A stretch of DNA of 64,000 bases, taken from contig CANDVA010000004.1 of assembly GCA_947389015.1 (NCBI GenBank), positions 62,001 to 126,000 of the forward strand, read 5' to 3'. The position numbers were made by a program, and so were the translations under genes. Each line of letters opens with the position of its first letter. The stretch's first letter is position 1. Shown piece after piece: positions 1 to 64,000 of this stretch. The notes beneath the pieces were generated by a model. It ran no database searches. It was not told the origin of the DNA and saw only the letters and a program-made list of their open reading frames with translations. The stretch comes from an uncultured Clostridia bacterium (GTDB lineage Bacteria; Bacillota; Clostridia; Oscillospirales; Ruminococcaceae).

Positions 1-35
1 ATCCGTGCGGCCTTTTCATTTTTCAAGTCCTCCAC
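1..35 (-). CDS. N-terminus of an unknown element gene (partial, runs off the left edge)
   Basis: Only the first residues are present, reading MEDLKNEKAAR from a GTG at 35 on the minus strand. A GGGAGG ribosome-binding site lies five bases upstream (41-46), which favours this start. An in-frame ATG at 53 exists but sits just after a TATAAT box and has no ribosome-binding site. Too little is visible to name the product. Confidence 0.4.
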   Translation of the reverse strand, partial: MEDLKNEKAAR

Positions 36-67
36 GATGTCCTCCCGCCACATAACTTACAAGTACC

Positions 68-98
68 ATTATACAAAGCCAGAATGACACATAGTGTC
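68..98 (-). promoter_or_regulatory. Leftward -10 box with adjacent palindrome
   Basis: A TATAAT hexamer reads leftward at 73-68, ahead of the partial gene at the window edge. Directly upstream lies a perfect 13-bp palindrome, GACAC-ATA-GTGTC (86-98), placed like an operator. No clear -35 box is seen, which would fit an activator-dependent or repressed promoter. The binding protein is not known; the neighbouring XRE protein is the obvious candidate. Confidence 0.4.
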
Positions 99-238
99 TA
101 TCCGAGGAAAAAAGCGACAAAAATTTACAATTTATTATATCACAAACATTTCTTTTTTTGGTATGCCGGCAGCTTACAAAGCCTATGTCAAAGCCGCACA
201 GTACAAACGAACATATGAAACAAGCCGAGACGTATTAC

Positions 239-288
239 CTATATATCGTCTGGCATGTAAACGCATCTAACAATATATAGGCCAGACG
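239..288. repeat. Interleaved inverted repeats between divergent genes
   Basis: Two 8-bp inverted repeats are interleaved rather than nested: CTATATAT (239-246) pairs with ATATATAG (273-280), and CGTCTGGC (247-254) pairs with GCCAGACG (281-288). Transcribed, this arrangement could form a pseudoknot; as DNA it could be a protein-binding array. It lies in the 390-bp gap between the leftward partial gene and the XRE gene, where no coding potential is seen. Confidence 0.45.
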
Positions 289-425
289 CTTCGCTTGTAT
301 ATAAACTTACAACTTCACACGGAAAAAGTTACTGTATTTGCATATATTATATCATAAAGTCTTAAAAATTGCAACCATTTTTTGATAATATATGAAATAT
401 CAACAACTTTTCTGAGGTGAAGCAT

Positions 426-803
426 ATGAAAGAGGCATACGACTGTGGTTTGATAATAAAAGAGCTGCGCGAAAAAGCGAATATGACGCAGCAGGAGCTT
501 GGACGAAAAATAAACCGCGATAAGGGCATAATATCTAGATATGAGAATAATTACCAACCTGTTCCGTTTGAGACAATGCGAACATTCGCCGCGATCTTTA
601 ACGTTTCAATGGACTACCTAGCGGGAATGGAGAAGCAGCGCAGTATTTCCACAATGGGGCTAACCGATGAACAAATAGAAATAGTGCAGTCCCTATCAGA
701 TACCTTTCGGGAAATGAACATCGGAAAATCCATAGATAAATCATCCGAGCAGTATAATGTCCTTGGAAAAATTCTTGTCAACCTATTCAAAGGAAAAAAA
801 TAA
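426..803 (+). CDS. XRE-family transcriptional regulator of the element
   Basis: A 125-residue protein with an N-terminal helix-turn-helix of the Cro/CI type at about residues 8-62: IIKELREKANMTQQELGR, then a recognition helix ending ISRYENN, then a terminal VSMDYLAG. The C-terminal 60 residues are helical and unassigned, probably for dimerization. The start is ATG 426, because GAGGTG (414-419) sits six bases upstream; a GTG at 417 would lie inside that ribosome-binding site. The gene is divergent from the partial gene at the left edge, so it probably controls that intergenic region, as element repressors commonly do. It is followed at once by a hairpin terminator. Confidence 0.8.
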   Translation: MKEAYDCGLIIKELREKANMTQQELGRKINRDKGIISRYENNYQPVPFETMRTFAAIFNVSMDYLAGMEKQRSISTMGLTDEQIEIVQSLSDTFREMNIGKSIDKSSEQYNVLGKILVNLFKGKK

Positions 804-833
804 CGGGTACGGTCGTTTATGACCGCACCCGTT
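802..833. terminator. Bidirectional terminator between convergent genes
   Basis: Hairpin of AACGGGTACGGTC (802-814) and GACCGCACCCGTT (821-833), with one mismatch and a six-base loop. On the minus strand it is followed by a run of seven T, ending the 66-aa gene and its upstream neighbours; on the plus strand it ends the XRE gene. Confidence 0.75.
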
Positions 834-855
834 TAAGTATTAAACTTTCGGATAA

Positions 856-1056
856 TTATGTAGCTTGTTGTTTCAAATCCTCAACGATCCTGCTTACAAT
901 ATACTTACGTTCCTCGGAGGTAAGGTCGGCATTCCGAAATTTCTTCCCGACGATATGGCAGAACAACGCATTTGTTTTCTCTTGAAGCGCGTCCAGTGAT
1001 TCCTTATCCTCCGGCATATGAATTATTACGTTTATCTCCTGTGTCTTGCGCGGCAT
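856..1056 (-). CDS. Small element-encoded protein of unknown function (66 aa)
   Basis: Charged 66-residue protein beginning MPRKTQEINVIIHMPED, with a helical C-terminus (EERKYIVSRIVEDLKQQ). AAAGGAG lies nine bases before ATG 1056, so the start is well supported. It is the last gene of the leftward run after the DNA-binding protein and relaxase genes, 80 bp beyond the relaxase stop, and ends before a strong terminator. Its size and position would suit a relaxosome accessory protein or a recombination directionality factor, but no motif decides between these. No family is recognised. Confidence 0.65.
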   Translation of the reverse strand: MPRKTQEINVIIHMPEDKESLDALQEKTNALFCHIVGKKFRNADLTSEERKYIVSRIVEDLKQQAT

Positions 1057-1136
1057 ATAGATCAGCTCCTTTGGTGTATTATAGTAATAATATGTAATCC
1101 AGTTTGTACATAATTACAAAAGAGCATGACCAATCA

Positions 1137-1592
1137 TCATTCATTAAAATAGGTTTTGTAAACCTTATTCACATAGGCTTTGAGCCTTGTAAGATCGCAG
1201 ATATCCTCGCTGTACTTATGCCCGTCAACAAAGCTGACGGTATTAAACACAAAATGAATATGCGGATTATCCGTATCCTCATGAACCCCAAACACTATCT
1301 GATATCTACCCGCATAGTAAGCGGCTATCCGATATCCGAGAATATATGCGTCATAAGGCGATATATCATCCTCAAAGCTAACAATAAAGTGCCGCATCAT
1401 CCTCCGGGACGTTTTATTGTAGCATTCTTTCACAAGAACCATCTGCTCGTCTGCCCTTGAAATATCAACATTAAACCCTCCAAAATATCTGACAGGCTGT
1501 TTTGTTCGCTTGTCGGTCAAAGCATAATTAACAAGGTTAAATATGCTGGAGAAATTCTTGTAAGGATCGCTTACCATTTTAACAATGCACAT
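1137..1592 (-). CDS. Minimal HUH-type relaxase (MobA/VirD2-like nuclease domain only)
   Basis: A 151-residue protein with the signature of the relaxase/mobilization nuclease family. A Tyr-bearing N-terminal motif (LVNYALTDKRT, Y23) is the likely nucleophile, and the metal-binding triad is H104, H111 and H113 in VHEDTDNPHIHFVFN. Relaxases nick one strand at oriT and stay attached to its 5' end during conjugative transfer. Typical members run to several hundred residues with extra C-terminal domains; this one stops at the end of the nuclease fold. ATG 1592 follows GGAGGG by three to four bases and overlaps the upstream DNA-binding-protein gene by 22 bp, implying coupling. An intact HUH triad argues for activity despite the size. 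Confidence 0.8.
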   Translation of the reverse strand: MCIVKMVSDPYKNFSSIFNLVNYALTDKRTKQPVRYFGGFNVDISRADEQMVLVKECYNKTSRRMMRHFIVSFEDDISPYDAYILGYRIAAYYAGRYQIVFGVHEDTDNPHIHFVFNTVSFVDGHKYSEDICDLTRLKAYVNKVYKTYFNE

Positions 1593-1837
1593 AAACCCTC
1601 CGCACAATCATTATACAGTTTTTTGATCTCATCATTCCATTGTTCCATAGGAATTACTGCCAGTTCTCTAATTGTCAGCATTCTGCACATTATCTCGGGA
1701 GATACAACGTTCTGTTCAGCAGAGACGGATTCTAAGATAAAATCGCCCAACGGAAGATTGCGTTCTTTTGCTTTGCGGCTAACTATATTAAAACATTCAT
1801 CAGTCATTCTAATTGTTTTTGGTTTTTTATCACTCAT
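1571..1837 (-). CDS. Small MobC/RHH-like DNA-binding protein, relaxosome accessory
   Basis: An 88-residue protein starting MSDKKPKTIRMTDECFN, a basic N-terminus followed by a short strand and helix as in ribbon-helix-helix or MobC-type accessory factors. Such proteins bind oriT beside the relaxase and often repress their own promoter. The ATG at 1837 has GGGAGGA seven bases upstream; in-frame codons further upstream lack a ribosome-binding site. The relaxase gene overlaps its 3' end by 22 bp. The palindromes at 1943-1977 and 2201-2257, immediately upstream, are plausible binding sites. Family assignment rests on size, N-terminal pattern and context. Confidence 0.65.
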   Translation of the reverse strand: MSDKKPKTIRMTDECFNIVSRKAKERNLPLGDFILESVSAEQNVVSPEIMCRMLTIRELAVIPMEQWNDEIKKLYNDCAEGLCALLKW

Positions 1838-1942
1838 AGTGACATCCTCCCTATATACTATATCTATAATATTTACATACAATACTAAGAATTATATATT
1901 TATTTTATAAACTTAATATAAGTAAATCATTATAGTCCTGAC

Positions 1943-1977
1943 AGGATAACTAAAATGTATTACATTGTTGTTATCCT
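1943..1977. repeat. Nested palindrome, related to the one at 2201-2257
   Basis: Outer arms AGGATAAC (1943-1950) and GTTATCCT (1970-1977) enclose a perfect inner palindrome AATGTA-T-TACATT (1954-1966). The hairpin at 2201-2257 has the same order of motifs (GGATAA, AATGTA, TACATT, TTATCC). A repeated double palindrome beside relaxosome genes suggests an operator or part of oriT. The whole interval 1838-2283 carries no convincing gene. Confidence 0.6.
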
Positions 1978-2048
1978 TGTTTACTTAGTATGTTACAATA
2001 TTATTTATTATTTAAAATGAATCAAATAACGAAAAGCAAACGCCACTT

Positions 2049-2092
2049 AATCTGCATAAAAATTACACATTTTAAAAAGATATATGCAGATT
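2049..2092. repeat. Inverted repeat with 10-bp perfect arms
   Basis: AATCTGCATA (2049-2058) pairs with TATGCAGATT (2083-2092) across a 24-base AT-rich loop. It is one of four palindromic structures between the divergent mobilization and ATPase genes. There is no T-run of the kind that would make it a terminator. Confidence 0.5.
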
Positions 2093-2105
2093 TTATAAAT
2101 ATTTG

Positions 2106-2161
2106 GATTTTTTTTAAAATTACATATTTTTTTAAAAAAATATGTAATTTTTTCAAAAATC
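2106..2161. repeat. 56-bp near-perfect AT-rich palindrome
   Basis: The two 28-base halves, centred between 2133 and 2134, are reverse complements with only three mismatches (2113-2115 against 2152-2154). It could extrude as a cruciform. It ends three bases before the -35 box of the ATPase promoter. Possible roles are an origin-type structure, a protein-binding site, or a transcription block shielding the rightward promoter. Confidence 0.65.
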
Positions 2162-2163
2162 TA

Positions 2164-2192
2164 TTGACATATTAGGAAACGAGTGATACAAT
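2164..2192 (+). promoter_or_regulatory. Consensus promoter of the element ATPase gene
   Basis: TTGACA (2164-2169), a 17-base spacer and TACAAT (2187-2192). Transcription should begin near 2199, so the message starts with the hairpin at 2201-2257. Confidence 0.75.
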
Positions 2193-2200
2193 ATAAATAT

Positions 2201-2257
2201 ATTAACAAAAAGGCAATTGGATAAAATGTACAATACATTATCCAAACCTTTGTTAAT
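2201..2257 (+). promoter_or_regulatory. 5'-UTR hairpin ahead of the ATPase gene
   Basis: A long imperfect inverted repeat: ATTAACAAA at 2201 pairs with TTTGTTAAT ending at 2257, and inside it TTGGATA..ATGTA pairs with TACAT..TATCCAA. It begins within a few bases of the predicted transcription start and ends 13 bases before the AAAGGAG site (2271-2277). It could stabilise the message or, as double-stranded DNA, act as an operator matching the palindrome at 1943-1977. Confidence 0.6.
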
Positions 2258-2283
2258 AAATCTTTATTATAAAGGAGTTAATT

Positions 2284-4863
2284 ATGGACAATTATTCTAA
2301 TTCTAAGCCATTTTTAGATGGAGACGAAACCCTCAAGGATACAATTATGCCGAAGGGATATGAATTGCTCTCGGAATTTGTTTCGGAAAGCTTACCTGAA
2401 ACCACTACTCTCAAATCATGTTCAAATAACAGTCATGACACCTATAATCAACAATATGCTTTGGTAGGCAATCAACCATACCAAACCAACAATATTGTTC
2501 AGTCCCCTTTACCTGTTAGCACTCCCGCTCCTGTGCCGATTAAAACGGTTTTTTCTCAAAACAATACATCGGATACTTCTAATTTTCGGATTGAATATAA
2601 TGATCTGGAACCGGCAATGTATATATGCGAAAATAGTATTCAAAACAACGTTAAAGGAACTGAGGAAGTTACAGATTTTTATCAACAAAAGGTTGCTAGA
2701 AATATGAACAATAGCATAAATTATAAACGTAAGCCATTATCTTCCGGCTGCGCTCAATTCAATAATTTAATTGAGCAAATCAGCGAATTAAAAAAAGAAA
2801 ATTTATGTGAAATTCGAATCACATCAAAAAGCACGACTACCGTTCAAAGATTTCCGATTAAAGATATTTTCCAGCAAAGTAAATCTGTTAAAGAAACTCT
2901 CGCATCGTGTGGAGTATGCTTTTTGAATAATAAGTGCTTTAAAATGTGGTGTGTGGATATTGCTCGGCACGTCAACAACAGTAATATTACAACCAAAGAA
3001 CGCAGTGGTTTCTATAAAGAAAACGGTGTATGGCACTCCACTGAAATTAATAGGCAAGACCCTTGTGTGTCTGAAATTACCAAAGCTATAAATTCTTTGA
3101 CGGAAAGGTTTGAAAAATCTGAAAAGGATGTATTTGAAGATCTGACACTTATCTTATGCGGCATCATAGGCAAAATATTCACTGTATTGAAGCAGGAGGA
3201 AATATCGGATATAGCAAATGTAATTTTAATCAGTTCTGACATTTATAAAGCAGAAAATGATCTTAAAAACTTCTTTGGCACAACAGATAATGAAATCTTT
3301 GATGACTCCGGCAAGTCCCTTAAGGCTTTTAAATCTTGCACCAACACTATTCCTTTAATAGTTCTTTCAGATAAAGTGTCACAGAACAAATATGCTCTGG
3401 AGAATATAGCTAAGGCTAAGGATTTGAATAGTTTCCCCTTGATATTGGCGGAAAACAAGGATAATTTAGCTAAAATCAACGGTACTAAACACTTTGTGAC
3501 AATTAGATACAATTGTTTATCTAATAGCGATATCAGAATAACTATTGATCTATTTTATCGTCAGCTTTTCAGCAAGAACAACCTTTTCGAACAAATCAAC
3601 AAGTACATGGGATTATATCTTCAGTTGTTTTCCAATAGTGGCACAAATATAATGTTCAAGGTACAGAATCTATATTCACTTTTGCTTTCGCTGGTTCATA
3701 TTATTCTTTCCGACTTTCAAGTAAGCAATATACCGTTAATTTGTGATCATTATTTCGAGTATCTGACATCCGAGGATACCAAACAAGATGTTGACATTGA
3801 CAAACTCAAATACATCCTTACCTCTGACTTGAACTTCAAAAGAGTTAACAAAAAGACCGCCGAAAGTCTGGATGATAATTTCTTGTATTACAGCGACAAA
3901 TCTATTTATCTTAGCAGCACTACATTAACGCATATTGCAGAACAATTCGGATTTTCTAACGTCAACAAGTTTTCAGAAATTCTGAATGATAATGAACTGC
4001 TTACCACATCAAAAGGAACTACTATGAACGTAGTGAATATAAGAGGGAAATCAGTCAGAGGTTACACGCTAGACATCAACAGTATATTTAAACAGGGAGA
4101 TTTTATCCCCCGATGCACTGAATATGAAACGCCTGAATACAGTATTCCAATAGGTTTAATAGATTTTGACAGATCAATCAATTTTGCCATTGATGAAACT
4201 GAAAATAACATGATGTACATTAGCGGTAAATCAAGAAGCGGTAAAACGAATTTCTGTAATGTATTGTCTACGCAAGCAGTCATGAAACATATGAGTGTTG
4301 TAATGATTGGGAACAGCAAATCAATAGTTGATTTGGGTCCCAACGCCAAAGAATATGTAATTAATGATTTGACTATGCCAATAGCGTGGAAAGAAATAGA
4401 TCGCCAAGGGCAGATAACAAAAGTAACCGTATCTAATGGGGCAAGCATATCGGTTAATGATATTCTAAATAGTTTTCTAAACGACCATAAATTTCTTCAG
4501 AAAGCCGACGAAAAGGTATTCACACTTTTGGTTTTAGACGAGGTTTCCGAGTTCTCATGGGATGAAAAAACGCCAATAAGGGAACTGTTACGTAAAGGAA
4601 GCAAGTATGGAATATCGGCGTTATTGTCAACTCAATATCTGAATTCAAAAAACGGCGCAAATATGAATGATGCTCTAAAGCAGTGCTCGTCATTCTGCTT
4701 CTTTGAAGATGCCGATATTCCGGCTCATCTTTCAAAAAAACACCCAGAACTAAACGATTGTGTTCAAGATTTGAACAAATACGAATCAATCCTGATTGGC
4801 AACTTTACCGTAGACAATGTTCCCATAAAGAACCCTCTTCGATTTAAAACGTACAAGCTATAA
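2284..4863 (+). CDS. HerA/FtsK-type ATPase, probable transfer or translocation motor
   Basis: An 859-residue protein. Residues 1-160 are Asn/Gln/Pro-rich and look disordered. The middle (about 170-620) is a globular region of unknown type; a Walker-less resemblance to DUF927 helicase-like proteins is possible but weak. The C-terminus is a RecA-fold motor with Walker A GKSRSGKTN near 647, Walker B TLLVLDEVSEF near 746 and a sensor-like STQYL. It ends with a HerA/VirD4-like tail. No membrane segment is evident, so it differs from membrane-anchored coupling proteins. In this setting, opposite a relaxase, it probably moves relaxase-bound DNA or maintains the element. AAAGGAG precedes ATG 2284; promoter and terminator flank the gene, so it is monocistronic. 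Confidence 0.7.
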   Translation: MDNYSNSKPFLDGDETLKDTIMPKGYELLSEFVSESLPETTTLKSCSNNSHDTYNQQYALVGNQPYQTNNIVQSPLPVSTPAPVPIKTVFSQNNTSDTSNFRIEYNDLEPAMYICENSIQNNVKGTEEVTDFYQQKVARNMNNSINYKRKPLSSGCAQFNNLIEQISELKKENLCEIRITSKSTTTVQRFPIKDIFQQSKSVKETLASCGVCFLNNKCFKMWCVDIARHVNNSNITTKERSGFYKENGVWHSTEINRQDPCVSEITKAINSLTERFEKSEKDVFEDLTLILCGIIGKIFTVLKQEEISDIANVILISSDIYKAENDLKNFFGTTDNEIFDDSGKSLKAFKSCTNTIPLIVLSDKVSQNKYALENIAKAKDLNSFPLILAENKDNLAKINGTKHFVTIRYNCLSNSDIRITIDLFYRQLFSKNNLFEQINKYMGLYLQLFSNSGTNIMFKVQNLYSLLLSLVHIILSDFQVSNIPLICDHYFEYLTSEDTKQDVDIDKLKYILTSDLNFKRVNKKTAESLDDNFLYYSDKSIYLSSTTLTHIAEQFGFSNVNKFSEILNDNELLTTSKGTTMNVVNIRGKSVRGYTLDINSIFKQGDFIPRCTEYETPEYSIPIGLIDFDRSINFAIDETENNMMYISGKSRSGKTNFCNVLSTQAVMKHMSVVMIGNSKSIVDLGPNAKEYVINDLTMPIAWKEIDRQGQITKVTVSNGASISVNDILNSFLNDHKFLQKADEKVFTLLVLDEVSEFSWDEKTPIRELLRKGSKYGISALLSTQYLNSKNGANMNDALKQCSSFCFFEDADIPAHLSKKHPELNDCVQDLNKYESILIGNFTVDNVPIKNPLRFKTYKL

Positions 4864-4865
4864 TG

Positions 4866-4906
4866 AATATGGAGTACCGCTTTTAGGGTACTCCATATTT
4901 GTTTCT
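4866..4906 (+). terminator. Rho-independent terminator after the ATPase gene
   Basis: AATATGGAGTACC (4866-4878) and GGTACTCCATATT (4887-4899) form a perfect 13-bp stem with an eight-base loop, followed by TTGTTTCT. Confidence 0.85.
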
Positions 4907-4951
4907 ATATTATTTATTAATTTAAATCGCAAAATCAAAATTCTATCACAC

Positions 4952-4980
4952 TTGACATCTCCCCGAAAAAGTGCTATAAT
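4952..4980 (+). promoter_or_regulatory. Perfect consensus promoter of the serine recombinase
   Basis: TTGACA (4952-4957), 17 bases, TATAAT (4975-4980), with a start expected near 4987. This rules out an in-frame TTG at 4952 as start codon. It is a vegetative (sigma-A) type signal, unlike a mother-cell-specific promoter. Confidence 0.85.
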
Positions 4981-5008
4981 TCAATTATCAAGCCGAAAGG
5001 AGCCTCCA

Positions 5009-6658
5009 ATGAAAATCGCGATATATTCAAGAAAATCCAAGTTCACGGGCAAAGGCGAGAGCATAGGCAACCAGATACAGCTCTGCCGCGAATACATATC
5101 CGCCCACTTTCCCGAGGCGCGCGACGAAGAAATATTCGTATACGAGGACGAGGGCTTTTCGGCTAAGAACCTCGACCGCCCGCAGTACCGCGAAATGATG
5201 CGGAACGCCCGTAGATCCCCATTCGATTGCATTGTCGTGTACCGTCTTGACCGAATAAGCCGCAACGTAGGCGACTTTGCAAGCCTTATTGAGGAGCTTA
5301 ACGGAATGCACACCGCGTTCATCTGCATTAAGGAGCAGTTTGATACCTCCACCTCAATGGGCAGAGCAATGATGAATATAGCAGCGGTTTTCGCCCAGCT
5401 TGAACGCGAAACAATTGCCGAAAGAATACGCGATAATCTGATATTGTTAGCGCGCACGGGTCGCTGGCTCGGCGGAGTCACGCCGCTCGGATATATCGGC
5501 GAGAAAACCGAAATAACCGACAGCGAGGGCAAAAAACGTTCCGCATATAAGTTAAAGCAAATCCCCGCGGAGATCAAGACCGTCAAGCTGATCTACGAAA
5601 AATTTCTGGAGTTTCAGTCAATGACAAAAGTGGCAACGTGGCTAATTCATCACGATATAAAAACGCGCGAGGGCTGCGAATTTCGTCTCCGCGCAGTCAA
5701 GGATATATTGAAGAACCCCGTTTATTGTATCGCCGATCAACAGGTTATAAACTATTTCACGGAGCTAGGCAGCAGCGTATGCTTTGATGTGACCGAAACC
5801 GACGGAAAGCGCGGACTTATGCCGTTCCGCCGCACGGCGCAAAGCGGAAAGCAGCAGCACCGCACAACTCCCGACGAGTGGATAATCGCCCTCGGAAAGC
5901 ATACGGGAATTATCACGTCCGAAGTCTGGCTGAAAGCGCAGTCGCTTATAGGCGAAAACGCTCACAAAACGTTTTACCGCCCCGTTCGCAGCGAGGTGAG
6001 CATTTTTTCGGGGCTTGTCCGATGCGCCGACTGCGGCAACATAATGCGCCCCCGCGTCAATTCCAACAAGCGACGCAATCCCGACGGCTCTCAGACGTTC
6101 AGCTATATGTGCGAGTTTAAGGAACGCTCCAGAAAGTCCAAATGCACAATGAAGAACGTAAACGGAAACGTTCTCGATAAGCTGATATGCGACGAGATAT
6201 TAAAGTTCAATCAGCCCAAGTCCACGGTAGGCAGACAACTCGATCAACTGATGAAAAAGTCAAGCCAAACCGCCGAGGATAATTCCGCAAAGCTGACCGA
6301 ACTGCAAAAGCAGATCGACGCCAAACAGAAAATGATATCAAACCTGATGGACGCGCTTGCAAAATCCGAGGACAGCTCCGCAATGTTCTCCTACACCACC
6401 AAAGAGGTCGAACGTCTTGACGGCGAGATCAAAGCGCTGCAAAACGAGATCGCCGAGCTTAGCTTTCTCGGCGACGAAAATCTTGAACGCCACCGGCAGC
6501 TCGACAATATCCTCAAATCGCTCAAGCGTTTCAAGGATTGCTTCGATACTCTGTCGACAGTCGAAAAGCGCGATTATATGCGGCAGGTAATCGACCGAAT
6601 AGAATGGGACGGTAAAAACGCGCATATTTTTATCAAGCGTGCAGACGGTAAAACATAA
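5009..6658 (+). CDS. Large serine recombinase (SpoIVCA-like integrase/excisionase)
   Basis: A 549-residue member of the large serine recombinase family. An N-terminal resolvase domain (about 1-150) carries the catalytic Ser7 in AIYSRKS and the YRLDRISRN motif. A recombinase domain follows (about 165-290), then a zinc ribbon (about 336-390, CADCG and later Cys residues) and a coiled coil (about 415-510). It would integrate and excise the element by strand exchange at short att sites. AAGGAG (4997-5002) lies seven bases before ATG 5009. The gene converges on the truncated sigK frame and overlaps its last 26 bp, as expected for an integrase next to its att site. Its base composition resembles the chromosome, unlike the ATPase gene. 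Confidence 0.92.
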   Translation: MKIAIYSRKSKFTGKGESIGNQIQLCREYISAHFPEARDEEIFVYEDEGFSAKNLDRPQYREMMRNARRSPFDCIVVYRLDRISRNVGDFASLIEELNGMHTAFICIKEQFDTSTSMGRAMMNIAAVFAQLERETIAERIRDNLILLARTGRWLGGVTPLGYIGEKTEITDSEGKKRSAYKLKQIPAEIKTVKLIYEKFLEFQSMTKVATWLIHHDIKTREGCEFRLRAVKDILKNPVYCIADQQVINYFTELGSSVCFDVTETDGKRGLMPFRRTAQSGKQQHRTTPDEWIIALGKHTGIITSEVWLKAQSLIGENAHKTFYRPVRSEVSIFSGLVRCADCGNIMRPRVNSNKRRNPDGSQTFSYMCEFKERSRKSKCTMKNVNGNVLDKLICDEILKFNQPKSTVGRQLDQLMKKSSQTAEDNSAKLTELQKQIDAKQKMISNLMDALAKSEDSSAMFSYTTKEVERLDGEIKALQNEIAELSFLGDENLERHRQLDNILKSLKRFKDCFDTLSTVEKRDYMRQVIDRIEWDGKNAHIFIKRADGKT

Positions 6659-7046
6659 CTCCTTCACGGATTATTTGCGGAGCAAACAAGAGTTTCCGCA
6701 AGTGTGCAATAGCATTATCAATGCACTTTGACGCGTAAGTACTGAACTGATTACCCTTCAGGTAATCGAACGTCTCTGCGGCGCGGATAAGCCCGATCGT
6801 ACCGATGGAAACAAGATCGTCTGGATCCTTGGCGTCAGGATAGTTCTTCTTGACAATATACGCGACAAGCCGCATATTATGTACAATGAGCCTATCGCGG
6901 GCATTCATATCACCCTGCGCAATTTGACGTATGCATTCTGCTTCTTCCTTTGCGGAGAGCTGTTTCGGAAACATATTCTTCCTGTCAAAATGCAATCCGA
7001 AAAAGAGCAGATTATCCAATGCCAGCTTTAAAAGCAATACCCCCAT
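6633..7046 (-). CDS. sigK: 5' portion of pro-sigma-K gene, interrupted after region 2
   Basis: A 137-residue frame. Residues 1-22 are a hydrophobic pro-sequence (MGVLLLKLALDNLLFFGLHF). Residues 26-118 match sigma-K regions 1.2 and 2: FPKQLSAKEE, IVHNMRLVAYIVKK, SIGTIGLIRAAETF, TYASKCIDNAIAHLRK. IVHNMRLVA..IVKK is closer to sigma-K than to sigma-E. After HLRK (115-118) homology stops and 19 unrelated residues lead to a stop inside the recombinase gene. Regions 3 and 4, including the -35 reading domain, are missing. ATG 7046 has GGAGGT six bases upstream. Sigma-K drives late mother-cell transcription in sporulation. The most likely state is a gene split by the element and restored by excision; permanent inactivation is the alternative. 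Confidence 0.85.
   Translation of the reverse strand: MGVLLLKLALDNLLFFGLHFDRKNMFPKQLSAKEEAECIRQIAQGDMNARDRLIVHNMRLVAYIVKKNYPDAKDPDDLVSIGTIGLIRAAETFDYLKGNQFSTYASKCIDNAIAHLRKLLFAPQIIREGVMFYRLHA
6675..6701. other. Candidate attachment-site junction inside sigK
   Basis: Perfect 7-bp inverted repeat TTGCGGA (6675-6681) and TCCGCAA (6695-6701) around a 13-base centre. One arm encodes the last sigma-K-like residues (HLRK, 6693-6704); the other lies on the element side, 17 bp from the recombinase stop. Short imperfect inverted repeats around a small core are the usual form of serine-integrase att sites. The exact crossover cannot be fixed without the second junction. Confidence 0.55.
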
Positions 7047-7080
7047 AAGATTACCTCCATACAAAATAAAGGAGTTGTTT

Positions 7081-7641
7081 ATGAATAAAATAACTATTTA
7101 CAGTACCGAAAATCCCATGCCACGCGAGAGCTTCGAGCGACTGTTTAAAATAATCGAATATTCATTCCCGAAGAATGAACGCCGCGGTTTTGACGAGCAT
7201 TTCGACGAGTTTCAAAAGCCTTATTTCCGTTCTCTTATACAAGAAGAAAACGAAAATATCGAGGGATTTATGAATTATTGGCAGCTTAACGGCTTCGTCT
7301 ATTTAGAGCATTTTGCTATTGCCAAAGAACTGCGCGGTCAAGGTCTCGGATCGGAGCTTATGGAAAAACTCTGCGGAATTGTTAAGTGCCCGATAATTCT
7401 CGAGGTCGAACCTCCCGAAACAAGCGACGCTGCCGTTCATAGAATAGGCTTTTACAAACGTCTCGGCTTTCATCTCAATGAATACGAATACTATCAGCCG
7501 CCCTATCACAAGGGTGAAAAGCCCGTGCGGCTGATGATAATGTCAAGACCGTCTCCGCTCTCAGAAACGCGCTTTGCGGAAATAAAGCGCATCCTATACC
7601 GCGACGCATATGAAACGGACGAGAATTTCATGTCAAAATAA
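7081..7641 (+). CDS. GNAT-family N-acetyltransferase
   Basis: A 186-residue protein with the acetyl-CoA loop of the GNAT fold in AIAKELRGQGLGSELM (Q/RxxGxG/A pattern) and a later FYKRLGFHLNEYEYYQPPY segment. These enzymes transfer an acetyl group from acetyl-CoA to amines or protein N-termini; the substrate is unknown. The start is ATG 7081 with AAAGGAG seven bases upstream. The gene is divergent from sigK, with only 34 bp between the start codons, so the two promoters must overlap or lie in the opposing gene. It lies on the chromosomal side of the element. Confidence 0.85.
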   Translation: MNKITIYSTENPMPRESFERLFKIIEYSFPKNERRGFDEHFDEFQKPYFRSLIQEENENIEGFMNYWQLNGFVYLEHFAIAKELRGQGLGSELMEKLCGIVKCPIILEVEPPETSDAAVHRIGFYKRLGFHLNEYEYYQPPYHKGEKPVRLMIMSRPSPLSETRFAEIKRILYRDAYETDENFMSK

Positions 7642-7740
7642 ACTTAAGCCGTCCTTATTTCTTCGGGACAGCCGATTGAAAAATATTTCTTTCCGCATAT
7701 TCCAAGTATATTCGACAACGCTTGTTTTTTATTACATGAA

Positions 7741-7776
7741 TACAAAAAAACGCCTGTTCGACATAACGGACAGGCG
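7741..7776 (-). terminator. Terminator of the solute-binding protein gene
   Basis: CGCCTGTTCG (7751-7760) and CGGACAGGCG (7767-7776) form a stem with one mismatch; on the minus strand it is followed by a run of seven T (7744-7750). Between 7642 and 7740 nothing else is seen. Confidence 0.8.
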
Positions 7777-7783
7777 ATCAAAT

Positions 7784-9382
7784 TTAATCAAATATCTTCG
7801 CTCGTGTGAAGTCCACTGTTTTTGAAAAAGGCTCGTACACGATATCGACAGCGCCCTCAACAGTGAAAAAATACTCATTTTTGCAGTACAGCGGAATAAA
7901 CGCCGCCTTATCAATAAGAACTTGTTCGGCATTGAAGTATTTCTCCGCGCTGTCGTAAAGCTCGGCGGTTTCCTCTGCCTGCTTAAGTAGCGACTCAAAT
8001 CCGCTGTCGGAGAAGTGTACGCTGTTTTCGGGACTTTCCGTACTAAATTGCTCCAAATACGCGGACGGGCTGTTGTATTTCCCCGAAAGCTCGATCACCG
8101 CGATATCGTAATCTCCGCTGTCGAGCCTCGCAATGTACTCCTCGTTGTCTAGCTGCTCAACAACGCAGTAAAATCCGAATTCACGCTGCCATTCCTGCAT
8201 AACATACGACACGGCAGTCTCGGCCGCGCTGTCCGGGACTATAATCCTAGCGCCCGTAAACAGGCTCGTATCAAGTTGCGACTGTGCCTTCAGGAAATAT
8301 TTGCGCGCGACAGCAACATCATATTCGGGAAGCTTACAGCCGCCAACGATCTCGCGATAGCTCTTGTCAAGCATAGACACCTGAGCGGGTACCAGCCCCT
8401 CCGCCGCCTCAAATTCGGGAACGGCGGACAATATCGCCTCACGGTCGGTAAGCAGCGCAAGCGCCATACAGAAATCGCTGTTTGAAAACAGCTCCGAATT
8501 TCTGTTAAACGCTATCCCGCAAGTAACGGTTCCGAATTTCTCGCCGACAACATCGCCATCGATCAGCATCTTTTCACTGTCGGAAACGGAAATACAGTTT
8601 ACGTCGCTGCCGAGAAAATCATCGATAAAAAGCTCCTTGTCACGAATATACAATGTCACTGCGACGGGACAAACCTCACGCGACTCGGCATTTTTGTAAT
8701 TTCTGCCAAGAGTGATGCTGTTCGAGTCCTTGTCGGCATGCGGGTCGTACAGCCATCTTCGCACATAAAACGAACCGTTTGAAGGAGTACATTCATCCGA
8801 CAGCCCGTACTTTCCCTGCGACTGTAAAAAAAATTTCTCGCTGCATGGCATTGCGGGCGGCTCGGTAAGCATTGTCAGAAAACGCGAATTAGGATAATCG
8901 AGCGTTATCTCAAGCTCGTAATCGCCCTTTGCCTTTACGCCAAGCATTGAACTATCCGTGATCTTGCCTGTGTTCATCAGTTCTGAATTCTTTATACAGT
9001 AATAATCCCTTGCACGCGGCGCATTTGTCTCGGGCATAAACAGCCGCGTAAAGCCGTATACAAAATCCTTTGCTGTGCATTTCTCCTCGAATTCATCGTT
9101 ATCTATCCAGTATATATCCTGTTTCAGCTTAAAGCTGTACGTCAATCCATCGTCCGATACAGTAAAATCCGACGCTGCGCCCTCTTTTACAGAGCCATCC
9201 TTGTTCAGCGTCAGCAAGCCCATAAACACATTCTCAATAACGATATCGGAATTCCTGTCATCCGCGATCTGCGGATCAAGAGTTACGGGATTTGAGGTAA
9301 TGTTGTATTTAAACGTATAGTCACAGCCGTCGTCCTTGCGGCAGCCCGACACAGTAAGCAGCATAAACGCCGCCGCAATCAC
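7784..9382 (-). CDS. Peptide/nickel-type ABC transporter substrate-binding lipoprotein
   Basis: Family 5 extracellular solute-binding protein (OppA/DppA type), 532 residues from GTG 9382. It has a hydrophobic signal and a lipobox with lipidated Cys14 (LTVSGC). Family features include SNPVTLDPQIADD near the N-terminus and VFMGLLTLNKDG. It would capture peptides at the cell surface, but no permease or ATPase genes are adjacent, so its partner is elsewhere. The start is problematic: GTG 9382 has no ribosome-binding site and the signal lacks a basic n-region. AAGGGAG lies upstream of in-frame codons reading (ATA 9409)-NIPKKITA, an ideal n-region, so ATA 9409 may be the real initiation codon or a mutated ATG. 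Confidence 0.85.
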   Translation of the reverse strand: MIAAAFMLLTVSGCRKDDGCDYTFKYNITSNPVTLDPQIADDRNSDIVIENVFMGLLTLNKDGSVKEGAASDFTVSDDGLTYSFKLKQDIYWIDNDEFEEKCTAKDFVYGFTRLFMPETNAPRARDYYCIKNSELMNTGKITDSSMLGVKAKGDYELEITLDYPNSRFLTMLTEPPAMPCSEKFFLQSQGKYGLSDECTPSNGSFYVRRWLYDPHADKDSNSITLGRNYKNAESREVCPVAVTLYIRDKELFIDDFLGSDVNCISVSDSEKMLIDGDVVGEKFGTVTCGIAFNRNSELFSNSDFCMALALLTDREAILSAVPEFEAAEGLVPAQVSMLDKSYREIVGGCKLPEYDVAVARKYFLKAQSQLDTSLFTGARIIVPDSAAETAVSYVMQEWQREFGFYCVVEQLDNEEYIARLDSGDYDIAVIELSGKYNSPSAYLEQFSTESPENSVHFSDSGFESLLKQAEETAELYDSAEKYFNAEQVLIDKAAFIPLYCKNEYFFTVEGAVDIVYEPFSKTVDFTRAKIFD

Positions 9383-9501
9383 CGCGGTAATTTTTTTCGG
9401 TATATTTATGTCGATCGCTCCCTTAAAATATCTTACTAATATATTGTATCATATATTTATAAATAAATCAACAAAAAAATTATTACAAATTTATTACAAC
9501 T

Positions 9502-10005
9502 TTACAAAATATATTCGATGACCATATTCTCCTCCATTGTCATTTTCATGTCGATAAGACGCTGATTTTCGCTCCCGCGAAACGGCAGCGACAACGTTTT
9601 GCGTTCTTCAATAAAACGCCCGTCGACCAACACGTCGATTATCGACATCAGCTTTCCGACATAATACTCGCTCTCCGCCATTTTCCATAGCTCATTCATA
9701 GTCCAGCCGGTATAACACCAAAGATTGTATCCTCGCTCCTTGAAGCGTTTACCAAGCTCGTAAAGCTCCTTAGCCTGAGAAAACGGCTCGCCGCCCGAAA
9801 ACGTCACGCCCTTGTTGAGCGGGTCGTCGACGCACTCACGAAACAGCTCGTCCGTATCGACTATCCTCCCCCCATCAAAATCATGCGTCTGCGGATTATG
9901 ACAGCCCGGGCAGTTGTGCGGGCAGCCCTGCACAAAAATCGTATATCTGAACCCGGGACCGTCAACGATAGACTCCGAAACCGTCCCCGAAATACGTATA
10001 TCCAT
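9502..10005 (-). CDS. nrdG: Anaerobic ribonucleotide reductase activating enzyme
   Basis: A 167-residue radical SAM activase. Cys28, Cys32 and Cys35 (GCPHNCPGCHNPQ) bind the 4Fe-4S cluster, and GVTFSGGEPF is the SAM-binding GGE motif. NrdG removes a hydrogen atom from the C-terminal glycine of NrdD to create the glycyl radical. The start is ATG 10005, five bases after GGAGG. It lies 51 bp downstream of nrdD in the same direction, separated by a hairpin, and so shares the NrdR-controlled promoter. Confidence 0.95.
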   Translation of the reverse strand: MDIRISGTVSESIVDGPGFRYTIFVQGCPHNCPGCHNPQTHDFDGGRIVDTDELFRECVDDPLNKGVTFSGGEPFSQAKELYELGKRFKERGYNLWCYTGWTMNELWKMAESEYYVGKLMSIIDVLVDGRFIEERKTLSLPFRGSENQRLIDMKMTMEENMVIEYIL

Positions 10006-10029
10006 AATATCCTCCAAAAACACGCGGAA

Positions 10030-10051
10030 ACAGCCGCCATACAGCGGCTGT
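10030..10051 (-). other. Intercistronic hairpin between nrdD and nrdG
   Basis: ACAGCCGC (10030-10037) and GCGGCTGT (10044-10051) form an 8-bp stem directly after the nrdD stop codons. The T-run is weak, so partial termination or RNA processing that lowers nrdG relative to nrdD is more likely than full termination. Confidence 0.6.
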
Positions 10052-10056
10052 ATTTA

Positions 10057-12315
10057 TCACTTTTTGGTAAATCTTCTTGGGCGCTCGATTCGGTCGATCT
10101 GAACCTCGTCCGCGCGGCGGTGACACATAGGACACTCGTCGTCGATAATACCCGTAAATCCGCAGCAAGGGTCGCGGTCGATCGGGTGATTGATAGCGCC
10201 GTAGCCTATCCCCTGCTCCTTCATATAACGCACCACTTGCTCGAACGCGTCAAGATTTTTCAGCGGGTCTCCGTCAAGCTCCACATAGCTGATATGCCCG
10301 CCGTTCGTCAGCGCGTGATACGGAGCCTCAATACGTATCTTCCTGAACGCGCTTATCGGATAATAAACGGGAACATGGAACGAATTTGTGTAATAATCCT
10401 TGTCGGTTATCCCCTTGATCTCGCCGTAGCGCTTCTTGTCGATAGCGATAAATCTTCCCGAAAGCCCCTCGGCGGGGGTCGCAAGAAGGCTGAAATTAAG
10501 CCCCGTCTTTTTTACCTGAGCGTCGACCTTTTCACGCATATGCGTGATTATCTCAAAACCGAGTTTCTGCGCATCCTCGCTTTCGCCGTGATGTACACCG
10601 ATAAGCGAAATAAGACATTCCGCTAGCCCGATAAATCCTACGGACAACGTGCCGTGCTTCAATATCTCGCCTATATTGTCGTTCTCGGAAAGCTTTTCGG
10701 AATCTATCCACACGCCCTGCCCCATAAGGAACGGATAATTCTTAACACGCTTCTGACATTGTATCTTAAAGCGCTGCAAAAGCTGCTCGAACACCATCTC
10801 CATAGTATCGTCAAGCGTTTTGTAAAACCTATTGATATCGCGGTTTGCCTCGATGCCAAGTCTGGGGAGGTTAATAGTGGTAAAGCTGAGGTTTCCCCTG
10901 CCCGTGACTATCTCACGCGACTTGTCGTAATTGTTGCCGATAACGCGTGTGCGGCATCCCATATAGGCGATCTCGGTGTTGTAATCGCCCTCCTTGTAAA
11001 ATTGCAGATTGAACGGCGCGTCGATAAAGCTGAAATTCGGAAACATTCTCTTAGCAGAAACGCGCATAGCAAGCTTGAAGAGATCGTAATTCGGCTCGCC
11101 CTCGTTGTAATTTACGCCCTCTTTTACCTTGAAGATGTGTATCGGAAAGATAGGGGTCTCACCGTTTCCGAGACCGCTCTCGGTCGCAAGCATAACGTTT
11201 CGCGTTACCATTCTGCCCTCGGGCGAGGTATCCGTGCCATAGTTTATCGAGGAGAACGGATTTTGAGCACCCGCACGGGAATTCATAGTATTGAGATTAT
11301 GGATAAGAGCCTCCATCGCCTGATAGGTCGCGCGGTCTGTTTCCGCCTCCGCAAGCTGCTCGGCGTCGTCCTGAAGCTCCGTGAACTTATCGCCGAACTC
11401 GGGAGCGAGTATCTCCCACTCCTTTGCCTTGTAATCATAATTATCCTGCAGTCTCGGATACAAGCCAAATTCCGTTTCGATCTTCTCTTCGGTCTGCTTC
11501 AGCTTATCGCGTATCTCGTTGTAGTCCTTTCCGAACGTGTACAGCACAGCCTTTGCGAGGTTGGTGATATACATTCTCCTGAACGTTTTCTTAACGCCCT
11601 CCGCCATTGCATAATCGAAATTCGGAACAGACTGTCCGCCGTGCTGATCGTTCTGGTTTGACTGAATGGCAATGCAGGCAAGCGCCGCATAGCTTGAAAT
11701 ATCATTCGGCTCACGCAGAAAGCCGTGACCCGTAGAAAAGCCGCCGTGAAACAGCTTAAGCAGATCGATCTGACAGCAGGTAGTGGTAAGCGTCAAAAAA
11801 TCAAGATCGTGTATATGGATATCGCCGTTTATATGTGCATTGGAGTGTGCCTCGTCGAGCACATACATTTCATTGAACTGCTTTGCGCCCTCGCTGCCGT
11901 ATTTCAGCATCGTACCCATAGCAGTATCGCCGTCAATATTTGCGTTCTCGCGCTTGATATCGCAGTCCGCAGCGGACGAAAACGTCAGGTTCTCGTATAT
12001 CTTCATAAGCGTGGAGTCCATCTCACGGCGTCTTGTGCGGTCGGCACGGTAAAGAATATACGCCTTTGCCGTCTTGGCGTGACCGCCCTCTATCAAAACG
12101 CGCTCCACCACGTCCTGAACCTCCTCGACCGAAGGATTTCGCCCGATTATTGTCTCCGACAGCTTCTGGCAAACCTCGTCGGCAAGCTGCATAGCCTCGC
12201 TGTAATCGTTGCCGCCGACCGACTGCGCCGCCTTATAAATAGCCCCCGCGATCTTTTCAATATTGAACGGAACCTGTCTGCCGTCACGCTTATTTATCAT
12301 TGTGATCATTGCCAT
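10057..12315 (-). CDS. nrdD: Class III (anaerobic) ribonucleoside-triphosphate reductase, apparently lacking the glycyl-radical tail
   Basis: 752 residues. An N-terminal ATP-cone (about 5-95, from KRDGRQVPFNIEKI) is the allosteric domain. The catalytic barrel follows, and the C-terminus holds the zinc site with Cys717/718, Cys728 and Cys731 (DPCCGFTG, CPMCHRR). The enzyme reduces NTPs to dNTPs without oxygen. Family members continue after the zinc site into an R-I-T/C-G-Y-L motif with the radical glycine; here the frame ends DRIERPRRFTKK and stops with TGA-TAA, and no such motif appears in the other two frames. ATG 12315 follows AAGGAG by nine bases. It is co-transcribed with nrdG. Confidence 0.93.
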   Translation of the reverse strand: MAMITMINKRDGRQVPFNIEKIAGAIYKAAQSVGGNDYSEAMQLADEVCQKLSETIIGRNPSVEEVQDVVERVLIEGGHAKTAKAYILYRADRTRRREMDSTLMKIYENLTFSSAADCDIKRENANIDGDTAMGTMLKYGSEGAKQFNEMYVLDEAHSNAHINGDIHIHDLDFLTLTTTCCQIDLLKLFHGGFSTGHGFLREPNDISSYAALACIAIQSNQNDQHGGQSVPNFDYAMAEGVKKTFRRMYITNLAKAVLYTFGKDYNEIRDKLKQTEEKIETEFGLYPRLQDNYDYKAKEWEILAPEFGDKFTELQDDAEQLAEAETDRATYQAMEALIHNLNTMNSRAGAQNPFSSINYGTDTSPEGRMVTRNVMLATESGLGNGETPIFPIHIFKVKEGVNYNEGEPNYDLFKLAMRVSAKRMFPNFSFIDAPFNLQFYKEGDYNTEIAYMGCRTRVIGNNYDKSREIVTGRGNLSFTTINLPRLGIEANRDINRFYKTLDDTMEMVFEQLLQRFKIQCQKRVKNYPFLMGQGVWIDSEKLSENDNIGEILKHGTLSVGFIGLAECLISLIGVHHGESEDAQKLGFEIITHMREKVDAQVKKTGLNFSLLATPAEGLSGRFIAIDKKRYGEIKGITDKDYYTNSFHVPVYYPISAFRKIRIEAPYHALTNGGHISYVELDGDPLKNLDAFEQVVRYMKEQGIGYGAINHPIDRDPCCGFTGIIDDECPMCHRRADEVQIDRIERPRRFTKK

Positions 12316-12333
12316 TGTTAGGTGCTCCTTAAC

Positions 12334-12399
12334 TTTACTACATATTGTACCGATAATACAATATACTTCTATTATATAGTATTTCCAAGTTTTTGTCAA
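12334..12399 (-). promoter_or_regulatory. nrdDG promoter with tandem NrdR boxes
   Basis: Minus-strand promoter TTGACA (12394-12399), 17 bases, TATAAT (12371-12376). Two NrdR-box-like sites follow on the minus strand: TACTATATAATAGAAG (12366-12381), overlapping the -10, and TACAATATGTAGTAAA (12334-12349). They are separated by 16 bp, so they repeat every 32 bp (three helical turns), the spacing known for the NrdR repressor. The nrdR gene is not in the window. Confidence 0.75.
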
Positions 12400-12512
12400 G
12401 GGAGTTTTCTCAAAATCCTCAAAATTTTAAAAGATTATATACACAACCGAATAACTCCTCTCCTTAAATGGCGCCCGAATACAATACATACAATTTCTAT
12501 AAGAAAAGTCGC

Positions 12513-12551
12513 GCATAAAAAAACGGCTAATCAAAAATCCGATAAGCCGTT
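12513..12551 (-). terminator. Terminator of the small membrane-protein operon
   Basis: AACGGCTAATC (12522-12532) and GATAAGCCGTT (12541-12551) pair with one mismatch; on the minus strand the stem is followed by a T-run. The rest of 12400-12607 shows no gene. Confidence 0.75.
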
Positions 12552-12607
12552 AAAAAACATATGGGATCATTGACATTCCACACGAATATCGAACCGAAAA
12601 ACAATCA

Positions 12608-12979
12608 TCATGTGAAAAACCACTGAATATTCACGGCATCTGCGAGAATATCATTGATGAGAATAGCCGCAAGCGCTATATTGAACGCATTGGAAATGCC
12701 GATATACGTGGCTTTGGTGCGCTTATGCTTCAGCGACCCCGCCGCGGCGCCGACCCACGCCGCCGAAGCCGCCACCGCAATAACCAACGCCAGTATGCCT
12801 CCGAACGCCGTGACCTCGATCTTGAATATACGCGCCAAGACAAGCTCCAGCACGACATCCGTAAGCGGAACCAACGTCAGCGGGAGCGTGGCGATAGCCC
12901 ATTCCTTGCGTTTAGATCTGAAAAAAACGATCACAAACAGGAAAAAAATTCCCGTGATCACAATGCACTCAATTGCCAT
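12608..12979 (-). CDS. Small multi-spanning membrane protein, function unknown
   Basis: A 123-residue, strongly hydrophobic protein with about four membrane segments (near residues 5-20, 28-48, 58-80 and 92-112) and two basic loops (RSKRKEW, KHKRTK). No family is recognised. AGAGGTG lies four bases before ATG 12979. It follows a 49-residue single-span protein by 13 bp, so the two are co-transcribed and may form a small membrane complex. Confidence 0.75.
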   Translation of the reverse strand: MAIECIVITGIFFLFVIVFFRSKRKEWAIATLPLTLVPLTDVVLELVLARIFKIEVTAFGGILALVIAVAASAAWVGAAAGSLKHKRTKATYIGISNAFNIALAAILINDILADAVNIQWFFT

Positions 12980-12992
12980 AGCACACCTCTGC

Positions 12993-13142
12993 TTATTGGG
13001 ATATCCCCGCGCTTACCGCATTATTGAACGAAATAAAGAATACTACGGCGCATATTGCGAGAATAACAACAGACGTAATTATACTGGTGAGTAATACCGA
13101 GGCGGGTATCTTTTCACGATCTGTTTTTTTTGGTTTTTTCAT
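12993..13142 (-). CDS. 49-residue single-span membrane protein
   Basis: A short frame from ATG 13142 to TAA 12993. It begins MKKPKKTDREKIPAS and continues with a hydrophobic stretch of about 25 residues (VLLTSIITSVVILAICAVVF), ending NAVSAGISQ. The basic N-terminus followed by one long helix predicts an inserted membrane peptide. A GGCGGGG-like ribosome-binding site and a consensus promoter lie upstream, and the 123-aa membrane protein gene follows 13 bp downstream. No homologue is recognised. Confidence 0.65.
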   Translation of the reverse strand: MKKPKKTDREKIPASVLLTSIITSVVILAICAVVFFISFNNAVSAGISQ

Positions 13143-13179
13143 ATTGCAGTACCCCGCCTTATTATTTTATAATACTATA

Positions 13180-13208
13180 ATTATAACCTTTTTTTACCGA
13201 AAATGCAA
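13180..13208 (-). promoter_or_regulatory. Promoter of the small membrane-protein pair
   Basis: Minus strand TTGCAT (13203-13208), a 17-base spacer and TATAAT (13180-13185), about 35 bp before ATG 13142. Confidence 0.6.
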
Positions 13209-13232
13209 GTACTTACACAAAAATATCACACT

Positions 13233-13874
13233 TTATCTGAACTCGCTGCCGTCAGCGCAAAGGATCTTGGTGCGGACTATACGGATACGCCGTATTTCCT
13301 CTCCGGAAGCGTCGCAGTACGCGTCAAGAAGCAGCGCGGGATTTATATTGAAATCGTTGCCCGCAGGCAGTCTGAGCGTTATACTCTCCCCTACCGTCAG
13401 CTCCGATATCAGAGGCTTCAGGTCTATTTCGTACATCCCCTTTTTGGTCTTCTTTTCTACAATTATTTTCTCACTTTCCGCGAATTTGAGAAATTTATCA
13501 TTATCAATATCAGCGGTTATCTCATATTCGGCAGTCGTGATATCGGTATTTTTGAACACGGGCACGGTTGTCTCCACAGCGCGTATATCAAGCGGCAGCG
13601 CTTTGTTAAGACGCTCCGTGACCTCGCTATGCGATACCTCCTCCAGCAAACGAAAATCCATTGCCTCGCGCACACCCTCCTGCCCTAACGACAGCGGCAG
13701 CATAAACTGCACATACATGTGCGGATTATACCCCTCGGTGTACCAAACTGGGAGCTTAGCGCGCTTTATAGCGCCCTGCATTACTCTGTTAAGGTCAAGG
13801 TGCGAGATGTATTTCGCGCGGTCGGTCTTGCTGAAAAACACGCGCGTATTAACGGATGGCACGGCAGATATCAC
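13233..13874 (-). CDS. Radical SAM-linked protein, DUF2344
   Basis: A 213-residue protein of the DUF2344/TIGR03936 family. Recognisable are the N-terminal RVFFSKTDRAKYISHLDLNR and the GYNPHMYVQFMLPLSLGQEG segment. Members always accompany a TIGR03960-type radical SAM enzyme and are thought to act with it on RNA; the reaction is unknown. Its start overlaps the 3' end of that partner gene by 26 bp, implying translational coupling. It is the last gene of the operon beginning at tepA. Confidence 0.88.
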   Translation of the reverse strand: MISAVPSVNTRVFFSKTDRAKYISHLDLNRVMQGAIKRAKLPVWYTEGYNPHMYVQFMLPLSLGQEGVREAMDFRLLEEVSHSEVTERLNKALPLDIRAVETTVPVFKNTDITTAEYEITADIDNDKFLKFAESEKIIVEKKTKKGMYEIDLKPLISELTVGESITLRLPAGNDFNINPALLLDAYCDASGEEIRRIRIVRTKILCADGSEFR

Positions 13875-15723
13875 CTCCGATATTCTTGATTACTCCGCAA
13901 TTGGAGCACTGCTCGCGGCAGTTTGGCGTTGTTTTGCCCTCGTGAGCCTTTTTGTTTTCGTTGATAAAGAACTCACGGCTGACGAGCATATTGATATGTG
14001 ACCACGGCGCGACCTCGTCGTAATCGCGGCGACGGTTGGCGTAAAAGCTCATCTCAAGACCGCATTCCGCGAACGCCTCGCGCCATTTGTTCATATCAAA
14101 ATATTCCTCCCAACCGTCCAGCTTACAGCCCTTTTTCCACGCCAGATATACCGCCCTGCCGACGCGCCTGTCCGCACGCGCCAGAACCGCCTCCAGCAAC
14201 GAAACGTCGTATTTCGACCGCGAAATGGAAATCTTTTTGTTGTTCGCGTATTTCATAAGGTGCTTCTGTTTGGAACGTATCTCCTCCTCACTTGCCTGCG
14301 GCTCGAATTCAAACGGCGTAAACGGCTTGGGGATAAACGTGCTTACCGAGACAGACACCGACGGCGCTTTTCCCTTCTTGCGGTTCGGATTGGCGTAGAA
14401 TTGCTCAACAACTGCCTCGGCAAGGTCGTAAATGCCCTCGATATCCTCTTCTGTCTCGGTAGGAAGCCCAAGCATAAAATACAGCTTGATAGTGCTGTAA
14501 CCGCCCTCGAACGCGATCTTCACGCTGTCGAGAACATTCTCTTCGGTAACGTTCTTGTTGATAACGTCGCGCAGTCTCTGAGAGCCCGCCTCGGGCGCGA
14601 ACGTCAATCCGCTCTTTCGCACATCGGTTATCTCTTTCAATACCTCCTCGCTGAACCTGTCAACGCGCAGCGACGGCAGCGAAAGGTTAATGCCGTTCTT
14701 CGAGGTATAGTCCGTAAGACAGGAAAGTAAACCCTCAATGTCCTTGTAGTCGCTTGTGGAAAGCGACGACAGCGAAACCTCGTCGTAACCCGTATTCTCG
14801 CATAGACAGCGTGTCTGATTGAGAATAGCGGACTTCTGCTTTTCACGGAACGGACGGTAAATAAATCCCGCCTGACAGAACCGACAGCCGCGTATACATC
14901 CGCGCAAGACCTCCACGACCGCCCTGTTATGCACGATATCACAGAACGGCACAACAAAGTTATCGGGAAAATACGCCTTATTAAGGTCATGAACAATACG
15001 CTTGATAACGGTTTTTGGCGCGGGAGCTTTTGCCGTTATCGACTTGACAGTACCGTCATCGTTATATACAACGTCGTACAGGCTGGGAACGTAAATGCCC
15101 TCGATCTGCGCAGCACGTTCAAGGAACTCCCGCTTTGAAGCATTTTCCTTTTTGCACTGCTCCATAAGACGCATAAGCTCAAGGTTGACCTCCTCGCCGT
15201 CGCCGATAATGAAAAGATCAATAAAATCACAAAGCGGCTCGGCATTGCAGACGCAGGGTCCGCCCGCAACGACCAGCGGAGTAAGCTCCTTGCGCTCCTC
15301 GGAAAGCACGGGAAGTCCCGCAAGGTCGAGCATTTCAAGTATCGTCGTGTAGCACAGCTCGTACTGTATCGTAAAGCCTATAAAGTCAAATTCGCGTATC
15401 GGGTCAAGGCTTTCGAGCGCGTACAGCGGTATTCCGCGTCTGCGCATCTGCTCCTCCATATCGGGGAGCGGCATAAACACTCGCTCGCACCAATAATTCG
15501 GCACGGCATTCTTCAAGCCGTACAGTATCTTCATTCCGAGGTGAGACATTCCGATCTCGTAAGTATCGGGAAAACAGAACGCGAACCTCACGTCCACCTT
15601 GCTCTTATCCTTGATCACCGAGCCGACTTCTCCGCCGATATACCGCGCGGGCTTCTGTATATCGAGCAGGAATTCGTCAAGCCTATTCATCATTTCAGTG
15701 TTTTTGTATAAAATCTCTGTCAT
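13849..15723 (-). CDS. B12-binding-like radical SAM protein, TIGR03960 family
   Basis: A 624-residue enzyme with a Rossmann-type N-terminal domain resembling B12-binding proteins (about 30-220) and a radical SAM core. The cluster ligands are in RGCIRGCRFCQAG, and later motifs include TFAPEAGSQRLRD and KLYFMLGLPTETEED. It uses S-adenosylmethionine to start radical chemistry; the substrate of this family is unknown, with tRNA or rRNA suspected. ATG 15723 follows AAAGGA. The gene starts 22 bp after ftsK and is coupled to the DUF2344 gene downstream. Confidence 0.9.
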   Translation of the reverse strand: MTEILYKNTEMMNRLDEFLLDIQKPARYIGGEVGSVIKDKSKVDVRFAFCFPDTYEIGMSHLGMKILYGLKNAVPNYWCERVFMPLPDMEEQMRRRGIPLYALESLDPIREFDFIGFTIQYELCYTTILEMLDLAGLPVLSEERKELTPLVVAGGPCVCNAEPLCDFIDLFIIGDGEEVNLELMRLMEQCKKENASKREFLERAAQIEGIYVPSLYDVVYNDDGTVKSITAKAPAPKTVIKRIVHDLNKAYFPDNFVVPFCDIVHNRAVVEVLRGCIRGCRFCQAGFIYRPFREKQKSAILNQTRCLCENTGYDEVSLSSLSTSDYKDIEGLLSCLTDYTSKNGINLSLPSLRVDRFSEEVLKEITDVRKSGLTFAPEAGSQRLRDVINKNVTEENVLDSVKIAFEGGYSTIKLYFMLGLPTETEEDIEGIYDLAEAVVEQFYANPNRKKGKAPSVSVSVSTFIPKPFTPFEFEPQASEEEIRSKQKHLMKYANNKKISISRSKYDVSLLEAVLARADRRVGRAVYLAWKKGCKLDGWEEYFDMNKWREAFAECGLEMSFYANRRRDYDEVAPWSHINMLVSREFFINENKKAHEGKTTPNCREQCSNCGVIKNIGGDICRAIR

Positions 15724-15744
15724 TCCAACAATTTCCTTTAACTT

Positions 15745-18657
15745 TTAGCTTCGCAGCTTTCTCTCATACCACTCCTGTTTGGTCATAAGTACCTGCCGCG
15801 GCTTTGACCCCTCATACGGTCCAACAACACCCATTTTCTCCATAGTGTCGATAATACGCGCGGCTCTGCCGTATCCCAGCTTCAGGTGGCGCTGAAGCGC
15901 GGACGTACTCGCCTGCCCAGCCGTAACAACGAATTCTATCGCGTCCTCGAGCTTATCGTCTCGGTCGCCTCCGTCGTCATCAGCTTCGGGAACTGAATTC
16001 TTGTCATTCGAGCTTACTATCTCCGCCTGACGCTCGATCTCGGCCATTATGCCCTCGTCGTACTCCGCGCGGAACGTCTGCGTGATGAACTCTGCAACGC
16101 GCTCCACCTCGTCGTCCGAAACGTAGCAGCCCTGCAAGCGAATCGGCTTCTGAACTCCGACGGGCATATACAGCATATCGCCGTTTCCGAGCAGTTTTTC
16201 CGCACCGCTCGCGTCCAAAATAACACGACTGTCAATATTCGACGAAACCAGCAACGCTATACGGCTCGGAATGTTACCCTTGATAAGTCCCGTAACGACC
16301 TGAACGGTAGGCTTCTGTGTCGCGATAACAAGGTGCATACCCGCCGCTCTGGCCTTCTGCGCAAGACGGACGATACTGTCCTCGACGTCCTTCGGCGAAG
16401 CCATCATAAGGTCGGCAAGCTCGTCTATAAAGATTACGATATGCGGCATATGTTCCAGTTCGTCGTCATTTTGGGCAATATCGTTATATCCGTCAATATT
16501 CCGCACGTTATTTTCAGAGAACAGCGTATATCGCCTTTCCATTTCGGTAACAGCCCACGCAAGCGCTCCTGCCGCCTTTTTCGGCTCAGTGACAACGGGT
16601 ATCAGCAAATGCGGAATACCGTTGTACATCATAAATTCGACCTGCTTTGGGTCGACCATTATCAGCCGCACGTCGTCGGGAGTGGACTTCATCAATATGC
16701 TCATTATCAGTGAATTCACGCACACCGACTTACCCGAGCCCGTAGTTCCCGCGATAAGCAGATGAGGCATTTTCGTGATATTACAGGTAACGGAATGTCC
16801 GCTGATATCCTTTCCGAGAACTGTCTCGAGCTTTTTGTCAAACGATTTTTTGAATTCGGCAGTATCCACAAGCTCGCGAAAAAAAACAGTGTCCTTTACC
16901 TTATTTGGTATCTCGATACCGACCGCGGGCTTATCGGGAACGGGCGCGATTCGTACGCCGCTCACCGCAAGGTTCAGCGCCACGTCGTCCGCAAGATTGG
17001 ATATTTTGCTTATCTTCACACCCGGCGCGGGCTGTAATTCGTAACGAGTTACGGACGGACCGCGGCTAGCTCCGAGATATGTAGTCTGTACGCCAAAGCT
17101 TTTCAGCGTTTCAACCAGCTTGTCGGCGTTGCGGCGTATCTCCACGTCAATATCCGCCTGCTGAACGGGCTTTTTAACGGGATTGAGCAAATTCATCGGC
17201 GGCAGCGTATACACCTCTGAAAGCGTGATCTGCCTGTCGCCGCTTTTAAACGGCTCGTTGCCGAGCGGCGGTATTTCGGTACGCTGCTCCGCTTTCGGCG
17301 CGGGCGGCTCTACAAAGCCCGAGTCACCCTGTAATTGACGGTTTTCGTTGATTATATCTTCAAGGTCGAATGGAAGCTCAGCCTCGTCGACGTCGGAAAT
17401 ATCGTCGGAATTATCCACGGTTTCCACAGCGAGCTTGTCCGAATCGGTAACATCGGTCTTGGGCGCGTCAACTATCCTTGAAACACGCGCGGGACCCTTT
17501 TCGGCGTTGAGCTTGTCCAGCGCGTCGATAATTGGTACCAAATCCGCGTCATTGTCCTCAAATTTATCGGGAGCGGGCGGCTCGGGATCTCGCATGATCG
17601 GGTGGCGCTTCTCCATATACTTTTTCAGCGCCTGCTGATAATCGCGGCTGTCCTGCTTTTGCTCCTCAATAAGATCCTCGGTCTGCTCCTGTTTGGGAAG
17701 CTTAATTGACTTCTCCTTTTTGGGTGCCTCCATAGGCTCGGGCATCTCAAAGGGCTGCTGTATTCTTGACGGCTCATCCGACGGCTTTCCCACACTGTTT
17801 ACAACGTCACGCATATCGGCGAGCTTTCTCTCGCGCTCATCCTCCCTCTCGGCAAATTCTGCACGCTGACGCTGTTCACGGCGTAGCTGCTCCTCATGTT
17901 GGCGCTGCAGGAGCTTTTCCTGTTGGACGCGACGGTATTCCTCGTTGGCGATCGCAGCCTCCTCGCGGCGGCGTTCGTTCTTTTCAGCTACATTTTCGCC
18001 GACATTGCGGAAAAAGCCCCTTATCCGCGAAAACAGTTCGGGCAGCGGGATATTCACGATAAGCAGCACGCATACCAGCACGGCGATGATAACGATAATA
18101 GTCGCTCCCAATCTTCCCAGAAGCAGCAGCGGAACGCCCAGAATTATCGCGAAAACACCGCCTCCGCTGAATTCCACGCCGTTTTTATAGAGATTTGCAA
18201 ATACTTCGCCGAAGCTTTCGCCGCGTATCTCGCCGACGGAAAGTATCTCCACGGCGGCGCACAGCATAATGATAAACAGTGTTACCCTGAAAATCGTGAA
18301 CGCAATCGTATTGTTCGGTTTTCCCGCAGAGATCGCGAACGCCGCGTATATCATAAGCGGACCGACCGCATATGACGCGAACCCGAAAAGCCCGTGCATA
18401 ACGTCAAACAGCGCTTTCCACCCCATGCTCCCGGGAATAATCGTCAACAGCGTTAAAACAACGCCCAGCGCCAACAATATTACCGAGCTTATATGACGAC
18501 GGCGCAGACTTCTGCGCAGCGCCTCCTCGCGGATACGCTGCGCCTCCTGCTCCGCGGCTTTTTTTGAGCGCGACTTCGCCGCCGAAGATGATTTTGTTCT
18601 CCCCGTACTTCCCGTGCTTTTTGCCGTGCCGCGGGAGGTTGTTTTTCTCTCTGCCAT
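15745..18657 (-). CDS. ftsK: FtsK/SpoIIIE-type DNA translocase
   Basis: 970 residues. Residues 1-55 are basic and Ser/Lys-rich. Four membrane segments lie between about 55 and 205, followed by a charged linker with an RRE/Q-rich coiled coil (225-290) and Asp/Pro-rich stretches to about 480. The motor has Walker A in LIAGTTGSGKSVCVN near 633-642 and Walker B HIVIFIDELADLM. The C-terminal winged-helix gamma domain (ASTSALQRHLKLGYGRAA) reads KOPS/SRS-type sequences. It pumps chromosomal DNA through the division or sporulation septum. The tepA/ylzJ-like neighbourhood is that of spoIIIE in Bacillus, so it may be the sporulation translocase. Confidence 0.95.
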   Translation of the reverse strand: MAERKTTSRGTAKSTGSTGRTKSSSAAKSRSKKAAEQEAQRIREEALRRSLRRRHISSVILLALGVVLTLLTIIPGSMGWKALFDVMHGLFGFASYAVGPLMIYAAFAISAGKPNNTIAFTIFRVTLFIIMLCAAVEILSVGEIRGESFGEVFANLYKNGVEFSGGGVFAIILGVPLLLLGRLGATIIVIIAVLVCVLLIVNIPLPELFSRIRGFFRNVGENVAEKNERRREEAAIANEEYRRVQQEKLLQRQHEEQLRREQRQRAEFAEREDERERKLADMRDVVNSVGKPSDEPSRIQQPFEMPEPMEAPKKEKSIKLPKQEQTEDLIEEQKQDSRDYQQALKKYMEKRHPIMRDPEPPAPDKFEDNDADLVPIIDALDKLNAEKGPARVSRIVDAPKTDVTDSDKLAVETVDNSDDISDVDEAELPFDLEDIINENRQLQGDSGFVEPPAPKAEQRTEIPPLGNEPFKSGDRQITLSEVYTLPPMNLLNPVKKPVQQADIDVEIRRNADKLVETLKSFGVQTTYLGASRGPSVTRYELQPAPGVKISKISNLADDVALNLAVSGVRIAPVPDKPAVGIEIPNKVKDTVFFRELVDTAEFKKSFDKKLETVLGKDISGHSVTCNITKMPHLLIAGTTGSGKSVCVNSLIMSILMKSTPDDVRLIMVDPKQVEFMMYNGIPHLLIPVVTEPKKAAGALAWAVTEMERRYTLFSENNVRNIDGYNDIAQNDDELEHMPHIVIFIDELADLMMASPKDVEDSIVRLAQKARAAGMHLVIATQKPTVQVVTGLIKGNIPSRIALLVSSNIDSRVILDASGAEKLLGNGDMLYMPVGVQKPIRLQGCYVSDDEVERVAEFITQTFRAEYDEGIMAEIERQAEIVSSNDKNSVPEADDDGGDRDDKLEDAIEFVVTAGQASTSALQRHLKLGYGRAARIIDTMEKMGVVGPYEGSKPRQVLMTKQEWYERKLRS

Positions 18658-18699
18658 TTTTATCTTCCTTTATGTAATATTTTCCCTGAAAACTTATTC

Positions 18700-19572
18700 T
18701 TATTTTCCGAATATTGAAGCGATAGTCGCTCCCGAAGCGTGCTCCCAGATACCGCCGAGAATACACAGTATTCCGACAAGGAGCGTATACACGCCGAATA
18801 TCTTGAAGCGGTCGCGATCGAGCAGCCACTTCACGAGCTTTATCGCCAGAAATCCCACAACTGCCGCGACACCGAAACCGATACCGAGCGCAACCCAGTC
18901 GAGCTGCATATCGGACTTCAGTGCGTCGCCGATCTCGAGGACGCTGCCGCCGAGTATAGCGGGTATTCCGAGAATAAACGCAAATGTGACCGCGGTGTTC
19001 TTCTCCAGACCGCAGAACAATCCCGCCGCCGTTGTCGAACCGGAGCGCGAAACTCCCGGAAACAGCGCCACACATTGGAACAATCCCACCGTTACCGCAT
19101 CCTTGACCTTCATCTGCTCGCCCGTTTTCGTACCGTTATTGCACTTATCCGAAAGGAACAGCAGCACCGCCGTAAACAGGAACGCGATACCCTCGAAGAT
19201 GATGTCGCCGTCTCCCTGCCTCGCCGTGAAAAAGTCCTTGACAAAGTACACGGGTACCAATATCAGCGTGGCGATTATCACCATAAACACCATTCTGCGG
19301 TCGGAATTCATATCACGCCACGAGAACTTCCCCGTGAAGATATCCGCAAACATAAGGAAAAATTCCTTTATCATTCCAAATATCGTCCGCCAGAACGCCG
19401 TGAACACCGCCACAAGCGTTCCGAGGTGAAGCACTATCGAAAGTATCAGCGCCGTTTCCCCTGAATAGCCCGTGATATGCTGAACCACCGAGAGATGTCC
19501 CGAGCTGGACACAGGCAAAAACTCCGTCAAACCCTGTATTATTGCTTGAATTATTACATTTATGTAGTCCAT
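18700..19572 (-). CDS. uppP: Undecaprenyl-diphosphatase (bacitracin resistance type)
   Basis: A 290-residue, eight-helix membrane enzyme that recycles undecaprenyl pyrophosphate to the monophosphate carrier for peptidoglycan precursors. The two signature loops are visible: EFLPVSSSGHL (17-27) and the PGVSRSG motif near 170-180 with its catalytic Arg. ATG 19572 follows AAGGGG by six bases; upstream in-frame codons overlap the preceding small gene and lack a ribosome-binding site. It lies between the 45-aa gene and ftsK in the same operon. Confidence 0.95.
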   Translation of the reverse strand: MDYINVIIQAIIQGLTEFLPVSSSGHLSVVQHITGYSGETALILSIVLHLGTLVAVFTAFWRTIFGMIKEFFLMFADIFTGKFSWRDMNSDRRMVFMVIIATLILVPVYFVKDFFTARQGDGDIIFEGIAFLFTAVLLFLSDKCNNGTKTGEQMKVKDAVTVGLFQCVALFPGVSRSGSTTAAGLFCGLEKNTAVTFAFILGIPAILGGSVLEIGDALKSDMQLDWVALGIGFGVAAVVGFLAIKLVKWLLDRDRFKIFGVYTLLVGILCILGGIWEHASGATIASIFGK

Positions 19573-19621
19573 AATATTCCCCTTTATATGTACCCCCGGC
19601 GGATAGCCGCCGAGGTTGAAT

Positions 19622-19759
19622 TCAGTTTCCGTTAAAAAGCATTGTCCGCATTGCATCAAACGCCATTACACTCTTCGCGGGATCGTTAAGCTTTTCCTCG
19701 GTGTTCTGACGCTCTGGCTCTGCCAAGACCTCGTTTAGGTCAACTATTGTGTGCATCAT
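19622..19759 (-). CDS. 45-residue protein in the YlzJ position
   Basis: Starts at ATG 19759, overlapping the tepA stop by 4 bp (ATGA), and ends at TGA 19622. The sequence begins [19 protein letters not shown] and ends [10 protein letters not shown]. In Bacillus and many clostridia a small YlzJ-like protein gene sits between tepA and spoIIIE; the N-terminus here loosely resembles that family, but the match is too short to be sure. The stop-start overlap is good evidence that it is translated. Confidence 0.6.
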
Positions 19760-20637
19760 CTTTCACCACTCCAATCTCCCAATCTCATGTCGCCACGCGA
19801 GAGCCTGCTGTTGACCTCGCTTACGACCGCGGCGGCGGATTTGGGCTTTCTTCCGCGCCTAGGGGCAGCTTCTGCCTTGGCGGGAGCGGTGTTCTTTGTC
19901 GGCTGAGCGGTTCTCTTTGCGGCGGTTTTCCGCACAGACGACTTTTCCTTCGGTGACTTCTTTTCCTTTTCTATCAGCTTATACAGACACTTCACCGCGT
20001 CGGACAGCGAGCCGAGATGGTCTATCAGCCCCTCCTTGACCGCCGCCTTGCCCTCAAGCACCGTGCCCACGTCGAGAACAAGCTCGTCGCGTTCCATCAT
20101 AAGTTCTTTGAAGCGTTCGGGGCGCATTTTGCTGTTTGAGGTGACAAATCTCGTTATACGCTCCTGCATCTTCTCGAAATAGTGCATGGTCTGCGGAACG
20201 CCAAGCATCATACCGTTCATTCGCACGGGGTGTATCGTCATGGTTGCCGACGGCACGATATAGCTCTGCTTCGCCGATACCGCGAGCGGCACGCCTATCG
20301 AATGTCCGCCGCCCACAACGATAGACACAGTGGGCTTCGACATACCCGCGATAAGCTCCGCGATAGCCAGACCCGCCTCCACATCGCCGCCGACGGTATT
20401 CAGCACGATAAGCAAGCCCTCGATTGTACTGTCCTCCTCGATAGCGATAAGCGCGGGAATGATGTGCTCATACTTGGTGGTCTTGTTCTGCGGCGGCAGG
20501 ATGTAATGCCCCTCGACCTGCCCGATTATAGACAAGCAGTGAATATTGTGAAGCGCGTTATTCGCCGCGACAATACCCGTATCTACGATCTGCTGATTCT
20601 GCTCCTCGGAAAAAGGAGCGTTGTTTTCATCACTCAT
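19756..20637 (-). CDS. tepA: ClpP-like serine peptidase TepA/YmfB with a basic AT-hook-like tail
   Basis: 293 residues. The ClpP/crotonase fold (about 15-215) shows [19 protein letters not shown], the catalytic Ser in [11 protein letters not shown] and the His in TIHPVR. TepA is linked to protein export and to spore-related processing in Bacillus. Residues 225-275 form an extra Lys/Ala/Pro-rich tail containing RRGRKPK, the core of an AT-hook, which suggests DNA or RNA contact. It heads the operon tepA / 45-aa gene / uppP / ftsK / radical SAM / DUF2344, behind a consensus promoter. The ribosome-binding site AAGGGAG is about 12 bases from ATG 20637, rather distant. Confidence 0.88.
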
Positions 20638-20731
20638 AAACGTTTTGTTCTCCCTTGCGATTTTTTTAATATTATCTCACAAGGAAAAGCAAATATGCGC
20701 GATACTCATCATACATAACTATACATTGTAT

Positions 20732-20776
20732 ATTATACCATATCTGTTAATAAATTTCAATATTATTTTGAAATTT
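20732..20776 (-). promoter_or_regulatory. tepA-operon promoter with overlapping inverted repeat
   Basis: Minus strand TTGAAA (20755-20760), 17 bases, TATAAT (20732-20737). The -35 lies inside an inverted repeat AAATTTCAA / TTGAAATTT (20752-20760 and 20768-20776) that could be an operator. Apart from this and the spoIVA terminator, 20638-20884 holds no gene. Confidence 0.65.
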
Positions 20777-20816
20777 ACCACTATATTTTGTATATAAACG
20801 CCGAAATATGCGTAAA

Positions 20817-20845
20817 AAACGCGGCTCGGAAAGCTCCCGAGCCGC
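20817..20845 (-). terminator. Terminator of the sipL-spoIVA operon
   Basis: GCGGCTCGG (20821-20829) and CCGAGCCGC (20837-20845) form a strong 9-bp stem; the minus strand continues GTTTTTTACG. Confidence 0.85.
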
Positions 20846-20884
20846 AATATTGAAGGAGGATCACAAAGAACATCAAGACAAGCG

Positions 20885-22360
20885 TCAGAGGATAATACAG
20901 ATAAGACCGCCGCAGCCGTCGTTGATAATGCGCTGAATGGTCTCCTGAAGCTTCAGCCGCGCGTCGACGGGCATTCGGTTCAGCTTGTTATGCAAGCCCT
21001 CGTTGACAAGATCGGACAGCGATTTCCCGAAAATATTGCTCTCCCATATCTTGGTGGGGTTCTCCTCAAAGTCATTGAGCAAATAGTTTATCAGTTCTTC
21101 GGACTGCTTCTCGCTGCCGACTATCGGGTTTATCTCGGTAGTGATGTTTGCGCTCATCATATGGATCGAGGGCGCGGAGGCTTTCAGGCGCACGCCATAC
21201 TTGCCGCCCTGCTTGATTATCTCGGGCTCCTCGAGCGTGAGTTCGTCCATCTGCGGCAGTACGATACCGTACCCCGTCGCCTCGACCTCCTCGAGAGCGT
21301 TCCTTACACGCTCGTATTTGCGCTTGATACCCGCAAGCTCTATCATACACGGCATAAGGTCGTTTTCGCCGTTCAGCTCCAACCCCGTAGCCTCGCCAAG
21401 TATCTTGTAGAACAGCTCGTTTTGCAGCATAATGTCGATTATACCCGAGCCCGTACCCAAATCAAGCTCCTCGGCTGCTGCGCGTTTAACGTACTCGCAC
21501 TCGGAGATAGTGTCGGCGGCGGTCTTTACGTCGTTGATCCCGACGATATCCGCGGCGGCTGCCTTGATACAGCCGAACACGTCCTTCTTCAGCCAGTGCT
21601 CCTTATCAAGCGCGGTGATCCAGCGCGGCATACGTATCTTGACTTCGCGCACGGGGAACTTAAGCAGCACCGCACCGAGTATCTCCCGAATTCCATCCTC
21701 GTCGAGATCGACGCAGTTTACGGGGATAACGTCCGTTCCGTACTTTCCGCAAAGCTCCTCGGCAAGTGCACGGCTCTCGGCGCTCTTGGGGTCGCCGCAG
21801 TTAAGCAGCACCACAAACGGCTTGTTTATCTCGTTAAGCTCCGAGATAATGCGCTCCTCTGCTTCCTCGTACTCCTCGCGCGGGATATCGGTAATGCTGC
21901 CGTCGGTCGTCACTACGATACCGATAGTGGAATGATCGGTGATGACCTTACGGGTTCCGACCTCCGCCGCCATATTGAACGGTATCTCCTCCTCGAACCA
22001 CGGCGTCATAACCATTCGCGGAGCCTCGTTCTCTATATAGCCGATAGCGCTGGGGACTATATAGCCCACGCAGTCGATAAGCCGCACATTCATCTTTACG
22101 CCGTCCTCAAGCTCGATACCAACCGCCTCTTCGGGCACGAACTTCGGCTCGGTGGTCATTATCGTCTTGCCCGCCGAGGACTGCGGCAGCTCGTCGTTAG
22201 CGCGCTCGCGCCGAAATTCGTCGGGAATGTTCGGGATAACGAGACTGTTCATAAAACGGCTGATAAACGTCGACTTCCCCGAACGCACGGGACCTACTAC
22301 CCCGAGGTAGATATTGCCGTCGGTACGTCTTGCGATGTCTGAATAAATTGAATGATTCAT
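20885..22360 (-). CDS. spoIVA: Stage IV sporulation protein A, spore coat ATPase
   Basis: 491 residues, matching the 492 of Bacillus SpoIVA. The N-terminal GTPase-like ATP-binding domain has Walker A GPVRSGKST (23-31), a DCVGY switch and the family motif TTDGSITDIPRE. Middle and C-terminal domains end DGCGGLICIIL, the conserved tail. SpoIVA hydrolyses ATP to polymerise on the forespore surface as the base layer of the coat. ATG 22360 gives the usual family start (NHSIYSDIARRTDGNIYLGVVG); AAAGGAG lies 13 bases upstream, while GTG 22372 is too close to it. The gene follows sipL by 18 bp, and SipL is its known binding partner in clostridia. Confidence 0.95.
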   Translation of the reverse strand: MNHSIYSDIARRTDGNIYLGVVGPVRSGKSTFISRFMNSLVIPNIPDEFRRERANDELPQSSAGKTIMTTEPKFVPEEAVGIELEDGVKMNVRLIDCVGYIVPSAIGYIENEAPRMVMTPWFEEEIPFNMAAEVGTRKVITDHSTIGIVVTTDGSITDIPREEYEEAEERIISELNEINKPFVVLLNCGDPKSAESRALAEELCGKYGTDVIPVNCVDLDEDGIREILGAVLLKFPVREVKIRMPRWITALDKEHWLKKDVFGCIKAAAADIVGINDVKTAADTISECEYVKRAAAEELDLGTGSGIIDIMLQNELFYKILGEATGLELNGENDLMPCMIELAGIKRKYERVRNALEEVEATGYGIVLPQMDELTLEEPEIIKQGGKYGVRLKASAPSIHMMSANITTEINPIVGSEKQSEELINYLLNDFEENPTKIWESNIFGKSLSDLVNEGLHNKLNRMPVDARLKLQETIQRIINDGCGGLICIIL

Positions 22361-22378
22361 ATTTCTTGTCACGCTCCT

Positions 22379-23911
22379 TTATACTGTTGGAATGAGGATC
22401 ATGCCCGAAAGCGGCGCGTCGCAGTCCTCGATCTCGTTTTCCTCCATAAGCGCCTTTACGGTGGTGTTGTAGCGCTTGGCAATGCTCCAGCAGTCGGAGG
22501 AATCGTCCGTGTAGCATATCCTGAGCGCGAATTCGTCCGATTTGTCCTTGGGCTTATCCTCGCGAACCGTAACGGTGTTTATCGCCTCGACGGGCTTGGT
22601 ATTGTGAAGGCTCGCCGTGAATTCAAGCGTTGTCGTAAGCTCCAGACATCCGTCCGGCTTTATCGAAAATCCCGTGTCGGTGACCATGACGTTGAAATCG
22701 ACAATGGTGTCCTGCGTGACGTTCGCCGCGGGAATGACCTGCTCGACAGCCTCCTGCTTCTCGCAGAAGAACGGTACGCCGTCGACGTTCGAGCCGAACG
22801 CCCTGCAATACAGCTGACCCGTAAGAACCAGCTCGCTGTCCGACCTCGGACGGCAGACGGGATTTTTCAACTCGCTCGAAACGTCCCAGACGGAGCGTAT
22901 CTCTTCCTTATCGGTGGAAAGCTCGGTGCGGACTGACAGATTTTGCGCGACGACCCGCGGCTCTGTGGCAAGCTTGAGCTGATTTGCCGTAAATTCGGTC
23001 TCGTAGTCGGTCGAGTAAACGTCGGTGGCGATACGCGCGGTCTCCTCAAGCTGTGCGCGAACGCGGCAATCCACCAAAAGCTCGCAGGAAATGATCCCGC
23101 TGTCGGGCTTGGGGATAAGCTCACAGTTCATCACGCCGATCTCAGGGAACGTTCTGTGCGTGTCGGTAATGCCGTTTATGTCGAGGATAGCGCTGACGGG
23201 TATATCCGCGGACATTTTCTCCGTTCCCGAGCAGCCGTTTGTCTCGGGGTTAAATATCCCGTACAAGGCGTTGACCGTAACAGTGCCTTTCAGCACAGCC
23301 TTGTCGGCGATAACGCGCAGATCGGTTATCTTCGGCACGGTATCGCATTGCAGGATAAAAGCGATACCGGCAGCGCCCGTTTCTATCTCCTCGCGGACTA
23401 TCATCTGCTTGTCGGCGCAGAGCGTCTCGCCGCAGCAGGTGATCTCGCGGGTGCGCACCTGTAATCCCGCGGGGATATCGGGCAGCGAGTACTCAACGCT
23501 CGCCGCCGCCTTGATACGGCAGCTCACCGCCCCGCGAACGTCTATCCTGCGCGGACTGACCGCGCGGCAATTGCAGTAATCGGTTTTCATCTGCAAAGAT
23601 ACTATCGGCTCGGCGGTAATGCCCTTGCGGCTCATGTCGACGGTTTTCGAGTAGGTGTAGCGCTGATCCACACAATGTACGTCGGTGCTGTTCTCGGCAA
23701 GATAGAGCACCTTTATGTACACTACTCCGTCAAGATTGAGCTTGCCGTCCGCGGAAACGCTGTACGAAACGATCTTCGGCGTTAACGCGCAGGACAGTAT
23801 CTTGAAAATATCGGGGCAGTAATCCGGCAGGATATAATCGAGTTCAACGCCCTGCTCCGACTGACCGTCGAAGACGGTCTCATCGATATGTACCTTGGTA
23901 ATTTCTTCCAT
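22379..23911 (-). CDS. sipL: SipL-like spore coat morphogen (DUF3794 repeats plus LysM)
   Basis: 510 residues with repeated DUF3794/SPOCS-type segments (about 40-420, e.g. ELDYILPDYCPDIFKIL) and a C-terminal LysM domain (about 462-510: RICYTDDSSDCWSIAKRY to LIPTV). This architecture is that of Clostridioides SipL, which recruits SpoIVA to the forespore membrane through its LysM domain. Direct linkage to spoIVA (18 bp) supports the name. AAAGGAGG lies just before ATG 23911. A sigma-E-like promoter upstream fits mother-cell expression. The name comes from architecture and context; another DUF3794/LysM coat protein is the alternative. Confidence 0.85.
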   Translation of the reverse strand: MEEITKVHIDETVFDGQSEQGVELDYILPDYCPDIFKILSCALTPKIVSYSVSADGKLNLDGVVYIKVLYLAENSTDVHCVDQRYTYSKTVDMSRKGITAEPIVSLQMKTDYCNCRAVSPRRIDVRGAVSCRIKAAASVEYSLPDIPAGLQVRTREITCCGETLCADKQMIVREEIETGAAGIAFILQCDTVPKITDLRVIADKAVLKGTVTVNALYGIFNPETNGCSGTEKMSADIPVSAILDINGITDTHRTFPEIGVMNCELIPKPDSGIISCELLVDCRVRAQLEETARIATDVYSTDYETEFTANQLKLATEPRVVAQNLSVRTELSTDKEEIRSVWDVSSELKNPVCRPRSDSELVLTGQLYCRAFGSNVDGVPFFCEKQEAVEQVIPAANVTQDTIVDFNVMVTDTGFSIKPDGCLELTTTLEFTASLHNTKPVEAINTVTVREDKPKDKSDEFALRICYTDDSSDCWSIAKRYNTTVKALMEENEIEDCDAPLSGMILIPTV

Positions 23912-23955
23912 AGTGATCCTCCTTTAGCGGCGTATGTAAGTTTTTTATCAATTGT

Positions 23956-23984
23956 ATTGTATGCTTGTTTGGGGGCAAGTATGA
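23956..23984 (-). promoter_or_regulatory. Sigma-E-type promoter of sipL-spoIVA
   Basis: Minus strand TCATACTT (23977-23984), 13 bases, CATACAAT (23956-23963). The -10 equals the sigma-E consensus CATACAMT and the -35 is near KMATATT. A start near 23949 leaves a 38-base leader. Confidence 0.55.
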
Positions 23985-24017
23985 TAGTTTGGACATTTTT
24001 AAATGATAAAATTTCCA

Positions 24018-24050
24018 TTGACAACACGGCGCGTTTATGATATAATATCA
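24018..24050 (+). promoter_or_regulatory. Promoter of the Fur-family gene with overlapping palindrome
   Basis: TTGACA (24018-24023), 17 bases, TATAAT (24041-24046). A perfect 13-bp palindrome TGATAT-A-ATATCA (24038-24050) covers the -10 box, placed as expected for autorepression by the Fur/PerR-type product. Confidence 0.7.
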
Positions 24051-24080
24051 GTAACAATTATCGATAAGGCGGTCTTAAAA

Positions 24081-24479
24081 ATGACGGGTACGGCAGTCAG
24101 AAAATTTTCGCGGCAGCGCGAGCTTATATACAATCAGGTAAAAGAAAACCCCGTCCACCCGACGGCGGACGAGGTCTACACGGCGCTGAAAAAAGAACAC
24201 CCCGCTCTCAGCATGGGCACGGTATACCGAAACCTCAATCTGCTGTCCGAAACGGGAATGTTAAGGAAGATACATATAGATAACTCCCCCGAGCGCTTTG
24301 ACGCGCGCACCGACAGTCATTGTCACCTGATTTGCGGACAGTGCGGGAAAGTGTTCGATATCGAGGACGTTCTGCCCGAGGGTATAGAGAACCGCGTTTT
24401 CGAGCGGCACGGACATCTCGTCACCGAGACCGCGCTCAATTTTAAAGGTATATGCCGCGGCTGCGCGGAGAATAAATAA
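24081..24479 (+). CDS. Fur/PerR-family metal-dependent repressor
   Basis: 132 residues. A winged helix-turn-helix (about 10-80; HPTADEVYTALKKEHPALS, GTVYRNLNLLSETGMLRK) is followed by a dimerization domain with SHCHLICGQCGKVFDIE and a final CRGC, two CxxC pairs for structural zinc. His/Asp residues at DARTDSHCHL match the regulatory metal site. PerR (peroxide sensing) is more likely than Fur in an anaerobe, but the sequence does not settle it. ATG 24081 follows AAGGCGG by eight bases; upstream in-frame codons lie in the promoter. The gene stands alone with its own terminator. Confidence 0.88.
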   Translation: MTGTAVRKFSRQRELIYNQVKENPVHPTADEVYTALKKEHPALSMGTVYRNLNLLSETGMLRKIHIDNSPERFDARTDSHCHLICGQCGKVFDIEDVLPEGIENRVFERHGHLVTETALNFKGICRGCAENK

Positions 24480-24513
24480 AAGAGAGCCCCGAAAGGCTCT
24501 CTTAATTTTTGTT
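24480..24513. terminator. Terminator between convergent Fur-family and 62-aa genes
   Basis: AAGAGAGCC (24480-24488) and GGCTCTCTT (24495-24503), then a T-rich run to 24513. It may serve both directions, since the leftward 62-aa gene ends 10 bp away. Confidence 0.8.
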
Positions 24514-24522
24514 TTGCCGCCG

Positions 24523-24711
24523 TCAGCCGATGACCGAAAACAGAATGGTTACGGCGCTCACCCCGAGCATGCAGACGATCGCGACGATGTCCACAAGCCT
24601 GTTGGAGTTTTCTTTTTTGATGACGGGGTACTCGCGGATACATTCAAGCGCGCCGTCTTTCAGCGTATGTAGTTTTGTCTTTAGGCGGCGGAAATGGTTC
24701 TTCTTTTGCAT
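24523..24711 (-). CDS. 62-residue single-span membrane protein
   Basis: A basic N-terminal half (QKKNHFRRLKTKLHTLKD) and one C-terminal membrane helix (VDIVAIVCMLGVSAVTILFSVIG), so probably a tail-anchored protein. AAAGGGTG is seven bases before ATG 24711. It lies 27 bp downstream of the pilin gene in the same orientation and probably shares its transcript. No family is recognised; a role in pilus or membrane assembly is only suggested by position. Confidence 0.6.
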   Translation of the reverse strand: MQKKNHFRRLKTKLHTLKDGALECIREYPVIKKENSNRLVDIVAIVCMLGVSAVTILFSVIG

Positions 24712-24738
24712 TTAAATGCACCCTTTCGTTATTCCAAC

Positions 24739-25239
24739 TTATTTAACTTGAACTTTAGTTGCAGACGGAGCTGAGACCTTTGTGGTCTCACCAAGACCGC
24801 CCGTAGACGCATCCCATACAGACTTGAACGAACCCTCGGTGTATTCCACCTTAGAAACCTGACCGTCCTTAAGAGTAATTATTGCCTCGCGTTTTGTAGT
24901 TCCACTAGTTGCGTTAAGCTCGGGAATCTGCCTTTTAATGTAATCCTCCATTTTCATTCCTGTAACAGAACCGGAAAGAGTTCCCTCATCCATATCAACG
25001 GTGCTGGATGCAGTGCACATCTCGCCTTTCTTGGACATTACCGTTGCCGCAAACGTCTTAGCCAAATTCTGGATAGATTGACAGGTGCTCTCCGCGCTTC
25101 TCTTACGAGAGCTCTCGATTACGCCGGAAAGCGTGGGGATAAGGATAGCGGCGAGAACGCCGATGATCGCGATAACGACGATCAGCTCAACGAGCGTGAA
25201 GCCCTTTTTGGCTCTCAGAGCCTGAAGTTTCTTTATCAT
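24739..25239 (-). CDS. Type IV pilin-like protein
   Basis: 166 residues with a class III prepilin signal: basic leader IKKLQALRAKKG, cleavage before Phe, then FTLVELIVVIAIIGVLAAIL with Glu at +5, required for assembly. The rest (about 35-166) is a small pseudopilin-like head with Ser/Thr/Gly-rich loops and no transmembrane segment. After prepilin peptidase cleavage it would be built into a pilus or secretion pseudopilus. AGGAGG lies eight bases before ATG 25239. It is expressed from a consensus promoter that carries three palindromic operators, through a 160-base leader with a hairpin. No other pilus genes are in the window. Confidence 0.9.
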   Translation of the reverse strand: MIKKLQALRAKKGFTLVELIVVIAIIGVLAAILIPTLSGVIESSRKRSAESTCQSIQNLAKTFAATVMSKKGEMCTASSTVDMDEGTLSGSVTGMKMEDYIKRQIPELNATSGTTKREAIITLKDGQVSKVEYTEGSFKSVWDASTGGLGETTKVSAPSATKVQVK

Positions 25240-25254
25240 AATAAAGACCTCCTG

Positions 25255-25341
25255 TAAAAAAATTTTTACCCGCACAAGGAATTTCGTGCGGGTTTTATAT
25301 ATAACCACGTCGTGGCTATATCCCGCTTTGTGCCTTTCGGC
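25255..25341 (-). promoter_or_regulatory. Pilin mRNA leader with alternative hairpins (possible attenuator)
   Basis: On the minus strand, CCCGCAC (25286-25292) pairs with GTGCGGG (25269-25275) in a terminator-like stem followed by AAAAA and a T-run. Upstream, GCGGG (25322-25326) can instead pair with the same CCCGC, around a second hairpin ATATAGCCACG/CGTGGTTATAT (25299-25321). The two folds exclude each other. A small GCC-GAAA-GGC stem-loop precedes them. This looks like attenuation or a switch, but no known riboswitch class is matched convincingly. Confidence 0.45.
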
Positions 25342-25380
25342 TTTTCTTTCTTTTGCTCATTCTGTATATATTTGTGTATT

Positions 25381-25454
25381 ACTACACTTATGTAGTTTTT
25401 CTAATGCTATTATACTACACAACGGTAGTTTTGTCAATACTACAAATGTGTAGT
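25381..25454. promoter_or_regulatory. Pilin promoter with three ACTACA-N4-TGTAGT operators
   Basis: Leftward promoter TTGACA (25432-25437), 17 bases, TATAAT (25409-25414). Three 16-bp palindromes of form ACTACA-N4-TGTAGT lie at 25381-25396, 25414-25429 (one mismatch) and 25439-25454. The second touches the -10 and the third lies just upstream of the -35, and also within the promoter region of the rightward XRE gene (-10 TATAAT, 25459-25464). A shared operator array for the divergent XRE protein is the simplest reading. Confidence 0.75.
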
Positions 25455-25498
25455 GTGATATAATTTGTACAAAATATTAAAAGAAAGGAAGTTTTTTT

Positions 25499-25723
25499 GT
25501 GAAAAATTACTATGAACGAATGCGGGATCTTCGCGAGGACGGCGATCTGCGGCAGTCGGATATGGCGGAAATCCTCGGTCTTACCAACCAGCAGGCATAT
25601 CAGCGATACGAGGCGGGACGAGCGCTGATGCCGATACACTTGCTGATAAAGGTCGCAATACAATTTGACGTGTCTCTCGATTATCTATGCGGACTTACCG
25701 ATGATAAACGGAAGTTCTGGTAA
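25499..25723 (+). CDS. Small XRE-family regulator, divergent from the pilin gene
   Basis: 74 residues, essentially only a helix-turn-helix: YYERMRDLREDGDLRQSDMAEILGL, NQQAYQRYEAGRA and LLIKVAIQFDVSLDYLCGLT. The start is GTG 25499, seven bases after GAAAGGAAG. It lies beside three identical-form palindromes covering both its own and the pilin promoter, so it probably represses or activates pilin synthesis and its own gene. No sensory domain is present, so any signal must act through another protein or through its concentration. Confidence 0.85.
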   Translation: MKNYYERMRDLREDGDLRQSDMAEILGLTNQQAYQRYEAGRALMPIHLLIKVAIQFDVSLDYLCGLTDDKRKFW

Positions 25724-25761
25724 GCACATGGATGATCGGGAGAATTTTTTTGTCAAATATC

Positions 25762-25790
25762 TTGTAATTGTGAAGCATTTCTGTTATAAT
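25762..25790 (+). promoter_or_regulatory. pyrB promoter
   Basis: TTGTAA (25762-25767), 17 bases, TATAAT (25785-25790). The start codon follows within about 23 bases, leaving no room for a PyrR-type attenuator. Confidence 0.65.
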
Positions 25791-25812
25791 TGTTGTAACA
25801 GAGGTGATTTTT

Positions 25813-26889
25813 TTGAACAATTTTAACAATCTGGTGGATATGGACGACTACACCGTTCCGCAGTGGAACGAGATAATCGGTCTGGCCGAAAAGATCAAGG
25901 CAAACCCCGAGGAGTACTCCGAAAAGTGCAGGGGCAAAATAATGGCGACGCTGTTCTACGAGCCGTCGACCCGCACGCAGATGAGCTTTCAGGCAGCAAT
26001 GATACGCTTGGGCGGCAACATCATCGGCTTTGACAACCCCGGCAACTCCTCCGTCGCCAAGGGTGAGAACCTCAAGGACACGATCAAGATAGTCAGCACC
26101 TACTCCGATATCCTTGTTATGCGCCACACGCAGGAGGGCTCGGCAAAGGCGGCGGCGCTTGTCGCGGACTGTCACGTCATCAACGCTGGCGACGGCGGTC
26201 ACCTCCACCCCACCCAGACCCTCACCGATCTGCTCACGCTGAAATGCGAGCTCGGACGTCTGGACAACCTTACCGTGGGATTGTGCGGAGATCTGAAATA
26301 CGGAAGAACGGTACATTCGCTCGTCAAGGCGCTTTCCTGCTATCCGAACAACAAATTCGTGCTTATCTCCACGCCCGATCTGGCGCTGCCGAGCTATATC
26401 AAGGACGTTATCAGAGCGCGCGGCTCGGAGTTCACCGAAGTGAACACGATCGACGAGGCGATCAAGGACCTCGATATGCTGTATATGACACGTATCCAAC
26501 GCGAGCGCTTCGCCGACGACAGCGAATACGAGCGCCAGAAGGACGTATACTGTCTCACCAAGGCGAAAATGCAGTACGCTCGTAAGGATATGATAGTAAT
26601 GCACCCCCTGCCCCGCGTCAACGAGATAGAGGTAGCCGTCGACGACGACCCCCGCGCGGCGTATTTCCGACAAGCAAACAACGGAATGTACGTCAGAATG
26701 GCGCTTATTCTATACACCATGACCCGCGAGCCGAAGATCAAGCCCCTGCTCGTCGGAGAGATACATAAGGACATCGCCTGCACCAATCCCAAATGCGTTA
26801 CCCGTACCGAGGAATACCTCCCCCATAGCTTCATCAACCGCGGAGATATTCTGGTATGCGAATACTGCGACGAACGAATTCTTCTATAA
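25813..26889 (+). CDS. pyrB: Aspartate carbamoyltransferase with a PyrI-like zinc-binding tail
   Basis: 358 residues. It forms N-carbamoyl-aspartate from carbamoyl phosphate and aspartate, the committed step of pyrimidine synthesis. The carbamoyl-phosphate site FYEPSTRTQ is near residues 48-56, with HPTQ and HPLPRVNEI further on. After the catalytic chain (about 310 residues) comes CTNPKC...CEYC (about 322-355), the four-cysteine zinc module of PyrI, without the nucleotide-binding allosteric domain. TTG 25813 is the likely start, six bases after GAGGTG; GTG 25804 would overlap that site. The gene stands alone between its promoter and terminator. Confidence 0.93.
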   Translation: MNNFNNLVDMDDYTVPQWNEIIGLAEKIKANPEEYSEKCRGKIMATLFYEPSTRTQMSFQAAMIRLGGNIIGFDNPGNSSVAKGENLKDTIKIVSTYSDILVMRHTQEGSAKAAALVADCHVINAGDGGHLHPTQTLTDLLTLKCELGRLDNLTVGLCGDLKYGRTVHSLVKALSCYPNNKFVLISTPDLALPSYIKDVIRARGSEFTEVNTIDEAIKDLDMLYMTRIQRERFADDSEYERQKDVYCLTKAKMQYARKDMIVMHPLPRVNEIEVAVDDDPRAAYFRQANNGMYVRMALILYTMTREPKIKPLLVGEIHKDIACTNPKCVTRTEEYLPHSFINRGDILVCEYCDERILL

Positions 26890-26893
26890 CAGC

Positions 26894-26922
26894 AAAAGCC
26901 GAGGTATCACGCCTCGGCTTTT
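26894..26922. terminator. Bidirectional terminator after pyrB
   Basis: AAAAGCCGAGG (26894-26904) and CCTCGGCTTTT (26912-26922) around a seven-base loop; the A-run and T-run serve the two convergent genes. Confidence 0.88.
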
Positions 26923-26924
26923 CG

Positions 26925-27422
26925 TCAATTAAACGTTATATTAAGCTGCTGTATCATCTCTTTAAGATCGCTCATTTGCATTGCATAGCATATAAAGTGA
27001 ACAAGGCAGGGGTTTCCGAGAAATATCACTATCCACCCCGACAGCTTTACGGGTCGGGCAATATGAAAGAACAGTCCCGAAAACACCAGCGACATCAGTA
27101 GCAGTATACCCTCCGCTATCATCATTACCCCGAAATCGAGGAACTCCCTCGCAATGCTCACTGCCGCGAGCGTACATAAGGATATCACCAACCGCGGCAG
27201 GAACTGCTCCGAGGTATCGATACGCATTATAAGCGTCAGAAGCAGCGGCAGCAGTCCGCACGCCGCAAACGCTATGATAAAGCTCCACCTGTGCATGAAA
27301 TGTATCGCGAAGTCGCCCAGCGCGAACGAGCCGCTTATATACTTGTACGCCGCCCAGACCATTATTCCCGCGGGAAACGCCAACGAGCCTAGCAGCTCGT
27401 ATTTTGTGAGTTTATGTTTCAT
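26925..27422 (-). CDS. Multi-spanning membrane protein of unknown function
   Basis: 165 residues with about five hydrophobic segments (near 10-28, 45-65, 75-92, 95-118 and 125-145). The loops carry a short basic start (MKHKLTKYE) and no recognisable motif. GGAGG precedes ATG 27422. It is flanked by terminators on both sides, so it forms its own transcription unit. No function is proposed. Confidence 0.7.
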   Translation of the reverse strand: MKHKLTKYELLGSLAFPAGIMVWAAYKYISGSFALGDFAIHFMHRWSFIIAFAACGLLPLLLTLIMRIDTSEQFLPRLVISLCTLAAVSIAREFLDFGVMMIAEGILLLMSLVFSGLFFHIARPVKLSGWIVIFLGNPCLVHFICYAMQMSDLKEMIQQLNITFN

Positions 27423-27446
27423 TACTCCTCCGCAAATTTAAAACAT

Positions 27447-27471
27447 AAGGCTTGCCGTATCAGCAAGCCTT
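27447..27471 (-). terminator. Terminator of the oadG-oadB-SIMPL unit
   Basis: AAGGCTTGC (27447-27455) and GCAAGCCTT (27463-27471) with a seven-base loop, followed on the minus strand by ATGTTTTAAATTT. Confidence 0.75.
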
Positions 27472-27484
27472 ATTTGCAGTTTAG

Positions 27485-28138
27485 TCAGATAATTTCCCAG
27501 ATAAACACAGCCGAATCGTTCGACTCGATATTTTCCGGCTCAAACTCGGGAACCGCACCCGCCACGGCAACTCCGCGCTCCATCTCCATTTTATAGACGC
27601 TCGGCGAGAAAACGTTGACATCAGTCCAGTCGTAATTGATCTTTATGAGCATTCCTAGCTTCGCGCCCGAAGCCGCGCAAAGAACCTCTGCCTTTTGACG
27701 GGCGTTTTCCGTTGCGGACACAAGCAGCTCCGCGCTCACTCTCTCGGGATATTTCACGGTAAACTTTATCGAAAACTCCGCGTTCGCTCCGCTTTCCGAT
27801 ATCGCAGTGAGCGTCTGCGCAAGCCGTTTCGCGTCCATATCGAACGACAGCTTGAGCGTGTAGCGGCAAACATATCCCGCAAAAACGTTGCGGTATCTGC
27901 CGTGCTCGTCGGTCTCACCCTCGTAATTGGTGCTCACGTTGAACGCGAGCGTTTTTAAGTCCTCTTTCGCGAACCCAGAGGAAACGACCGCATTTTGCAG
28001 CATTTCAATGCGCTTATTCGCGTTTTCAACGGACTTGACGTATTCTTTATCCTTAGAAACGATATTCATCGTTACGGCGATAAAGTCGGGCTTTACGGAG
28101 GCAGTCCCGATACCTTTTACTGTTATTGTTCTCGGCAT
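27485..28138 (-). CDS. SIMPL-domain (DUF541) protein, apparently cytoplasmic
   Basis: 217 residues covering one SIMPL domain, with the family start RTITVKGIGTASVKPDFIAVTMNI and the later ATENARQKAEVLCAASGAKLG motif. Most relatives are exported or membrane-anchored; no signal peptide is visible here. Molecular function of the family is unclear. The gene begins three bases after the oadB stop, so it is translated from the same message as the sodium-pump subunits, an association that has no known explanation. Confidence 0.88.
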   Translation of the reverse strand: MPRTITVKGIGTASVKPDFIAVTMNIVSKDKEYVKSVENANKRIEMLQNAVVSSGFAKEDLKTLAFNVSTNYEGETDEHGRYRNVFAGYVCRYTLKLSFDMDAKRLAQTLTAISESGANAEFSIKFTVKYPERVSAELLVSATENARQKAEVLCAASGAKLGMLIKINYDWTDVNVFSPSVYKMEMERGVAVAGAVPEFEPENIESNDSAVFIWEII

Positions 28139-28141
28139 ATC

Positions 28142-29428
28142 TTACCCCAAAACGGACAGCAATACGCCCGCCGCGACTGCGGAGCCTATAACGCCCGCGA
28201 CGTTCGGACCCATTGCGTGCATAAGCAGGAAGTTGGAGGGATTGGTCTGCGCGCCGACCTTCTGCGACACGCGCGCCGCCATAGGAACGGCGGAAACGCC
28301 CGCGGAGCCGATAAGCGGATTTATCTTCTTTCCGGAGATGATATACATCAGCTTGCCGAGCAGGACGCCGCATGCCGTGCCGACGCAGAACGCGATCAGA
28401 CCAAGCACGATAATGAAAATCGTTTTCCAGCTGAGGAAGTTATCCGCAACAGCGGTCGCGCCGACCGTAATACCCAAGAATATCGTAATAATGTTCATCA
28501 GCTCGTTCTGAGCGGTCTTGACAAGTCTGTCGCAAACACCCGACTCCTTCATGAGGTTACCGAACATAAGGATACCGACCAACGGAGCAGCCGACGGAAC
28601 GATCAGCGAAACTATAACGGTAACGGCAATCGGGAATACAACCTTCTCAATCCTGGATACCTCACGGAGCTGCCCCATCTTTACAGCGCGTTCCTTTTCG
28701 GTTGTAAGTGCCTTCATAATAGGCGGCTGAATAACGGGAACCAGCGCCATGTACGAATACGCCGCGACCGCAATCGAGCCCAACAGCTGCGGCGCCAGCT
28801 TAGACGTAAGGTAGATCGCCGTAGGACCGTCCGCGCCGCCAATAATCGCAATGGACGCCGCTTCTTTAAGCGTGAAACCGTCGAAGCCGATCCCCGACAG
28901 ATCGAAGAAGTTCAGCAGACACGCTCCGAGGAACGTAAAGAAAATACCGCCTTGAGCAGCTGCGCCGAGCAAAAAGCTCTTTGGGTTAGCAATCAGCGGA
29001 CCGAAATCGGTCATAGAGCCAATGCCGAGGAAGATAAGCGGCGGATATATCTGAAGCTTAACACCCAGATACAGCATATCTAACAGGCCGCCCTCGTGCA
29101 GTACCCTGCCGTAATCAAGCGAGGTCTCCGGCATAAATATCGACATATATATCTGACCGCCCAATCCCGCGTCAACGTAAGTCGGCGCGAAATAGGGGTT
29201 GGTCGCGGGATCCCACAGCTCAGGGTGATAAAGCCCCGTAAGCGGCAGGTTGGTGAGCAACATACCGAACGCTATAGGCAGCATAAGCAGCGGTTCATAC
29301 TGCTTGACGATCGCGAGATAAAAAAGGACGAACGAAAGGAGGATCATAATTATGCATCTGATATCGCTCAATCCCGTAAAACCGGATGTGTCAATAAGTC
29401 CGGTTATCGTACTTTTAAATATTTCCAT
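28142..29428 (-). CDS. oadB: Sodium ion-translocating decarboxylase, beta subunit
   Basis: 428 residues, a polytopic membrane protein of the OadB/GcdB/MmdB family. Characteristic segments are FLGIGSMTDFGPLIANP and the conserved sodium-site motif IGGADGPTAIYLTSKLAP, plus GVSAVPMAARVSQ towards the end. It couples decarboxylation of a carboxybiotin substrate to export of sodium ions. The carboxyltransferase (alpha) and biotin carrier subunits are not adjacent, so whether the substrate is oxaloacetate, methylmalonyl-CoA or glutaconyl-CoA cannot be told. AAAGGAAAA precedes ATG 29428; oadG lies 17 bp upstream. Confidence 0.93.
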   Translation of the reverse strand: MEIFKSTITGLIDTSGFTGLSDIRCIIMILLSFVLFYLAIVKQYEPLLMLPIAFGMLLTNLPLTGLYHPELWDPATNPYFAPTYVDAGLGGQIYMSIFMPETSLDYGRVLHEGGLLDMLYLGVKLQIYPPLIFLGIGSMTDFGPLIANPKSFLLGAAAQGGIFFTFLGACLLNFFDLSGIGFDGFTLKEAASIAIIGGADGPTAIYLTSKLAPQLLGSIAVAAYSYMALVPVIQPPIMKALTTEKERAVKMGQLREVSRIEKVVFPIAVTVIVSLIVPSAAPLVGILMFGNLMKESGVCDRLVKTAQNELMNIITIFLGITVGATAVADNFLSWKTIFIIVLGLIAFCVGTACGVLLGKLMYIISGKKINPLIGSAGVSAVPMAARVSQKVGAQTNPSNFLLMHAMGPNVAGVIGSAVAAGVLLSVLG

Positions 29429-29445
29429 GATACGGTTTTCCTTTC

Positions 29446-29925
29446 TCAGAATTGACGCATATTATCGCTAAGTCCCGCCATAGACCACGCGGAGCGCGCA
29501 TGGGCATTCTTATGCCTGCTTATGCTCTTGATAGTGTAAGCAGTGCCCTCCGCCTCGGCATACGCCGCAATAGCCGCGCTGATAACTGCAACAATCTCTT
29601 CACCGTCGTCAACAGGCTCCTCCTCTTCGTCGACGGTTTCTTGTGCAACAGGCTCTGCGGCGAGCTTAGCCTTCTCGGCTTCGTCAGCGGCGGCTTTCTT
29701 CTCCGCCTTGCTCTTGTCGACAGCCTTGAAGATCATACCCATCAGCCAGAAGAAGAAGATCAATATCGCGAGGATAAGGAAAACGACCAGAATTCCCGTG
29801 ATGGTGAGAATTCCGACAGAACCCCAATAATCGGGATCGCCAAGCTGATCCTTAGCGCTTCCCAAGCTCTGAAGCCTGTTGATAGCGCCGCCGCTTTCCG
29901 ACAGCAAACTAAAAGCAATGTTCAT
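29446..29925 (-). CDS. oadG: Sodium-pump decarboxylase gamma subunit (OadG family)
   Basis: 159 residues with one membrane helix (about 36-64, VGILTITGILVVFLILAILI) followed by a Lys/Ala/Glu-rich linker and an acidic stretch, then a C-terminal segment (EIVAVISAAIAAYAEAEG) resembling other clostridial OadG proteins. The subunit assembles and stabilises the decarboxylase complex. The downstream oadB is 17 bp away. AAAGGAG precedes ATG 29925, and a consensus promoter lies about 60 bp upstream. Confidence 0.85.
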   Translation of the reverse strand: MNIAFSLLSESGGAINRLQSLGSAKDQLGDPDYWGSVGILTITGILVVFLILAILIFFFWLMGMIFKAVDKSKAEKKAAADEAEKAKLAAEPVAQETVDEEEEPVDDGEEIVAVISAAIAAYAEAEGTAYTIKSISRHKNAHARSAWSMAGLSDNMRQF

Positions 29926-29983
29926 CTATAACTACTCCTTTTTCACTCGAAAAAAATCGAGAATTATTTCCGAAATCAAAATT

Positions 29984-30012
29984 ATTATACTATATTTTCA
30001 AAAAAAATTCAA
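29984..30012 (-). promoter_or_regulatory. Promoter of the oadG-oadB-SIMPL unit
   Basis: Minus strand TTGAAT (30007-30012), 17 bases, TATAAT (29984-29989). Confidence 0.65.
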
Positions 30013-30054
30013 CATATTATCTAAAATTTTTTTGACAAAGTTTTACAAGGAAAA

Positions 30055-30080
30055 TACAGCACTTTGCACAAAATGCTGTA
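30055..30080 (-). terminator. Weak terminator after the HAD phosphatase gene
   Basis: TACAGCA (30055-30061) and TGCTGTA (30074-30080) with a 12-base loop; the following T-run on the minus strand is short (TTTT). Confidence 0.5.
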
Positions 30081-30086
30081 ATAAAT

Positions 30087-30731
30087 TTATATTTTTATCA
30101 CAAAGTCAAGCACTTCGCGCAAATTATTTCCGATAAAAACGTTGTTATACTCCGAAAAATCGGTCGTAGTGCCGGTAAGAACGGCCGCAAAATCCACTCC
30201 CGCCGACTGCGCCGCTTTTGCGTCGACAAAACAGTCGCCGACATACAACACCTCCCGTTTGTGCGTCCCAAGCGCTTCGACAGCTTTCACCAAACCCTCG
30301 GGATCGGGCTTTTCGCGCGTTACATCATCGCCGCCGACTATCACATCTATAAGGCTCTCTGCATTAAATTTACGCAGTATCTCATCAATGCGGTAGTGAA
30401 ACTTTGAGGTTACTATACCTGTCTTGAATCCAAGCCGCCGAAGCTCCGAAAGGGTCGGGAGCGCATCCTCGTACATTACCGCGCTGTCGGTCATTACCTT
30501 GTCCGCGCTCTCACGGAACAGCGCCGCAAAACGCTCCGCCGCATCTTCGTCGTAACTTCCCGTCAGTGTGCGGAATACGTCCTTAAGCGACATGCCGATA
30601 GTACGCCGTATCTCATTATCCGTTTTTTCCATAAACCCAAGCTTTTCAAGCGCATAATTGCAGCTTAATTTAATACCGCAAGCGCTGTCTCCGAGCGTAA
30701 AATCGTAGTCAAAAATGACTGCTTTGTACAT
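30087..30731 (-). CDS. HAD-superfamily phosphatase (phosphoglycolate phosphatase/PpaX-like)
   Basis: 214 residues with the haloacid dehalogenase motifs in order: Asp8 and Asp10 in VIFDYDFTLGD, Thr/Ser in TGIVTSKF, Lys in DVTREKPDP and the acidic pair in VLYVGDCFVDAKAA. The cap is of the small helical type. Likely substrates are phosphoglycolate or pyrophosphate, which cannot be separated by sequence. ATG 30731 follows GGAGG by five bases and starts just after the stop of the SDR gene. It is the last gene of the DUF5711 / cvpA / clpE / SDR / HAD run. Confidence 0.88.
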   Translation of the reverse strand: MYKAVIFDYDFTLGDSACGIKLSCNYALEKLGFMEKTDNEIRRTIGMSLKDVFRTLTGSYDEDAAERFAALFRESADKVMTDSAVMYEDALPTLSELRRLGFKTGIVTSKFHYRIDEILRKFNAESLIDVIVGGDDVTREKPDPEGLVKAVEALGTHKREVLYVGDCFVDAKAAQSAGVDFAAVLTGTTTDFSEYNNVFIGNNLREVLDFVIKI

Positions 30732-30732
30732 A

Positions 30733-31443
30733 TCAGCCTCCAAAACCTCCGTCAACTCCCAGTACCTGCCCCGTAATAAAGCGGTTCTCTGCAAGCGAAC
30801 GCACTGCCTTAGCGACCTCGGACGGTTTTCCGAGACGGTTCAACGGTGTTTCCTCGGCAAGCTCGGCAAGCTCTTCCTCGGTAAGATGTGCGCTGTTCAT
30901 AGGGCTGTCGATCACCCCGGGAGCGACAGCGTTCACGGTTATCCCCGACATTCCCAATTCCTTAGCGAGCGCCTTTGTAAAGCCGATTACGCCCGCCTTT
31001 GCCGCCGAATACGCGACCTCGCAGGACGCGCCGCACACTCCCCAGACCGAGGAAACATTTACGACCGCGCCGCTTTTTCGATTCACCATTGACGGCGCGA
31101 CCGCACGGGTGACATTGAAAACACCAGTAAGATCAATGTCTATCATACGCCGCCAGTCCTCATAAGAGGTATCGAGAAAAGGCTTTATCAGCGATATCCC
31201 CGCATTGTTCACAAGAACGTCGATATGCCCGAATCCACGCAGAATGCCCTCAACCGCCGTATTGACGGACGATTTGTCGGCGATATTCATCCGAGCAGCC
31301 GCGCAATGAAGCCGCAAGGAAAGCTCCCGCGCTTCTTCAGCACGAGAATTATACGTGAAGATCACATCGTCAGTTTTCGCGAACTCCTCCGCAAGTGCCG
31401 AGCCGATAGCGCCCGTACCACCTGTTATCAAAACCGTGCTCAT
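30733..31443 (-). CDS. Short-chain dehydrogenase/reductase, FabG-like
   Basis: 236 residues. The NAD(P)-binding motif TGGTGAIG is at the N-terminus, NNAG near 85 and the catalytic Ser-Tyr-Lys in NVSSVWG and YSAAKAG; the end is VLGVDGGFGG. The fold and length match 3-oxoacyl-ACP reductases, but the gene is outside any fatty-acid cluster, so another carbonyl substrate is equally possible. It overlaps the clpE stop by 4 bp (ATGA). Confidence 0.88.
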   Translation of the reverse strand: MSTVLITGGTGAIGSALAEEFAKTDDVIFTYNSRAEEARELSLRLHCAAARMNIADKSSVNTAVEGILRGFGHIDVLVNNAGISLIKPFLDTSYEDWRRMIDIDLTGVFNVTRAVAPSMVNRKSGAVVNVSSVWGVCGASCEVAYSAAKAGVIGFTKALAKELGMSGITVNAVAPGVIDSPMNSAHLTEEELAELAEETPLNRLGKPSEVAKAVRSLAENRFITGQVLGVDGGFGG

Positions 31444-33794
31444 TCCACGGTCACAACGATCTCGCCGTCCTTAGCGGTGATATCCACCTTGGCGAGCGTT
31501 TTCTCGCTGTTGTCGATGAGCAGCTCGGCAATCTTGTCCTCAATATCGGAGCGTATCACGCGGCGGATATCTCGTCCGCCGAACTTGCCGCCATACGCTT
31601 TTTTAGCTATCGCAGCATAAGTCTCCTCGGAAATATTGAGCACAAGACCCTTTTCGTCAAGGGGCGCACGGAGATCTTCAAGGTTGAGCTTGGCGATCTT
31701 GGCATAGCTCTCCTCTGTAAGCGGCGCGAACGCAACTATCTCGTCAACACGCGCCATAAACTCGGGTCTGAGGAAGTCGCGCAAGCCCTTCATAACACGC
31801 TCGCGACTCATATCCTCCTGAGTTTTTGAGAAGCCGATTCCGTTCATACCGCCGGTCGAACCCGCATTTGAGGTCATAGCGATTATCGTATTCTCAAAGC
31901 TTACGTTACGCCCGTGTGAATCGGTGATCTTGCCCTCGTCAAGAATTTGCAGCAGAATATTCATTACGTCGGGGTGCGCCTTTTCGATCTCGTCAAACAG
32001 AATAACAGAATACGGCTTTCTGCGGACGCGCTCGGTGAGTTGTCCAGCCTCGTCGTATCCGACATATCCGGGAGGCGAACCGATTATTTTCGACACGCTG
32101 TGCTTCTCCATATACTCCGACATATCCAGACGAATAAGCGGGTCGACCGTATCGAACATTTCCTTTGCAAGCACCTTTACAAGCTCGGTCTTGCCCACAC
32201 CCGTGGGACCTACGAAAATAAACGACGCGGGTCTGCGACGGTCTGAAAGCTGTATGCGGCTGCGCTTTATCGCCTTGGCAACAAGCTCGCACGCCTCGTC
32301 CTGACCGATTATCTTAGCTTTAAGATTATCCTCGAGCTCCGCCATTCGCTTGAATTCGGTCTCCTGTATCTTGTTAGCGGGAATTCCCGTCCACAGCTCG
32401 ATAACCTTGGACAAGTCTTCCATGCTGACATAAACGTTTTCGGCGTCTTCCTTTAACCCGTCTATCTTCTTCTCGTTCTGCGCGATAGTGGTTTTAAGCT
32501 CCGCGAGCCGCGCGTAATCGATATTGGAATCCTCGGCAAGCTCGCTCTCCTCACGTTTCTGAGCTGCAAGCTCCATTTTCATCTTCTCATATTCTGTAAT
32601 TTCCGGGCTGCCGAGCGACGCGCACGCGCACGCCTCGTCAAGCAGGTCGATTGCCTTATCGGGCAAAAAACGGTCATTTATATAGCGCTCGGACAGAACC
32701 GCGCACATTTTCACGATCTCATCGGATACGTGAACCCTATGATGTTCCTCGTAATACTGCTTTATGCCGCCGAGAAGAGTTACCGTCTCATCTATCGTCG
32801 GCTCGTTTACTGTAACGGGCTGAAAACGGCGCTCCAACGCGCTGTCCTTTTCGATATGCTTGCGGTACTCGGCAAAGGTCGTCGCGCCGATGACCTGCAG
32901 TTCGCCGCGTGAAAGCGCAGGCTTAAAAATGTTCGCGGCATTCATTGAGCCCTCGGAGTCACCGCCCGTGCCGACAAGATTATGCACCTCGTCAACAAAC
33001 AGCATAACATTGCCCGCGTTCTTCACCTCGTCGATAAGCGACTTCACGCGGCTCTCGAACTGTCCGCGGAACTGAGTACCCGCAACAAGCGCGGTAAGAT
33101 CAAGCAGATACAGCTCCTTTCCCTGAAGTCTGAACGGCACGTCGCCGCTCGCGAGCTTCAGCGCGATACCCTCCGCGATCGCGGTCTTTCCGACACCGGG
33201 CTCGCCTATCAGACAGGGATTGTTCTTGGTACGGCGGGAAAGTATCTGCAATACTCGATATATCTCCTTTTCGCGACCGACGATAGTGTCTATCTTGCCC
33301 TCCTTGGCGCGTCGGGTGAGATTGGTGCAGTACGTCTCAAGACACTTGCGCTTTTTATCGGGCTTTTCGGGCTTTTTGCGCGGCTTCTTCTCCTGTGTGG
33401 TATCATCTTTATCGGAGCCGAACAGATTTTTCAGGAAATTCGGCATAGTACCTGCGCCGCCGCGTTCAAAAAGACTATCCTCGTCCTTGCTGTCCTTGGA
33501 GCTCTCAAATACGATCTCATCATCGTCGTCGCTGTCGTCATCATCATCTTTGCCGATACCAAACTGCTTAAGCATATCGTTATCAACGATACCGTCCTCG
33601 CCGAACAGTGAATCAACAGCGCTGTCAAAATCCTCCTCGGATATGCCCATCTGCTGTAAATATTCGTTAACCTGCGGCAAACCGAGCTCCTTCGCACAGT
33701 TAAGGCACAGCCCCTCACTCTTGCGCTCGCTGCCGCTCATGGTGGAGATAAACATCACCGCGGGACGCTTCTTGCATCTTGAACACATCATCAT
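31440..33794 (-). CDS. clpE: ClpE-type AAA+ unfoldase with an N-terminal zinc finger
   Basis: 784 residues. Cys4, Cys7, Cys30 and Cys33 form the treble-clef zinc finger that marks ClpE and McsA. An acidic Asp/Ser linker (about 80-110) and a basic Lys/Pro stretch (135-150) precede two AAA+ modules: GEPGVGKT near 200 with LFVDEVHNLVGTG, and GPTGVGKTE near 525 with VILFDEIEKAHP. It unfolds proteins for ClpP. Upstream ATG codons are tandem at 33794-33786 behind AAGGGTG. No CtsR-type operator is visible, and it sits inside an operon 27 bp after cvpA rather than alone. Confidence 0.92.
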   Translation of the reverse strand: MMMCSRCKKRPAVMFISTMSGSERKSEGLCLNCAKELGLPQVNEYLQQMGISEEDFDSAVDSLFGEDGIVDNDMLKQFGIGKDDDDDSDDDDEIVFESSKDSKDEDSLFERGGAGTMPNFLKNLFGSDKDDTTQEKKPRKKPEKPDKKRKCLETYCTNLTRRAKEGKIDTIVGREKEIYRVLQILSRRTKNNPCLIGEPGVGKTAIAEGIALKLASGDVPFRLQGKELYLLDLTALVAGTQFRGQFESRVKSLIDEVKNAGNVMLFVDEVHNLVGTGGDSEGSMNAANIFKPALSRGELQVIGATTFAEYRKHIEKDSALERRFQPVTVNEPTIDETVTLLGGIKQYYEEHHRVHVSDEIVKMCAVLSERYINDRFLPDKAIDLLDEACACASLGSPEITEYEKMKMELAAQKREESELAEDSNIDYARLAELKTTIAQNEKKIDGLKEDAENVYVSMEDLSKVIELWTGIPANKIQETEFKRMAELEDNLKAKIIGQDEACELVAKAIKRSRIQLSDRRRPASFIFVGPTGVGKTELVKVLAKEMFDTVDPLIRLDMSEYMEKHSVSKIIGSPPGYVGYDEAGQLTERVRRKPYSVILFDEIEKAHPDVMNILLQILDEGKITDSHGRNVSFENTIIAMTSNAGSTGGMNGIGFSKTQEDMSRERVMKGLRDFLRPEFMARVDEIVAFAPLTEESYAKIAKLNLEDLRAPLDEKGLVLNISEETYAAIAKKAYGGKFGGRDIRRVIRSDIEDKIAELLIDNSEKTLAKVDITAKDGEIVVTVE

Positions 33795-33821
33795 AATATC
33801 ACCCTTACTTTCTATATAAAA

Positions 33822-34850
33822 TTATGTCAGAAAATTCAAAAAATTAACATCATAGACCCGCTTGAAGATGAACGTGGAATCTATCGCCGTTTGATTGAAC
33901 AGTATAGCGTTTCCTCCGCACAGAGACACGATAAACCGCGTCACCAGACAGATCACGAACACCGCGACTATTCCCTCGCACAATCCCGCAAGCGCACCCG
34001 CGAGAGCGTTCGCCTTACCTATTACGGGCATCTTGTTGATCACCTTTGTGAGGTTAGCGACAATGCCGAGCACTATCGTGACGATCGAGAAAATCAATAT
34101 AAACGCGACAGTACGGATTATTATCAGGCAATTCGGTTCGATTATACCGTCAACTATTGCTCCTCTTATACTGTCCTTGGTATCGATCATCGTAAGCGCC
34201 AGCGTCCGCGCCGCGTTCACTCCCATAGTGTCGGAGGCTGTAACGCCGCTTATGATCGGAATATATTTACTCAACAGCTCGGCGACGTCGTTAAATCCCT
34301 TAAAATCCTCGCGCTGTACAAGCTGAACCGCGACTGCCTGTGCCGTCACAAGCTTTCCGAGACCGTATTTCTCGATATCGTCCATTGTGAAATCGGCAGT
34401 CTTTGCGTTCACGGAGGTAATATCAATTTCCTCGTTCAGCCCGACAGCCTTTAGATCGTCGATATTCAGACCCGTTTTCGAGAAGTCCACATCGGACAGA
34501 TCGAAAACCGCCTTGCCCGTGCCCGCGTAATCGGGAGTTATCTCCGTAACGGACTTTCCCGATATCTCAACCTTGGTAAAATCAATATCGGGTATGCCAC
34601 CCAGCTTCATAGAACGCAGACCCTCGTCTATCGCGCTGTCTATCTGATCCGTAAGCGGCTTTTCTATAAAATTTCCGTAAACCGCTTCGGCAATAGGCTT
34701 ACTGAATATCATAGCACACGCGAACGCCGCAATCACAGCCACCATTCCGAGAATCACTTTTGCGAAGCCATTCTTCCAGCCCGCAAAGAAAAATCCCGCC
34801 ACGACAGCCACGACAGCCACGTCAAATACTATTGCAAATTCTTGTCCCAT
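33822..34850 (-). CDS. CvpA-family membrane protein
   Basis: 342 residues. The N-terminal CvpA segment (VFDVAVVAVVAGFFFAGWKNGFAKVILGMVAVI) and three further membrane helices (about 28-48, 250-275, 292-318) surround a large hydrophilic insert (about 60-235) that is absent from the ~160-residue Escherichia CvpA. The family is linked to colicin V production and envelope integrity, with no known reaction. GGGGAG precedes ATG 34850, 10 bp after the DUF5711 gene. Confidence 0.8.
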   Translation of the reverse strand: MGQEFAIVFDVAVVAVVAGFFFAGWKNGFAKVILGMVAVIAAFACAMIFSKPIAEAVYGNFIEKPLTDQIDSAIDEGLRSMKLGGIPDIDFTKVEISGKSVTEITPDYAGTGKAVFDLSDVDFSKTGLNIDDLKAVGLNEEIDITSVNAKTADFTMDDIEKYGLGKLVTAQAVAVQLVQREDFKGFNDVAELLSKYIPIISGVTASDTMGVNAARTLALTMIDTKDSIRGAIVDGIIEPNCLIIIRTVAFILIFSIVTIVLGIVANLTKVINKMPVIGKANALAGALAGLCEGIVAVFVICLVTRFIVSLCGGNAILFNQTAIDSTFIFKRVYDVNFLNFLT

Positions 34851-34860
34851 ATTACTCCCC

Positions 34861-35994
34861 TCAGAATTCTACTCTCTGCACTTTATTATAACCCAGCAGA
34901 TAGGCACAGTTGTTTATTATTTTTACATCAGAATACACGTCGTCCAGATCCTTTGACTTTACAGCCTCCAGCATTGAATTATAGACCAAGAGCTTGCTTC
35001 CGCTGAGAATATACAGATTTCCCTTGCAAACGTCAAACGCCGTTACCGCATCTGGCGTGATAGCAGCTGCGACCTCAAGCCCTTTTCCGTAAGCGACTGC
35101 GATCTCGCCGTTCGAGCCCGCGTCGTGGAACATAATAACGCGTGTACCGTCCGTATCGGCAACGCCTACGACCTGCCTTGAAAACTCTGTCTCGGCGCTT
35201 ATTTCGCCCGTCTGCTCATCAAGAAGATACGCACCGCCGCTTGTCACAACATAAACTCCGTCGTCACAGTGCTCCAGTGAAAACGAGATATCGCTGCTTA
35301 GCGACGTTCGCCAGCTCTCGCTCTCCGCGTTATCAATGTCGAATTTCACCACGCTCGTTCTGAGATCGCCGCCGCTTTCTCCGACAACGGTCACGAAAAA
35401 GCTGTTGTCATTGGGACCGAAACACACCTGCATTATCTTTTCATCGGGAGACGCCCAGCGGAATATCTGCCTGCCCTCCCCATTGAATATGTACAAATAG
35501 TTGGAATATCTCGACGAGGTGGTGACCACCGCGCTGCGCTCCATCGTGCCTATCTTCGCGAATACGATGCTGTCGTCCATTGTCTTGGAAAAAAGCTCGG
35601 ACGTTCTCGAAAATACCTTGAGATCAAGCCCGTTCTTGTCAAATACGAGCGTTCTGCGGTCATTTGAGTTTGCCGCGGGATTCTGAAAACCGTGCTGAAA
35701 GCTTGACAGCTCCGCACCGACCGCATTGTAGGTGTACAGATACGTATCTGTCAGCAGGTAGAAATTTTCCCCCAGCTCGCCCATTACATATCCCGTACTT
35801 CCCGGCAGCAAAACGGGAAACCCTCCCTCGCCGGGATTAAGCACCACATCTTTAAAAGGAGCGATCAATGTTTTCCAATTAGCGGCGATCAGTATAACGA
35901 CCACCATAACTACAAGAAATATAACTCCCCGCACCGCAAGCCTGCTTCGTTTTCGCTTCTTGCGGAATTTATTCATATCGTTTCGTTCGTCCAT
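34861..35994 (-). CDS. DUF5711-type membrane-anchored beta-propeller-like protein
   Basis: 377 residues. A very basic N-terminus (KFRKKRKRSRLAVRG) is followed by one membrane helix (about 22-42) and an extracellular region of repeated short beta segments (e.g. YVMGELGENFYLLTDTYLYTYN, LEHCDDGVYVVTSGGAYLLDEQ), consistent with the DUF5711 propeller. The function is unknown. ATG 35994 has GGAG about 12 bases upstream; an in-frame ATG 18 bases downstream lacks a site. It is the first gene of a five-gene operon. Confidence 0.75.
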   Translation of the reverse strand: MDERNDMNKFRKKRKRSRLAVRGVIFLVVMVVVILIAANWKTLIAPFKDVVLNPGEGGFPVLLPGSTGYVMGELGENFYLLTDTYLYTYNAVGAELSSFQHGFQNPAANSNDRRTLVFDKNGLDLKVFSRTSELFSKTMDDSIVFAKIGTMERSAVVTTSSRYSNYLYIFNGEGRQIFRWASPDEKIMQVCFGPNDNSFFVTVVGESGGDLRTSVVKFDIDNAESESWRTSLSSDISFSLEHCDDGVYVVTSGGAYLLDEQTGEISAETEFSRQVVGVADTDGTRVIMFHDAGSNGEIAVAYGKGLEVAAAITPDAVTAFDVCKGNLYILSGSKLLVYNSMLEAVKSKDLDDVYSDVKIINNCAYLLGYNKVQRVEF

Positions 35995-36086
35995 TGGCAA
36001 GATGATACTCCTATCCCCGATACAACATTCACTTTTCTGTATATATACGAAATACCGTCGGTTCAATGTCAGCGGTTTATCTTTAT

Positions 36087-36116
36087 ATTATACCACATTC
36101 ATCCCCGTTTCGTCAA
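36087..36116 (-). promoter_or_regulatory. Promoter of the DUF5711-cvpA-clpE operon
   Basis: Minus strand TTGACG (36111-36116), 18 bases, TATAAT (36087-36092), in the gap after truA. Confidence 0.65.
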
Positions 36117-36143
36117 GTCCCGTGTAAAGGGCTTTATTATGCG

Positions 36144-37151
36144 TTATCTGTGCGGATGAGCGGTAATTATCGTGTAGCTGTTGGCGTTAATTGTGATAGT
36201 ACACCCCGCCGCTACCGCATAGTAGTTTTTCCCTTTTTTGGTAACAACCGTCTCCTCGCGGTTAAGCTTTCTCCTGCACCAATCGACGATCATATCCGTT
36301 TTAAGATACATATTCCGCTTTACGCGCTCCCTGCCCGCCGCTGTAACACGCAGCTTGGGAAGATTCTTGAGGAGTATCTCACGGTAGTCCTCGTCTGTCT
36401 GAGCCTCGTCGTAGGATACCTCGCTGAGGTATAGTCCTTCGGGAGGGAGCGTCTTTCCCGCGTATGCTCGGTTTCCCGTTTCGAGCGCCGTGCGGATATC
36501 GTCAAGATTAAGCCTGCCCTCGCTCGCGTAGATAAGCGTACCCGCGACTATCCTCACCATATTGTACAGAAAGCCGTTTCCGCGTATTCTGATCTCGCAA
36601 ACTCCGCCACTGAGCGAAACGTCAAGCGAATAGATCGTCCTGACCGTGGTCTTGACCCTCGTCTTTCCTTCCGCACGGCAGAACGCCGAGAAGTCGTGCT
36701 CCCCGATAAGGAGCGCCGCAGCGTCGTTCATTTTTCCGACATCCAACGGATACGGATAATGATACGCCAGCTTCTGCAAAAATACGTCGCGTGTGGGCTT
36801 GTTGTTTATCAAATACACATATTCCTTGGCTTTTGTGCAGTATCTCGCGTGAAATTCCTCATCAGCGTCCTCACAGGACAATACCGCGATATTGTCGGGC
36901 AAAAGCGTGTTCATTCCCTTTATAAAGCCGTCGCAAGGTATACTACTGTCGATATGCACATTAAAGCAGAACCGCCTTGCGTGAACACCCGTATCGGTAC
37001 GCGAGCAGCCGTATATCGTCGGCGGCTCGGTTTTCAGCAGCCTGCCTATCGCCTTTTCGACGACCTCCTGAACGGTTACGGCGTTGTCCTGACGCTGAAA
37101 GCCGTGATAATCCGCGCCGTTATACGCGATAAAAACCTTTAAATTACGCAT
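36144..37151 (-). CDS. truA: tRNA pseudouridine synthase TruA fused to a DUF3781-like domain
   Basis: 335 residues. Residues 1-255 are TruA, which makes pseudouridine 38-40 in the tRNA anticodon arm: FIAYNGADYHGFQRQ, catalytic Asp53 in CSRTDTGVHA, and RGNGFLYNMVRIVAGTL. TruA usually ends near 245-265. Here about 70 more residues follow (RVKRNMYLKTDMIVDWCRRK..NANSYTIITAHPHR), which look like DUF3781, a family otherwise seen as small separate proteins. The gene is 10 bp downstream of ecfT, the common firmicute order. GGAGG precedes ATG 37151. Confidence 0.92.
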   Translation of the reverse strand: MRNLKVFIAYNGADYHGFQRQDNAVTVQEVVEKAIGRLLKTEPPTIYGCSRTDTGVHARRFCFNVHIDSSIPCDGFIKGMNTLLPDNIAVLSCEDADEEFHARYCTKAKEYVYLINNKPTRDVFLQKLAYHYPYPLDVGKMNDAAALLIGEHDFSAFCRAEGKTRVKTTVRTIYSLDVSLSGGVCEIRIRGNGFLYNMVRIVAGTLIYASEGRLNLDDIRTALETGNRAYAGKTLPPEGLYLSEVSYDEAQTDEDYREILLKNLPKLRVTAAGRERVKRNMYLKTDMIVDWCRRKLNREETVVTKKGKNYYAVAAGCTITINANSYTIITAHPHR

Positions 37152-37161
37152 TTTACCTCCG

Positions 37162-37974
37162 TTACGGTATAACGTGAATACAGTTCAGCACGATTATTCC
37201 CGCAAACAGCGCGAGCATTATAGCGATGGCAACATAATCCCTCGGCGCTGTCTTGAGCTGACGCAAACGCGTTCTTCCCTCGCCGCCGTGATAGCAGCGG
37301 CACTCCATTGCCGTAGCAAGCTCGTTCGCACGCTTAAACGCGGAAACGAATAGAGGTATCAGCACAGGCACGAGCGACTTCGCTTTCTTCATAAGTCCGC
37401 CCGTGTCAAGCTCCGCACCGCGCGCCTTCTGCGCGGACATTATCTTATCCGTCTCCTCAACCAGCGTCGGGATAAAGCGAAGTGCTATCGTCATCATCAT
37501 CGACAGCTCGTGAACGGGAAATCTCACCTTTTTAAGCGGCGACAGCAACCGTTCAATAGCATCCGTAAGCATTATCGGAGAAGTCGTATACGTCAACAGC
37601 GACATACCTATAATCAACGCGGGTATGCGCAAAAGTATGAACAGCGTCGTCCGTATGCCCTCGGGATATATCGAAATAATCCACCACTTAAACAGCGGCT
37701 CCTCGCCCGTTATAAACAAGATATTAAGCACACCCGTAAACAGCATAAGCGGCAAAATCGGCTTGATACTTTTAAGTATCATTATCAGTTTAATACGCGA
37801 AAGCAAATAGCAGATCACCATAAACAAAATGCCGACCAGCAGTCCCGTAAAGGTCTGCGAGCTAAACAGTATCACCAAATACAATATATCCAGAAGCAGC
37901 TTTACACGGCTGTCCATTTTGTGAATAACGGACGTTCCCGGGAAGTACTGCCCTATCGTAATATCCTTTATCAT
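37162..37974 (-). CDS. ecfT: ECF transporter transmembrane subunit
   Basis: 270 residues with six or so membrane helices and the two EcfT coupling motifs in the cytoplasmic loops ([10 protein letters not shown] and [14 protein letters not shown], the A-R-G type). EcfT links the substrate-specific S-component to the ATPases for vitamin or metal uptake. The start overlaps the ecfA stop by 4 bp (ATGA), implying coupled synthesis. S-components are not nearby, as usual for group II ECF systems. Confidence 0.93.
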
Positions 37975-39737
37975 TTGTCCTGTCCTTTTATCAGGGACAG
38001 CAGTCTCTGCGCCGCCCTGTCCGTTGTATATATATCGTTTCCTATGTCAATGCCCTTTTCGCGAAGCCTGTGCGACAAGCGTGTTATCTGCGGCACATCG
38101 AGACCTATTGAGACCAACTCGTCGGTGCGCTCGAATACCTTGTCCGTCTCATCGTAGCAGAACACCTTGCCCTTGTTCATAACGAGCACTTTGGTCGCGA
38201 ATTTAACGATATCCTCCATTGAGTGTGATACTAACAGCACCGTTTTGCCCGAATGCTCGTGCCAGCGCCTTATCAGCGACAATATCTTATCCCTGCCCTT
38301 AGGGTCAAGACCCGCCGCGGGTTCGTCGAGTATCAGCACCTCGGGATCCATAGCCATCACGCCCGCGAGCGCAACTCTACGCTGTTGACCGCCCGAGAGC
38401 TCGAACGGGGACTTTTCCAGCAAATGGGATATTCCCATGCTCTCGGCAGCCGACTTGACTCGCGCGTCAAGCTCATCGCCCGTCAAGCCCATATTTTTCG
38501 GACCGTAGGCGATATCCTTGGAGACCGTTTCCTCGAAAAGCTGATGCTCCGAGTACTGAAACACGATACCGACCTTAAAACGGATATCGCGTATATTAAC
38601 GTCCTTGCTCCAGATGTCCTTGCCGTCAATGAAAACAAGCCCCGAGGTAGGCTTTACCAAACCGTTAAAGTGTTGTATCAGCGTGGATTTTCCGCTGCCC
38701 GTATGCCCGATAATGCCGACGAACTCCGCCTTCTTTACGGTAAGACTCACGTCATCGACCGCGGTTTTCTCAAACGGCGTGCCTATACTGTATTTATAGG
38801 TGAGGTTTTCCAGCCGCGCCGCTTCCTCTCCGCTGCCGATAAGCTTTGCGGCAACGGTCTTGGTCATATCGGCGGTCTTGCTTCTGAGCGGCAGCATTTC
38901 AATAGCCTCGGCGCATTCGTCCTCGAAAATAATTTCCTCGGAAATACTTACGCCGTTTTTCCTCAACATTTCGCACAGCTCCGTCACCTGCGGCACGTCA
39001 AGCCCTACGGCTCTCAGCTCGTCCGCGCGAGCGAATATCTTCCGAGGAACGTCGTCCATAAGCACCGAGCCCTTGTCCATAACGACTACGCGGTCTGCCT
39101 GCGCAGCCTCGTCCATATAGTGCGTTATCAGGATAACGGTGATACCGTGCTCTCTGTTGAGCCGCTTGATCGTTTTCATGACCTCTCGTCTGCCCTTGGG
39201 GTCGAGCATCGCGGTAGGCTCGTCCATGACAATACAGCGCGGCTGCATGGCGATAATTCCCGCAATGGCGATTCGCTGCTTCTGCCCACCCGAAAGCTGA
39301 TGCGGCGCGTGCTCGCGGAATTCGTACATATCCACCTGCTTCAACGCGTCGTCGACCCGCACGCGTATCTCCTCGGGCGGCACTCCGAGATTTTCGGGCG
39401 CAAACGCCACGTCCTCCTCGACGATAGTCGCGACAAGTTGATTATCGGGATTCTGAAACACCATTCCGACCGTCTGTCGTATGTCGAACAGCCTGTCCTC
39501 GTCGGCGGTGTCAATACCGTCGACCGTCACCTTTCCCGAGGTCGGCGTGAGTATCGCATTAAAGTGCTTCGCAAGCGTCGACTTACCGCAGCCGTTATGC
39601 CCGAGCACAGCCAGAAACTGCCCCTCGGGAACGCTCAGCGAGACGTTTCTCAGCGCAGATGACTGCTCGATTATCTTGCCATCGTCATCTCGGAGGATAT
39701 AATCGTAGCATAGATTTTCCGTTTTTATAATGTCCAA
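37971..39737 (-). CDS. ecfA: Fused EcfA1-EcfA2 double ATPase of the ECF transporter
   Basis: 588 residues holding two complete ABC ATPase units in one chain: Walker [11 protein letters not shown] with [13 protein letters not shown] and [11 protein letters not shown] in the first (about 8-280), and [10 protein letters not shown] with [13 protein letters not shown] and [11 protein letters not shown] in the second (about 318-588). Most firmicutes encode the two ATPases as separate adjacent genes. Each half has the ECF C-terminal segment VGLDVPQ/IGLDVPQ. The likely start is TTG 39737, eight bases after AAAGAGGT; ATG 39785 lies at the predicted transcription start and has no ribosome-binding site. 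Confidence 0.92.
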
Positions 39738-39790
39738 GTTCTCAAACCTCTTTTGTCCTATCTTTATTTGGATATAGCCATACATTTTAT

Positions 39791-39820
39791 ATTATACACC
39801 AAACCACATATATAAGTCAA
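39791..39820 (-). promoter_or_regulatory. Promoter of ecfA-ecfT-truA
   Basis: Minus strand TTGACT (39815-39820), 18 bases, TATAAT (39791-39796). The predicted transcript start lies close to ATG 39785, which supports the downstream TTG start of ecfA. Confidence 0.65.
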
Positions 39821-39832
39821 GTGAAAATTTGA

Positions 39833-39868
39833 TAAAAAAATGATGTCAAGCACTTTTGCTTAACATCA
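39833..39868 (-). terminator. Terminator of the long leftward ruv-region run
   Basis: TGATGTCAAGCA (39841-39852) and TGCTTAACATCA (39857-39868) pair with one mismatch; the minus strand continues with seven T. Confidence 0.8.
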
Positions 39869-39931
39869 CAATATCTCTGTACAACATAAATCAAGTATAT
39901 CTTTAGTAATTTACCTAAAACCTCTGTGCCA

Positions 39932-40360
39932 TTATTCGGTAAAATCTATTTCATAGCGCGACCCGTGTGAAAGCAAAAATCCGTCCGTCAGTTCAACGCA
40001 TAAAATACGCGTGTTTTCATCGCTGAAGTCATTGTGACCGTTATCTATCCATTCGGCAAAGGCTTCTCTCAGCTTTTTCGCGATAACGGCATTTTCAGAC
40101 TTACCGAAATATCCAAGGTCTATGCCTCTGCCGTGCGCGCTGAACCAGTCCCCCGAAATCGCGGCAACGGGATTTTTCTCCAACTGCCTCATCTTCCCCG
40201 AATATTTGTGAGTAATTATATAAAACGCCCCGTTTTCATAGTATGCGTTTACATACCGAACGTACGGAACGCCGCCGTCGACGGTAGCCAAAGCGATAAC
40301 GTTATCCTTGCCAAAGCGCTCCGTCAATATTTTTTTCGTGACCTCATTTAACTTTTCCAT
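39932..40360 (-). CDS. Pyridoxamine 5'-phosphate oxidase-like FMN-binding protein
   Basis: 142 residues of the split-barrel flavin fold: IALATVDGGVPYVRYVNAYYENGAFYIIT and HKYSGKMRQLEKNPVAAIS are typical of small PNPOx-like proteins of anaerobes. These usually bind FMN and reduce unknown substrates; true PdxH activity is unlikely given the length. AAGGAGG precedes ATG 40360. It is 12 bp from the upstream methyltransferase gene and is the last gene before a strong terminator. Confidence 0.82.
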   Translation of the reverse strand: MEKLNEVTKKILTERFGKDNVIALATVDGGVPYVRYVNAYYENGAFYIITHKYSGKMRQLEKNPVAAISGDWFSAHGRGIDLGYFGKSENAVIAKKLREAFAEWIDNGHNDFSDENTRILCVELTDGFLLSHGSRYEIDFTE

Positions 40361-40372
40361 ATACCGACCTCC

Positions 40373-41239
40373 TTACAAAAACTTAACGACAGCCGTACTT
40401 CCGCAGGGAAGCGACAGACCCGTCTGCTTAACGGGCAAACCTATCTCCTCGGACATCACCTCAATAGGAAAGCGTTTGCCGACCGTCATTTGCAGCAGAT
40501 AGCTCATAACCGAGGCGGACAGCCCCGTGGTATACGAATTCAGCAGCACGAACAGCGGCTTATCCGACAGCAGCGACGTAATGTCCTCCATTAAACCGTA
40601 AATGCTGTCCTCCAACTTCCACATCTCGCCGTTAGTCCCGCGACCGTAGCTTGGAGGGTCTAGGATAACTCCGTCGTATTTTGTTCCGCGGCGTATCTCG
40701 CGTCGGATAAATTTATTCGCGTCGTCGACTATCCAGCGTATCGGCTTGTCATCAAGCCCCGAGAGCTTGGCGTTCGTCCGCGCCCAGTCCACCATACCCT
40801 TTACCGCATCGCAGTGGCAAACAGAGGCGCCCGCCGCGGCGCATGCCAAAGTTGCGCCGCCCGTATACGCAAACAGATTAAGGACGTTGACGGGTCTCCC
40901 GACCGCGCGGATAATGTCGCCGCAGTAATCCCAATTGACCGCCTGCTCGGGGAACAGCCCGGTATGCTTGAAGCCCGTGGGCTTCACCATAAAGCGCAAG
41001 CTGCCGTAGCTTATATGCCAGCTTTCGGGGAGCTTGCGGCGGTAATCCCAAGAGCCGCCGCCCGACGAGGAACGAATATACCGCGCGTGTGCAGAAGCCC
41101 ATTTCGGAGACTCCCCCTCGTTTTTCCAGATTATCTGCGGGTCGGGACGTATCAAAGTTACATCACCCCAACGCTCCAGCCGCTCGCCGTCGGCGGTATC
41201 TATAAGCTCATAGTCGATCCAGTTATCGGAAATTCTCAT
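40373..41239 (-). CDS. Class I SAM-dependent methyltransferase (RlmI/RlmK-like)
   Basis: 288 residues with the family start DYELIDTADGERLERWGDVTLIRPDPQIIW, the SAM site VLNLFAYTGGATLACAAAGA and the target-base motif DPPSYGRG. Relatives methylate cytosine or guanine in 23S rRNA; the N-terminal PUA domain of RlmI is missing. ATG 41239 is preferred, as AGAGGT lies seven bases upstream and it matches the family N-terminus. An in-frame TTG at 41383 would add 48 acidic residues with only a poor ribosome-binding site. Confidence 0.82.
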   Translation of the reverse strand: MRISDNWIDYELIDTADGERLERWGDVTLIRPDPQIIWKNEGESPKWASAHARYIRSSSGGGSWDYRRKLPESWHISYGSLRFMVKPTGFKHTGLFPEQAVNWDYCGDIIRAVGRPVNVLNLFAYTGGATLACAAAGASVCHCDAVKGMVDWARTNAKLSGLDDKPIRWIVDDANKFIRREIRRGTKYDGVILDPPSYGRGTNGEMWKLEDSIYGLMEDITSLLSDKPLFVLLNSYTTGLSASVMSYLLQMTVGKRFPIEVMSEEIGLPVKQTGLSLPCGSTAVVKFL

Positions 41240-41399
41240 AAAAAAACCTCTGAATATTTCTTCCTTATTATTTTCCACAAATTTTATCAATAGATCGCCG
41301 AGCGACGGCTCGATATTGTAATATTCGGTATCCACGGTCTCGTATCCGTCCTCGTCGCCATCGTCGCGCTCCTTCTTAGCCAATGCCTTTCAGATAAAT

Positions 41400-42359
41400 T
41401 CAGATAACAGCCGCTCTGCCGTTCGGAAAGTCGCCCTCCCAGCCGCACGGTAAATATCCGTCTTGATAGATTTCAAGCAGCGCGGTGAAAAAGCCTGTTA
41501 TGTTCAGCGCTTTTTCGACTGCCGCCCAGCACAGATCGCGCTTTACCATATCGGCTATCTCCTCGTCAAGAGCGTTTTCTTCCTCCAATCCGCCGCGCGC
41601 TCTGAATGACTGCCATTCGTTCCATATATCTTTGTCAAGCGCCATTGAAACGGTCTCAAAGATATCGTCTGCCGCGTCGTCACCGATCATCTTCTCCGCC
41701 AGCTTCTCCAAAAAGCATATCTGCGGCTCCCATACGCTTAAATAATTCGCGTTCCAATTGTCGTAGGCGTCGTATATCGAACGTACCAACAAATATTTAT
41801 CGCACGGCTTGCCGCTGTTTTTGAACCACTTTATTGACCTGACCTCCTCGATAAAACGTTCTGAAACACTCCGTTTAAGATATTCGTCCAACAACTCATA
41901 CGAAACGCTGCCCTTACCGTGAACCATATTTATCGCATTCTCAACAGGAACCCACTCTGCGCTGTCGACCTCACCCGAAATCGTAAGATCCGCCTTTTCC
42001 GCGCGGGCGATAAAGCCGATCATCATCATTCCCTTTTTGGCGAACCAGTACGTTCCGATAAGACGGCAGTTATCAAACTCTATTCCTATCTCCTCGGCTA
42101 CCTCGCGGCGCGCCGTCTCCTCCGCGCTCTCGCCGGGCTTGATGAAACCCGAAACAAGAACGCGGTATTCCGTCGACATATAGTTCTGCCGAAGCAAAGC
42201 CGCCTCGCCGTATTCGTTGACTACAAGCACGATCACCGCGCTTGAAAACATATCGAACCACGGACAACCGCATTTTTCGCAGAACGGAACGTCCCCCTCG
42301 TCGCCAATAGGTTTAATTATCAGCCTTTCCCCGCAATCGGGGCAGTATTTGAATCTCAT
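41400..42359 (-). CDS. NUDIX hydrolase with zinc ribbon and helical C-terminal extension
   Basis: 319 residues. An N-terminal four-cysteine zinc ribbon (Cys6, 9, 27, 30) as in NADH pyrophosphatase NudC is followed by a Nudix domain with the box GFIKPGESAEETARREVAEEIGI (about 72-94). NudC-type enzymes cleave NADH or NAD-capped RNA. Residues from about 160 form a mainly helical region (e.g. WNANYLSVWEPQICFLEKLAEKMIG) with no recognised family, roughly doubling the usual size. GAGGTAA precedes ATG 42359. Confidence 0.85.
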   Translation of the reverse strand: MRFKYCPDCGERLIIKPIGDEGDVPFCEKCGCPWFDMFSSAVIVLVVNEYGEAALLRQNYMSTEYRVLVSGFIKPGESAEETARREVAEEIGIEFDNCRLIGTYWFAKKGMMMIGFIARAEKADLTISGEVDSAEWVPVENAINMVHGKGSVSYELLDEYLKRSVSERFIEEVRSIKWFKNSGKPCDKYLLVRSIYDAYDNWNANYLSVWEPQICFLEKLAEKMIGDDAADDIFETVSMALDKDIWNEWQSFRARGGLEEENALDEEIADMVKRDLCWAAVEKALNITGFFTALLEIYQDGYLPCGWEGDFPNGRAAVI

Positions 42360-42363
42360 AATG

Positions 42364-42939
42364 TTACCTCATAATTTTTTTGTTGGCGTGACCGTAATGT
42401 ATCACAGCGGGAGCGTAGCTTAATATCAATTCCCAATCCTCCCGCAGCGCCGTATTATTTTCATATGCGCCGATAAATTCAAACGGCTCCAGATCACCCA
42501 CAAAGCAGTTACCGTCGTCAAATATAACGGCGATACCGTCACTGCTATGACTTTTTGTCGGGATTATTTCGCCTTGTATTCCCGTATCGCGCAGAATGTC
42601 CCTGCTTTCCTCACAGGCTATCACAAGCGCTTTGCTTTCATCTATCGGCTTGTAATTCAAGCGCGGTTCACGCCGAAATATCTCGTCCGAAAAATGAACG
42701 TATCCGAGCTGATGTTCTGTCAGCAGCAATTTAACTCCAAGCTCCGTCAATTCGCCGATAAGTCCCATATGATCGGGATGATAGTGCGTGGCGAGAACGT
42801 ATTTTATGTCCGTGGCAGAAATATTGTTCCTCTTTATTTCTTTGTAAAAAGCAGGAAGCGTTCCCGCGTAATCGGTATCGATCAGCAGTCCGCTAATAAA
42901 GTAGGTATTTGTATTCCCGTATTTAAGTTTTGTGATCAT
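42364..42939 (-). CDS. MBL-fold metallo-hydrolase
   Basis: 191 residues with the metallo-beta-lactamase metal motif THYHPDHMGL and later Asp/His ligands (SHSSDG, VGDLEPF, HYGHAN). The substrate is unknown; glyoxalase II-like thioesters or lactones are common in the fold. The start is ATG 42939 with AGAGGT six bases upstream. The gene lies 30 bp after the 166-aa hypothetical and 4 bp before the NUDIX gene. Confidence 0.85.
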   Translation of the reverse strand: MITKLKYGNTNTYFISGLLIDTDYAGTLPAFYKEIKRNNISATDIKYVLATHYHPDHMGLIGELTELGVKLLLTEHQLGYVHFSDEIFRREPRLNYKPIDESKALVIACEESRDILRDTGIQGEIIPTKSHSSDGIAVIFDDGNCFVGDLEPFEFIGAYENNTALREDWELILSYAPAVIHYGHANKKIMR

Positions 42940-42968
42940 ATCCAAACCTCTGATTTTGCAAAGCGAAC

Positions 42969-43469
42969 TCAATTATTACACAAATGACAGCCGAAGCAGC
43001 TAAGCAGAGCACTGTGCTTTTCACATTGCGGGAAACCGTTTTTTACGGGGTCGTCCAAATCCGCGTCCGCCATCCACCCCGCTAAAGCGTTCTGGTCAAC
43101 GTCCTTTGCAGTGAGCTTTGAGAGCATATACGAAAATTTATTCAGCATAGGAAAAAGCAGTTCTTCATTCGGGATGTAATCAAGATTATCCCAATCGGTT
43201 TTGTTGCACGCAAGCTCGACGGTTTTCAGCATAAATCGGCGGCTTTCTTCAAAGCGTTCTATGTTCCACGGCATTTCGCGAATGTCAAAGCCCACCGTTC
43301 CCATGCCGACCTTGCTCTGATCCTTTTCAGCGAGCCAGACTATCAGCCGTTTTTCGTCATCGGTCTCCGCAAGCCGCGATCCCGCAAGGATCAGAACATC
43401 AATGAAAACAGCCGTCAATCCGTTGCTAATACTTATCGTATCGGAATCCAGACTGATAATATTGCTCAA
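42969..43469 (-). CDS. Conserved-looking hypothetical protein (166 aa)
   Basis: A mixed alpha/beta protein with no recognised domain. Notable are an aromatic, charged middle part (GFDIREMPWNIERFEESRRFMLKTVELA) and a C-terminal cluster of four Cys and His residues (CEKHSALLSCFGCHLCNN) that could bind a metal. Synthesis starts at TTG 43469, eight bases after GGGGAAG. It lies within the leftward ruv-region operon, 21 bp after the CPBP protease gene. Confidence 0.7.
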   Translation of the reverse strand: MSNIISLDSDTISISNGLTAVFIDVLILAGSRLAETDDEKRLIVWLAEKDQSKVGMGTVGFDIREMPWNIERFEESRRFMLKTVELACNKTDWDNLDYIPNEELLFPMLNKFSYMLSKLTAKDVDQNALAGWMADADLDDPVKNGFPQCEKHSALLSCFGCHLCNN

Positions 43470-43490
43470 AAGTCACACTTCCCCAACGCG

Positions 43491-44264
43491 CTAAAAATCT
43501 TTATCCTTTCGCACCACAAACCAAACCGCCCATGCGAACGCTATCCCCATAACTATCCACTGCAAATAGTTGTCAATAAAAACAAATACGGCACTGTCCT
43601 CATTCCATTTTTCGACAAATCCGGTAGCGTTCGCGGGAACGTCATAGAGAAAATGCAGCAGCATAGGCATTAAGATGTTGTGCGAATGCAAATATACCGC
43701 CGAAAACGCGAAGCCCATAGCTCCCGTCTGCAAAAAGCGGTACAGAGCCTCATCAAAACTGCCGCAGTCGATAACGTGAACAAGACCGAACAGCAGGAAC
43801 GACAGCAGCGCGTAACAAAGCCGCCGTTTCCAAGTGCGCTCTCCGTTGAAGTAGCCCTCCAACAAGAAGCCGCGGAACGTAAGCTCCTCAAAAAAGCCCG
43901 TGGTTATCTGCTGGCAGAACAATCGCGAGAACACTATCGCGAATGTGGTGTCAATAAACTCCACCGCGCCGATCATCATATAAAACGCGCCGAAAAGCGT
44001 CAGCACAATAAGCCCAAGACCCGCGAAAAAAGCCGCCTTGAAACCCTTAAAATTGATAACGTTCGTCCATTTTCCCTTATGAAAGAGCTTTACAAATATT
44101 ATCAGCTCCACAACGCCGAATACAAGCCGCTGAGCGCTGCTGAAAAAGTACCATTGAGCACCGTCCAGATTTAAAGCTCGGGCTATCATCACGACGCCGT
44201 AAAATGCCGCGAAAAAAACGACTGCCAATATCACGCCTATATTATTTTTAATGACCTTTATCAT
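43491..44264 (-). CDS. CPBP-family intramembrane metalloprotease
   Basis: 257 residues, about seven membrane helices. The CPBP/Abi motifs are present: [16 protein letters not shown] (EExxxR), FGLVHVID and [13 protein letters not shown] supply glutamates and histidines for the metal. Relatives process membrane-anchored peptides, for example in bacteriocin self-immunity; the substrate here is unknown. ATG 44264 overlaps the ruvB stop (ATGA) and has GGAGG four bases upstream; a longer in-frame reading into ruvB is not needed. Confidence 0.88.
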
Positions 44265-45316
44265 ATATCCTCCAACGTCTGCTGACCGTCCTGCAAAATG
44301 CCGAGGTGGCGGTAAGCAAGCGACGTTGCGACGCGTCCGCGCGGAGTTTTCGCGACAAATCCGAGCTGCATAAGATACGGTTCGCACACGTCCTCGAGCG
44401 TGACCGCTTCCTCATTCAGCGCCGAAGCAAGCGTCGAAAGCCCGACGGGACCGCCGTTGTAGCCCTTTATCATCATCTCGAGCATACGTCTGTCAAGGCT
44501 GTCAAGCCCGAGCTCGTCTATTTCCAGCTTCTGTAAGGCAACATCCGCTATCTCGCGCGTTATCCTGCCGTTTCCGAGGACCTCTGCGAAGTCGCGCACT
44601 CGTTTAAGCAGACGGTTCGCGATACGCGGAGTGCCGCGCGAGCGCCTTGCTATCTCCATAGCGCCGTCCTTCATACACGGTATTCCCAGTATCACCGCCG
44701 AACGCTGAACGATATCGCACAATTGCTCGTGAGTGTACAGCTCCAGCCGCTGAACCACGCCGAAACGGTCGCGGAGCGGCGCGGAAAGCTGTCCCGAACG
44801 CGTAGTAGCACCGATAAGTGTGAATTTCGGCAGGTCGATTCTGATAGAGCGCGCCGCGGGACCGTTGCCCATAACGATATCAAGCGCGTAGTCCTCCATT
44901 GCGGGGTACAGTACCTCCTCGACCTGACGGGAAAGGCGGTGTATCTCGTCGATAAACAGCACGTCGTTCGCCTGTAAATTCGTCAACAGCGCCGCAAGAT
45001 CGCCCGCCTTTTCGATAGCGGGTCCCGATGTAATACGGATATTCACGCCCATTTCCGCCGCGATAATGCACGACAGTGTGGTCTTGCCAAGTCCCGGAGG
45101 ACCGTACAGCAGCACATGATCCAGACACTCTCCGCGTTTTTTCGCCGCCTCGATATACACCGCCATATTCTCCTTGACCTTGTCCTGACCTATGTATTCG
45201 GCAAGGGTTCTCGGACGGAGCGTCAAATCCGTTTCGCTGTCCGTTTCGTTAAATGACGGCTCGACTATGCGGTCATCCGCATTAAATTCGAACTCGCCGT
45301 TAGACATTTCTAACAT
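44261..45316 (-). CDS. ruvB: Holliday junction branch-migration ATPase RuvB
   Basis: 351 residues: [19 protein letters not shown], Walker [11 protein letters not shown] near 71-80, Walker [14 protein letters not shown], sensor [18 protein letters not shown] and the C-terminal DNA-binding winged helix ending [11 protein letters not shown]. RuvB hexamers drive branch migration with RuvA. ATG 45316 follows AAAGGT by eight bases. ruvB is separated from ruvA by two genes (TPR protein and phosphatase). Confidence 0.97.
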
Positions 45317-45329
45317 TTTGGATTACCTT

Positions 45330-45911
45330 TCAGTTCCTGTATTCTTTATGAATTATCAATTCTATCTGATAATCAACGGGCATATCTCCCTCAAAATCCA
45401 GCCGTATCACAAACGGCATAAAGTTCACGATCTTTTTAAAGCACTCAAAATCAAACCGCGGATAGTAATAATTCAGCATGGTCGAGAGCGCCGTGCCGTG
45501 CGTTGCAACGGCGATATTTTCACCCTCGTGCTCCGAAAGCAGCTTTATCAGCACTTGAATATTGCGTTCTTGAACCTCGCGCAGGCTTTCGCCGTCCTCT
45601 ATATGATAATCAAAATCCGCCCACTGCCTTTCGATAAAATCGAAAAAGCGGTCGCCGTGCCAGCCGCCCGCGTTACGTTCACGCAAATCCTCGTAAATAT
45701 TAACGTTCAGACCCGTCCACAGTGAATATAAACCCACCGTGTCTATCGCTCTTATGTACGGACTAGACGCGATAAATCCGACGTTTCTGCTTTTTAGAAG
45801 CTCCGCGACCGAACGCGTGTCGTTCTTTCCCTCATCCGTAAGAGGACGGCTGCGGCTGTCGCGTACGGTATTGTCGGACTGCGCGTGACGCACAAAATAT
45901 ACCTTGGTCAT
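45330..45911 (-). CDS. Histidine phosphatase family protein (phosphoglycerate mutase-like)
   Basis: 193 residues with the catalytic RHAQSD (Arg8, His9), LTDEGKNDTRSVAELL, a glutamate-bearing ERNAGGWHG region and the second histidine in VATHGTALSTML. The family removes phosphate from small metabolites; the substrate cannot be named. It overlaps the TPR gene stop by 4 bp (ATGA) and precedes ruvB by 13 bp. Confidence 0.88.
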   Translation of the reverse strand: MTKVYFVRHAQSDNTVRDSRSRPLTDEGKNDTRSVAELLKSRNVGFIASSPYIRAIDTVGLYSLWTGLNVNIYEDLRERNAGGWHGDRFFDFIERQWADFDYHIEDGESLREVQERNIQVLIKLLSEHEGENIAVATHGTALSTMLNYYYPRFDFECFKKIVNFMPFVIRLDFEGDMPVDYQIELIIHKEYRN

Positions 45912-46864
45912 TTCATATCTCCCGAATTCCCGACTGTATTCCGCCCTCCGCGGTGAACTTCCGATTTGACCTCGGACTTTTCAATCTTCCTGTAATACAT
46001 CGTCGGCAGATCTCCGCCCGAAAACTCCGTCTCATGAAAGCTGAGCATAGCGTTTATACGCTTGTTCAGCTCGTCGGGATCCTTGATACCGCACAGCTGC
46101 GCCTTTTTACACTCTTCCTCCGCCATTTCCCTGTTGTTCTGCATTGCGTAATAATCGGCAAGCTCGGCATGACAGAGCGGATGATTTTCGTTAATTTTAA
46201 CAAGCTTTTGCAGCGTTTCAAACGCCGTGCTGTCCTGCCCGCGTATAAGCTGTATCTTGGCGATACTGAAATACGAATAACCATTATTGGGATCATAGCG
46301 GAGCGCCTGCTCAAAGCAGTACATAGCCTGATCAAGCTTTCCGTCCGCGAAATAAGCGTGACCGAGACGCGACTGCGCCTCCGCGTTGTCGGGCGAATAC
46401 TCCACCGCCTTACGGTAACACCACAGCATTTTACTGTCGTTCTCCATCGCCTCGTACAGCCGTATCAGCCATTCAATGCAGAACATCTGATTCTGACGTA
46501 TATCCGAATGAGCGAGCGCCTGCTGAAGATACTCCTCCGCCTGCGGATATTTGCCGTTCATTATAGCGTAAATACCCTTATAGGCGAGCTTTGCGGTCTC
46601 GTCCTTGCGCATTATCTTGAGACCGTCCTTGCCGAGTGCGCGTACAGCTGCTTTTTTCTTATTGAGGTGCGGCACGACAAATTCCGACAGCACAAGCACC
46701 GTCAGCGACAAAAACGCCGCAAGACCGAAAAGACCGCCCAGCGTTACCAAAAAGGGAACGTCGTCCGGCACATACAAAAACATTATCACTACTCCAAAAA
46801 AGCACCCGATAATAAACGCCATCAGGCAGCCAAAAAATTTACCGTTCTTATCCTTATTGTTCAT
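45908..46864 (-). CDS. Membrane-anchored TPR-repeat protein
   Basis: 318 residues. Two N-terminal membrane helices (about 10-30 and 38-62) anchor a cytoplasmic chain of tetratricopeptide repeats (about 92-270), including AEAQSRLGHAYFADGKLDQAMYCFEQALRYDP split over several units. TPR arrays hold protein complexes together; no partner is indicated, although the gene is embedded between ruvA and ruvB. GGAG precedes ATG 46864. Confidence 0.85.
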   Translation of the reverse strand: MNNKDKNGKFFGCLMAFIIGCFFGVVIMFLYVPDDVPFLVTLGGLFGLAAFLSLTVLVLSEFVVPHLNKKKAAVRALGKDGLKIMRKDETAKLAYKGIYAIMNGKYPQAEEYLQQALAHSDIRQNQMFCIEWLIRLYEAMENDSKMLWCYRKAVEYSPDNAEAQSRLGHAYFADGKLDQAMYCFEQALRYDPNNGYSYFSIAKIQLIRGQDSTAFETLQKLVKINENHPLCHAELADYYAMQNNREMAEEECKKAQLCGIKDPDELNKRINAMLSFHETEFSGGDLPTMYYRKIEKSEVKSEVHRGGRNTVGNSGDMK

Positions 46865-46895
46865 TATAACTCCTCTCCGTAGAGTTAAAGCCGAA

Positions 46896-47483
46896 TTACC
46901 CCAAATTTTTAAGTCCGAATTTTATAAGCTCCTCAACGCTTGCGTTCGGATCCGCTCCCGAAAGCGCCGCGCCGCATTGCGCGGGATTAAATCCGAGAGT
47001 TTGCAGCGCCGTGATCGCCTCGGCGATATTGCTGCCGCCCTGAACGGGAACGCTCGTCAGCTCCGCCGACGTGAACTTTTGCTCCTTTGCCACCTTGTCC
47101 TTAAGCTCCAACACGATCCTCTGGGCGATCTTAGCGCCTATTCCGGGCGATTTGGTGAGCGTTTTGCTGTCGCCCGTCGCGATACACAGCGCCAGCTTTG
47201 ACGGTGTGATATCGGACAATATCGACAGCGCCGCCTTGGGTCCAACTCCCGACACCGAAATGAGCTGTTTAAAACTCACAAGCTCCGCGCTGTCCGCAAA
47301 ACCGAACAGATCAAGCGAATTCTCCGTAACGTGGAGATATGTAAACAGCTTTACCTCATCAAGATCGCGTATTTTCGAAAGCGTATTCATCGTCGTCCGG
47401 CAGGCGTATCCCACCCCCGAGCACTCTATCACGGCAAGCCCCGCCTCCCAATGCGTCAGCTCGCCCTGCAAACTGTATATCAT
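46896..47483 (-). CDS. ruvA: Holliday junction-binding protein RuvA
   Basis: 195 residues: the N-terminal OB-fold (MIYSLQGELTHWEAGLAVIECSGVGYACRT), two helix-hairpin-helix motifs (SGVGPKAALSIL, PGIGAKIAQRIV) and the flexible linker to domain III (NIAEAITALQTLGF), which contacts RuvB. It targets RuvB to four-way junctions. AAAGGAT precedes ATG 47483; ruvC ends 3 bp upstream. Confidence 0.97.
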   Translation of the reverse strand: MIYSLQGELTHWEAGLAVIECSGVGYACRTTMNTLSKIRDLDEVKLFTYLHVTENSLDLFGFADSAELVSFKQLISVSGVGPKAALSILSDITPSKLALCIATGDSKTLTKSPGIGAKIAQRIVLELKDKVAKEQKFTSAELTSVPVQGGSNIAEAITALQTLGFNPAQCGAALSGADPNASVEELIKFGLKNLG

Positions 47484-47486
47484 AGC

Positions 47487-48014
47487 TTATCCTTTCCTAT
47501 TCAACTGCTTTACTTCATTTGCGCGCAATATTTCGGACATCCTCGAGCCGCCCGTATGCCCGTGACAGATAGCGATAGCAAGCGCGTCCGCGGTATCGTC
47601 TGGCTTAGGCACTTCTTTCAAGCGCAGGATATTTTTCGTCATCTCCTGCATCTGATGCTTTTCGGCTCGTCCATAGCCCGTCACGGCGACCTTGACCTGT
47701 AACGGCGTGTATTCGTAGATCGGCACACCGCGCTGTACGGCGGCAAGCATAGTCACCCCGCGCGCCTGCGCCACATCAATGCCCGTGGTTATGTTGGTAT
47801 TGAAGTACAGCTTTTCAATGCTCATGCAATCCGGCTTGAACATATCCAGCACACTGCACATATCATTGTATATTTCCGCTAGCCGTTTGTCGAACGGCGT
47901 TTCGGAATCGGTTGTGACAGCGCCGTAATTTATCACCTTAAAGCGCATATTGTCGTATTCCAGTATCCCGTAGCCGACAATGGCATAGCCGGGGTCGATT
48001 CCCAATATCCTCAT
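47487..48014 (-). CDS. ruvC: Holliday junction resolvase RuvC
   Basis: 175 residues with the RNase H-like catalytic acids: Asp7 in ILGIDPGYAIVGYG, Glu67 in SIEKLYFNTN and the C-terminal Asp pair in KPDDTADALAIAICH. It cuts Holliday junctions after RuvAB branch migration. The start overlaps the upstream radical SAM gene stop by 4 bp (ATGA). Confidence 0.97.
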   Translation of the reverse strand: MRILGIDPGYAIVGYGILEYDNMRFKVINYGAVTTDSETPFDKRLAEIYNDMCSVLDMFKPDCMSIEKLYFNTNITTGIDVAQARGVTMLAAVQRGVPIYEYTPLQVKVAVTGYGRAEKHQMQEMTKNILRLKEVPKPDDTADALAIAICHGHTGGSRMSEILRANEVKQLNRKG

Positions 48015-48628
48015 GTGTAGCTCTCGTTATCGGAAACGTAGGAGCGTACTCTCAGCGGTATGCCGAGCTTATCCGCGAGCTTTCGGCATTCGCTTATTTC
48101 CTCCGCGCTTATCACGTCGACCACCGTAAAGCCCGTTTTAACGCCAAGCTCCTTCATCTTTACCGCGAAATCAAGCATAACGTCAAACGCAGGCTCGCCG
48201 AAAGACGGACGAGTTACCTCGTTATAACGCGAAGCATTCGGAGCGTTAAGGCTGATGGAAACACTGTCGATCAAGCCTTTGAAGCGGCTCAGATCGAAAT
48301 CCTTGTGTATCAGCTTAAGCAGCCCGTTAGTGTTCACACGTATCGACATATCGGAATTTGCCTTGATGTACTCGGCGGTTTTCAGCAGCATTTCCGCACG
48401 GACGGCAGGCTCGCCATAGCCGCAGAACACTGCGTCGGAGATGCCCGCCTTGTCGAACTTATCAAACGCTTCGCATATCTCTTCGAAAGACGGCTCGTGC
48501 TCTAACCAGAGACTGTCGTTGTCCTTTATGCTATCGGCATTCTTCCGAAGGCAGAAAACGCAGTCGCAGGGACAGCCGTTTGTGATATTTATATACATTT
48601 TACCTTCAAACTTATAGAAAATCGTCAT
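48011..48628 (-). CDS. Radical SAM protein, TatD-associated type
   Basis: 205 residues, a short radical SAM enzyme with cluster ligands Cys19, Cys23 and Cys26 (NGCPCDCVFC), a GYGEP motif for SAM and SVSISLNAPNASRYNEVTRP. The size and pattern fit the family often linked to TatD nucleases; its reaction is unknown. ATG 48628 follows AAGGAG by eight bases. It heads the operon that runs through ruvC, ruvA and ruvB to the PNPOx-like gene. Confidence 0.85.
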   Translation of the reverse strand: MTIFYKFEGKMYINITNGCPCDCVFCLRKNADSIKDNDSLWLEHEPSFEEICEAFDKFDKAGISDAVFCGYGEPAVRAEMLLKTAEYIKANSDMSIRVNTNGLLKLIHKDFDLSRFKGLIDSVSISLNAPNASRYNEVTRPSFGEPAFDVMLDFAVKMKELGVKTGFTVVDVISAEEISECRKLADKLGIPLRVRSYVSDNESYT

Positions 48629-48665
48629 TACGATCACTCCTTGTAAAATTTTCATATACTATTTT

Positions 48666-48694
48666 ATTATAGCACTATTCCACACAAAAGTCAA
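48666..48694 (-). promoter_or_regulatory. Promoter of the radical SAM-ruv operon
   Basis: Minus strand TTGACT (48689-48694), 17 bases, TATAAT (48666-48671). No LexA-type site is visible around it, so SOS control of ruv is not supported here. Confidence 0.7.
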
Positions 48695-48707
48695 CACAAT
48701 TATTATA

Positions 48708-48736
48708 TAAAAAACGGAACGGCGCACCGTTCCGTT
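48708..48736 (-). terminator. Terminator of the DHH phosphoesterase gene
   Basis: AACGGAACGG (48713-48722) and CCGTTCCGTT (48727-48736), four-base loop, followed on the minus strand by a T-run. Confidence 0.85.
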
Positions 48737-48739
48737 ATA

Positions 48740-49777
48740 TCATGTCAAATCCATTCCGTTAGTATCCTTCATAGGCATTACCCTTGCGGCGAGACCGGTT
48801 CTGGGCGTTTTGTTGATAACGTTCAGAAACAGATCCTGTATCACCTTGTTCATGTCGATACTGATATCGAGTACCTTGCTCTCCTCGGCAAAGCCTCCCG
48901 CCATTGATCTGTGTCCGCCGCCCGTACCAAGACCCGCGAGAGCTTCCGAAACTATCTGTCCCGCGTCAAGCTCGTCAAACTCGCTGCGTACCGAGAATTT
49001 AAAGCCGTTTCCGCGCCGTGTGTACACGATAGCGAAATTCACCGCGTCAATATCGAGAATGAAGTCCGAGACCGTAGCGATAAAAGCGTCGGCGCAGTTA
49101 AAATTCAGAAACGCAAACGCCACGCCGTCAAATATTTCTATTTTCCGCATACTGTCCGCAAACGCGTTCAACTCGTCATAATGTATCTCGCCCGACTGGA
49201 AATAACGTATCTGCTGTGCGTTGCTCCTCGGAAACAAATACGCGTATATCTCAACGTCAAGCTGAGTAACGCCGCGCGTGAAATCTCGCGTGTCGCATTT
49301 AAGCCCGTACAGCAGAGCCGTCGCAACGCTCCCGGGCATATCTATGTCGTAGTGACGGTAATAGTCCGCAATTATCGTAGCGCAGCTGCCGACTATGCGG
49401 ATATCCCTGTATTTGTAATCGTCGACCTCGCAGAATATCGGATGATGGTCTATGCAGGCCACCTCGTCGCCGATAAGGTCGCGGATATTGGCGTTTCCTT
49501 TCTGACTGTCGACGGTGATGATGTAGTCCTCGGGAGCCATGTCATTCAGTTCCTCGTCGGTAGTCATCTCAATACCGAACTCGGCTATCATATTCGACGT
49601 AGCCGTACGCTCAATGCAGCCATGGTGACAGATAGTAGTCTTTATATTAAAATTTTCAAGCAGCACCTGCAGTCCGAACGCGCTTGCAATAGCGTCGGGG
49701 TCAGGAAAGTTATGCGTCTGAATAAACACGCGCCGCCCCTTGAGCAGGTCAACGAGTTCGCTTAATCTTGGGATCAT
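48740..49777 (-). CDS. DHH-family phosphoesterase
   Basis: 345 residues. The metal site is spread over NFPDPDAIASA, VDSQKG and DHHP, and the DHHA1 domain ends with GTGGGHRSMAGGFAEE. The fold includes NrnA-like oligoribonucleases and cyclic-dinucleotide phosphodiesterases; without the GGDEF/PAS parts of GdpP, an exo-type enzyme on short RNAs or pAp is likely. AAAGGAG is nine bases before ATG 49777. The gene is monocistronic and divergent from pdaA. Confidence 0.88.
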   Translation of the reverse strand: MIPRLSELVDLLKGRRVFIQTHNFPDPDAIASAFGLQVLLENFNIKTTICHHGCIERTATSNMIAEFGIEMTTDEELNDMAPEDYIITVDSQKGNANIRDLIGDEVACIDHHPIFCEVDDYKYRDIRIVGSCATIIADYYRHYDIDMPGSVATALLYGLKCDTRDFTRGVTQLDVEIYAYLFPRSNAQQIRYFQSGEIHYDELNAFADSMRKIEIFDGVAFAFLNFNCADAFIATVSDFILDIDAVNFAIVYTRRGNGFKFSVRSEFDELDAGQIVSEALAGLGTGGGHRSMAGGFAEESKVLDISIDMNKVIQDLFLNVINKTPRTGLAARVMPMKDTNGMDLT

Positions 49778-49810
49778 TCAAAGCGGCTCCTTTAAACACA
49801 TATCAAGAGT

Positions 49811-49826
49811 GTGTAAATCGTTACAC
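49811..49826. repeat. 16-bp palindrome between DHH gene and pdaA
   Basis: GTGTAA-N4-TTACAC, a perfect operator-like palindrome 34 bp upstream of the DHH gene start. The rest of this 273-bp gap is AT-rich; a small stem CAAATGTT / AACATaTTTG occurs near 49905-49926. No gene is seen. Confidence 0.5.
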
Positions 49827-50050
49827 CACACCTGTGATTATATTCTAACATATTTCACAGCATTATTCAAGAGGAAAAAACGAATGTTATTTCGTAATAT
49901 TCAACAAATGTTTTTTAACATATTTGGCAAAAAATCATTATAACGTTAAGAAAACATTATTTTTCCTTTGAATTCGCCGCAAATTAACTTAAATAATGCT
50001 TATACATTTACGAATAATATTTATACCGTTAAACAGAAAGGGATTGATAA

Positions 50051-50836
50051 ATGATGAAAAAAAAGATATCGGCTATACTCATTGCGGCGGCGGTCACCAT
50101 GTCAATAATCGGCGTCGCGGCAGTCGCGGCAGCCGAACACGGCGAGCTTTTTCAATACAATAACGACAAAGTAGCCTACGGAATGGGCGTGGAGACCGAC
50201 AGCAACAACCGTCCGCTCGGCGCGGTAGCGGCGGAGCGCGAATACGGAGATTTAGGCGCGCTTTTTATCGGCGAAGCAGCTAAAAAGCGCCTCTGGCTTA
50301 CGTTCGACGAGGGATATGAAAACGGTTACACCGCACAGATACTGGATACTCTCAAAGCCAAAAACGTCCGCGCAGTGTTTTTCGTCACCTACGATTACGC
50401 CTCGAAAAACCCCGGGCTGATACAGCGTATGATTGACGAGGGTCACACCGTCGGCAACCACACGTACTCCCACCCGTCGCTGCCCGAATGTACCGTCGAG
50501 GAGCTTTACGAAGAGTTAGCGCTGCTCCACAGCTATATCAAGGAACAGTTCAATTATGATATGTATGTAATGCGCCCGCCCAAGGGCGAATTCTCGGAGC
50601 GCGTGCTCGCCTGCGCCAAGTCGCTTGGCTACACCACAGTGCTCTGGAGCTTTGCCTATAAGGACTGGGAGACCGCAAATCAGCCGTCAACAGCCGAGGC
50701 TTTCGACAAGATAACCTCCAAAACGCATAACGGCGCGGTTTATCTTCTCCACGCAGTAAGCGAGACCAACACCAACGTCCTCGGGAGCGTTATCGATTAC
50801 TGGCATGAAAACGGCTATATCATCACACCAATGTAA
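50051..50836 (+). CDS. pdaA: Polysaccharide deacetylase PdaA-like, spore cortex
   Basis: 261 residues with an N-terminal signal peptide or anchor (KKKISAILIAAAVTMSIIGVAAVAAA). The NodB-fold motifs are those of PdaA: LTFDEGYENGY (Asp86), the metal histidines in GNHTYSHPS, RPPKGEFS, and the terminal LLHAVS. PdaA deacetylates N-acetylmuramic acid so that muramic delta-lactam can form in the cortex, needed for germination. AAAGGG precedes tandem ATGs at 50051 and 50054. A convincing forespore (sigma-G) promoter could not be picked out by eye. Confidence 0.9.
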   Translation: MMKKKISAILIAAAVTMSIIGVAAVAAAEHGELFQYNNDKVAYGMGVETDSNNRPLGAVAAEREYGDLGALFIGEAAKKRLWLTFDEGYENGYTAQILDTLKAKNVRAVFFVTYDYASKNPGLIQRMIDEGHTVGNHTYSHPSLPECTVEELYEELALLHSYIKEQFNYDMYVMRPPKGEFSERVLACAKSLGYTTVLWSFAYKDWETANQPSTAEAFDKITSKTHNGAVYLLHAVSETNTNVLGSVIDYWHENGYIITPM

Positions 50837-50840
50837 TACA

Positions 50841-50868
50841 AATGGCGGGAAAGTCATCCCGCCATTTT
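50841..50868. terminator. Bidirectional terminator between pdaA and the BtuF-like gene
   Basis: AATGGCGGGA (50841-50850) and TCCCGCCATT (50857-50866), six-base loop, T/A-runs on both sides; the two genes converge here. Confidence 0.88.
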
Positions 50869-50872
50869 GGTA

Positions 50873-51883
50873 TTACCAATATTCGCCCTCGTCCGTTGTT
50901 CCGTATTCGTAGGTTTCGCCCGTATCGTCGGTCGTCTCGGACGTTTCCGAGGTCTCCGGAGTGCTTGCGGTGAGACTCAGGAAAACTTCGGCAGTACGCG
51001 CGGTCGGACGCTCAAAGCATCGTGAATTTACGAAACGTAGCTCCGAACCGTTGTAGAGCAGGTCGGAGAGCTGCTCGTTATCGTATATCTCATCCTCGGA
51101 GAGGTCGCTGTCGGCAATAACGAACGTCGGAGCCGCACAGTCAAGCTCTCCCGCCGCGAGATAGCCGCCGCCCATATACATATTTTCTCCCGAAAGGCTA
51201 AGCACGGCACTCTCAAATGTATCCGTACCCGCTATCGTCAGCTTTTCGGTGACGTAAACGAACGTGTACGGCTCGACGGTCTGCGCGGCTTTTTCAAGTG
51301 TGGTGCGCGCGTCCTTGCCCGCCTGCAGCGCCCTGGAGACATCTTTCTGACTGTCGATCAGTTCTTTGCCGTAAAATGCCGACGCAATCTCCTTGTAGAG
51401 CACGGTGTAACCCTCCATATTCGTGGGCACAGCCGCGGTCAGCACAGCGATACCCGCCTGATCGAGGGCGTATGCTTCGCGCTCTGATAGCGCGGACAGC
51501 GTGAATACCGCATCGGGTCTCAATTGAATGATCGCGTTGATATCGGGATTTTCGGTGCTCCCGACGCTCTGAACGGACAGATTTTCGGGGTAGTCGCAGT
51601 ACCCGCTCACGCCCACGAGAGTGCTCCGGAAGCCGAGCTCGCAGATGATCTCGGTCGCAGCGGGCGACAAACTCACTGCTCTTTCGACAGCCTTTTCAAG
51701 CCTTACGCCGCATGTGTTTACGGGAAACGGGAGCTTTTCGGGCTCGGAAATATCCCCTCCCGAAACGACTATTTCGGAGGGGATCGAGCTTTCCTCTTCC
51801 TCCCTGTTACAGCCCGTCAGCAGTAGTGTACAGCCGATAATTGAGACAAACGATATTTTAAGAAATTTGTTGAATTTGTTCAT
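50873..51883 (-). CDS. Metal/cobalamin-type ABC substrate-binding lipoprotein (BtuF/FepB-like)
   Basis: 336 residues with a lipoprotein signal (LKISFVSIIGCTLLLTGC, lipidated Cys near 25). The helical-backbone binding fold is recognisable from RAVSLSPAATEIICELGFRSTLVGVSGYCDYP and GSTENPDINAIIQLRPDAVFT. The C-terminus is a Ser/Thr/Glu-rich tail. Ligands are siderophores, haem or cobalamin. No permease is adjacent; it shares an operon with dus and DUF815. GGAG is eight bases before ATG 51883. Confidence 0.85.
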   Translation of the reverse strand: MNKFNKFLKISFVSIIGCTLLLTGCNREEEESSIPSEIVVSGGDISEPEKLPFPVNTCGVRLEKAVERAVSLSPAATEIICELGFRSTLVGVSGYCDYPENLSVQSVGSTENPDINAIIQLRPDAVFTLSALSEREAYALDQAGIAVLTAAVPTNMEGYTVLYKEIASAFYGKELIDSQKDVSRALQAGKDARTTLEKAAQTVEPYTFVYVTEKLTIAGTDTFESAVLSLSGENMYMGGGYLAAGELDCAAPTFVIADSDLSEDEIYDNEQLSDLLYNGSELRFVNSRCFERPTARTAEVFLSLTASTPETSETSETTDDTGETYEYGTTDEGEYW

Positions 51884-51885
51884 AA

Positions 51886-53058
51886 TCAATACTCCAGATC
51901 AAGTGAAATTCTTCCGTCAAGCCAGTCGACGAACTGCCGTGCCGTTCTCGGGGAACGACCTCCGTGACGCAGAGCGAAACGCTCCGCCGCGGTTTCCAGC
52001 CGCTCTGCGGGAACGTCTAGACCCTTATCCGCGGCGAGTTTCCTCACGATATCGAGGAAAACCTGCTTGTCGGGCTTCATAAATGTTATAAACAAGCCAA
52101 ATCTATCGGCTAAGGACATACTCTCGTCGATAGCGTCCGCGCCCGATATCTCACGCTCCGCCGCCGTCTCACGGACGATCTTGCGGCGATTGGTGGTCGC
52201 GTAGATAAGTATGTTGTCGGGCTTGGCGGAAAGCGAGCCCTCAAGCGCCGCCTTAAGTATCCCGAAACGGTCGTCGTTTTCGGCGAACGCAAGGTCGTCT
52301 ATTGTCACGATAAACCTGAGCGGAATATCCCGTAGCTTGCGGAACAGCGCGGGAAGCATAGCCACATCGTTCTTGGAAACTTCGACCATACGCAATTCTT
52401 CATACTCGTTGAGGATAGCCTTGACGGTGCTGGATTTTCCCGTGCCTCGCTCGCCGTACAGCAAAACATTCTGAGCGGGCTTTCCGCGCAGAAAGCAGAG
52501 CGTATTGTCCACTACCTGTTGACGCTGAGCCTCGTAATTTTTCAGATCGGTCAGACGTATTCTGTCCGTGTTTTCAATAGGACGCAGCTCGCCGTCAAAC
52601 GTGAACGCCTTGTATTTCGCGAATATTCCGTTTCCGTGGACCTTAACATAATGAATAAAGTACTCGGCAGTATAAGCGAAATCGCCGCTGTCAAAGTACG
52701 GCAGGCTCATAAAGTCGAAGTCCGAATACTGCGCGGAAAGGCGTGTTTTAAGCTCTCGCGAGACCGTTTTCGCGATCTCGGCTATTACCGCGACGTCGTG
52801 CCCGACCGCCTCTCTGCGAGGCTCGGTAAGGTTTTTCGCGCACTCGGCGAGTATCGGCGAGTCCGAAAACACCAGCATATCGTGAAGATAGTCGCCGAGA
52901 GACTGCCCCTCCAGCGCGAGTGCGCGGACTATCTCGGTATAGCCCTCGACGCTTTTGAGCGCGGACTTGCCGAAAAGCTTTCCGAAACCGCGCAAAAGCG
53001 GATCGTCCTTGACGTTAAAGCAGCAAATGCCCGCTATTTTCTTTCTGTAATCCTCCAT
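51886..53058 (-). CDS. DUF815-family AAA+ ATPase
   Basis: 390 residues. A helical N-terminal half is followed by the AAA+ core with Walker A NVLLYGERGTGKSS near 195-207, Walker B FIVTIDDLAF and an arginine/sensor region LADRFGLFITFMKP. DUF815 proteins resemble DnaA/Cdc6-like ATPases, and no function is established. ATG 53058 lies right after the dus stop with a GGGG-rich site overlapping it, so the two are translationally linked. Confidence 0.88.
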   Translation of the reverse strand: MEDYRKKIAGICCFNVKDDPLLRGFGKLFGKSALKSVEGYTEIVRALALEGQSLGDYLHDMLVFSDSPILAECAKNLTEPRREAVGHDVAVIAEIAKTVSRELKTRLSAQYSDFDFMSLPYFDSGDFAYTAEYFIHYVKVHGNGIFAKYKAFTFDGELRPIENTDRIRLTDLKNYEAQRQQVVDNTLCFLRGKPAQNVLLYGERGTGKSSTVKAILNEYEELRMVEVSKNDVAMLPALFRKLRDIPLRFIVTIDDLAFAENDDRFGILKAALEGSLSAKPDNILIYATTNRRKIVRETAAEREISGADAIDESMSLADRFGLFITFMKPDKQVFLDIVRKLAADKGLDVPAERLETAAERFALRHGGRSPRTARQFVDWLDGRISLDLEY

Positions 53059-53059
53059 A

Positions 53060-54031
53060 TTATTCCCCCCGTTTTATTTGTACCACCAAGTTATCGAGAT
53101 CGGTCAGGGTGTTCATACTTCCGAAGAGGTTTCTGAACTTTGCCGCGCCGCTTATCCCTTTGATGTACCATGCCGCCTGACGACGCGCCTCTTTCATTCC
53201 CGTGCGCTCTCCCTTGTCGGCGACAAGCAGCTCGATATGGCGGCGCATTATTGACAGCTTTTCGTCAAGCTCCGGCTCGGGACGGACGGGCTTGCCCCCG
53301 AAATAATCGCGTATCTGCCCGAAAAGCCACGGTCTGCCGTAGCTTCCTCTGCCAATCATCACGAGGTCGCAATTTGTGTACTCGTACATACGCTCGCAGT
53401 CCTCGGGACTTGAAACGTCGCCGTTGCCGATAACGGGTATAGAGACCGCATTCTTGACCGCTTTTATTATGCCCCAGTCCGCTTTTCCCGAGTAAAGCTG
53501 CTCTTTAGTGCGGCCGTGTACCGCGACAGCAGCCGCGCCGTTTCTCTCCGCGATCAAGGCGAGTTTCACGGCGTTAACGTGCTCGTTATCCCAGCCCTTA
53601 CGTATCTTCACCGTAACTGGGATATCCGTCGCCGAGACCGCCGCCTTTATAAGCTCCCCGAAAAGCTCCGGGGTTTTCATCAAGGCGCTCCCCGCGCCGC
53701 CCGAGACTATCTTGGGCATCGGGCAGCCCGCGTTTATGTCTATTATATCGGGCTTGTACCGTTCGGCTATCCTGACCGCTTTATACATAAACTCGGGCTC
53801 CGCGCCGAATAGCTGAATTGCCATAGGGCGTTCGTCTTCCGTGACGGTGAGCAGCGCGGCGGTTTTCTTATCCGAATAGCATAAGCCCTTGCAGCTCGCC
53901 ATTTCTCCGACGCAGTAAGCCGCTCCGAATTCCTTTGCCATAACGCGGTAAGCATTGTCCGCGACGCTCGCCATAGGAGCGAGAGCGGCAGTCTTTTCAA
54001 TTTTAACTTGTCCGATATGTATATATTCCAA
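53060..54031 (-). CDS. dus: tRNA-dihydrouridine synthase
   Basis: 323 residues, an FMN TIM barrel: ALAPMASVADNAYR, DINAGCPMPKIVSGGAGSALM (catalytic Cys), VAVHGRTKEQLYSGKADW and MIGRGSYGRPW. It reduces specific uridines in the tRNA D-loop. It is DusB-like in pattern. The start codon is TTG 54031, ten bases after AAGGA. It lies between a NUDIX gene (18 bp upstream) and DUF815. Confidence 0.95.
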   Translation of the reverse strand: MEYIHIGQVKIEKTAALAPMASVADNAYRVMAKEFGAAYCVGEMASCKGLCYSDKKTAALLTVTEDERPMAIQLFGAEPEFMYKAVRIAERYKPDIIDINAGCPMPKIVSGGAGSALMKTPELFGELIKAAVSATDIPVTVKIRKGWDNEHVNAVKLALIAERNGAAAVAVHGRTKEQLYSGKADWGIIKAVKNAVSIPVIGNGDVSSPEDCERMYEYTNCDLVMIGRGSYGRPWLFGQIRDYFGGKPVRPEPELDEKLSIMRRHIELLVADKGERTGMKEARRQAAWYIKGISGAAKFRNLFGSMNTLTDLDNLVVQIKRGE

Positions 54032-54049
54032 AATTTTACATTCCTTGTT

Positions 54050-54589
54050 TCAATTGACCTCTCGGAGATGATTGTCGAAAGTACCTATCTGCTTCGAATA
54101 CACAAACAACAGATCGATAAGCGACTTATGATACGGAATAAACCCGCCGCTCTCTATCATCTCGATTATTTCCTCTTTTGCCGCCCACTTTACCGCTTTA
54201 ACTTCCTCGTATTGCAGCTTTAACTCGGAAATGTCAACGTCGCGCGTTACAAACCAGAAGTCGTCAAAGCCGTTGTCAAAATTCACCGTAAAGCGCGGTC
54301 TTTCGCCGTCAAGCGATATCGCCAGACCTATCTCCTCCATAGTTTCGCGCTCTGCCGCGGCTCGGCTCGTTTCCCCCGCAATCGACGAGCCGCCGACGGT
54401 CACGTCCCACATATCGCACCAGTCATCCTTGAACGGCTGACGCTGCTGTATCAGCATTCTTCCGTCGCTGCCGAATATACAGACGTGTACGACCACTCGG
54501 CAGCGGTCGGGCGGAATTATCCCGCCGCGCTCCATAACCTCCCCCGTTTTTATACGGTCAAAATCGTAAAGATCCCATTTTTCAGCCAT
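54050..54589 (-). CDS. NUDIX hydrolase (isopentenyl-diphosphate isomerase-like)
   Basis: 179 residues starting AEKWDLYDFDRIKTGEVMERG, typical of NUDIX proteins near IDI, with VVVHVCIFGSDGRMLIQQRQ and the Nudix box GSSIAGETSRAAAERETMEEIG. It hydrolyses a nucleoside-diphosphate-linked substrate that is not identifiable. AAGGAG lies nine bases before ATG 54589. First gene of the NUDIX / dus / DUF815 / BtuF-like operon. Confidence 0.85.
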   Translation of the reverse strand: MAEKWDLYDFDRIKTGEVMERGGIIPPDRCRVVVHVCIFGSDGRMLIQQRQPFKDDWCDMWDVTVGGSSIAGETSRAAAERETMEEIGLAISLDGERPRFTVNFDNGFDDFWFVTRDVDISELKLQYEEVKAVKWAAKEEIIEMIESGGFIPYHKSLIDLLFVYSKQIGTFDNHLREVN

Positions 54590-54667
54590 TTTGTGATTCT
54601 CCTTGTCGTTTTCACACAATATTCATTTAATATTATACCATATTTTACAAAACTTTTCAAGTGGCTA

Positions 54668-54696
54668 TTGTATTTTTTACAAAAATGTGATACAAT
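54668..54696 (+). promoter_or_regulatory. Promoter of the DUF1624 membrane-protein gene
   Basis: TTGTAT (54668-54673), 17 bases, TACAAT (54691-54696). Confidence 0.6.
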
Positions 54697-54734
54697 ATAT
54701 TGGCAGGAAAATTTTTCAAGCAGTAGGAGTTAAA

Positions 54735-55523
54735 ATGACAAACGCTAAAACAACCGGAAAAAGCGGCAGAGTGTTTCTGCTGGACGAAATAAGAGGACTG
54801 GCTATTATCTGTATGGTGGTCTACCATACGATGTACGACTTAAAATACATCTTCGGAGTGGACGTTCCGATTTTCTTTGAGGGTTGGTTCGACATTATCC
54901 GCGATATCTTTGCGGGAATGTTCATTTTTATATCGGGTGCGGTGTGCAGATTTTCGCGCAGCAACCTTAAGCGGGGCGTGCAGTGCTTTTTCCTCGGTAT
55001 GATAATCACGTTCGTAACGCCGTTCTTCTCCGAGGGCTTTGTGTGGTTCGGTATTTTACATTTTCTGGGAATTTCAATGATGTTGTTCGGTCTCGGCGAA
55101 AAGCTGTTCGACCTGCTGCCGCCGCTTGCGGGGCTGCTTATCTTCGGCGCGCTGTTCGTACTGACGTGGAACATTCCCCGCCTGACCGCCGATCAGCTCG
55201 GCAACATCACCGCATACGGATTTTTCGGTATAAAAAACGTATTTGAATGGGAACTGCCCGCGGCTGCATATAACGAAGCGCTGTTTCCGCTGGGGCTCCA
55301 TTCTCCGAAATTCGGTTCATCGGATTATTTTCCGCTTATGCCGTGGTTCTTTCTGTTCGCGGCAGGCAGCTATTTCGGCGTTTGGGCGAAAGAAAATGCG
55401 CTCCCTAAGTTCTTTTACCAAAAGCACCTGGGCTGGCTATGCGCCGTCGGTCAGCATACGATTTGGATCTATATGCTGCATCAGCCCGTGGTATTCGGCA
55501 TCTGCTCGATTATTTTCCGATAA
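54735..55523 (+). CDS. DUF1624/heparan-alpha-glucosaminide N-acetyltransferase-like membrane protein
   Basis: 262 residues with about seven membrane helices. The N-terminal RVFLLDEIRGLAIICMVVYHTMYDLKYI and the final GQHTIWIYMLHQPVVFG are characteristic of acyltransferase-3/DUF1624 membrane proteins, which move acyl groups onto extracytoplasmic sugars. ATG 54735 follows TAGGAG by five bases; in-frame codons further upstream lie in the promoter region. The gene is alone on its transcript. Confidence 0.82.
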   Translation: MTNAKTTGKSGRVFLLDEIRGLAIICMVVYHTMYDLKYIFGVDVPIFFEGWFDIIRDIFAGMFIFISGAVCRFSRSNLKRGVQCFFLGMIITFVTPFFSEGFVWFGILHFLGISMMLFGLGEKLFDLLPPLAGLLIFGALFVLTWNIPRLTADQLGNITAYGFFGIKNVFEWELPAAAYNEALFPLGLHSPKFGSSDYFPLMPWFFLFAAGSYFGVWAKENALPKFFYQKHLGWLCAVGQHTIWIYMLHQPVVFGICSIIFR

Positions 55524-55552
55524 TTTCCAAAAAATACGGAATTCTTTTGGGC

Positions 55553-55581
55553 TTGCAAAATCCGAAAAAATATTGTATAAT
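55553..55581 (+). promoter_or_regulatory. lon promoter
   Basis: TTGCAA (55553-55558), 17 bases, TATAAT (55576-55581). No heat-shock operator (CIRCE- or CtsR-like) is evident in the leader. Confidence 0.7.
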
Positions 55582-55650
55582 AGTGAAAGCGTTTAAAGTA
55601 TCGACTTAACGATCATAAATATATATAACGAACAATAGGAGGAAAAATAT

Positions 55651-58056
55651 ATGGCTAACACAACAACTATTCCCGCTATTTCGCTTCGCGGACTGGTGGT
55701 TTTTCCGTCAATGGTGCTCCATTTCGACGTCGGCAGAGAGCGCTCAGTAAACGCGCTCAAGGCTGCCGCGGGAAAGGACGGACTTATATTCCTCGTATCG
55801 CAGAGAGACGCATCGGAGACCGATCCCGCGCCACAGGACATTTACGAGGTCGGCGTTGTCGGGCAGATAAAGCAGCTGCTGACTACCCCCGACGGTTCAA
55901 CGCGCGTGCTAGTGGAAGGGCTTTACCGCGCAAAAACAGTCAAGTATATCCCCGACAAAAACTACATAAAGTTTGAGGTGAAACCGTATCCGCAGCGCGG
56001 CGCGGCACTCTCCGACGCTACTCAAACTGCGGTCAAGCGCGCCCTCAAAGAATCGTTCGACAACTACGCGCAGGTATCGCCGAAAATGCCTAAGGATCTC
56101 TACGAGAGCATTATTTCCGAGGAGGACTGCTCTCGGCTTTTCGACAAGGTGGTTTTCAACGTTGTGCTCAAGCTCGAGGATAAGCAAGCGCTGCTTGAAA
56201 CAAACGGCACTCTTCAGCGTATGAAAAAGCTGATATCGCTGCTCGACAGCGAGGTCGAGATAATGATGACCGAGATCGAGATACAGGAGCAGGTTCGCGA
56301 GCAGGTCGACAAAAATCAGCGTGAATACTATCTCCGCGAACAGCTCAAGGCAATCTCACGTCAGCTTGGCGACGGCGACAGCCCCATGGAGGAGTGCGAC
56401 GAGTACATAGAGAAAATAAAGTCGCTCGGTCTTGCAGAGGAGCACGAGGAAAAGCTGATAAAGGAAGCGGAAAAGCTTTCGCGTATGTCGTGCTCGTCGC
56501 AGGAGGCGGCAGTACTGCGCAATTATCTCGATACCGTGATCTCGCTGCCGTTTAATAAGAGAACTAAGGATAAACTTAATATTGACGCTGCCGCAAAGCA
56601 GCTTGACCGCGACCACTACGGTCTCGAAAAGGTAAAAGAGCGTATTCTTGAAACACTGTCCGTAAGGGCGCTCGCTCCCGACGTAAAGGGGCAGATAATC
56701 TGCCTGTACGGTCCTCCCGGAGTGGGCAAGACCTCGATAGGACGCTCCGTCGCAGAGGCGCTCGGACGCAAGTACGCGCGCATTTCGCTTGGCGGAGTCC
56801 GTGACGAGGCGGAGATACGCGGTCACAGAAAAACGTATGTCGGAGCTATGCCCGGGCGTATTATTAACGCTCTGAAGCAGGCAAAGACGATAAATCCGGT
56901 TATTCTGCTTGACGAGATAGACAAGATGGGCAGCGACTACAAGGGCGACCCGTCCTCGGCTATGCTGGAGGTTCTCGATTCCGAGCAGAACAACGCGTTC
57001 GTCGACCATTATATCGAGGTTCCCGTCGATCTGAGCGAAGTGCTGTTCATCACGACCGCTAACAGTCTCGATACAATTCCCGCGCCGCTCCTTGACCGTA
57101 TGGAGGTCATCGAGCTGTCAAGCTATACACGCGAGGAAAAGTTCAACATCGCCAAAAAGCACCTTGTTCCCAAGCAGCTGAAAAAGCACGGAGAAAGCTC
57201 AAAGACGCTCAAGATCAACGATAAGGCGCTTTATTCCATAATCGACTTCTACACACGCGAGGCCGGAGTGCGCAAGCTCGAACGCAAAATCGGCGAGGTT
57301 TGCAGAAAAACCGCGAAAAAGCTTGTTTCGGGCGAAACTGCCGTAAAGGTGACCGAGAACAATCTCTCGGACTTCCTCGGCACGAGAAAATACCGCCCCG
57401 AGGAGCTTTCCGCACGCGACGAGGTCGGACTGGTGAACGGTCTGGCGTGGACGTCCGTTGGCGGCACTATGCTTCCGCTGGAGGTTCTGGTGCTGGAGGG
57501 CACGGGCAAGACGGAGTTTACAGGCTCGCTGGGCGAGGTAATGAAGGAATCCGCGAAGATCGCAGTATCACTGACGCGCTCGCTTGCCGAAAAATACGGC
57601 ATCGACCCCGCGTTCTACAAGGACAAGGACATTCACGTCCATGCTCCCGAGGGGGCTGTTCCCAAAGACGGACCGTCCGCCGGCGTAACGCTCACCACGG
57701 CGCTTGTTTCCGCGCTTTCGGGTACTCCCGTGCGCCGCGACGTGGCTATGACGGGTGAGATAACGCTTCGCGGAAAGGTACTGCCTATCGGCGGTCTGAA
57801 AGAAAAGACCATGGCGGCTTACCGCGCGGGAATAAAAACGGTTTGTATTCCCAAAGAAAACGAACCCGACCTTGAGGAGATCGACGACAAGGTTCGCGAA
57901 AATGTCAGGTTCGTAATTGCCGAAGATATTTCCGCGGTGCTTGAAACGGCGCTCGTTCTGCCTAATTGCAGACCCGTAAAGCCTGTCGGCGATAAACTCA
58001 AGGAAAAAATTATATCCGAGAAGACGGAGATAAAAAAGCCCGTTCTCAACGCGTGA
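55651..58056 (+). CDS. lon: ATP-dependent protease Lon (LonA type)
   Basis: 801 residues. N-terminal substrate-binding domain ([22 protein letters not shown]), coiled coil (about 185-260), AAA+ module with Walker [10 protein letters not shown] (353-361) and Walker [12 protein letters not shown], and a C-terminal peptidase with Ser676 in KDGPSAGVT and Lys717 in IGGLKEKTM. Lon degrades damaged and regulatory proteins. AGGAGG precedes ATG 55651. The lon-engB pairing of firmicutes is kept, but two genes are inserted between them. Confidence 0.97.
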
Positions 58057-58074
58057 TATATTAAGGTAACGGCT

Positions 58075-58890
58075 ATGGGAAATATGGTCTGGGGCGCTAT
58101 CTACGGCGATATCATAGGATCATATTACGAGGTTCATTGCACGAAAAACTACGATTTTGAACTTCATATGGAATCGACATTTACGGACGATACGGTTATG
58201 ACGGCGGCGGTTTGTAAAGCGATCACGCTTAACAGCCGCCCCGTTTCTTATTTTCGTCTGAACGAGCGGGCGCTTGAATATGCAGCGCAGTATAAGCGGT
58301 TTTACTCGAATTATCCGAACGCGGGCTACGGGCAGATGTTCTCGGAATGGGCGGACGAATATGGATTTTCAAGGCGTCGAAGCTATGGAAACGGCGGCGC
58401 AATGCGCGCCATTCCTATCGGGTTTGCATATGACACTTTGGAACAGACGCTTCTGCAGGCAAAGGCAAGCTGTATGTACACTCACAACTCGCGCGAAGCG
58501 GTAACGGGCGCTAAGGCTGTTGCGGCAGCGGTATGGCTTAGCCGTCGCGGAAAATCCAAAAACGAGATCAAAGAATATATTGAGCGGAATTTTCACTATG
58601 ACTTGTCCGTGCCGATAGCGGAATTACGTGAGAGGTTTATTTTCGACAGCCGCGCGGGGTATTCCGTGCCGCCGTCAATAGCGGCTTTTTTGCAATCGGA
58701 GGACTATGAGAGCGCGGTGCGTAACGCCGTTTCTTTCGGCGGAGACGCGGATACCATGGCTTGTATAGCCGGAGGTATTGCCGAAGCGTTTTATGGTGAA
58801 ATCCCGAAGAACATACGGGATTTCTGCGGGTTAAGACTTGACGGAACAATCAAGAGGGTAATCAATGAATTCAACGACAAATTTAAATGA
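58075..58890 (+). CDS. ADP-ribosylglycohydrolase family protein
   Basis: 271 residues of the ARH/DraG fold: WGAIYGDIIGSYYE at the start, the metal-binding FTDDTVMT, GNGGAMRAIPIGF and VSFGGDADTMACIAGGIAEAFYG. The acidic residues for two magnesium ions are all present, so the enzyme should remove ADP-ribose from a protein, nucleic acid or small molecule. No ADP-ribosyltransferase gene lies nearby. AAGGT lies seven bases before ATG 58075; it follows lon by 18 bp. Confidence 0.9.
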   Translation: MGNMVWGAIYGDIIGSYYEVHCTKNYDFELHMESTFTDDTVMTAAVCKAITLNSRPVSYFRLNERALEYAAQYKRFYSNYPNAGYGQMFSEWADEYGFSRRRSYGNGGAMRAIPIGFAYDTLEQTLLQAKASCMYTHNSREAVTGAKAVAAAVWLSRRGKSKNEIKEYIERNFHYDLSVPIAELRERFIFDSRAGYSVPPSIAAFLQSEDYESAVRNAVSFGGDADTMACIAGGIAEAFYGEIPKNIRDFCGLRLDGTIKRVINEFNDKFK

Positions 58891-59275
58891 GACGGAGACG
58901 GAAGTGGCACAGTTCTTTCAAAAGCGCATCAGAAAGCGGATAGTTTATCTGATTTCCTCAAAAAAGCGCGGTGATATTTTCAAAAAGCTGGCGCATACCG
59001 CCGAAGAGTATTTGGACTGCTCTTTGATCGTTGAAAAAAGCTATTTTCCTATGGAGCGCGAAAATATAAAAAATTATCTCGGTAAAACGGTTTATGTAAT
59101 GGCGGAACATTCTGCTTTAGACGGCGGGTATGCCAAGACCGGAGAAGCATTGGACGAGCTTTGGCGCTGCGCGGGACCGTATATTCTGTACGGAAACGGC
59201 TTTTTGTACGTTGAAACGGAATATAATTTTTCTGTTCACGCAGCTTACATATTGAAAAGGAATAACAAACTATGA
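58865..59275 (+). CDS. Hypothetical protein between ADP-ribosylglycohydrolase and engB
   Basis: 136 residues, no recognised family. It has a basic helix near the start (FFQKRIRKRIVYLISSKKRG) and an aromatic C-terminal half (GPYILYGNGFLYVETEYNFSVHAAYIL). AGAGGG lies six bases before ATG 58865, inside the end of the preceding gene (26-bp overlap), and its stop overlaps the engB start by 4 bp. Such tight overlaps show it is translated as part of the lon operon. Confidence 0.75.
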   Translation: MNSTTNLNETETEVAQFFQKRIRKRIVYLISSKKRGDIFKKLAHTAEEYLDCSLIVEKSYFPMERENIKNYLGKTVYVMAEHSALDGGYAKTGEALDELWRCAGPYILYGNGFLYVETEYNFSVHAAYILKRNNKL

Positions 59276-59859
59276 ATTACAACAACGCGAAATTTTTTAC
59301 CTCCTATGGGAGGTTTGAGCAGATACCGCCGTCAACGCGCACGGAGATCGCGTTTTCGGGGCGGTCGAACGTCGGGAAGTCCTCGCTGATAAACAAGATT
59401 TTCAACAGGAAATCTCTGGCGCGCGTGTCAGCAGTTCCCGGGAAAACGGCGACTATCAACTTCTATGAGCTGGAAAATATTTACTGTGTCGACCTGCCCG
59501 GCTACGGGTACGCTAAAGTGTCGAAGTCCGAAAAGCAAAGCTGGAACAGGCTTATCGGAGGTTATCTCTCTGCCGATCGTGAGCTGGCGCTGGTGTTTCA
59601 GCTTATCGATTTCCGCCATCCTCCTACCGCCGACGATCTGTCTATGGTGAATTTTCTGATCGACGGAGAATTCCCGTTCGTTATCGTTCTCACGAAGGCG
59701 GACAAGCTCTCAAAAAATCAGCGCGTGGAACGGCGTAAGGCTCTGCTTGACGAGCTGCCTTGCGCGGAGGATATGACGATAATCGAGTTCTCGGCGGAAA
59801 CAGGCGAAGGCGCGGACGAAATACGCGCGATAATCGAGGAAATCGCCGAGGAGGATTAA
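59272..59859 (+). CDS. engB: Ribosome-biogenesis GTPase EngB (YihA/YsxC)
   Basis: 195 residues: G1 FSGRSNVGKSSLIN (29-42), G2 threonine in GKTATINFYEL, G3 DLPGYGYAKV, G4 LTKADKL and G5 EFSAETGEG. It helps late assembly of the 50S subunit and is essential in most bacteria. AAAGGA lies ten bases before ATG 59272; the start overlaps the preceding stop. Confidence 0.96.
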   Translation: MNYNNAKFFTSYGRFEQIPPSTRTEIAFSGRSNVGKSSLINKIFNRKSLARVSAVPGKTATINFYELENIYCVDLPGYGYAKVSKSEKQSWNRLIGGYLSADRELALVFQLIDFRHPPTADDLSMVNFLIDGEFPFVIVLTKADKLSKNQRVERRKALLDELPCAEDMTIIEFSAETGEGADEIRAIIEEIAEED

Positions 59860-59862
59860 GCC

Positions 59863-60735
59863 ATGCCCGAAAACATACGAATTGCGGTAATGGCGGATAT
59901 TCACAGCAACTATGAGGCTTTTAAAACTTGTGTCGACGAGACAGAGAAAACGGGCATATGCAATTATATTTTCTTGGGAGACTATTTGGGTGATATGGCC
60001 TGTCCGCAAAAAACATTGCGGCTGATACGGTATTTAAAGGATAAATACAACTGTGTTTTCATCAGAGGGAACAAAGAGGAATACTGGATAAAACACCGAA
60101 AAAGCAAGAACGAGAAATGGGTGCTTGGAAACAGCGGCAGCGGTATGCTTTGCTATAATTACGATAATCTTTCCAACGAGGATATTGATCTTTTTGAAAA
60201 AATGCCGATATCGCTGACGATAAAATATGATGGATATCCCGAATTTACGGTGTGTCACGGTTCTCCGTTTGGGGTAAACCAGAGTATGCGCTCGGATCGT
60301 GATTATATCGATGAACTTACCGCAAAGCTGCCGACAAAGCTTACGATATGCGGACATTCGCACTACCGTGAGGATTATATAAGAAACAGCAACAGAGTTA
60401 TAAATCCCGGTTCGGTCGGTCTTCCGCTGGGGTGCGGAAAGGCGGAGGCGCAGTTTATGATCTTAAACGGGAGCGTCGGATTATGGGAACCCGAGTTATT
60501 ATCCTTGCAGTACGATATTGAAAAAACCATATTCGAAATGGACGAGGAGAAATTGTTTTTAAAAGCGCCCTGCTGGTACAAAATGACCAAGCATATGCTT
60601 ATGACCGGAAAAAACTTATATGTTGAGGTCATAAACAAGGCAAACGAGCTTTATTTTAAGGACACGGGCGTAAATATATGGAAAGATTTTCCCGAGGAGT
60701 ATTGGGAAAAGGCGATCGCCGAATTCGGGATATGA
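59863..60735 (+). CDS. Calcineurin-like metallophosphoesterase
   Basis: 290 residues with the full motif set: MADIHSNYEAF, LGDYLGD, IRGNKEEY, VCHGSPFG and CGHSHYRED, enough for a two-metal site. The C-terminal 90 residues are extra and helical (KNLYVEVINKANELYFKD). Substrate unknown; YfcE-like phosphodiesterases are nearest. GGAGGA overlaps the engB stop just before ATG 59863, so it closes the lon operon. No terminator is evident before the rplJ promoter. Confidence 0.9.
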   Translation: MPENIRIAVMADIHSNYEAFKTCVDETEKTGICNYIFLGDYLGDMACPQKTLRLIRYLKDKYNCVFIRGNKEEYWIKHRKSKNEKWVLGNSGSGMLCYNYDNLSNEDIDLFEKMPISLTIKYDGYPEFTVCHGSPFGVNQSMRSDRDYIDELTAKLPTKLTICGHSHYREDYIRNSNRVINPGSVGLPLGCGKAEAQFMILNGSVGLWEPELLSLQYDIEKTIFEMDEEKLFLKAPCWYKMTKHMLMTGKNLYVEVINKANELYFKDTGVNIWKDFPEEYWEKAIAEFGI

Positions 60736-60764
60736 AAAAATTTTCAAAAAATTAAAAAAATCCC

Positions 60765-60793
60765 TTGACAAACAGAAAATCATATGCTATAAT
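60765..60793 (+). promoter_or_regulatory. rplJL promoter
   Basis: TTGACA (60765-60770), 17 bases, TATAAT (60788-60793), a full consensus. Confidence 0.85.
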
Positions 60794-60799
60794 ATTTAT

Positions 60800-60945
60800 G
60801 CTGTTCTAAAGACAGCAGGTGACATTCGTGTTATAATGCGGTTGTAATCGGTGAAACTGATTATACGCGCCTGCCGAGGAATGGATAGATATGAATTCTA
60901 TCTGCCTTTCTGTCTTTGACCGGAAGGTTTTTTGTTTTGGACAGC
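60800..60945 (+). ncRNA. Ribosomal protein L10 leader
   Basis: The 5' UTR of rplJ carries a GACAGCAGGTGAC...GCGCCTGCCGAGGAATGGAT layout, the usual look of the L10 leader, where L10(L12)4 binds its own mRNA at a kink-turn to limit synthesis. It ends with a short stem and the run GGTTTTTTG near 60928-60935, which could act in attenuation. Confidence 0.75.
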
Positions 60946-60969
60946 AAATTCTATAAGGAGGATTTGAAT

Positions 60970-61479
60970 ATGCCCAGTGAGTCTGTACTTGCCCAAAAGC
61001 AGCAATACGTTGCCGATCTTGCCGAGAAGCTGAAGAACGCGGCAGGCGGCGTTCTGGTAGACTACAAGGGTATCTCCGTCGAGGACGACACCAAGCTCAG
61101 AAAAGAGCTTCGTGAAAACGACGTTGATTACTTTGTTGTCAAGAACACCCTGCTTAAGCGCGCTTGCGATATTGCGGGTCTTGAGGGTCTGGATGACGTT
61201 CTCAGCGGAACTACCGCTGTTGCGCTGTCCGCGGAGGATATTATCGTTGCCCCGAAAATTCTGCATAAGAAGGCGGAGGGTTCCAACGGTACCTTCAGCA
61301 TCAAGAAAGGCTTTGTAGACGGCAAGGTTATCACCAAGGAAGAGGTTGAGGCTTACGCTAAGCTCCCGTCCAAGGAAACCCTGCTCTCTCAGATCGTATT
61401 TATGCTGCAGAGCCCCATTCAGCGTTTCGCGATCGCTATCAACGAGATCGCAAAGAAGAACGACGAAGCGTCCGCTTGA
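60970..61479 (+). CDS. rplJ: 50S ribosomal protein L10
   Basis: 169 residues, family start SESVLAQKQQYVADLAEKLKNAAGGVLVDYKGISVED and the VKNTLLKRA motif that binds 23S rRNA; the C-terminal helix (about 135-160) carries L7/L12 dimers. ATG 60970 follows AAGGAGGA by seven bases. Autogenous control is expected through the leader. Confidence 0.97.
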   Translation: MPSESVLAQKQQYVADLAEKLKNAAGGVLVDYKGISVEDDTKLRKELRENDVDYFVVKNTLLKRACDIAGLEGLDDVLSGTTAVALSAEDIIVAPKILHKKAEGSNGTFSIKKGFVDGKVITKEEVEAYAKLPSKETLLSQIVFMLQSPIQRFAIAINEIAKKNDEASA

Positions 61480-61555
61480 TCGTTCGTTTACACGTGCGGC
61501 TTGAACGTAATGCCGCGTAACAAATGAAAACAAACATATTATGGAGGTAAATAAA

Positions 61556-61936
61556 ATGGCTTCTGAGAAGATCACAAAAATTATTGACGAAGTTAAGGAA
61601 CTGTCTGTTCTTGAGCTTAACGAACTGGTAAAGGCACTTGAGGAAGAATTCGGCGTATCCGCAGCAGCTGTTGCTGCCGCTCCCGCTGCAGGCGGTGCAG
61701 CAGGCGGCGCTGCTGCCGAGGAGAAGAGCGAGTTTGACGTTATCCTCGCATCCTTCGGTGACGCTAAGATGGCTGTTATCAAGGCTGTTAAGGACGTATG
61801 CGGTCTTGGTCTGAAGGAGGCTAAGGAGCTTGTTGAGGCTGCTCCTAAGGCTATCAAGGAAGGCGTTGCCAAGGCTGAGGCAGAAGAGCTCAAGGCTAAG
61901 CTCGAAGAGGCAGGCGCTAAGATCGAGCTTAAGTAA
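61556..61936 (+). CDS. rplL: 50S ribosomal protein L7/L12
   Basis: 126 residues: N-terminal dimerization helices ([19 protein letters not shown]), an Ala/Gly-rich hinge (about 37-56) and the factor-binding C-terminal domain ([39 protein letters not shown]). It recruits translation GTPases. ATG 61556 follows GGAGGT; an in-frame ATG 15 bases upstream lies before that site. Confidence 0.97.
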
Positions 61937-61968
61937 TCGGCTCTCTTATCGCGTTAACGCAAACGTAA

Positions 61969-62008
61969 GACCGCTCTTGACTTTTGTTAAGAGCGGTCAT
62001 TTTATTTT
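61969..62008 (+). terminator. rplJL terminator
   Basis: GACCGCTCTT (61969-61978) and AAGAGCGGTC (61989-61998), then ATTTTATTTT. Confidence 0.9.
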
Positions 62009-62022
62009 GAGGAGGAACTGTT

Positions 62023-62619
62023 ATGTTGACCGAAAAGGAAAAAATGCTGCGCGGCGAGCTTTACGACCCAACCGATAAGGAGCTTGCCGACCGCAGGATA
62101 CTCGCGCACAGGCTGTCTATGGACTACAACACGACTTATGAGACCGATGAGGAAAAGCGCAAAAAAATACTTGACGAGCTTATGCCGAACCGCGGTGAGG
62201 GATCATTTTTGCAGGGTCCGATACAATTGGATTACGGTTGCTTTATTACTGTCGGAAAGCACTTCTACGCTAACTTTAACCTGACTGTGCTCGATACATG
62301 CCCGATAACTATTGGAGACGATGTGTACTGCGGTCCTAACGTTACGTTCGCGACGCCTGTTCATCCTTTTGACCCGAACGAGCGCCGAATGAGATTCAAG
62401 GAGGACGGCTCGATATACGATCTCGAATACGGCAAGCCCATTACGATCGGGAACGACTGCTGGATTGCGAGCAACGTTACAATATGCGGCGGCGTAACTA
62501 TCAGCGACGGCTGCGTTATCGGCGCGGGGAGCGTGGTCACGCGCGATATTCCGCCGTACAGCCTTGCCGCGGGAAATCCTTGCCGCGTTATCAGACAGCT
62601 TGACGTGAAGGAGAGCTGA
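62023..62619 (+). CDS. Sugar O-acetyltransferase (maltose acetyltransferase-like)
   Basis: 198 residues. An N-terminal Mac domain (EKEKMLRGELYDPTDKELADRR) is followed by a left-handed beta-helix of hexapeptide repeats (about 75-185: IGDDVYCGPNVTF, IGNDCWIASNVTICGGV, IGAGSVVTRDIPPYS) with the catalytic His in PVHPFD. It transfers acetyl from acetyl-CoA to a sugar hydroxyl. GGAGGA lies before ATG 62023, right after the rplL terminator. Confidence 0.93.
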   Translation: MLTEKEKMLRGELYDPTDKELADRRILAHRLSMDYNTTYETDEEKRKKILDELMPNRGEGSFLQGPIQLDYGCFITVGKHFYANFNLTVLDTCPITIGDDVYCGPNVTFATPVHPFDPNERRMRFKEDGSIYDLEYGKPITIGNDCWIASNVTICGGVTISDGCVIGAGSVVTRDIPPYSLAAGNPCRVIRQLDVKES

Positions 62620-62620
62620 T

Positions 62621-63295
62621 TTGAAAGATTACGATAAAACAGAAGCATATATGCTGCAATGTATGCGCGATTCGGCACATGACCGCGAGCATATTTACCG
62701 CGTTTTGTACACGGCGCTCGATATTGCCGAAAGCGAGCCGTCCGCCGATCCTGAGATACTGACGGCGGCTTGCCTGCTTCACGATATCGGCAGACCGGAA
62801 CAGTTTGCGAACCCTGAGCTATGTCACGCGGAGATAGGCAGCAAAAAGGCTTACGAGTTCCTTATCGGGATCGGTTGGACCGAGGAACGCGCGGCGCACG
62901 TCCGCGACTGCGTGTATACTCATCGTTTCAGAAGCGATAACCCTCCGCGGAGCATTGAAGCTAAGATACTCTTTGACGCGGACAAGATCGACGTTTCGGG
63001 AGCTGTGGGAACAGCGCGTTCGCTGATGTACCGAGGTGCGGTAGGAGAGCCGCTCTATACGATTAACGCCGACGGAACTATCAGCGACGGCAGCAATACC
63101 GACGAACCGTCGTTTTTCAGAGAATATCACTTCAAGCTGAAAAACATCTACGGGAAATTCTTTACGGAGCGCGGCAAAGAGATCGCTTTGGGCAGACAGC
63201 GTGCCGCCGAGGATTTTTACAACGCACTGCTGTCGGAGATCAAGGGCGCAGAGGAACACGGTAGAGAGCTGCTGCGCCGCATAACCATGAGGTGA
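62621..63295 (+). CDS. HD-domain phosphohydrolase
   Basis: 224 residues with the HD metal motif HDREHIYRV...ACLLHDIGRPEQ...DKIDVSGAVG, the usual H/HD/D spacing. Relatives hydrolyse nucleotides or other phosphomonoesters. The start is TTG 62621, seven bases after AAGGAG and one base beyond the previous stop. It is coupled to the acyltransferase gene downstream. Confidence 0.87.
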   Translation: MKDYDKTEAYMLQCMRDSAHDREHIYRVLYTALDIAESEPSADPEILTAACLLHDIGRPEQFANPELCHAEIGSKKAYEFLIGIGWTEERAAHVRDCVYTHRFRSDNPPRSIEAKILFDADKIDVSGAVGTARSLMYRGAVGEPLYTINADGTISDGSNTDEPSFFREYHFKLKNIYGKFFTERGKEIALGRQRAAEDFYNALLSEIKGAEEHGRELLRRITMR

Positions 63296-63297
63296 CT

Positions 63298-63915
63298 ATG
63301 TACACGATAATTAACGAAAACAAATGGGAACGCGCTATGCACTGTATGATCTTCAGAAAATGCGCCGATCCTATGTTCTGCATAACTTTTGAAGTCGATA
63401 TCACTCGTTTTCTGGAGAAAATTCGAGAGAAAGGGCTGTCGTTTACGCTTGCTATGGTTTACGCGGTCTGCAAGTGCGGAAACGAAATTGAAAATTTCCG
63501 ATACCGCTTTCTGGATAGTAAGGTGGTTCTGTATGACAGGATAGACACATCGTTTACGTATCTTAACAAGGAAACCGAGCTGTTTAAGGTAGTCAATGTG
63601 CCTATGGTCGACGAAATGGAAGAATATGTCAGGCTCGCCGAAAAGACCGCCCGAGAGCAACGCGAATACTTCACCGCGCCGCCTGCAACCAATATCTTCC
63701 AATGCTCGGCTATACCGTGGGTAACGTACACTCACATCTCACACACTGTTTCGAGCAATAAGGATAACTCCTCTCCCCTATTCGACTGGGGAAAATATTA
63801 CGAAAAAGACGGTCGTTTTTTAATGCCGATATCGGTTCAGGTTCACCACTCGTTTGTTGACGGACTGCATATAGGAAAGTTCGAGGAGAGACTGCAGAAA
63901 TTTCTGAACGATTGA
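63298..63915 (+). CDS. Chloramphenicol acetyltransferase-like acyltransferase
   Basis: 205 residues of the CAT fold, with FCITFEVDITRFLEK, FRYRF and the catalytic VQVHHSFVDGLHIGKF (HHxxxDG). The chromosomal setting among housekeeping genes does not prove drug resistance; many clostridial CAT homologues have unknown acyl acceptors. ATG 63298 follows GAGGTGA; GTG 63292 would fall inside that site. The stop codon overlaps the -35 box of the next promoter. Confidence 0.87.
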   Translation: MYTIINENKWERAMHCMIFRKCADPMFCITFEVDITRFLEKIREKGLSFTLAMVYAVCKCGNEIENFRYRFLDSKVVLYDRIDTSFTYLNKETELFKVVNVPMVDEMEEYVRLAEKTAREQREYFTAPPATNIFQCSAIPWVTYTHISHTVSSNKDNSSPLFDWGKYYEKDGRFLMPISVQVHHSFVDGLHIGKFEERLQKFLND

Positions 63916-63940
63916 CAATTCACCGCCGTTATGGTATAAT
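63912..63940 (+). promoter_or_regulatory. Promoter of the gene at the right edge
   Basis: TTGACA (63912-63917), 17 bases, TATAAT (63935-63940). The TGA of the CAT-like gene lies within the -35 box. Confidence 0.8.
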
Positions 63941-63983
63941 CCGAACAAAAAGACAGATCAGGATAGAATTACAGGAGGTTTTT

Positions 63984-64000
63984 ATGCAATACAAATGTAA
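63984..64000 (+). CDS. N-terminus of a gene running off the right edge (possible rubredoxin-like protein)
   Basis: AGGAGG lies six bases before ATG 63984, which reads MQYKC and then leaves the window. An early Cys after YK is common in rubredoxins and other small zinc or iron-sulfur ribbons (YxCxxCG), but five residues cannot settle this. Confidence 0.5.

What the first reader, a model, noticed from the sequence alone, without database searches (positions are those of the whole stretch)
5009..7046. sigK split by a serine-recombinase element: a skin-type insertion
The leftward frame has a pro-sigma-K pro-sequence and regions 1.2-2, and loses homology exactly at HLRK (residues 115-118). Within 35 bp lies the stop of a large serine recombinase reading towards it. 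Sporulation genes nearby (spoIVA, sipL, pdaA) suggest a sporulating host, so sigK should be needed. The parsimonious reading is a developmental element excised in the mother cell to rebuild sigK.
Basis: partly seen in the sequence, partly recalled or inferred. Interest (0 to 1): 0.88.

Follow-up and report, generated by a model that had tools for sequence, protein, structure and literature searches.

The report
Split sigK with its own recombinase
A gut bacterium keeps the gene for its last spore-making switch cut in two by a movable piece of DNA that it most likely cuts out only in the doomed mother cell, and in some of its relatives the two halves lie the other way round, so that rebuilding the gene would break the mother cell's chromosome into two circles.

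Summary
The window carries the 5' half of sigK; the 3' half lies 38.8 kb to the left on the same contig and strand, in the right order. No second sigK was found. The join restores CIDN|QIKMYFRK in frame, and 24 of 24 intact congeners read CIDN-QIKM there. Of 43 genomes of the genus, an orthologue of this large serine recombinase (LSR) is in 13 of 13 split ones, 0 of 24 intact ones and 0 of 6 without a 5' half. The att sites have inverted arms. A 59-67 aa protein with a conserved promoter motif is the likely directionality factor. So this is a skin-type element, new to this genus; excision itself could not be observed. Following the relatives showed something stranger. In a clade of eight species the halves appear to lie in reversed order (seen on one contig in four), with 47-59 kb of core chromosome between them (polC, frr, his genes), the LSR beside the 5' half and no discrete element. 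Recombination there would rebuild sigK on a circle carrying essential genes, tolerable only in a terminal cell. Both halves and the LSR are under purifying selection.

The parts
6714..7046 (-). sigK 5' half: residues 1-111, ending CIDN at the crossover site
   Evidence: TIGR02846 positions 5-118; 94% identical to the nearest intact congener G014 over 113 residues; end of homology
6692..6722 (-). attL: sigK ...ATTGATAAT joined to the element arm GCTATTGCACACTTGCGGAAAC; the partner attR lies outside the window at contig C4:29907-29944 (window position -32,093 to -32,056)
   Evidence: inverted arms 75% identical in this genome; mean 0.74 over 10 genomes against 0.39 for shuffled arms
5009..6658 (+). 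large serine recombinase, convergent with the sigK 5' half (orthologue only in split-sigK genomes)
   Evidence: Pfam Resolvase, Recombinase, Zn_ribbon_recom; 13 of 13 split genomes
4952..4980 (+). perfect sigma-A-type promoter TTGACA-17-TATAAT of the recombinase
   Evidence: 12 of 12 positions, 0 of 300 shuffles as good
856..1056 (-). 66-aa protein, candidate recombination directionality factor
   Evidence: homologue directly upstream of and divergent from the LSR in 9 of 12 genomes examined, present in 11 of 12 sigK-type LSR loci; alignment A2; no match to a described family
1087..1117 (-). conserved promoter-like motif GTAATNNTGTACAA-N9-CATANTAT of the small gene
   Evidence: one copy in each of 11 of 13 split genomes, none in 30 others; control pattern 0
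1137..1607 (-). MobA/VirD2-type relaxase fragment inside the element
   Evidence: Pfam PF03432, 77.7 bits
2284..4863 (+). 859-aa element protein of unassigned family; related stretches (31% and 21% identity) lie beside the LSR in the G030 element
   Evidence: only a weak HTH_56 match under its cut-off; two stretches in G030
417..803 (+). helix-turn-helix regulator inside the element
   Evidence: Pfam HTH_3

Best explanation
The window holds the 5' side of a 38.8 kb sigK-intervening (skin-type) element. A large serine recombinase in the element joins attL (end of the 5' half) to attR (start of the 3' half) at a shared TAAT core and so rebuilds sigK in frame. A 66-aa protein with its own conserved promoter motif most likely switches the recombinase to the excision direction in the mother cell. 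In a clade of eight congeners the same machinery works on halves in reversed order, separated by 47-59 kb of essential chromosome. There the reaction must release a circle that carries the rebuilt sigK, which is possible only because the mother cell is terminal. Shown: the anatomy, the in-frame rejoin, the co-occurrence, the selection and the synteny (both halves on one contig in four of the eight). Inferred: timing, cell type, the directionality role of the small protein and the actual excision.
For: 3' half on the same contig, strand and order. Rejoined sequences read CIDN|QIKM in 10 of 10 split genomes holding both halves, with no stop; 24 of 24 intact genes have CIDNQIKM. LSR orthologue in 13 of 13 split, 0 of 24 intact and 0 of 6 genomes without a 5' half. 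Inverted att arms. Small gene beside the sigK-type LSR in relatives and its promoter motif in 11 of 13 split and 0 of 30 other genomes. Median dN/dS 0.06 and 0.04 for the halves and 0.12 for the LSR in the reversed-order clade. SigE, SigF, SigG, SpoIIID and SpoIVA are present in G000. LSR remnants lie next to sigK pieces in G062 and G012. G022, intact and without the LSR, is nested in the reversed-order clade.
Against: No junction reads and no sporulating culture. The genomes with split sigK that could be named are all metagenome assemblies. The G000 element also holds genes that look chromosomal (MCP, Gfo/Idh, DsbH-like), relatives of two of which lie just downstream of intact sigK in G014, so its history is not one simple insertion. 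The small protein matches no known directionality factor family. The att arms are hardly more alike within a genome (0.74) than between genomes (0.71). SpoIIID was not found in two of the 13 split genomes.
Confidence: 0.88

Rival explanations
1. sigK is dead: a mobile element broke the gene and the lineage no longer makes sigma-K; the halves are remnants.
For: Six of 43 genomes have no 5' half at all (completeness 73-99%), and G000 itself has a second, decayed 3' half.
Against: Both halves and the LSR are under strong purifying selection in the reversed-order clade; ten of ten rejoined genes are open; the LSR is kept in every split genome, and in intact ones no orthologue is found or only remnants (G062, G012); SpoIIID is present in 11 of the 13 split genomes (not found in G002 and G030).
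Confidence: 0.05
2. The two halves act as two polypeptides, a split sigma factor, without DNA rearrangement.
For: The 3' half has an in-frame ATG.
Against: By eye no ribosome-binding site precedes that ATG; the conserved sequence there is the att arm. A split protein would not explain the one-to-one presence of the LSR or the inverted arms.
Confidence: 0.02
3. Ordinary mobile element that is lost only now and then in the germ line; the cell simply does without sigma-K while it is present.
For: G022 and other intact genomes among split ones show that intact sigK and the split state alternate within the genus.
Against: In the reversed-order clade the halves are fixed inside core chromosome, where germ-line excision would remove polC and frr, yet the whole system is kept.
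Confidence: 0.05
4. The reversed order in the eight species is an assembly or binning artefact.
For: The assemblies are metagenomic. In four of the eight the halves lie on different contigs (G006, G013, G033) or the 3' half is missing (G002). In G033 the genes beyond MATE are shuffled relative to G005.
Against: Four separate assemblies (contigs of 162, 195, 196 and 408 kb) show both halves on one contig, one strand and in reversed order. G005 and G065 were compared in full and share the genes inside and outside. G006 and G013 have the same flanks at both halves, G033 at the 3' half and on the left of the 5' half, G002 at the 5' half.
Confidence: 0.03

Closest known systems
skin element of Bacillus subtilis (spoIVCB / spoIIIC / SpoIVCA)
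   Same: sigK split into a 5' and a 3' piece rejoined in frame by a site-specific recombinase coded in the intervening DNA (PMC4191935, passages read)
   Different: In B. subtilis the recombinase is under sigma-E (PMC4191935); here the LSR of G000 has a sigma-A-type promoter. Cargo differs: a relaxase and HTH genes rather than an evident prophage, as far as scanned. The att sites were not aligned with those of B. subtilis.
skinCd of Clostridioides difficile (CD1231 LSR, CD1234 directionality factor)
   Same: LSR under sigma-A, plus a separate small protein (72 aa there, 59-67 aa here) with its own promoter; att sites with inverted repeats (PMC5025042, passages read)
   Different: The small protein here matches no described family; CD1234 itself was not compared. 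Reversed-order halves are not described in the passages read.
SPbeta/spsM and gin/gerE gene-intervening elements
   Same: A recombinase plus an additional factor rebuilds a sporulation gene (PMC4191935: sprA and SprB, 58 aa; PMC5595907: GirC and GirX; passages read)
   Different: Other host genes; no reversed order of the halves in the passages read.
Reversed-order ('inside-out') sigK of eight congeners (this work)
   Same: Same LSR family, same att cores, same rejoined codons, same small gene
   Different: 3' half upstream of the 5' half; 47-59 kb of essential chromosome between them; no discrete element; no recognisable sigma-A-type promoter at the LSR

Membership tests
sigK-intervening (skin) element | sigK split into two halves whose join restores the intact reading frame | tested here: met
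sigK-intervening (skin) element | halves on one strand in 5'-to-3' order with the element between them | tested here: met
   met in G000 (38.8 kb) and G063 (about 6.7 kb between the halves); NOT met in G005, G007, G010 and G065, where the order is reversed; not determinable from one contig in the other 7 split genomes
sigK-intervening (skin) element | large serine recombinase gene inside the element | tested here: met
sigK-intervening (skin) element | attL and attR with a shared core and inverted arms | tested here: met
sigK-intervening (skin) element | no other functional sigK in the genome | tested here: met
   (genome 96% complete)
sigK-intervening (skin) element | recombination directionality factor | tested here: inconclusive
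   candidate 66-aa protein with conserved neighbourhood and promoter motif; activity not testable here
sigK-intervening (skin) element | excision confined to the mother cell during sporulation | not testable with these tools
   needs reads or cultures
sigK-intervening (skin) element | prophage-like gene content (typical, not required) | tested here: inconclusive
   15 ORFs inside the element and 5 flanking ones scanned with Pfam: relaxase, HTH, dynamin-like, HerA-like, resolvase and others; no phage structural gene seen, but at least a dozen element ORFs were not scanned

The most novel reading that the evidence does not exclude
In eight species of this genus the skin element has been turned inside out. 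sigK is rebuilt on an excised 47-59 kb circle that carries polC, frr, pyrH-like and his genes, so late sporulation in the mother cell depends on programmed splitting of its chromosome into two circles. The arrangement is stable because rejoining attL and attR rebuilds sigK whatever the order of the halves and the mother cell leaves no descendants. The LSR has lost its housekeeping-type promoter, as expected if leaky recombination is lethal. G022 would be a fossil of the same reaction in the germ line.
Probability: 0.7. Interest if true: 0.92.

Novelty: new variant of a known kind. Interest (0 to 1): 0.8.

Why it matters
Every skin-type element in the passages read is a removable insert. Here the recombination machinery outlived the insert and is fixed in core chromosome, which implies that a bacterium can depend on breaking its own chromosome in a terminal cell. 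That makes a long-standing question testable: whether these rearrangements are tolerated parasites or domesticated developmental switches. The one-to-one tie of LSR and split sigK, the absence or decay of the LSR where sigK is whole, and the different LSR promoter in the dangerous arrangement all argue for domestication. The set also provides 13 LSRs with their attL (ten with both att sites) and a candidate directionality factor family with no match above cut-off in the three libraries searched.

Tried and rejected
Considered and rejected: a dead sigK, a two-polypeptide sigma factor, and an assembly artefact (see rivals). I first thought that all the extra 3' halves came from elements which restore the gene on insertion. 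The sigK side of the copies displayed is of the attB type, which does not fit simple gene-restoring integration, so this is left open. A sigma-E/SpoIIID reading of the small gene's promoter is only suggestive: CATANTAT resembles a sigma-E -10 box and TGTACAA a SpoIIID-like box (sigma-E consensus recalled; a C. difficile SpoIIID consensus seen in a passage of PMC5025042); I did not derive a consensus from this genus.

Led nowhere: paper searches for Ruminococcus plus sigK plus sporulation plus spoIVCA (0 papers) and Oscillospir plus sigK plus skin plus sporulation (0 papers); tblastn of the small protein in phage records (none); Pfam, PHROGs and NCBIfam for the small protein (nothing over a cut-off). 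Structure model of the small protein: a two-helix hairpin, mean pLDDT 83.8, pTM 0.50; not searched further. In one search the regex for intact sigK upstream regions caught only 3 of the 6 genomes asked for, so no conclusion is drawn from it. The arm test is weakest for G033 (0.58, with 40 of 13,952 windows as good); five genomes had no window as good and four had 3-5, which may include the true sites themselves (not separated). The LSR promoter match of G030 is weak (10 of 12; 18 of 300 shuffles as good).

Full report
OBSERVATION. The window is bases 62,001-126,000 of contig C4 of a 2.9 Mb, 49-contig assembly. The minus-strand frame at window 6633-7064 is the N-terminal half of SigK (TIGR02846 positions 5-118). 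The LSR at window 5009-6658 (+) has the three expected domains. Comparison with intact relatives puts it about four codons earlier, after CIDN (window 6714); the residues AIAHLRK are encoded by the element's attachment arm.

THE OTHER HALF. A region-4 hit lies on C4:29565-29735, minus strand. It is the C-terminal half (TIGR02846 positions 115-226). The cores are 38,795 bp apart, and joining them reads CIDN|QIKMYFRK with no stop. The joined protein scores 236.5 bits against TIGR02846 and the intact gene of congener G014 scores 241.4; neither reaches the curated 298.65. Other spore sigma factors seen in G000 are SigE, SigF and SigG, and the genome has one sigK 5' half and no intact sigK at the thresholds used.

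THE GENUS. 43 genomes of the genus are held. A sigK 5' half occurs in 37 and a 3' half in 36. By my reading, sigK is intact in 24 (G026 and G029 counted as intact because the match runs through the junction to a contig end), split in 13, and without a 5' half in 6. The LSR orthologue (58-82% identity to the window's) is in exactly the 13 split genomes; the only other hit is a 41% paralogue in G064. The stop that one search counts inside seven of these matches is the last codon of the match, the gene's own end (compare). Fisher's test gives 3e-10 over the 37 genomes, but the species are related, so this is not a true probability. On a sigK tree the split label needs 7 changes, at least 5 of them forced by well-supported branches, so the state came and went repeatedly; three split rows there hold the 5' half only. 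A scan of genome contigs (84,980 species; exact matches to two peptide patterns, so not exhaustive) found 38 related LSR loci. Of the 12 most similar, 11 have a sigK 5' half in the locus; the twelfth is a 6.2 kb contig. None of the other 26 has one. One of those 26, a Roseburia MAG (L152), has a sigK-3'-like stretch beside a 37% LSR.

SITES. attL reads TGTATTGATAAT (or close to it) then an arm of the form [GC]C[AT]AT..CAC....CGGAA; attR reads GTTTCC....GTGTnAT, a few bases, then TAA[TC]CA. The two arms are inverted copies of each other: mean identity is 0.74 in the ten genomes with both, against 0.39 (s.d. 0.02) for shuffled arms; between genomes it is 0.71. G033 is the weakest at 0.58. Intact genes read TGTATTGATAATCA[AG]AT.AAAATG or close to it. 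The likely crossover is the AA of TAAT; this is inference.

SMALL GENE. In G063, which has a complete element with only about 6.7 kb between the halves, a 67-aa ORF lies divergent from the LSR. Homologues lie 78-147 bp upstream of the LSR, counted from the likely ATG, in nine of the twelve genomes examined. Eleven of the 12 sigK-type LSR loci of the public scan hold one (the exception, L127, begins 386 bp before the LSR), against none of 26 other LSR loci. In G000 and G030 it is about 4 and 3 kb away. Its upstream motif GTAATNNTGTACAA-N9-CATANTAT occurs once in each of 11 genomes, all split, and in none of 30 others; the reversed control pattern has no hit. Split genomes G003 and G028 lack an exact match. 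The protein fits no described family and is modelled as a helical hairpin. More distant relatives of the protein do occur in some genomes without a split sigK (G008, G015, G016, G019, G026). C. difficile works in the same way, with a constitutive LSR and a sigma-E/SpoIIID-controlled 72-aa factor (PMC5025042, passages read). I therefore propose this protein as the directionality factor; that is inference.

INSIDE-OUT CLADE. In G005, G007, G010 and G065 both halves are on one contig and one strand, but the 3' half comes first; they span 47.3-59.1 kb. In G005 and G065, compared in full, the DNA between them is ordinary shared chromosome. Pfam confirms RRF, undecaprenyl synthase, GcpE (IspG), DNA polymerase III alpha (PolC type by its exonuclease domain and length), histidinol dehydrogenase and fructose-bisphosphate aldolase in G005. 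frr is single-copy in the ten genomes tested and lies inside this segment in these four. The outer flanks of G005 and G065 are conserved chromosome too: MBOAT and neighbours on the left, the LSR and then a carbamoyltransferase gene (aspartate/ornithine type) and its neighbours on the right. G006 and G013 have the same flanks at both halves, on two contigs. G033 has them at the 3' half and on the left of the 5' half, with its LSR on a third contig and some shuffling beyond MATE. G002 has them at the 5' half, and its 3' half was not found. All eight thus appear to share the arrangement. Because attL x attR always joins 5' to 3', recombination here would release a circle carrying sigK and the essential genes. 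Median dN/dS in this clade is 0.056 (5' half, 8 sequences, 26 of 28 pairs unsaturated), 0.040 (3' half, 7 sequences, 19 of 21) and 0.119 (LSR, 8 sequences, 18 of 28). SpoIIID was found in 7 of the 8 (not in G002). The LSR has a sigma-A-type promoter (10-12 of 12 positions; G030 weak) in 5 of 5 other split genomes, but only 7-9 of 12, no better than shuffles, in 8 of 8 inside-out ones. These eight share ancestry and count as perhaps one event.

A REVERSION. G022 has intact sigK and no LSR orthologue. Its order is his...HK-sigK-MATE-MBOAT...-aro. A tree of nine core proteins (4,097 columns, rooted on G000 alone) places it inside the inside-out clade as sister of G006 and G013 (99/99). The simplest reading is that the circle once formed in the germ line and was reinserted, after which the LSR and small gene were lost. 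Two independent origins of the inside-out state are not excluded.

WHAT IS LEFT OPEN. Twelve sigK 3' halves of G016 and G031 (one of them the active one) have median pN 0.014, pS 0.53 and dN/dS 0.018, although these genomes lack the LSR family. Of the 11 orphans, six keep GTTTCC of the arm exactly, four with one mismatch, and one (G016 C5) has lost it. Not all orphans are sound: one of G015 has a small deletion at its start and that of G062 has stops. LSR remnants adjoin the intact sigK of G062 and an orphan 3' half of G012. G000 itself has a second, decayed 3' half and an LSR remnant. How these copies arise and why they are conserved is unexplained.

NOVELTY. skin-type elements are known in Bacillus and Clostridia (PMC4191935, PMC5025042, PMC5595907, passages read). 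I found no paper with these terms for this group, and none on reversed-order halves in the listings; most subscription papers are not in the library. The window element is a new member of the kind. The inside-out arrangement is, as far as these searches show, a new variant.

Noticed in passing
L051-L054, L063, L083 (G016), L055-L056 and L082 (G031): Multiple orphan sigK 3' halves, mostly with a conserved att arm, dN/dS 0.018 at pS 0.53, in genomes without this LSR; G031 has four and no 5' half was found in it.
   Followed up: partly
L012:1723-2046 and L012:4745-4922 (G000 C4:25723-26046, 28745-28922): A second, decayed sigK 3' half and an LSR N-terminal remnant beyond the live 3' half: an older layer of insertion.
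   Followed up: partly
L120:5669-6272 (G062), L080:8632-8970 (G012): LSR pieces directly beside an intact sigK (G062) and beside an orphan 3' half close to a contig end (G012): the recombinase seems to decay once sigK is whole.
   Followed up: partly
L010:2963-6025 (G000 C4:32963-36025): Gfo/Idh and DsbH-like genes inside the G000 intervening DNA; relatives (88% and, over a part, 80%) lie just downstream of intact sigK in G014.
   Followed up: no
L064:7545-11543 (G063): The smallest complete element carries a 1332-aa frame that looks like a secreted glycoside hydrolase (by eye, no family search) as its main cargo.
   Followed up: no
L152:3238-5291 (Roseburia MAG, CAMTDY010000143.1): A 37%-identical LSR followed by a sigK-3'-like stretch (45%): possibly an independent skin-type element.
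   Followed up: no
L010:6955-8529 and 10854-12428 (G000 C4:36955-38529, 40854-42428): Two similar 524-aa frames inside the element; the first is an AAA-ATPase/PD-(D/E)XK protein by Pfam.
   Followed up: no
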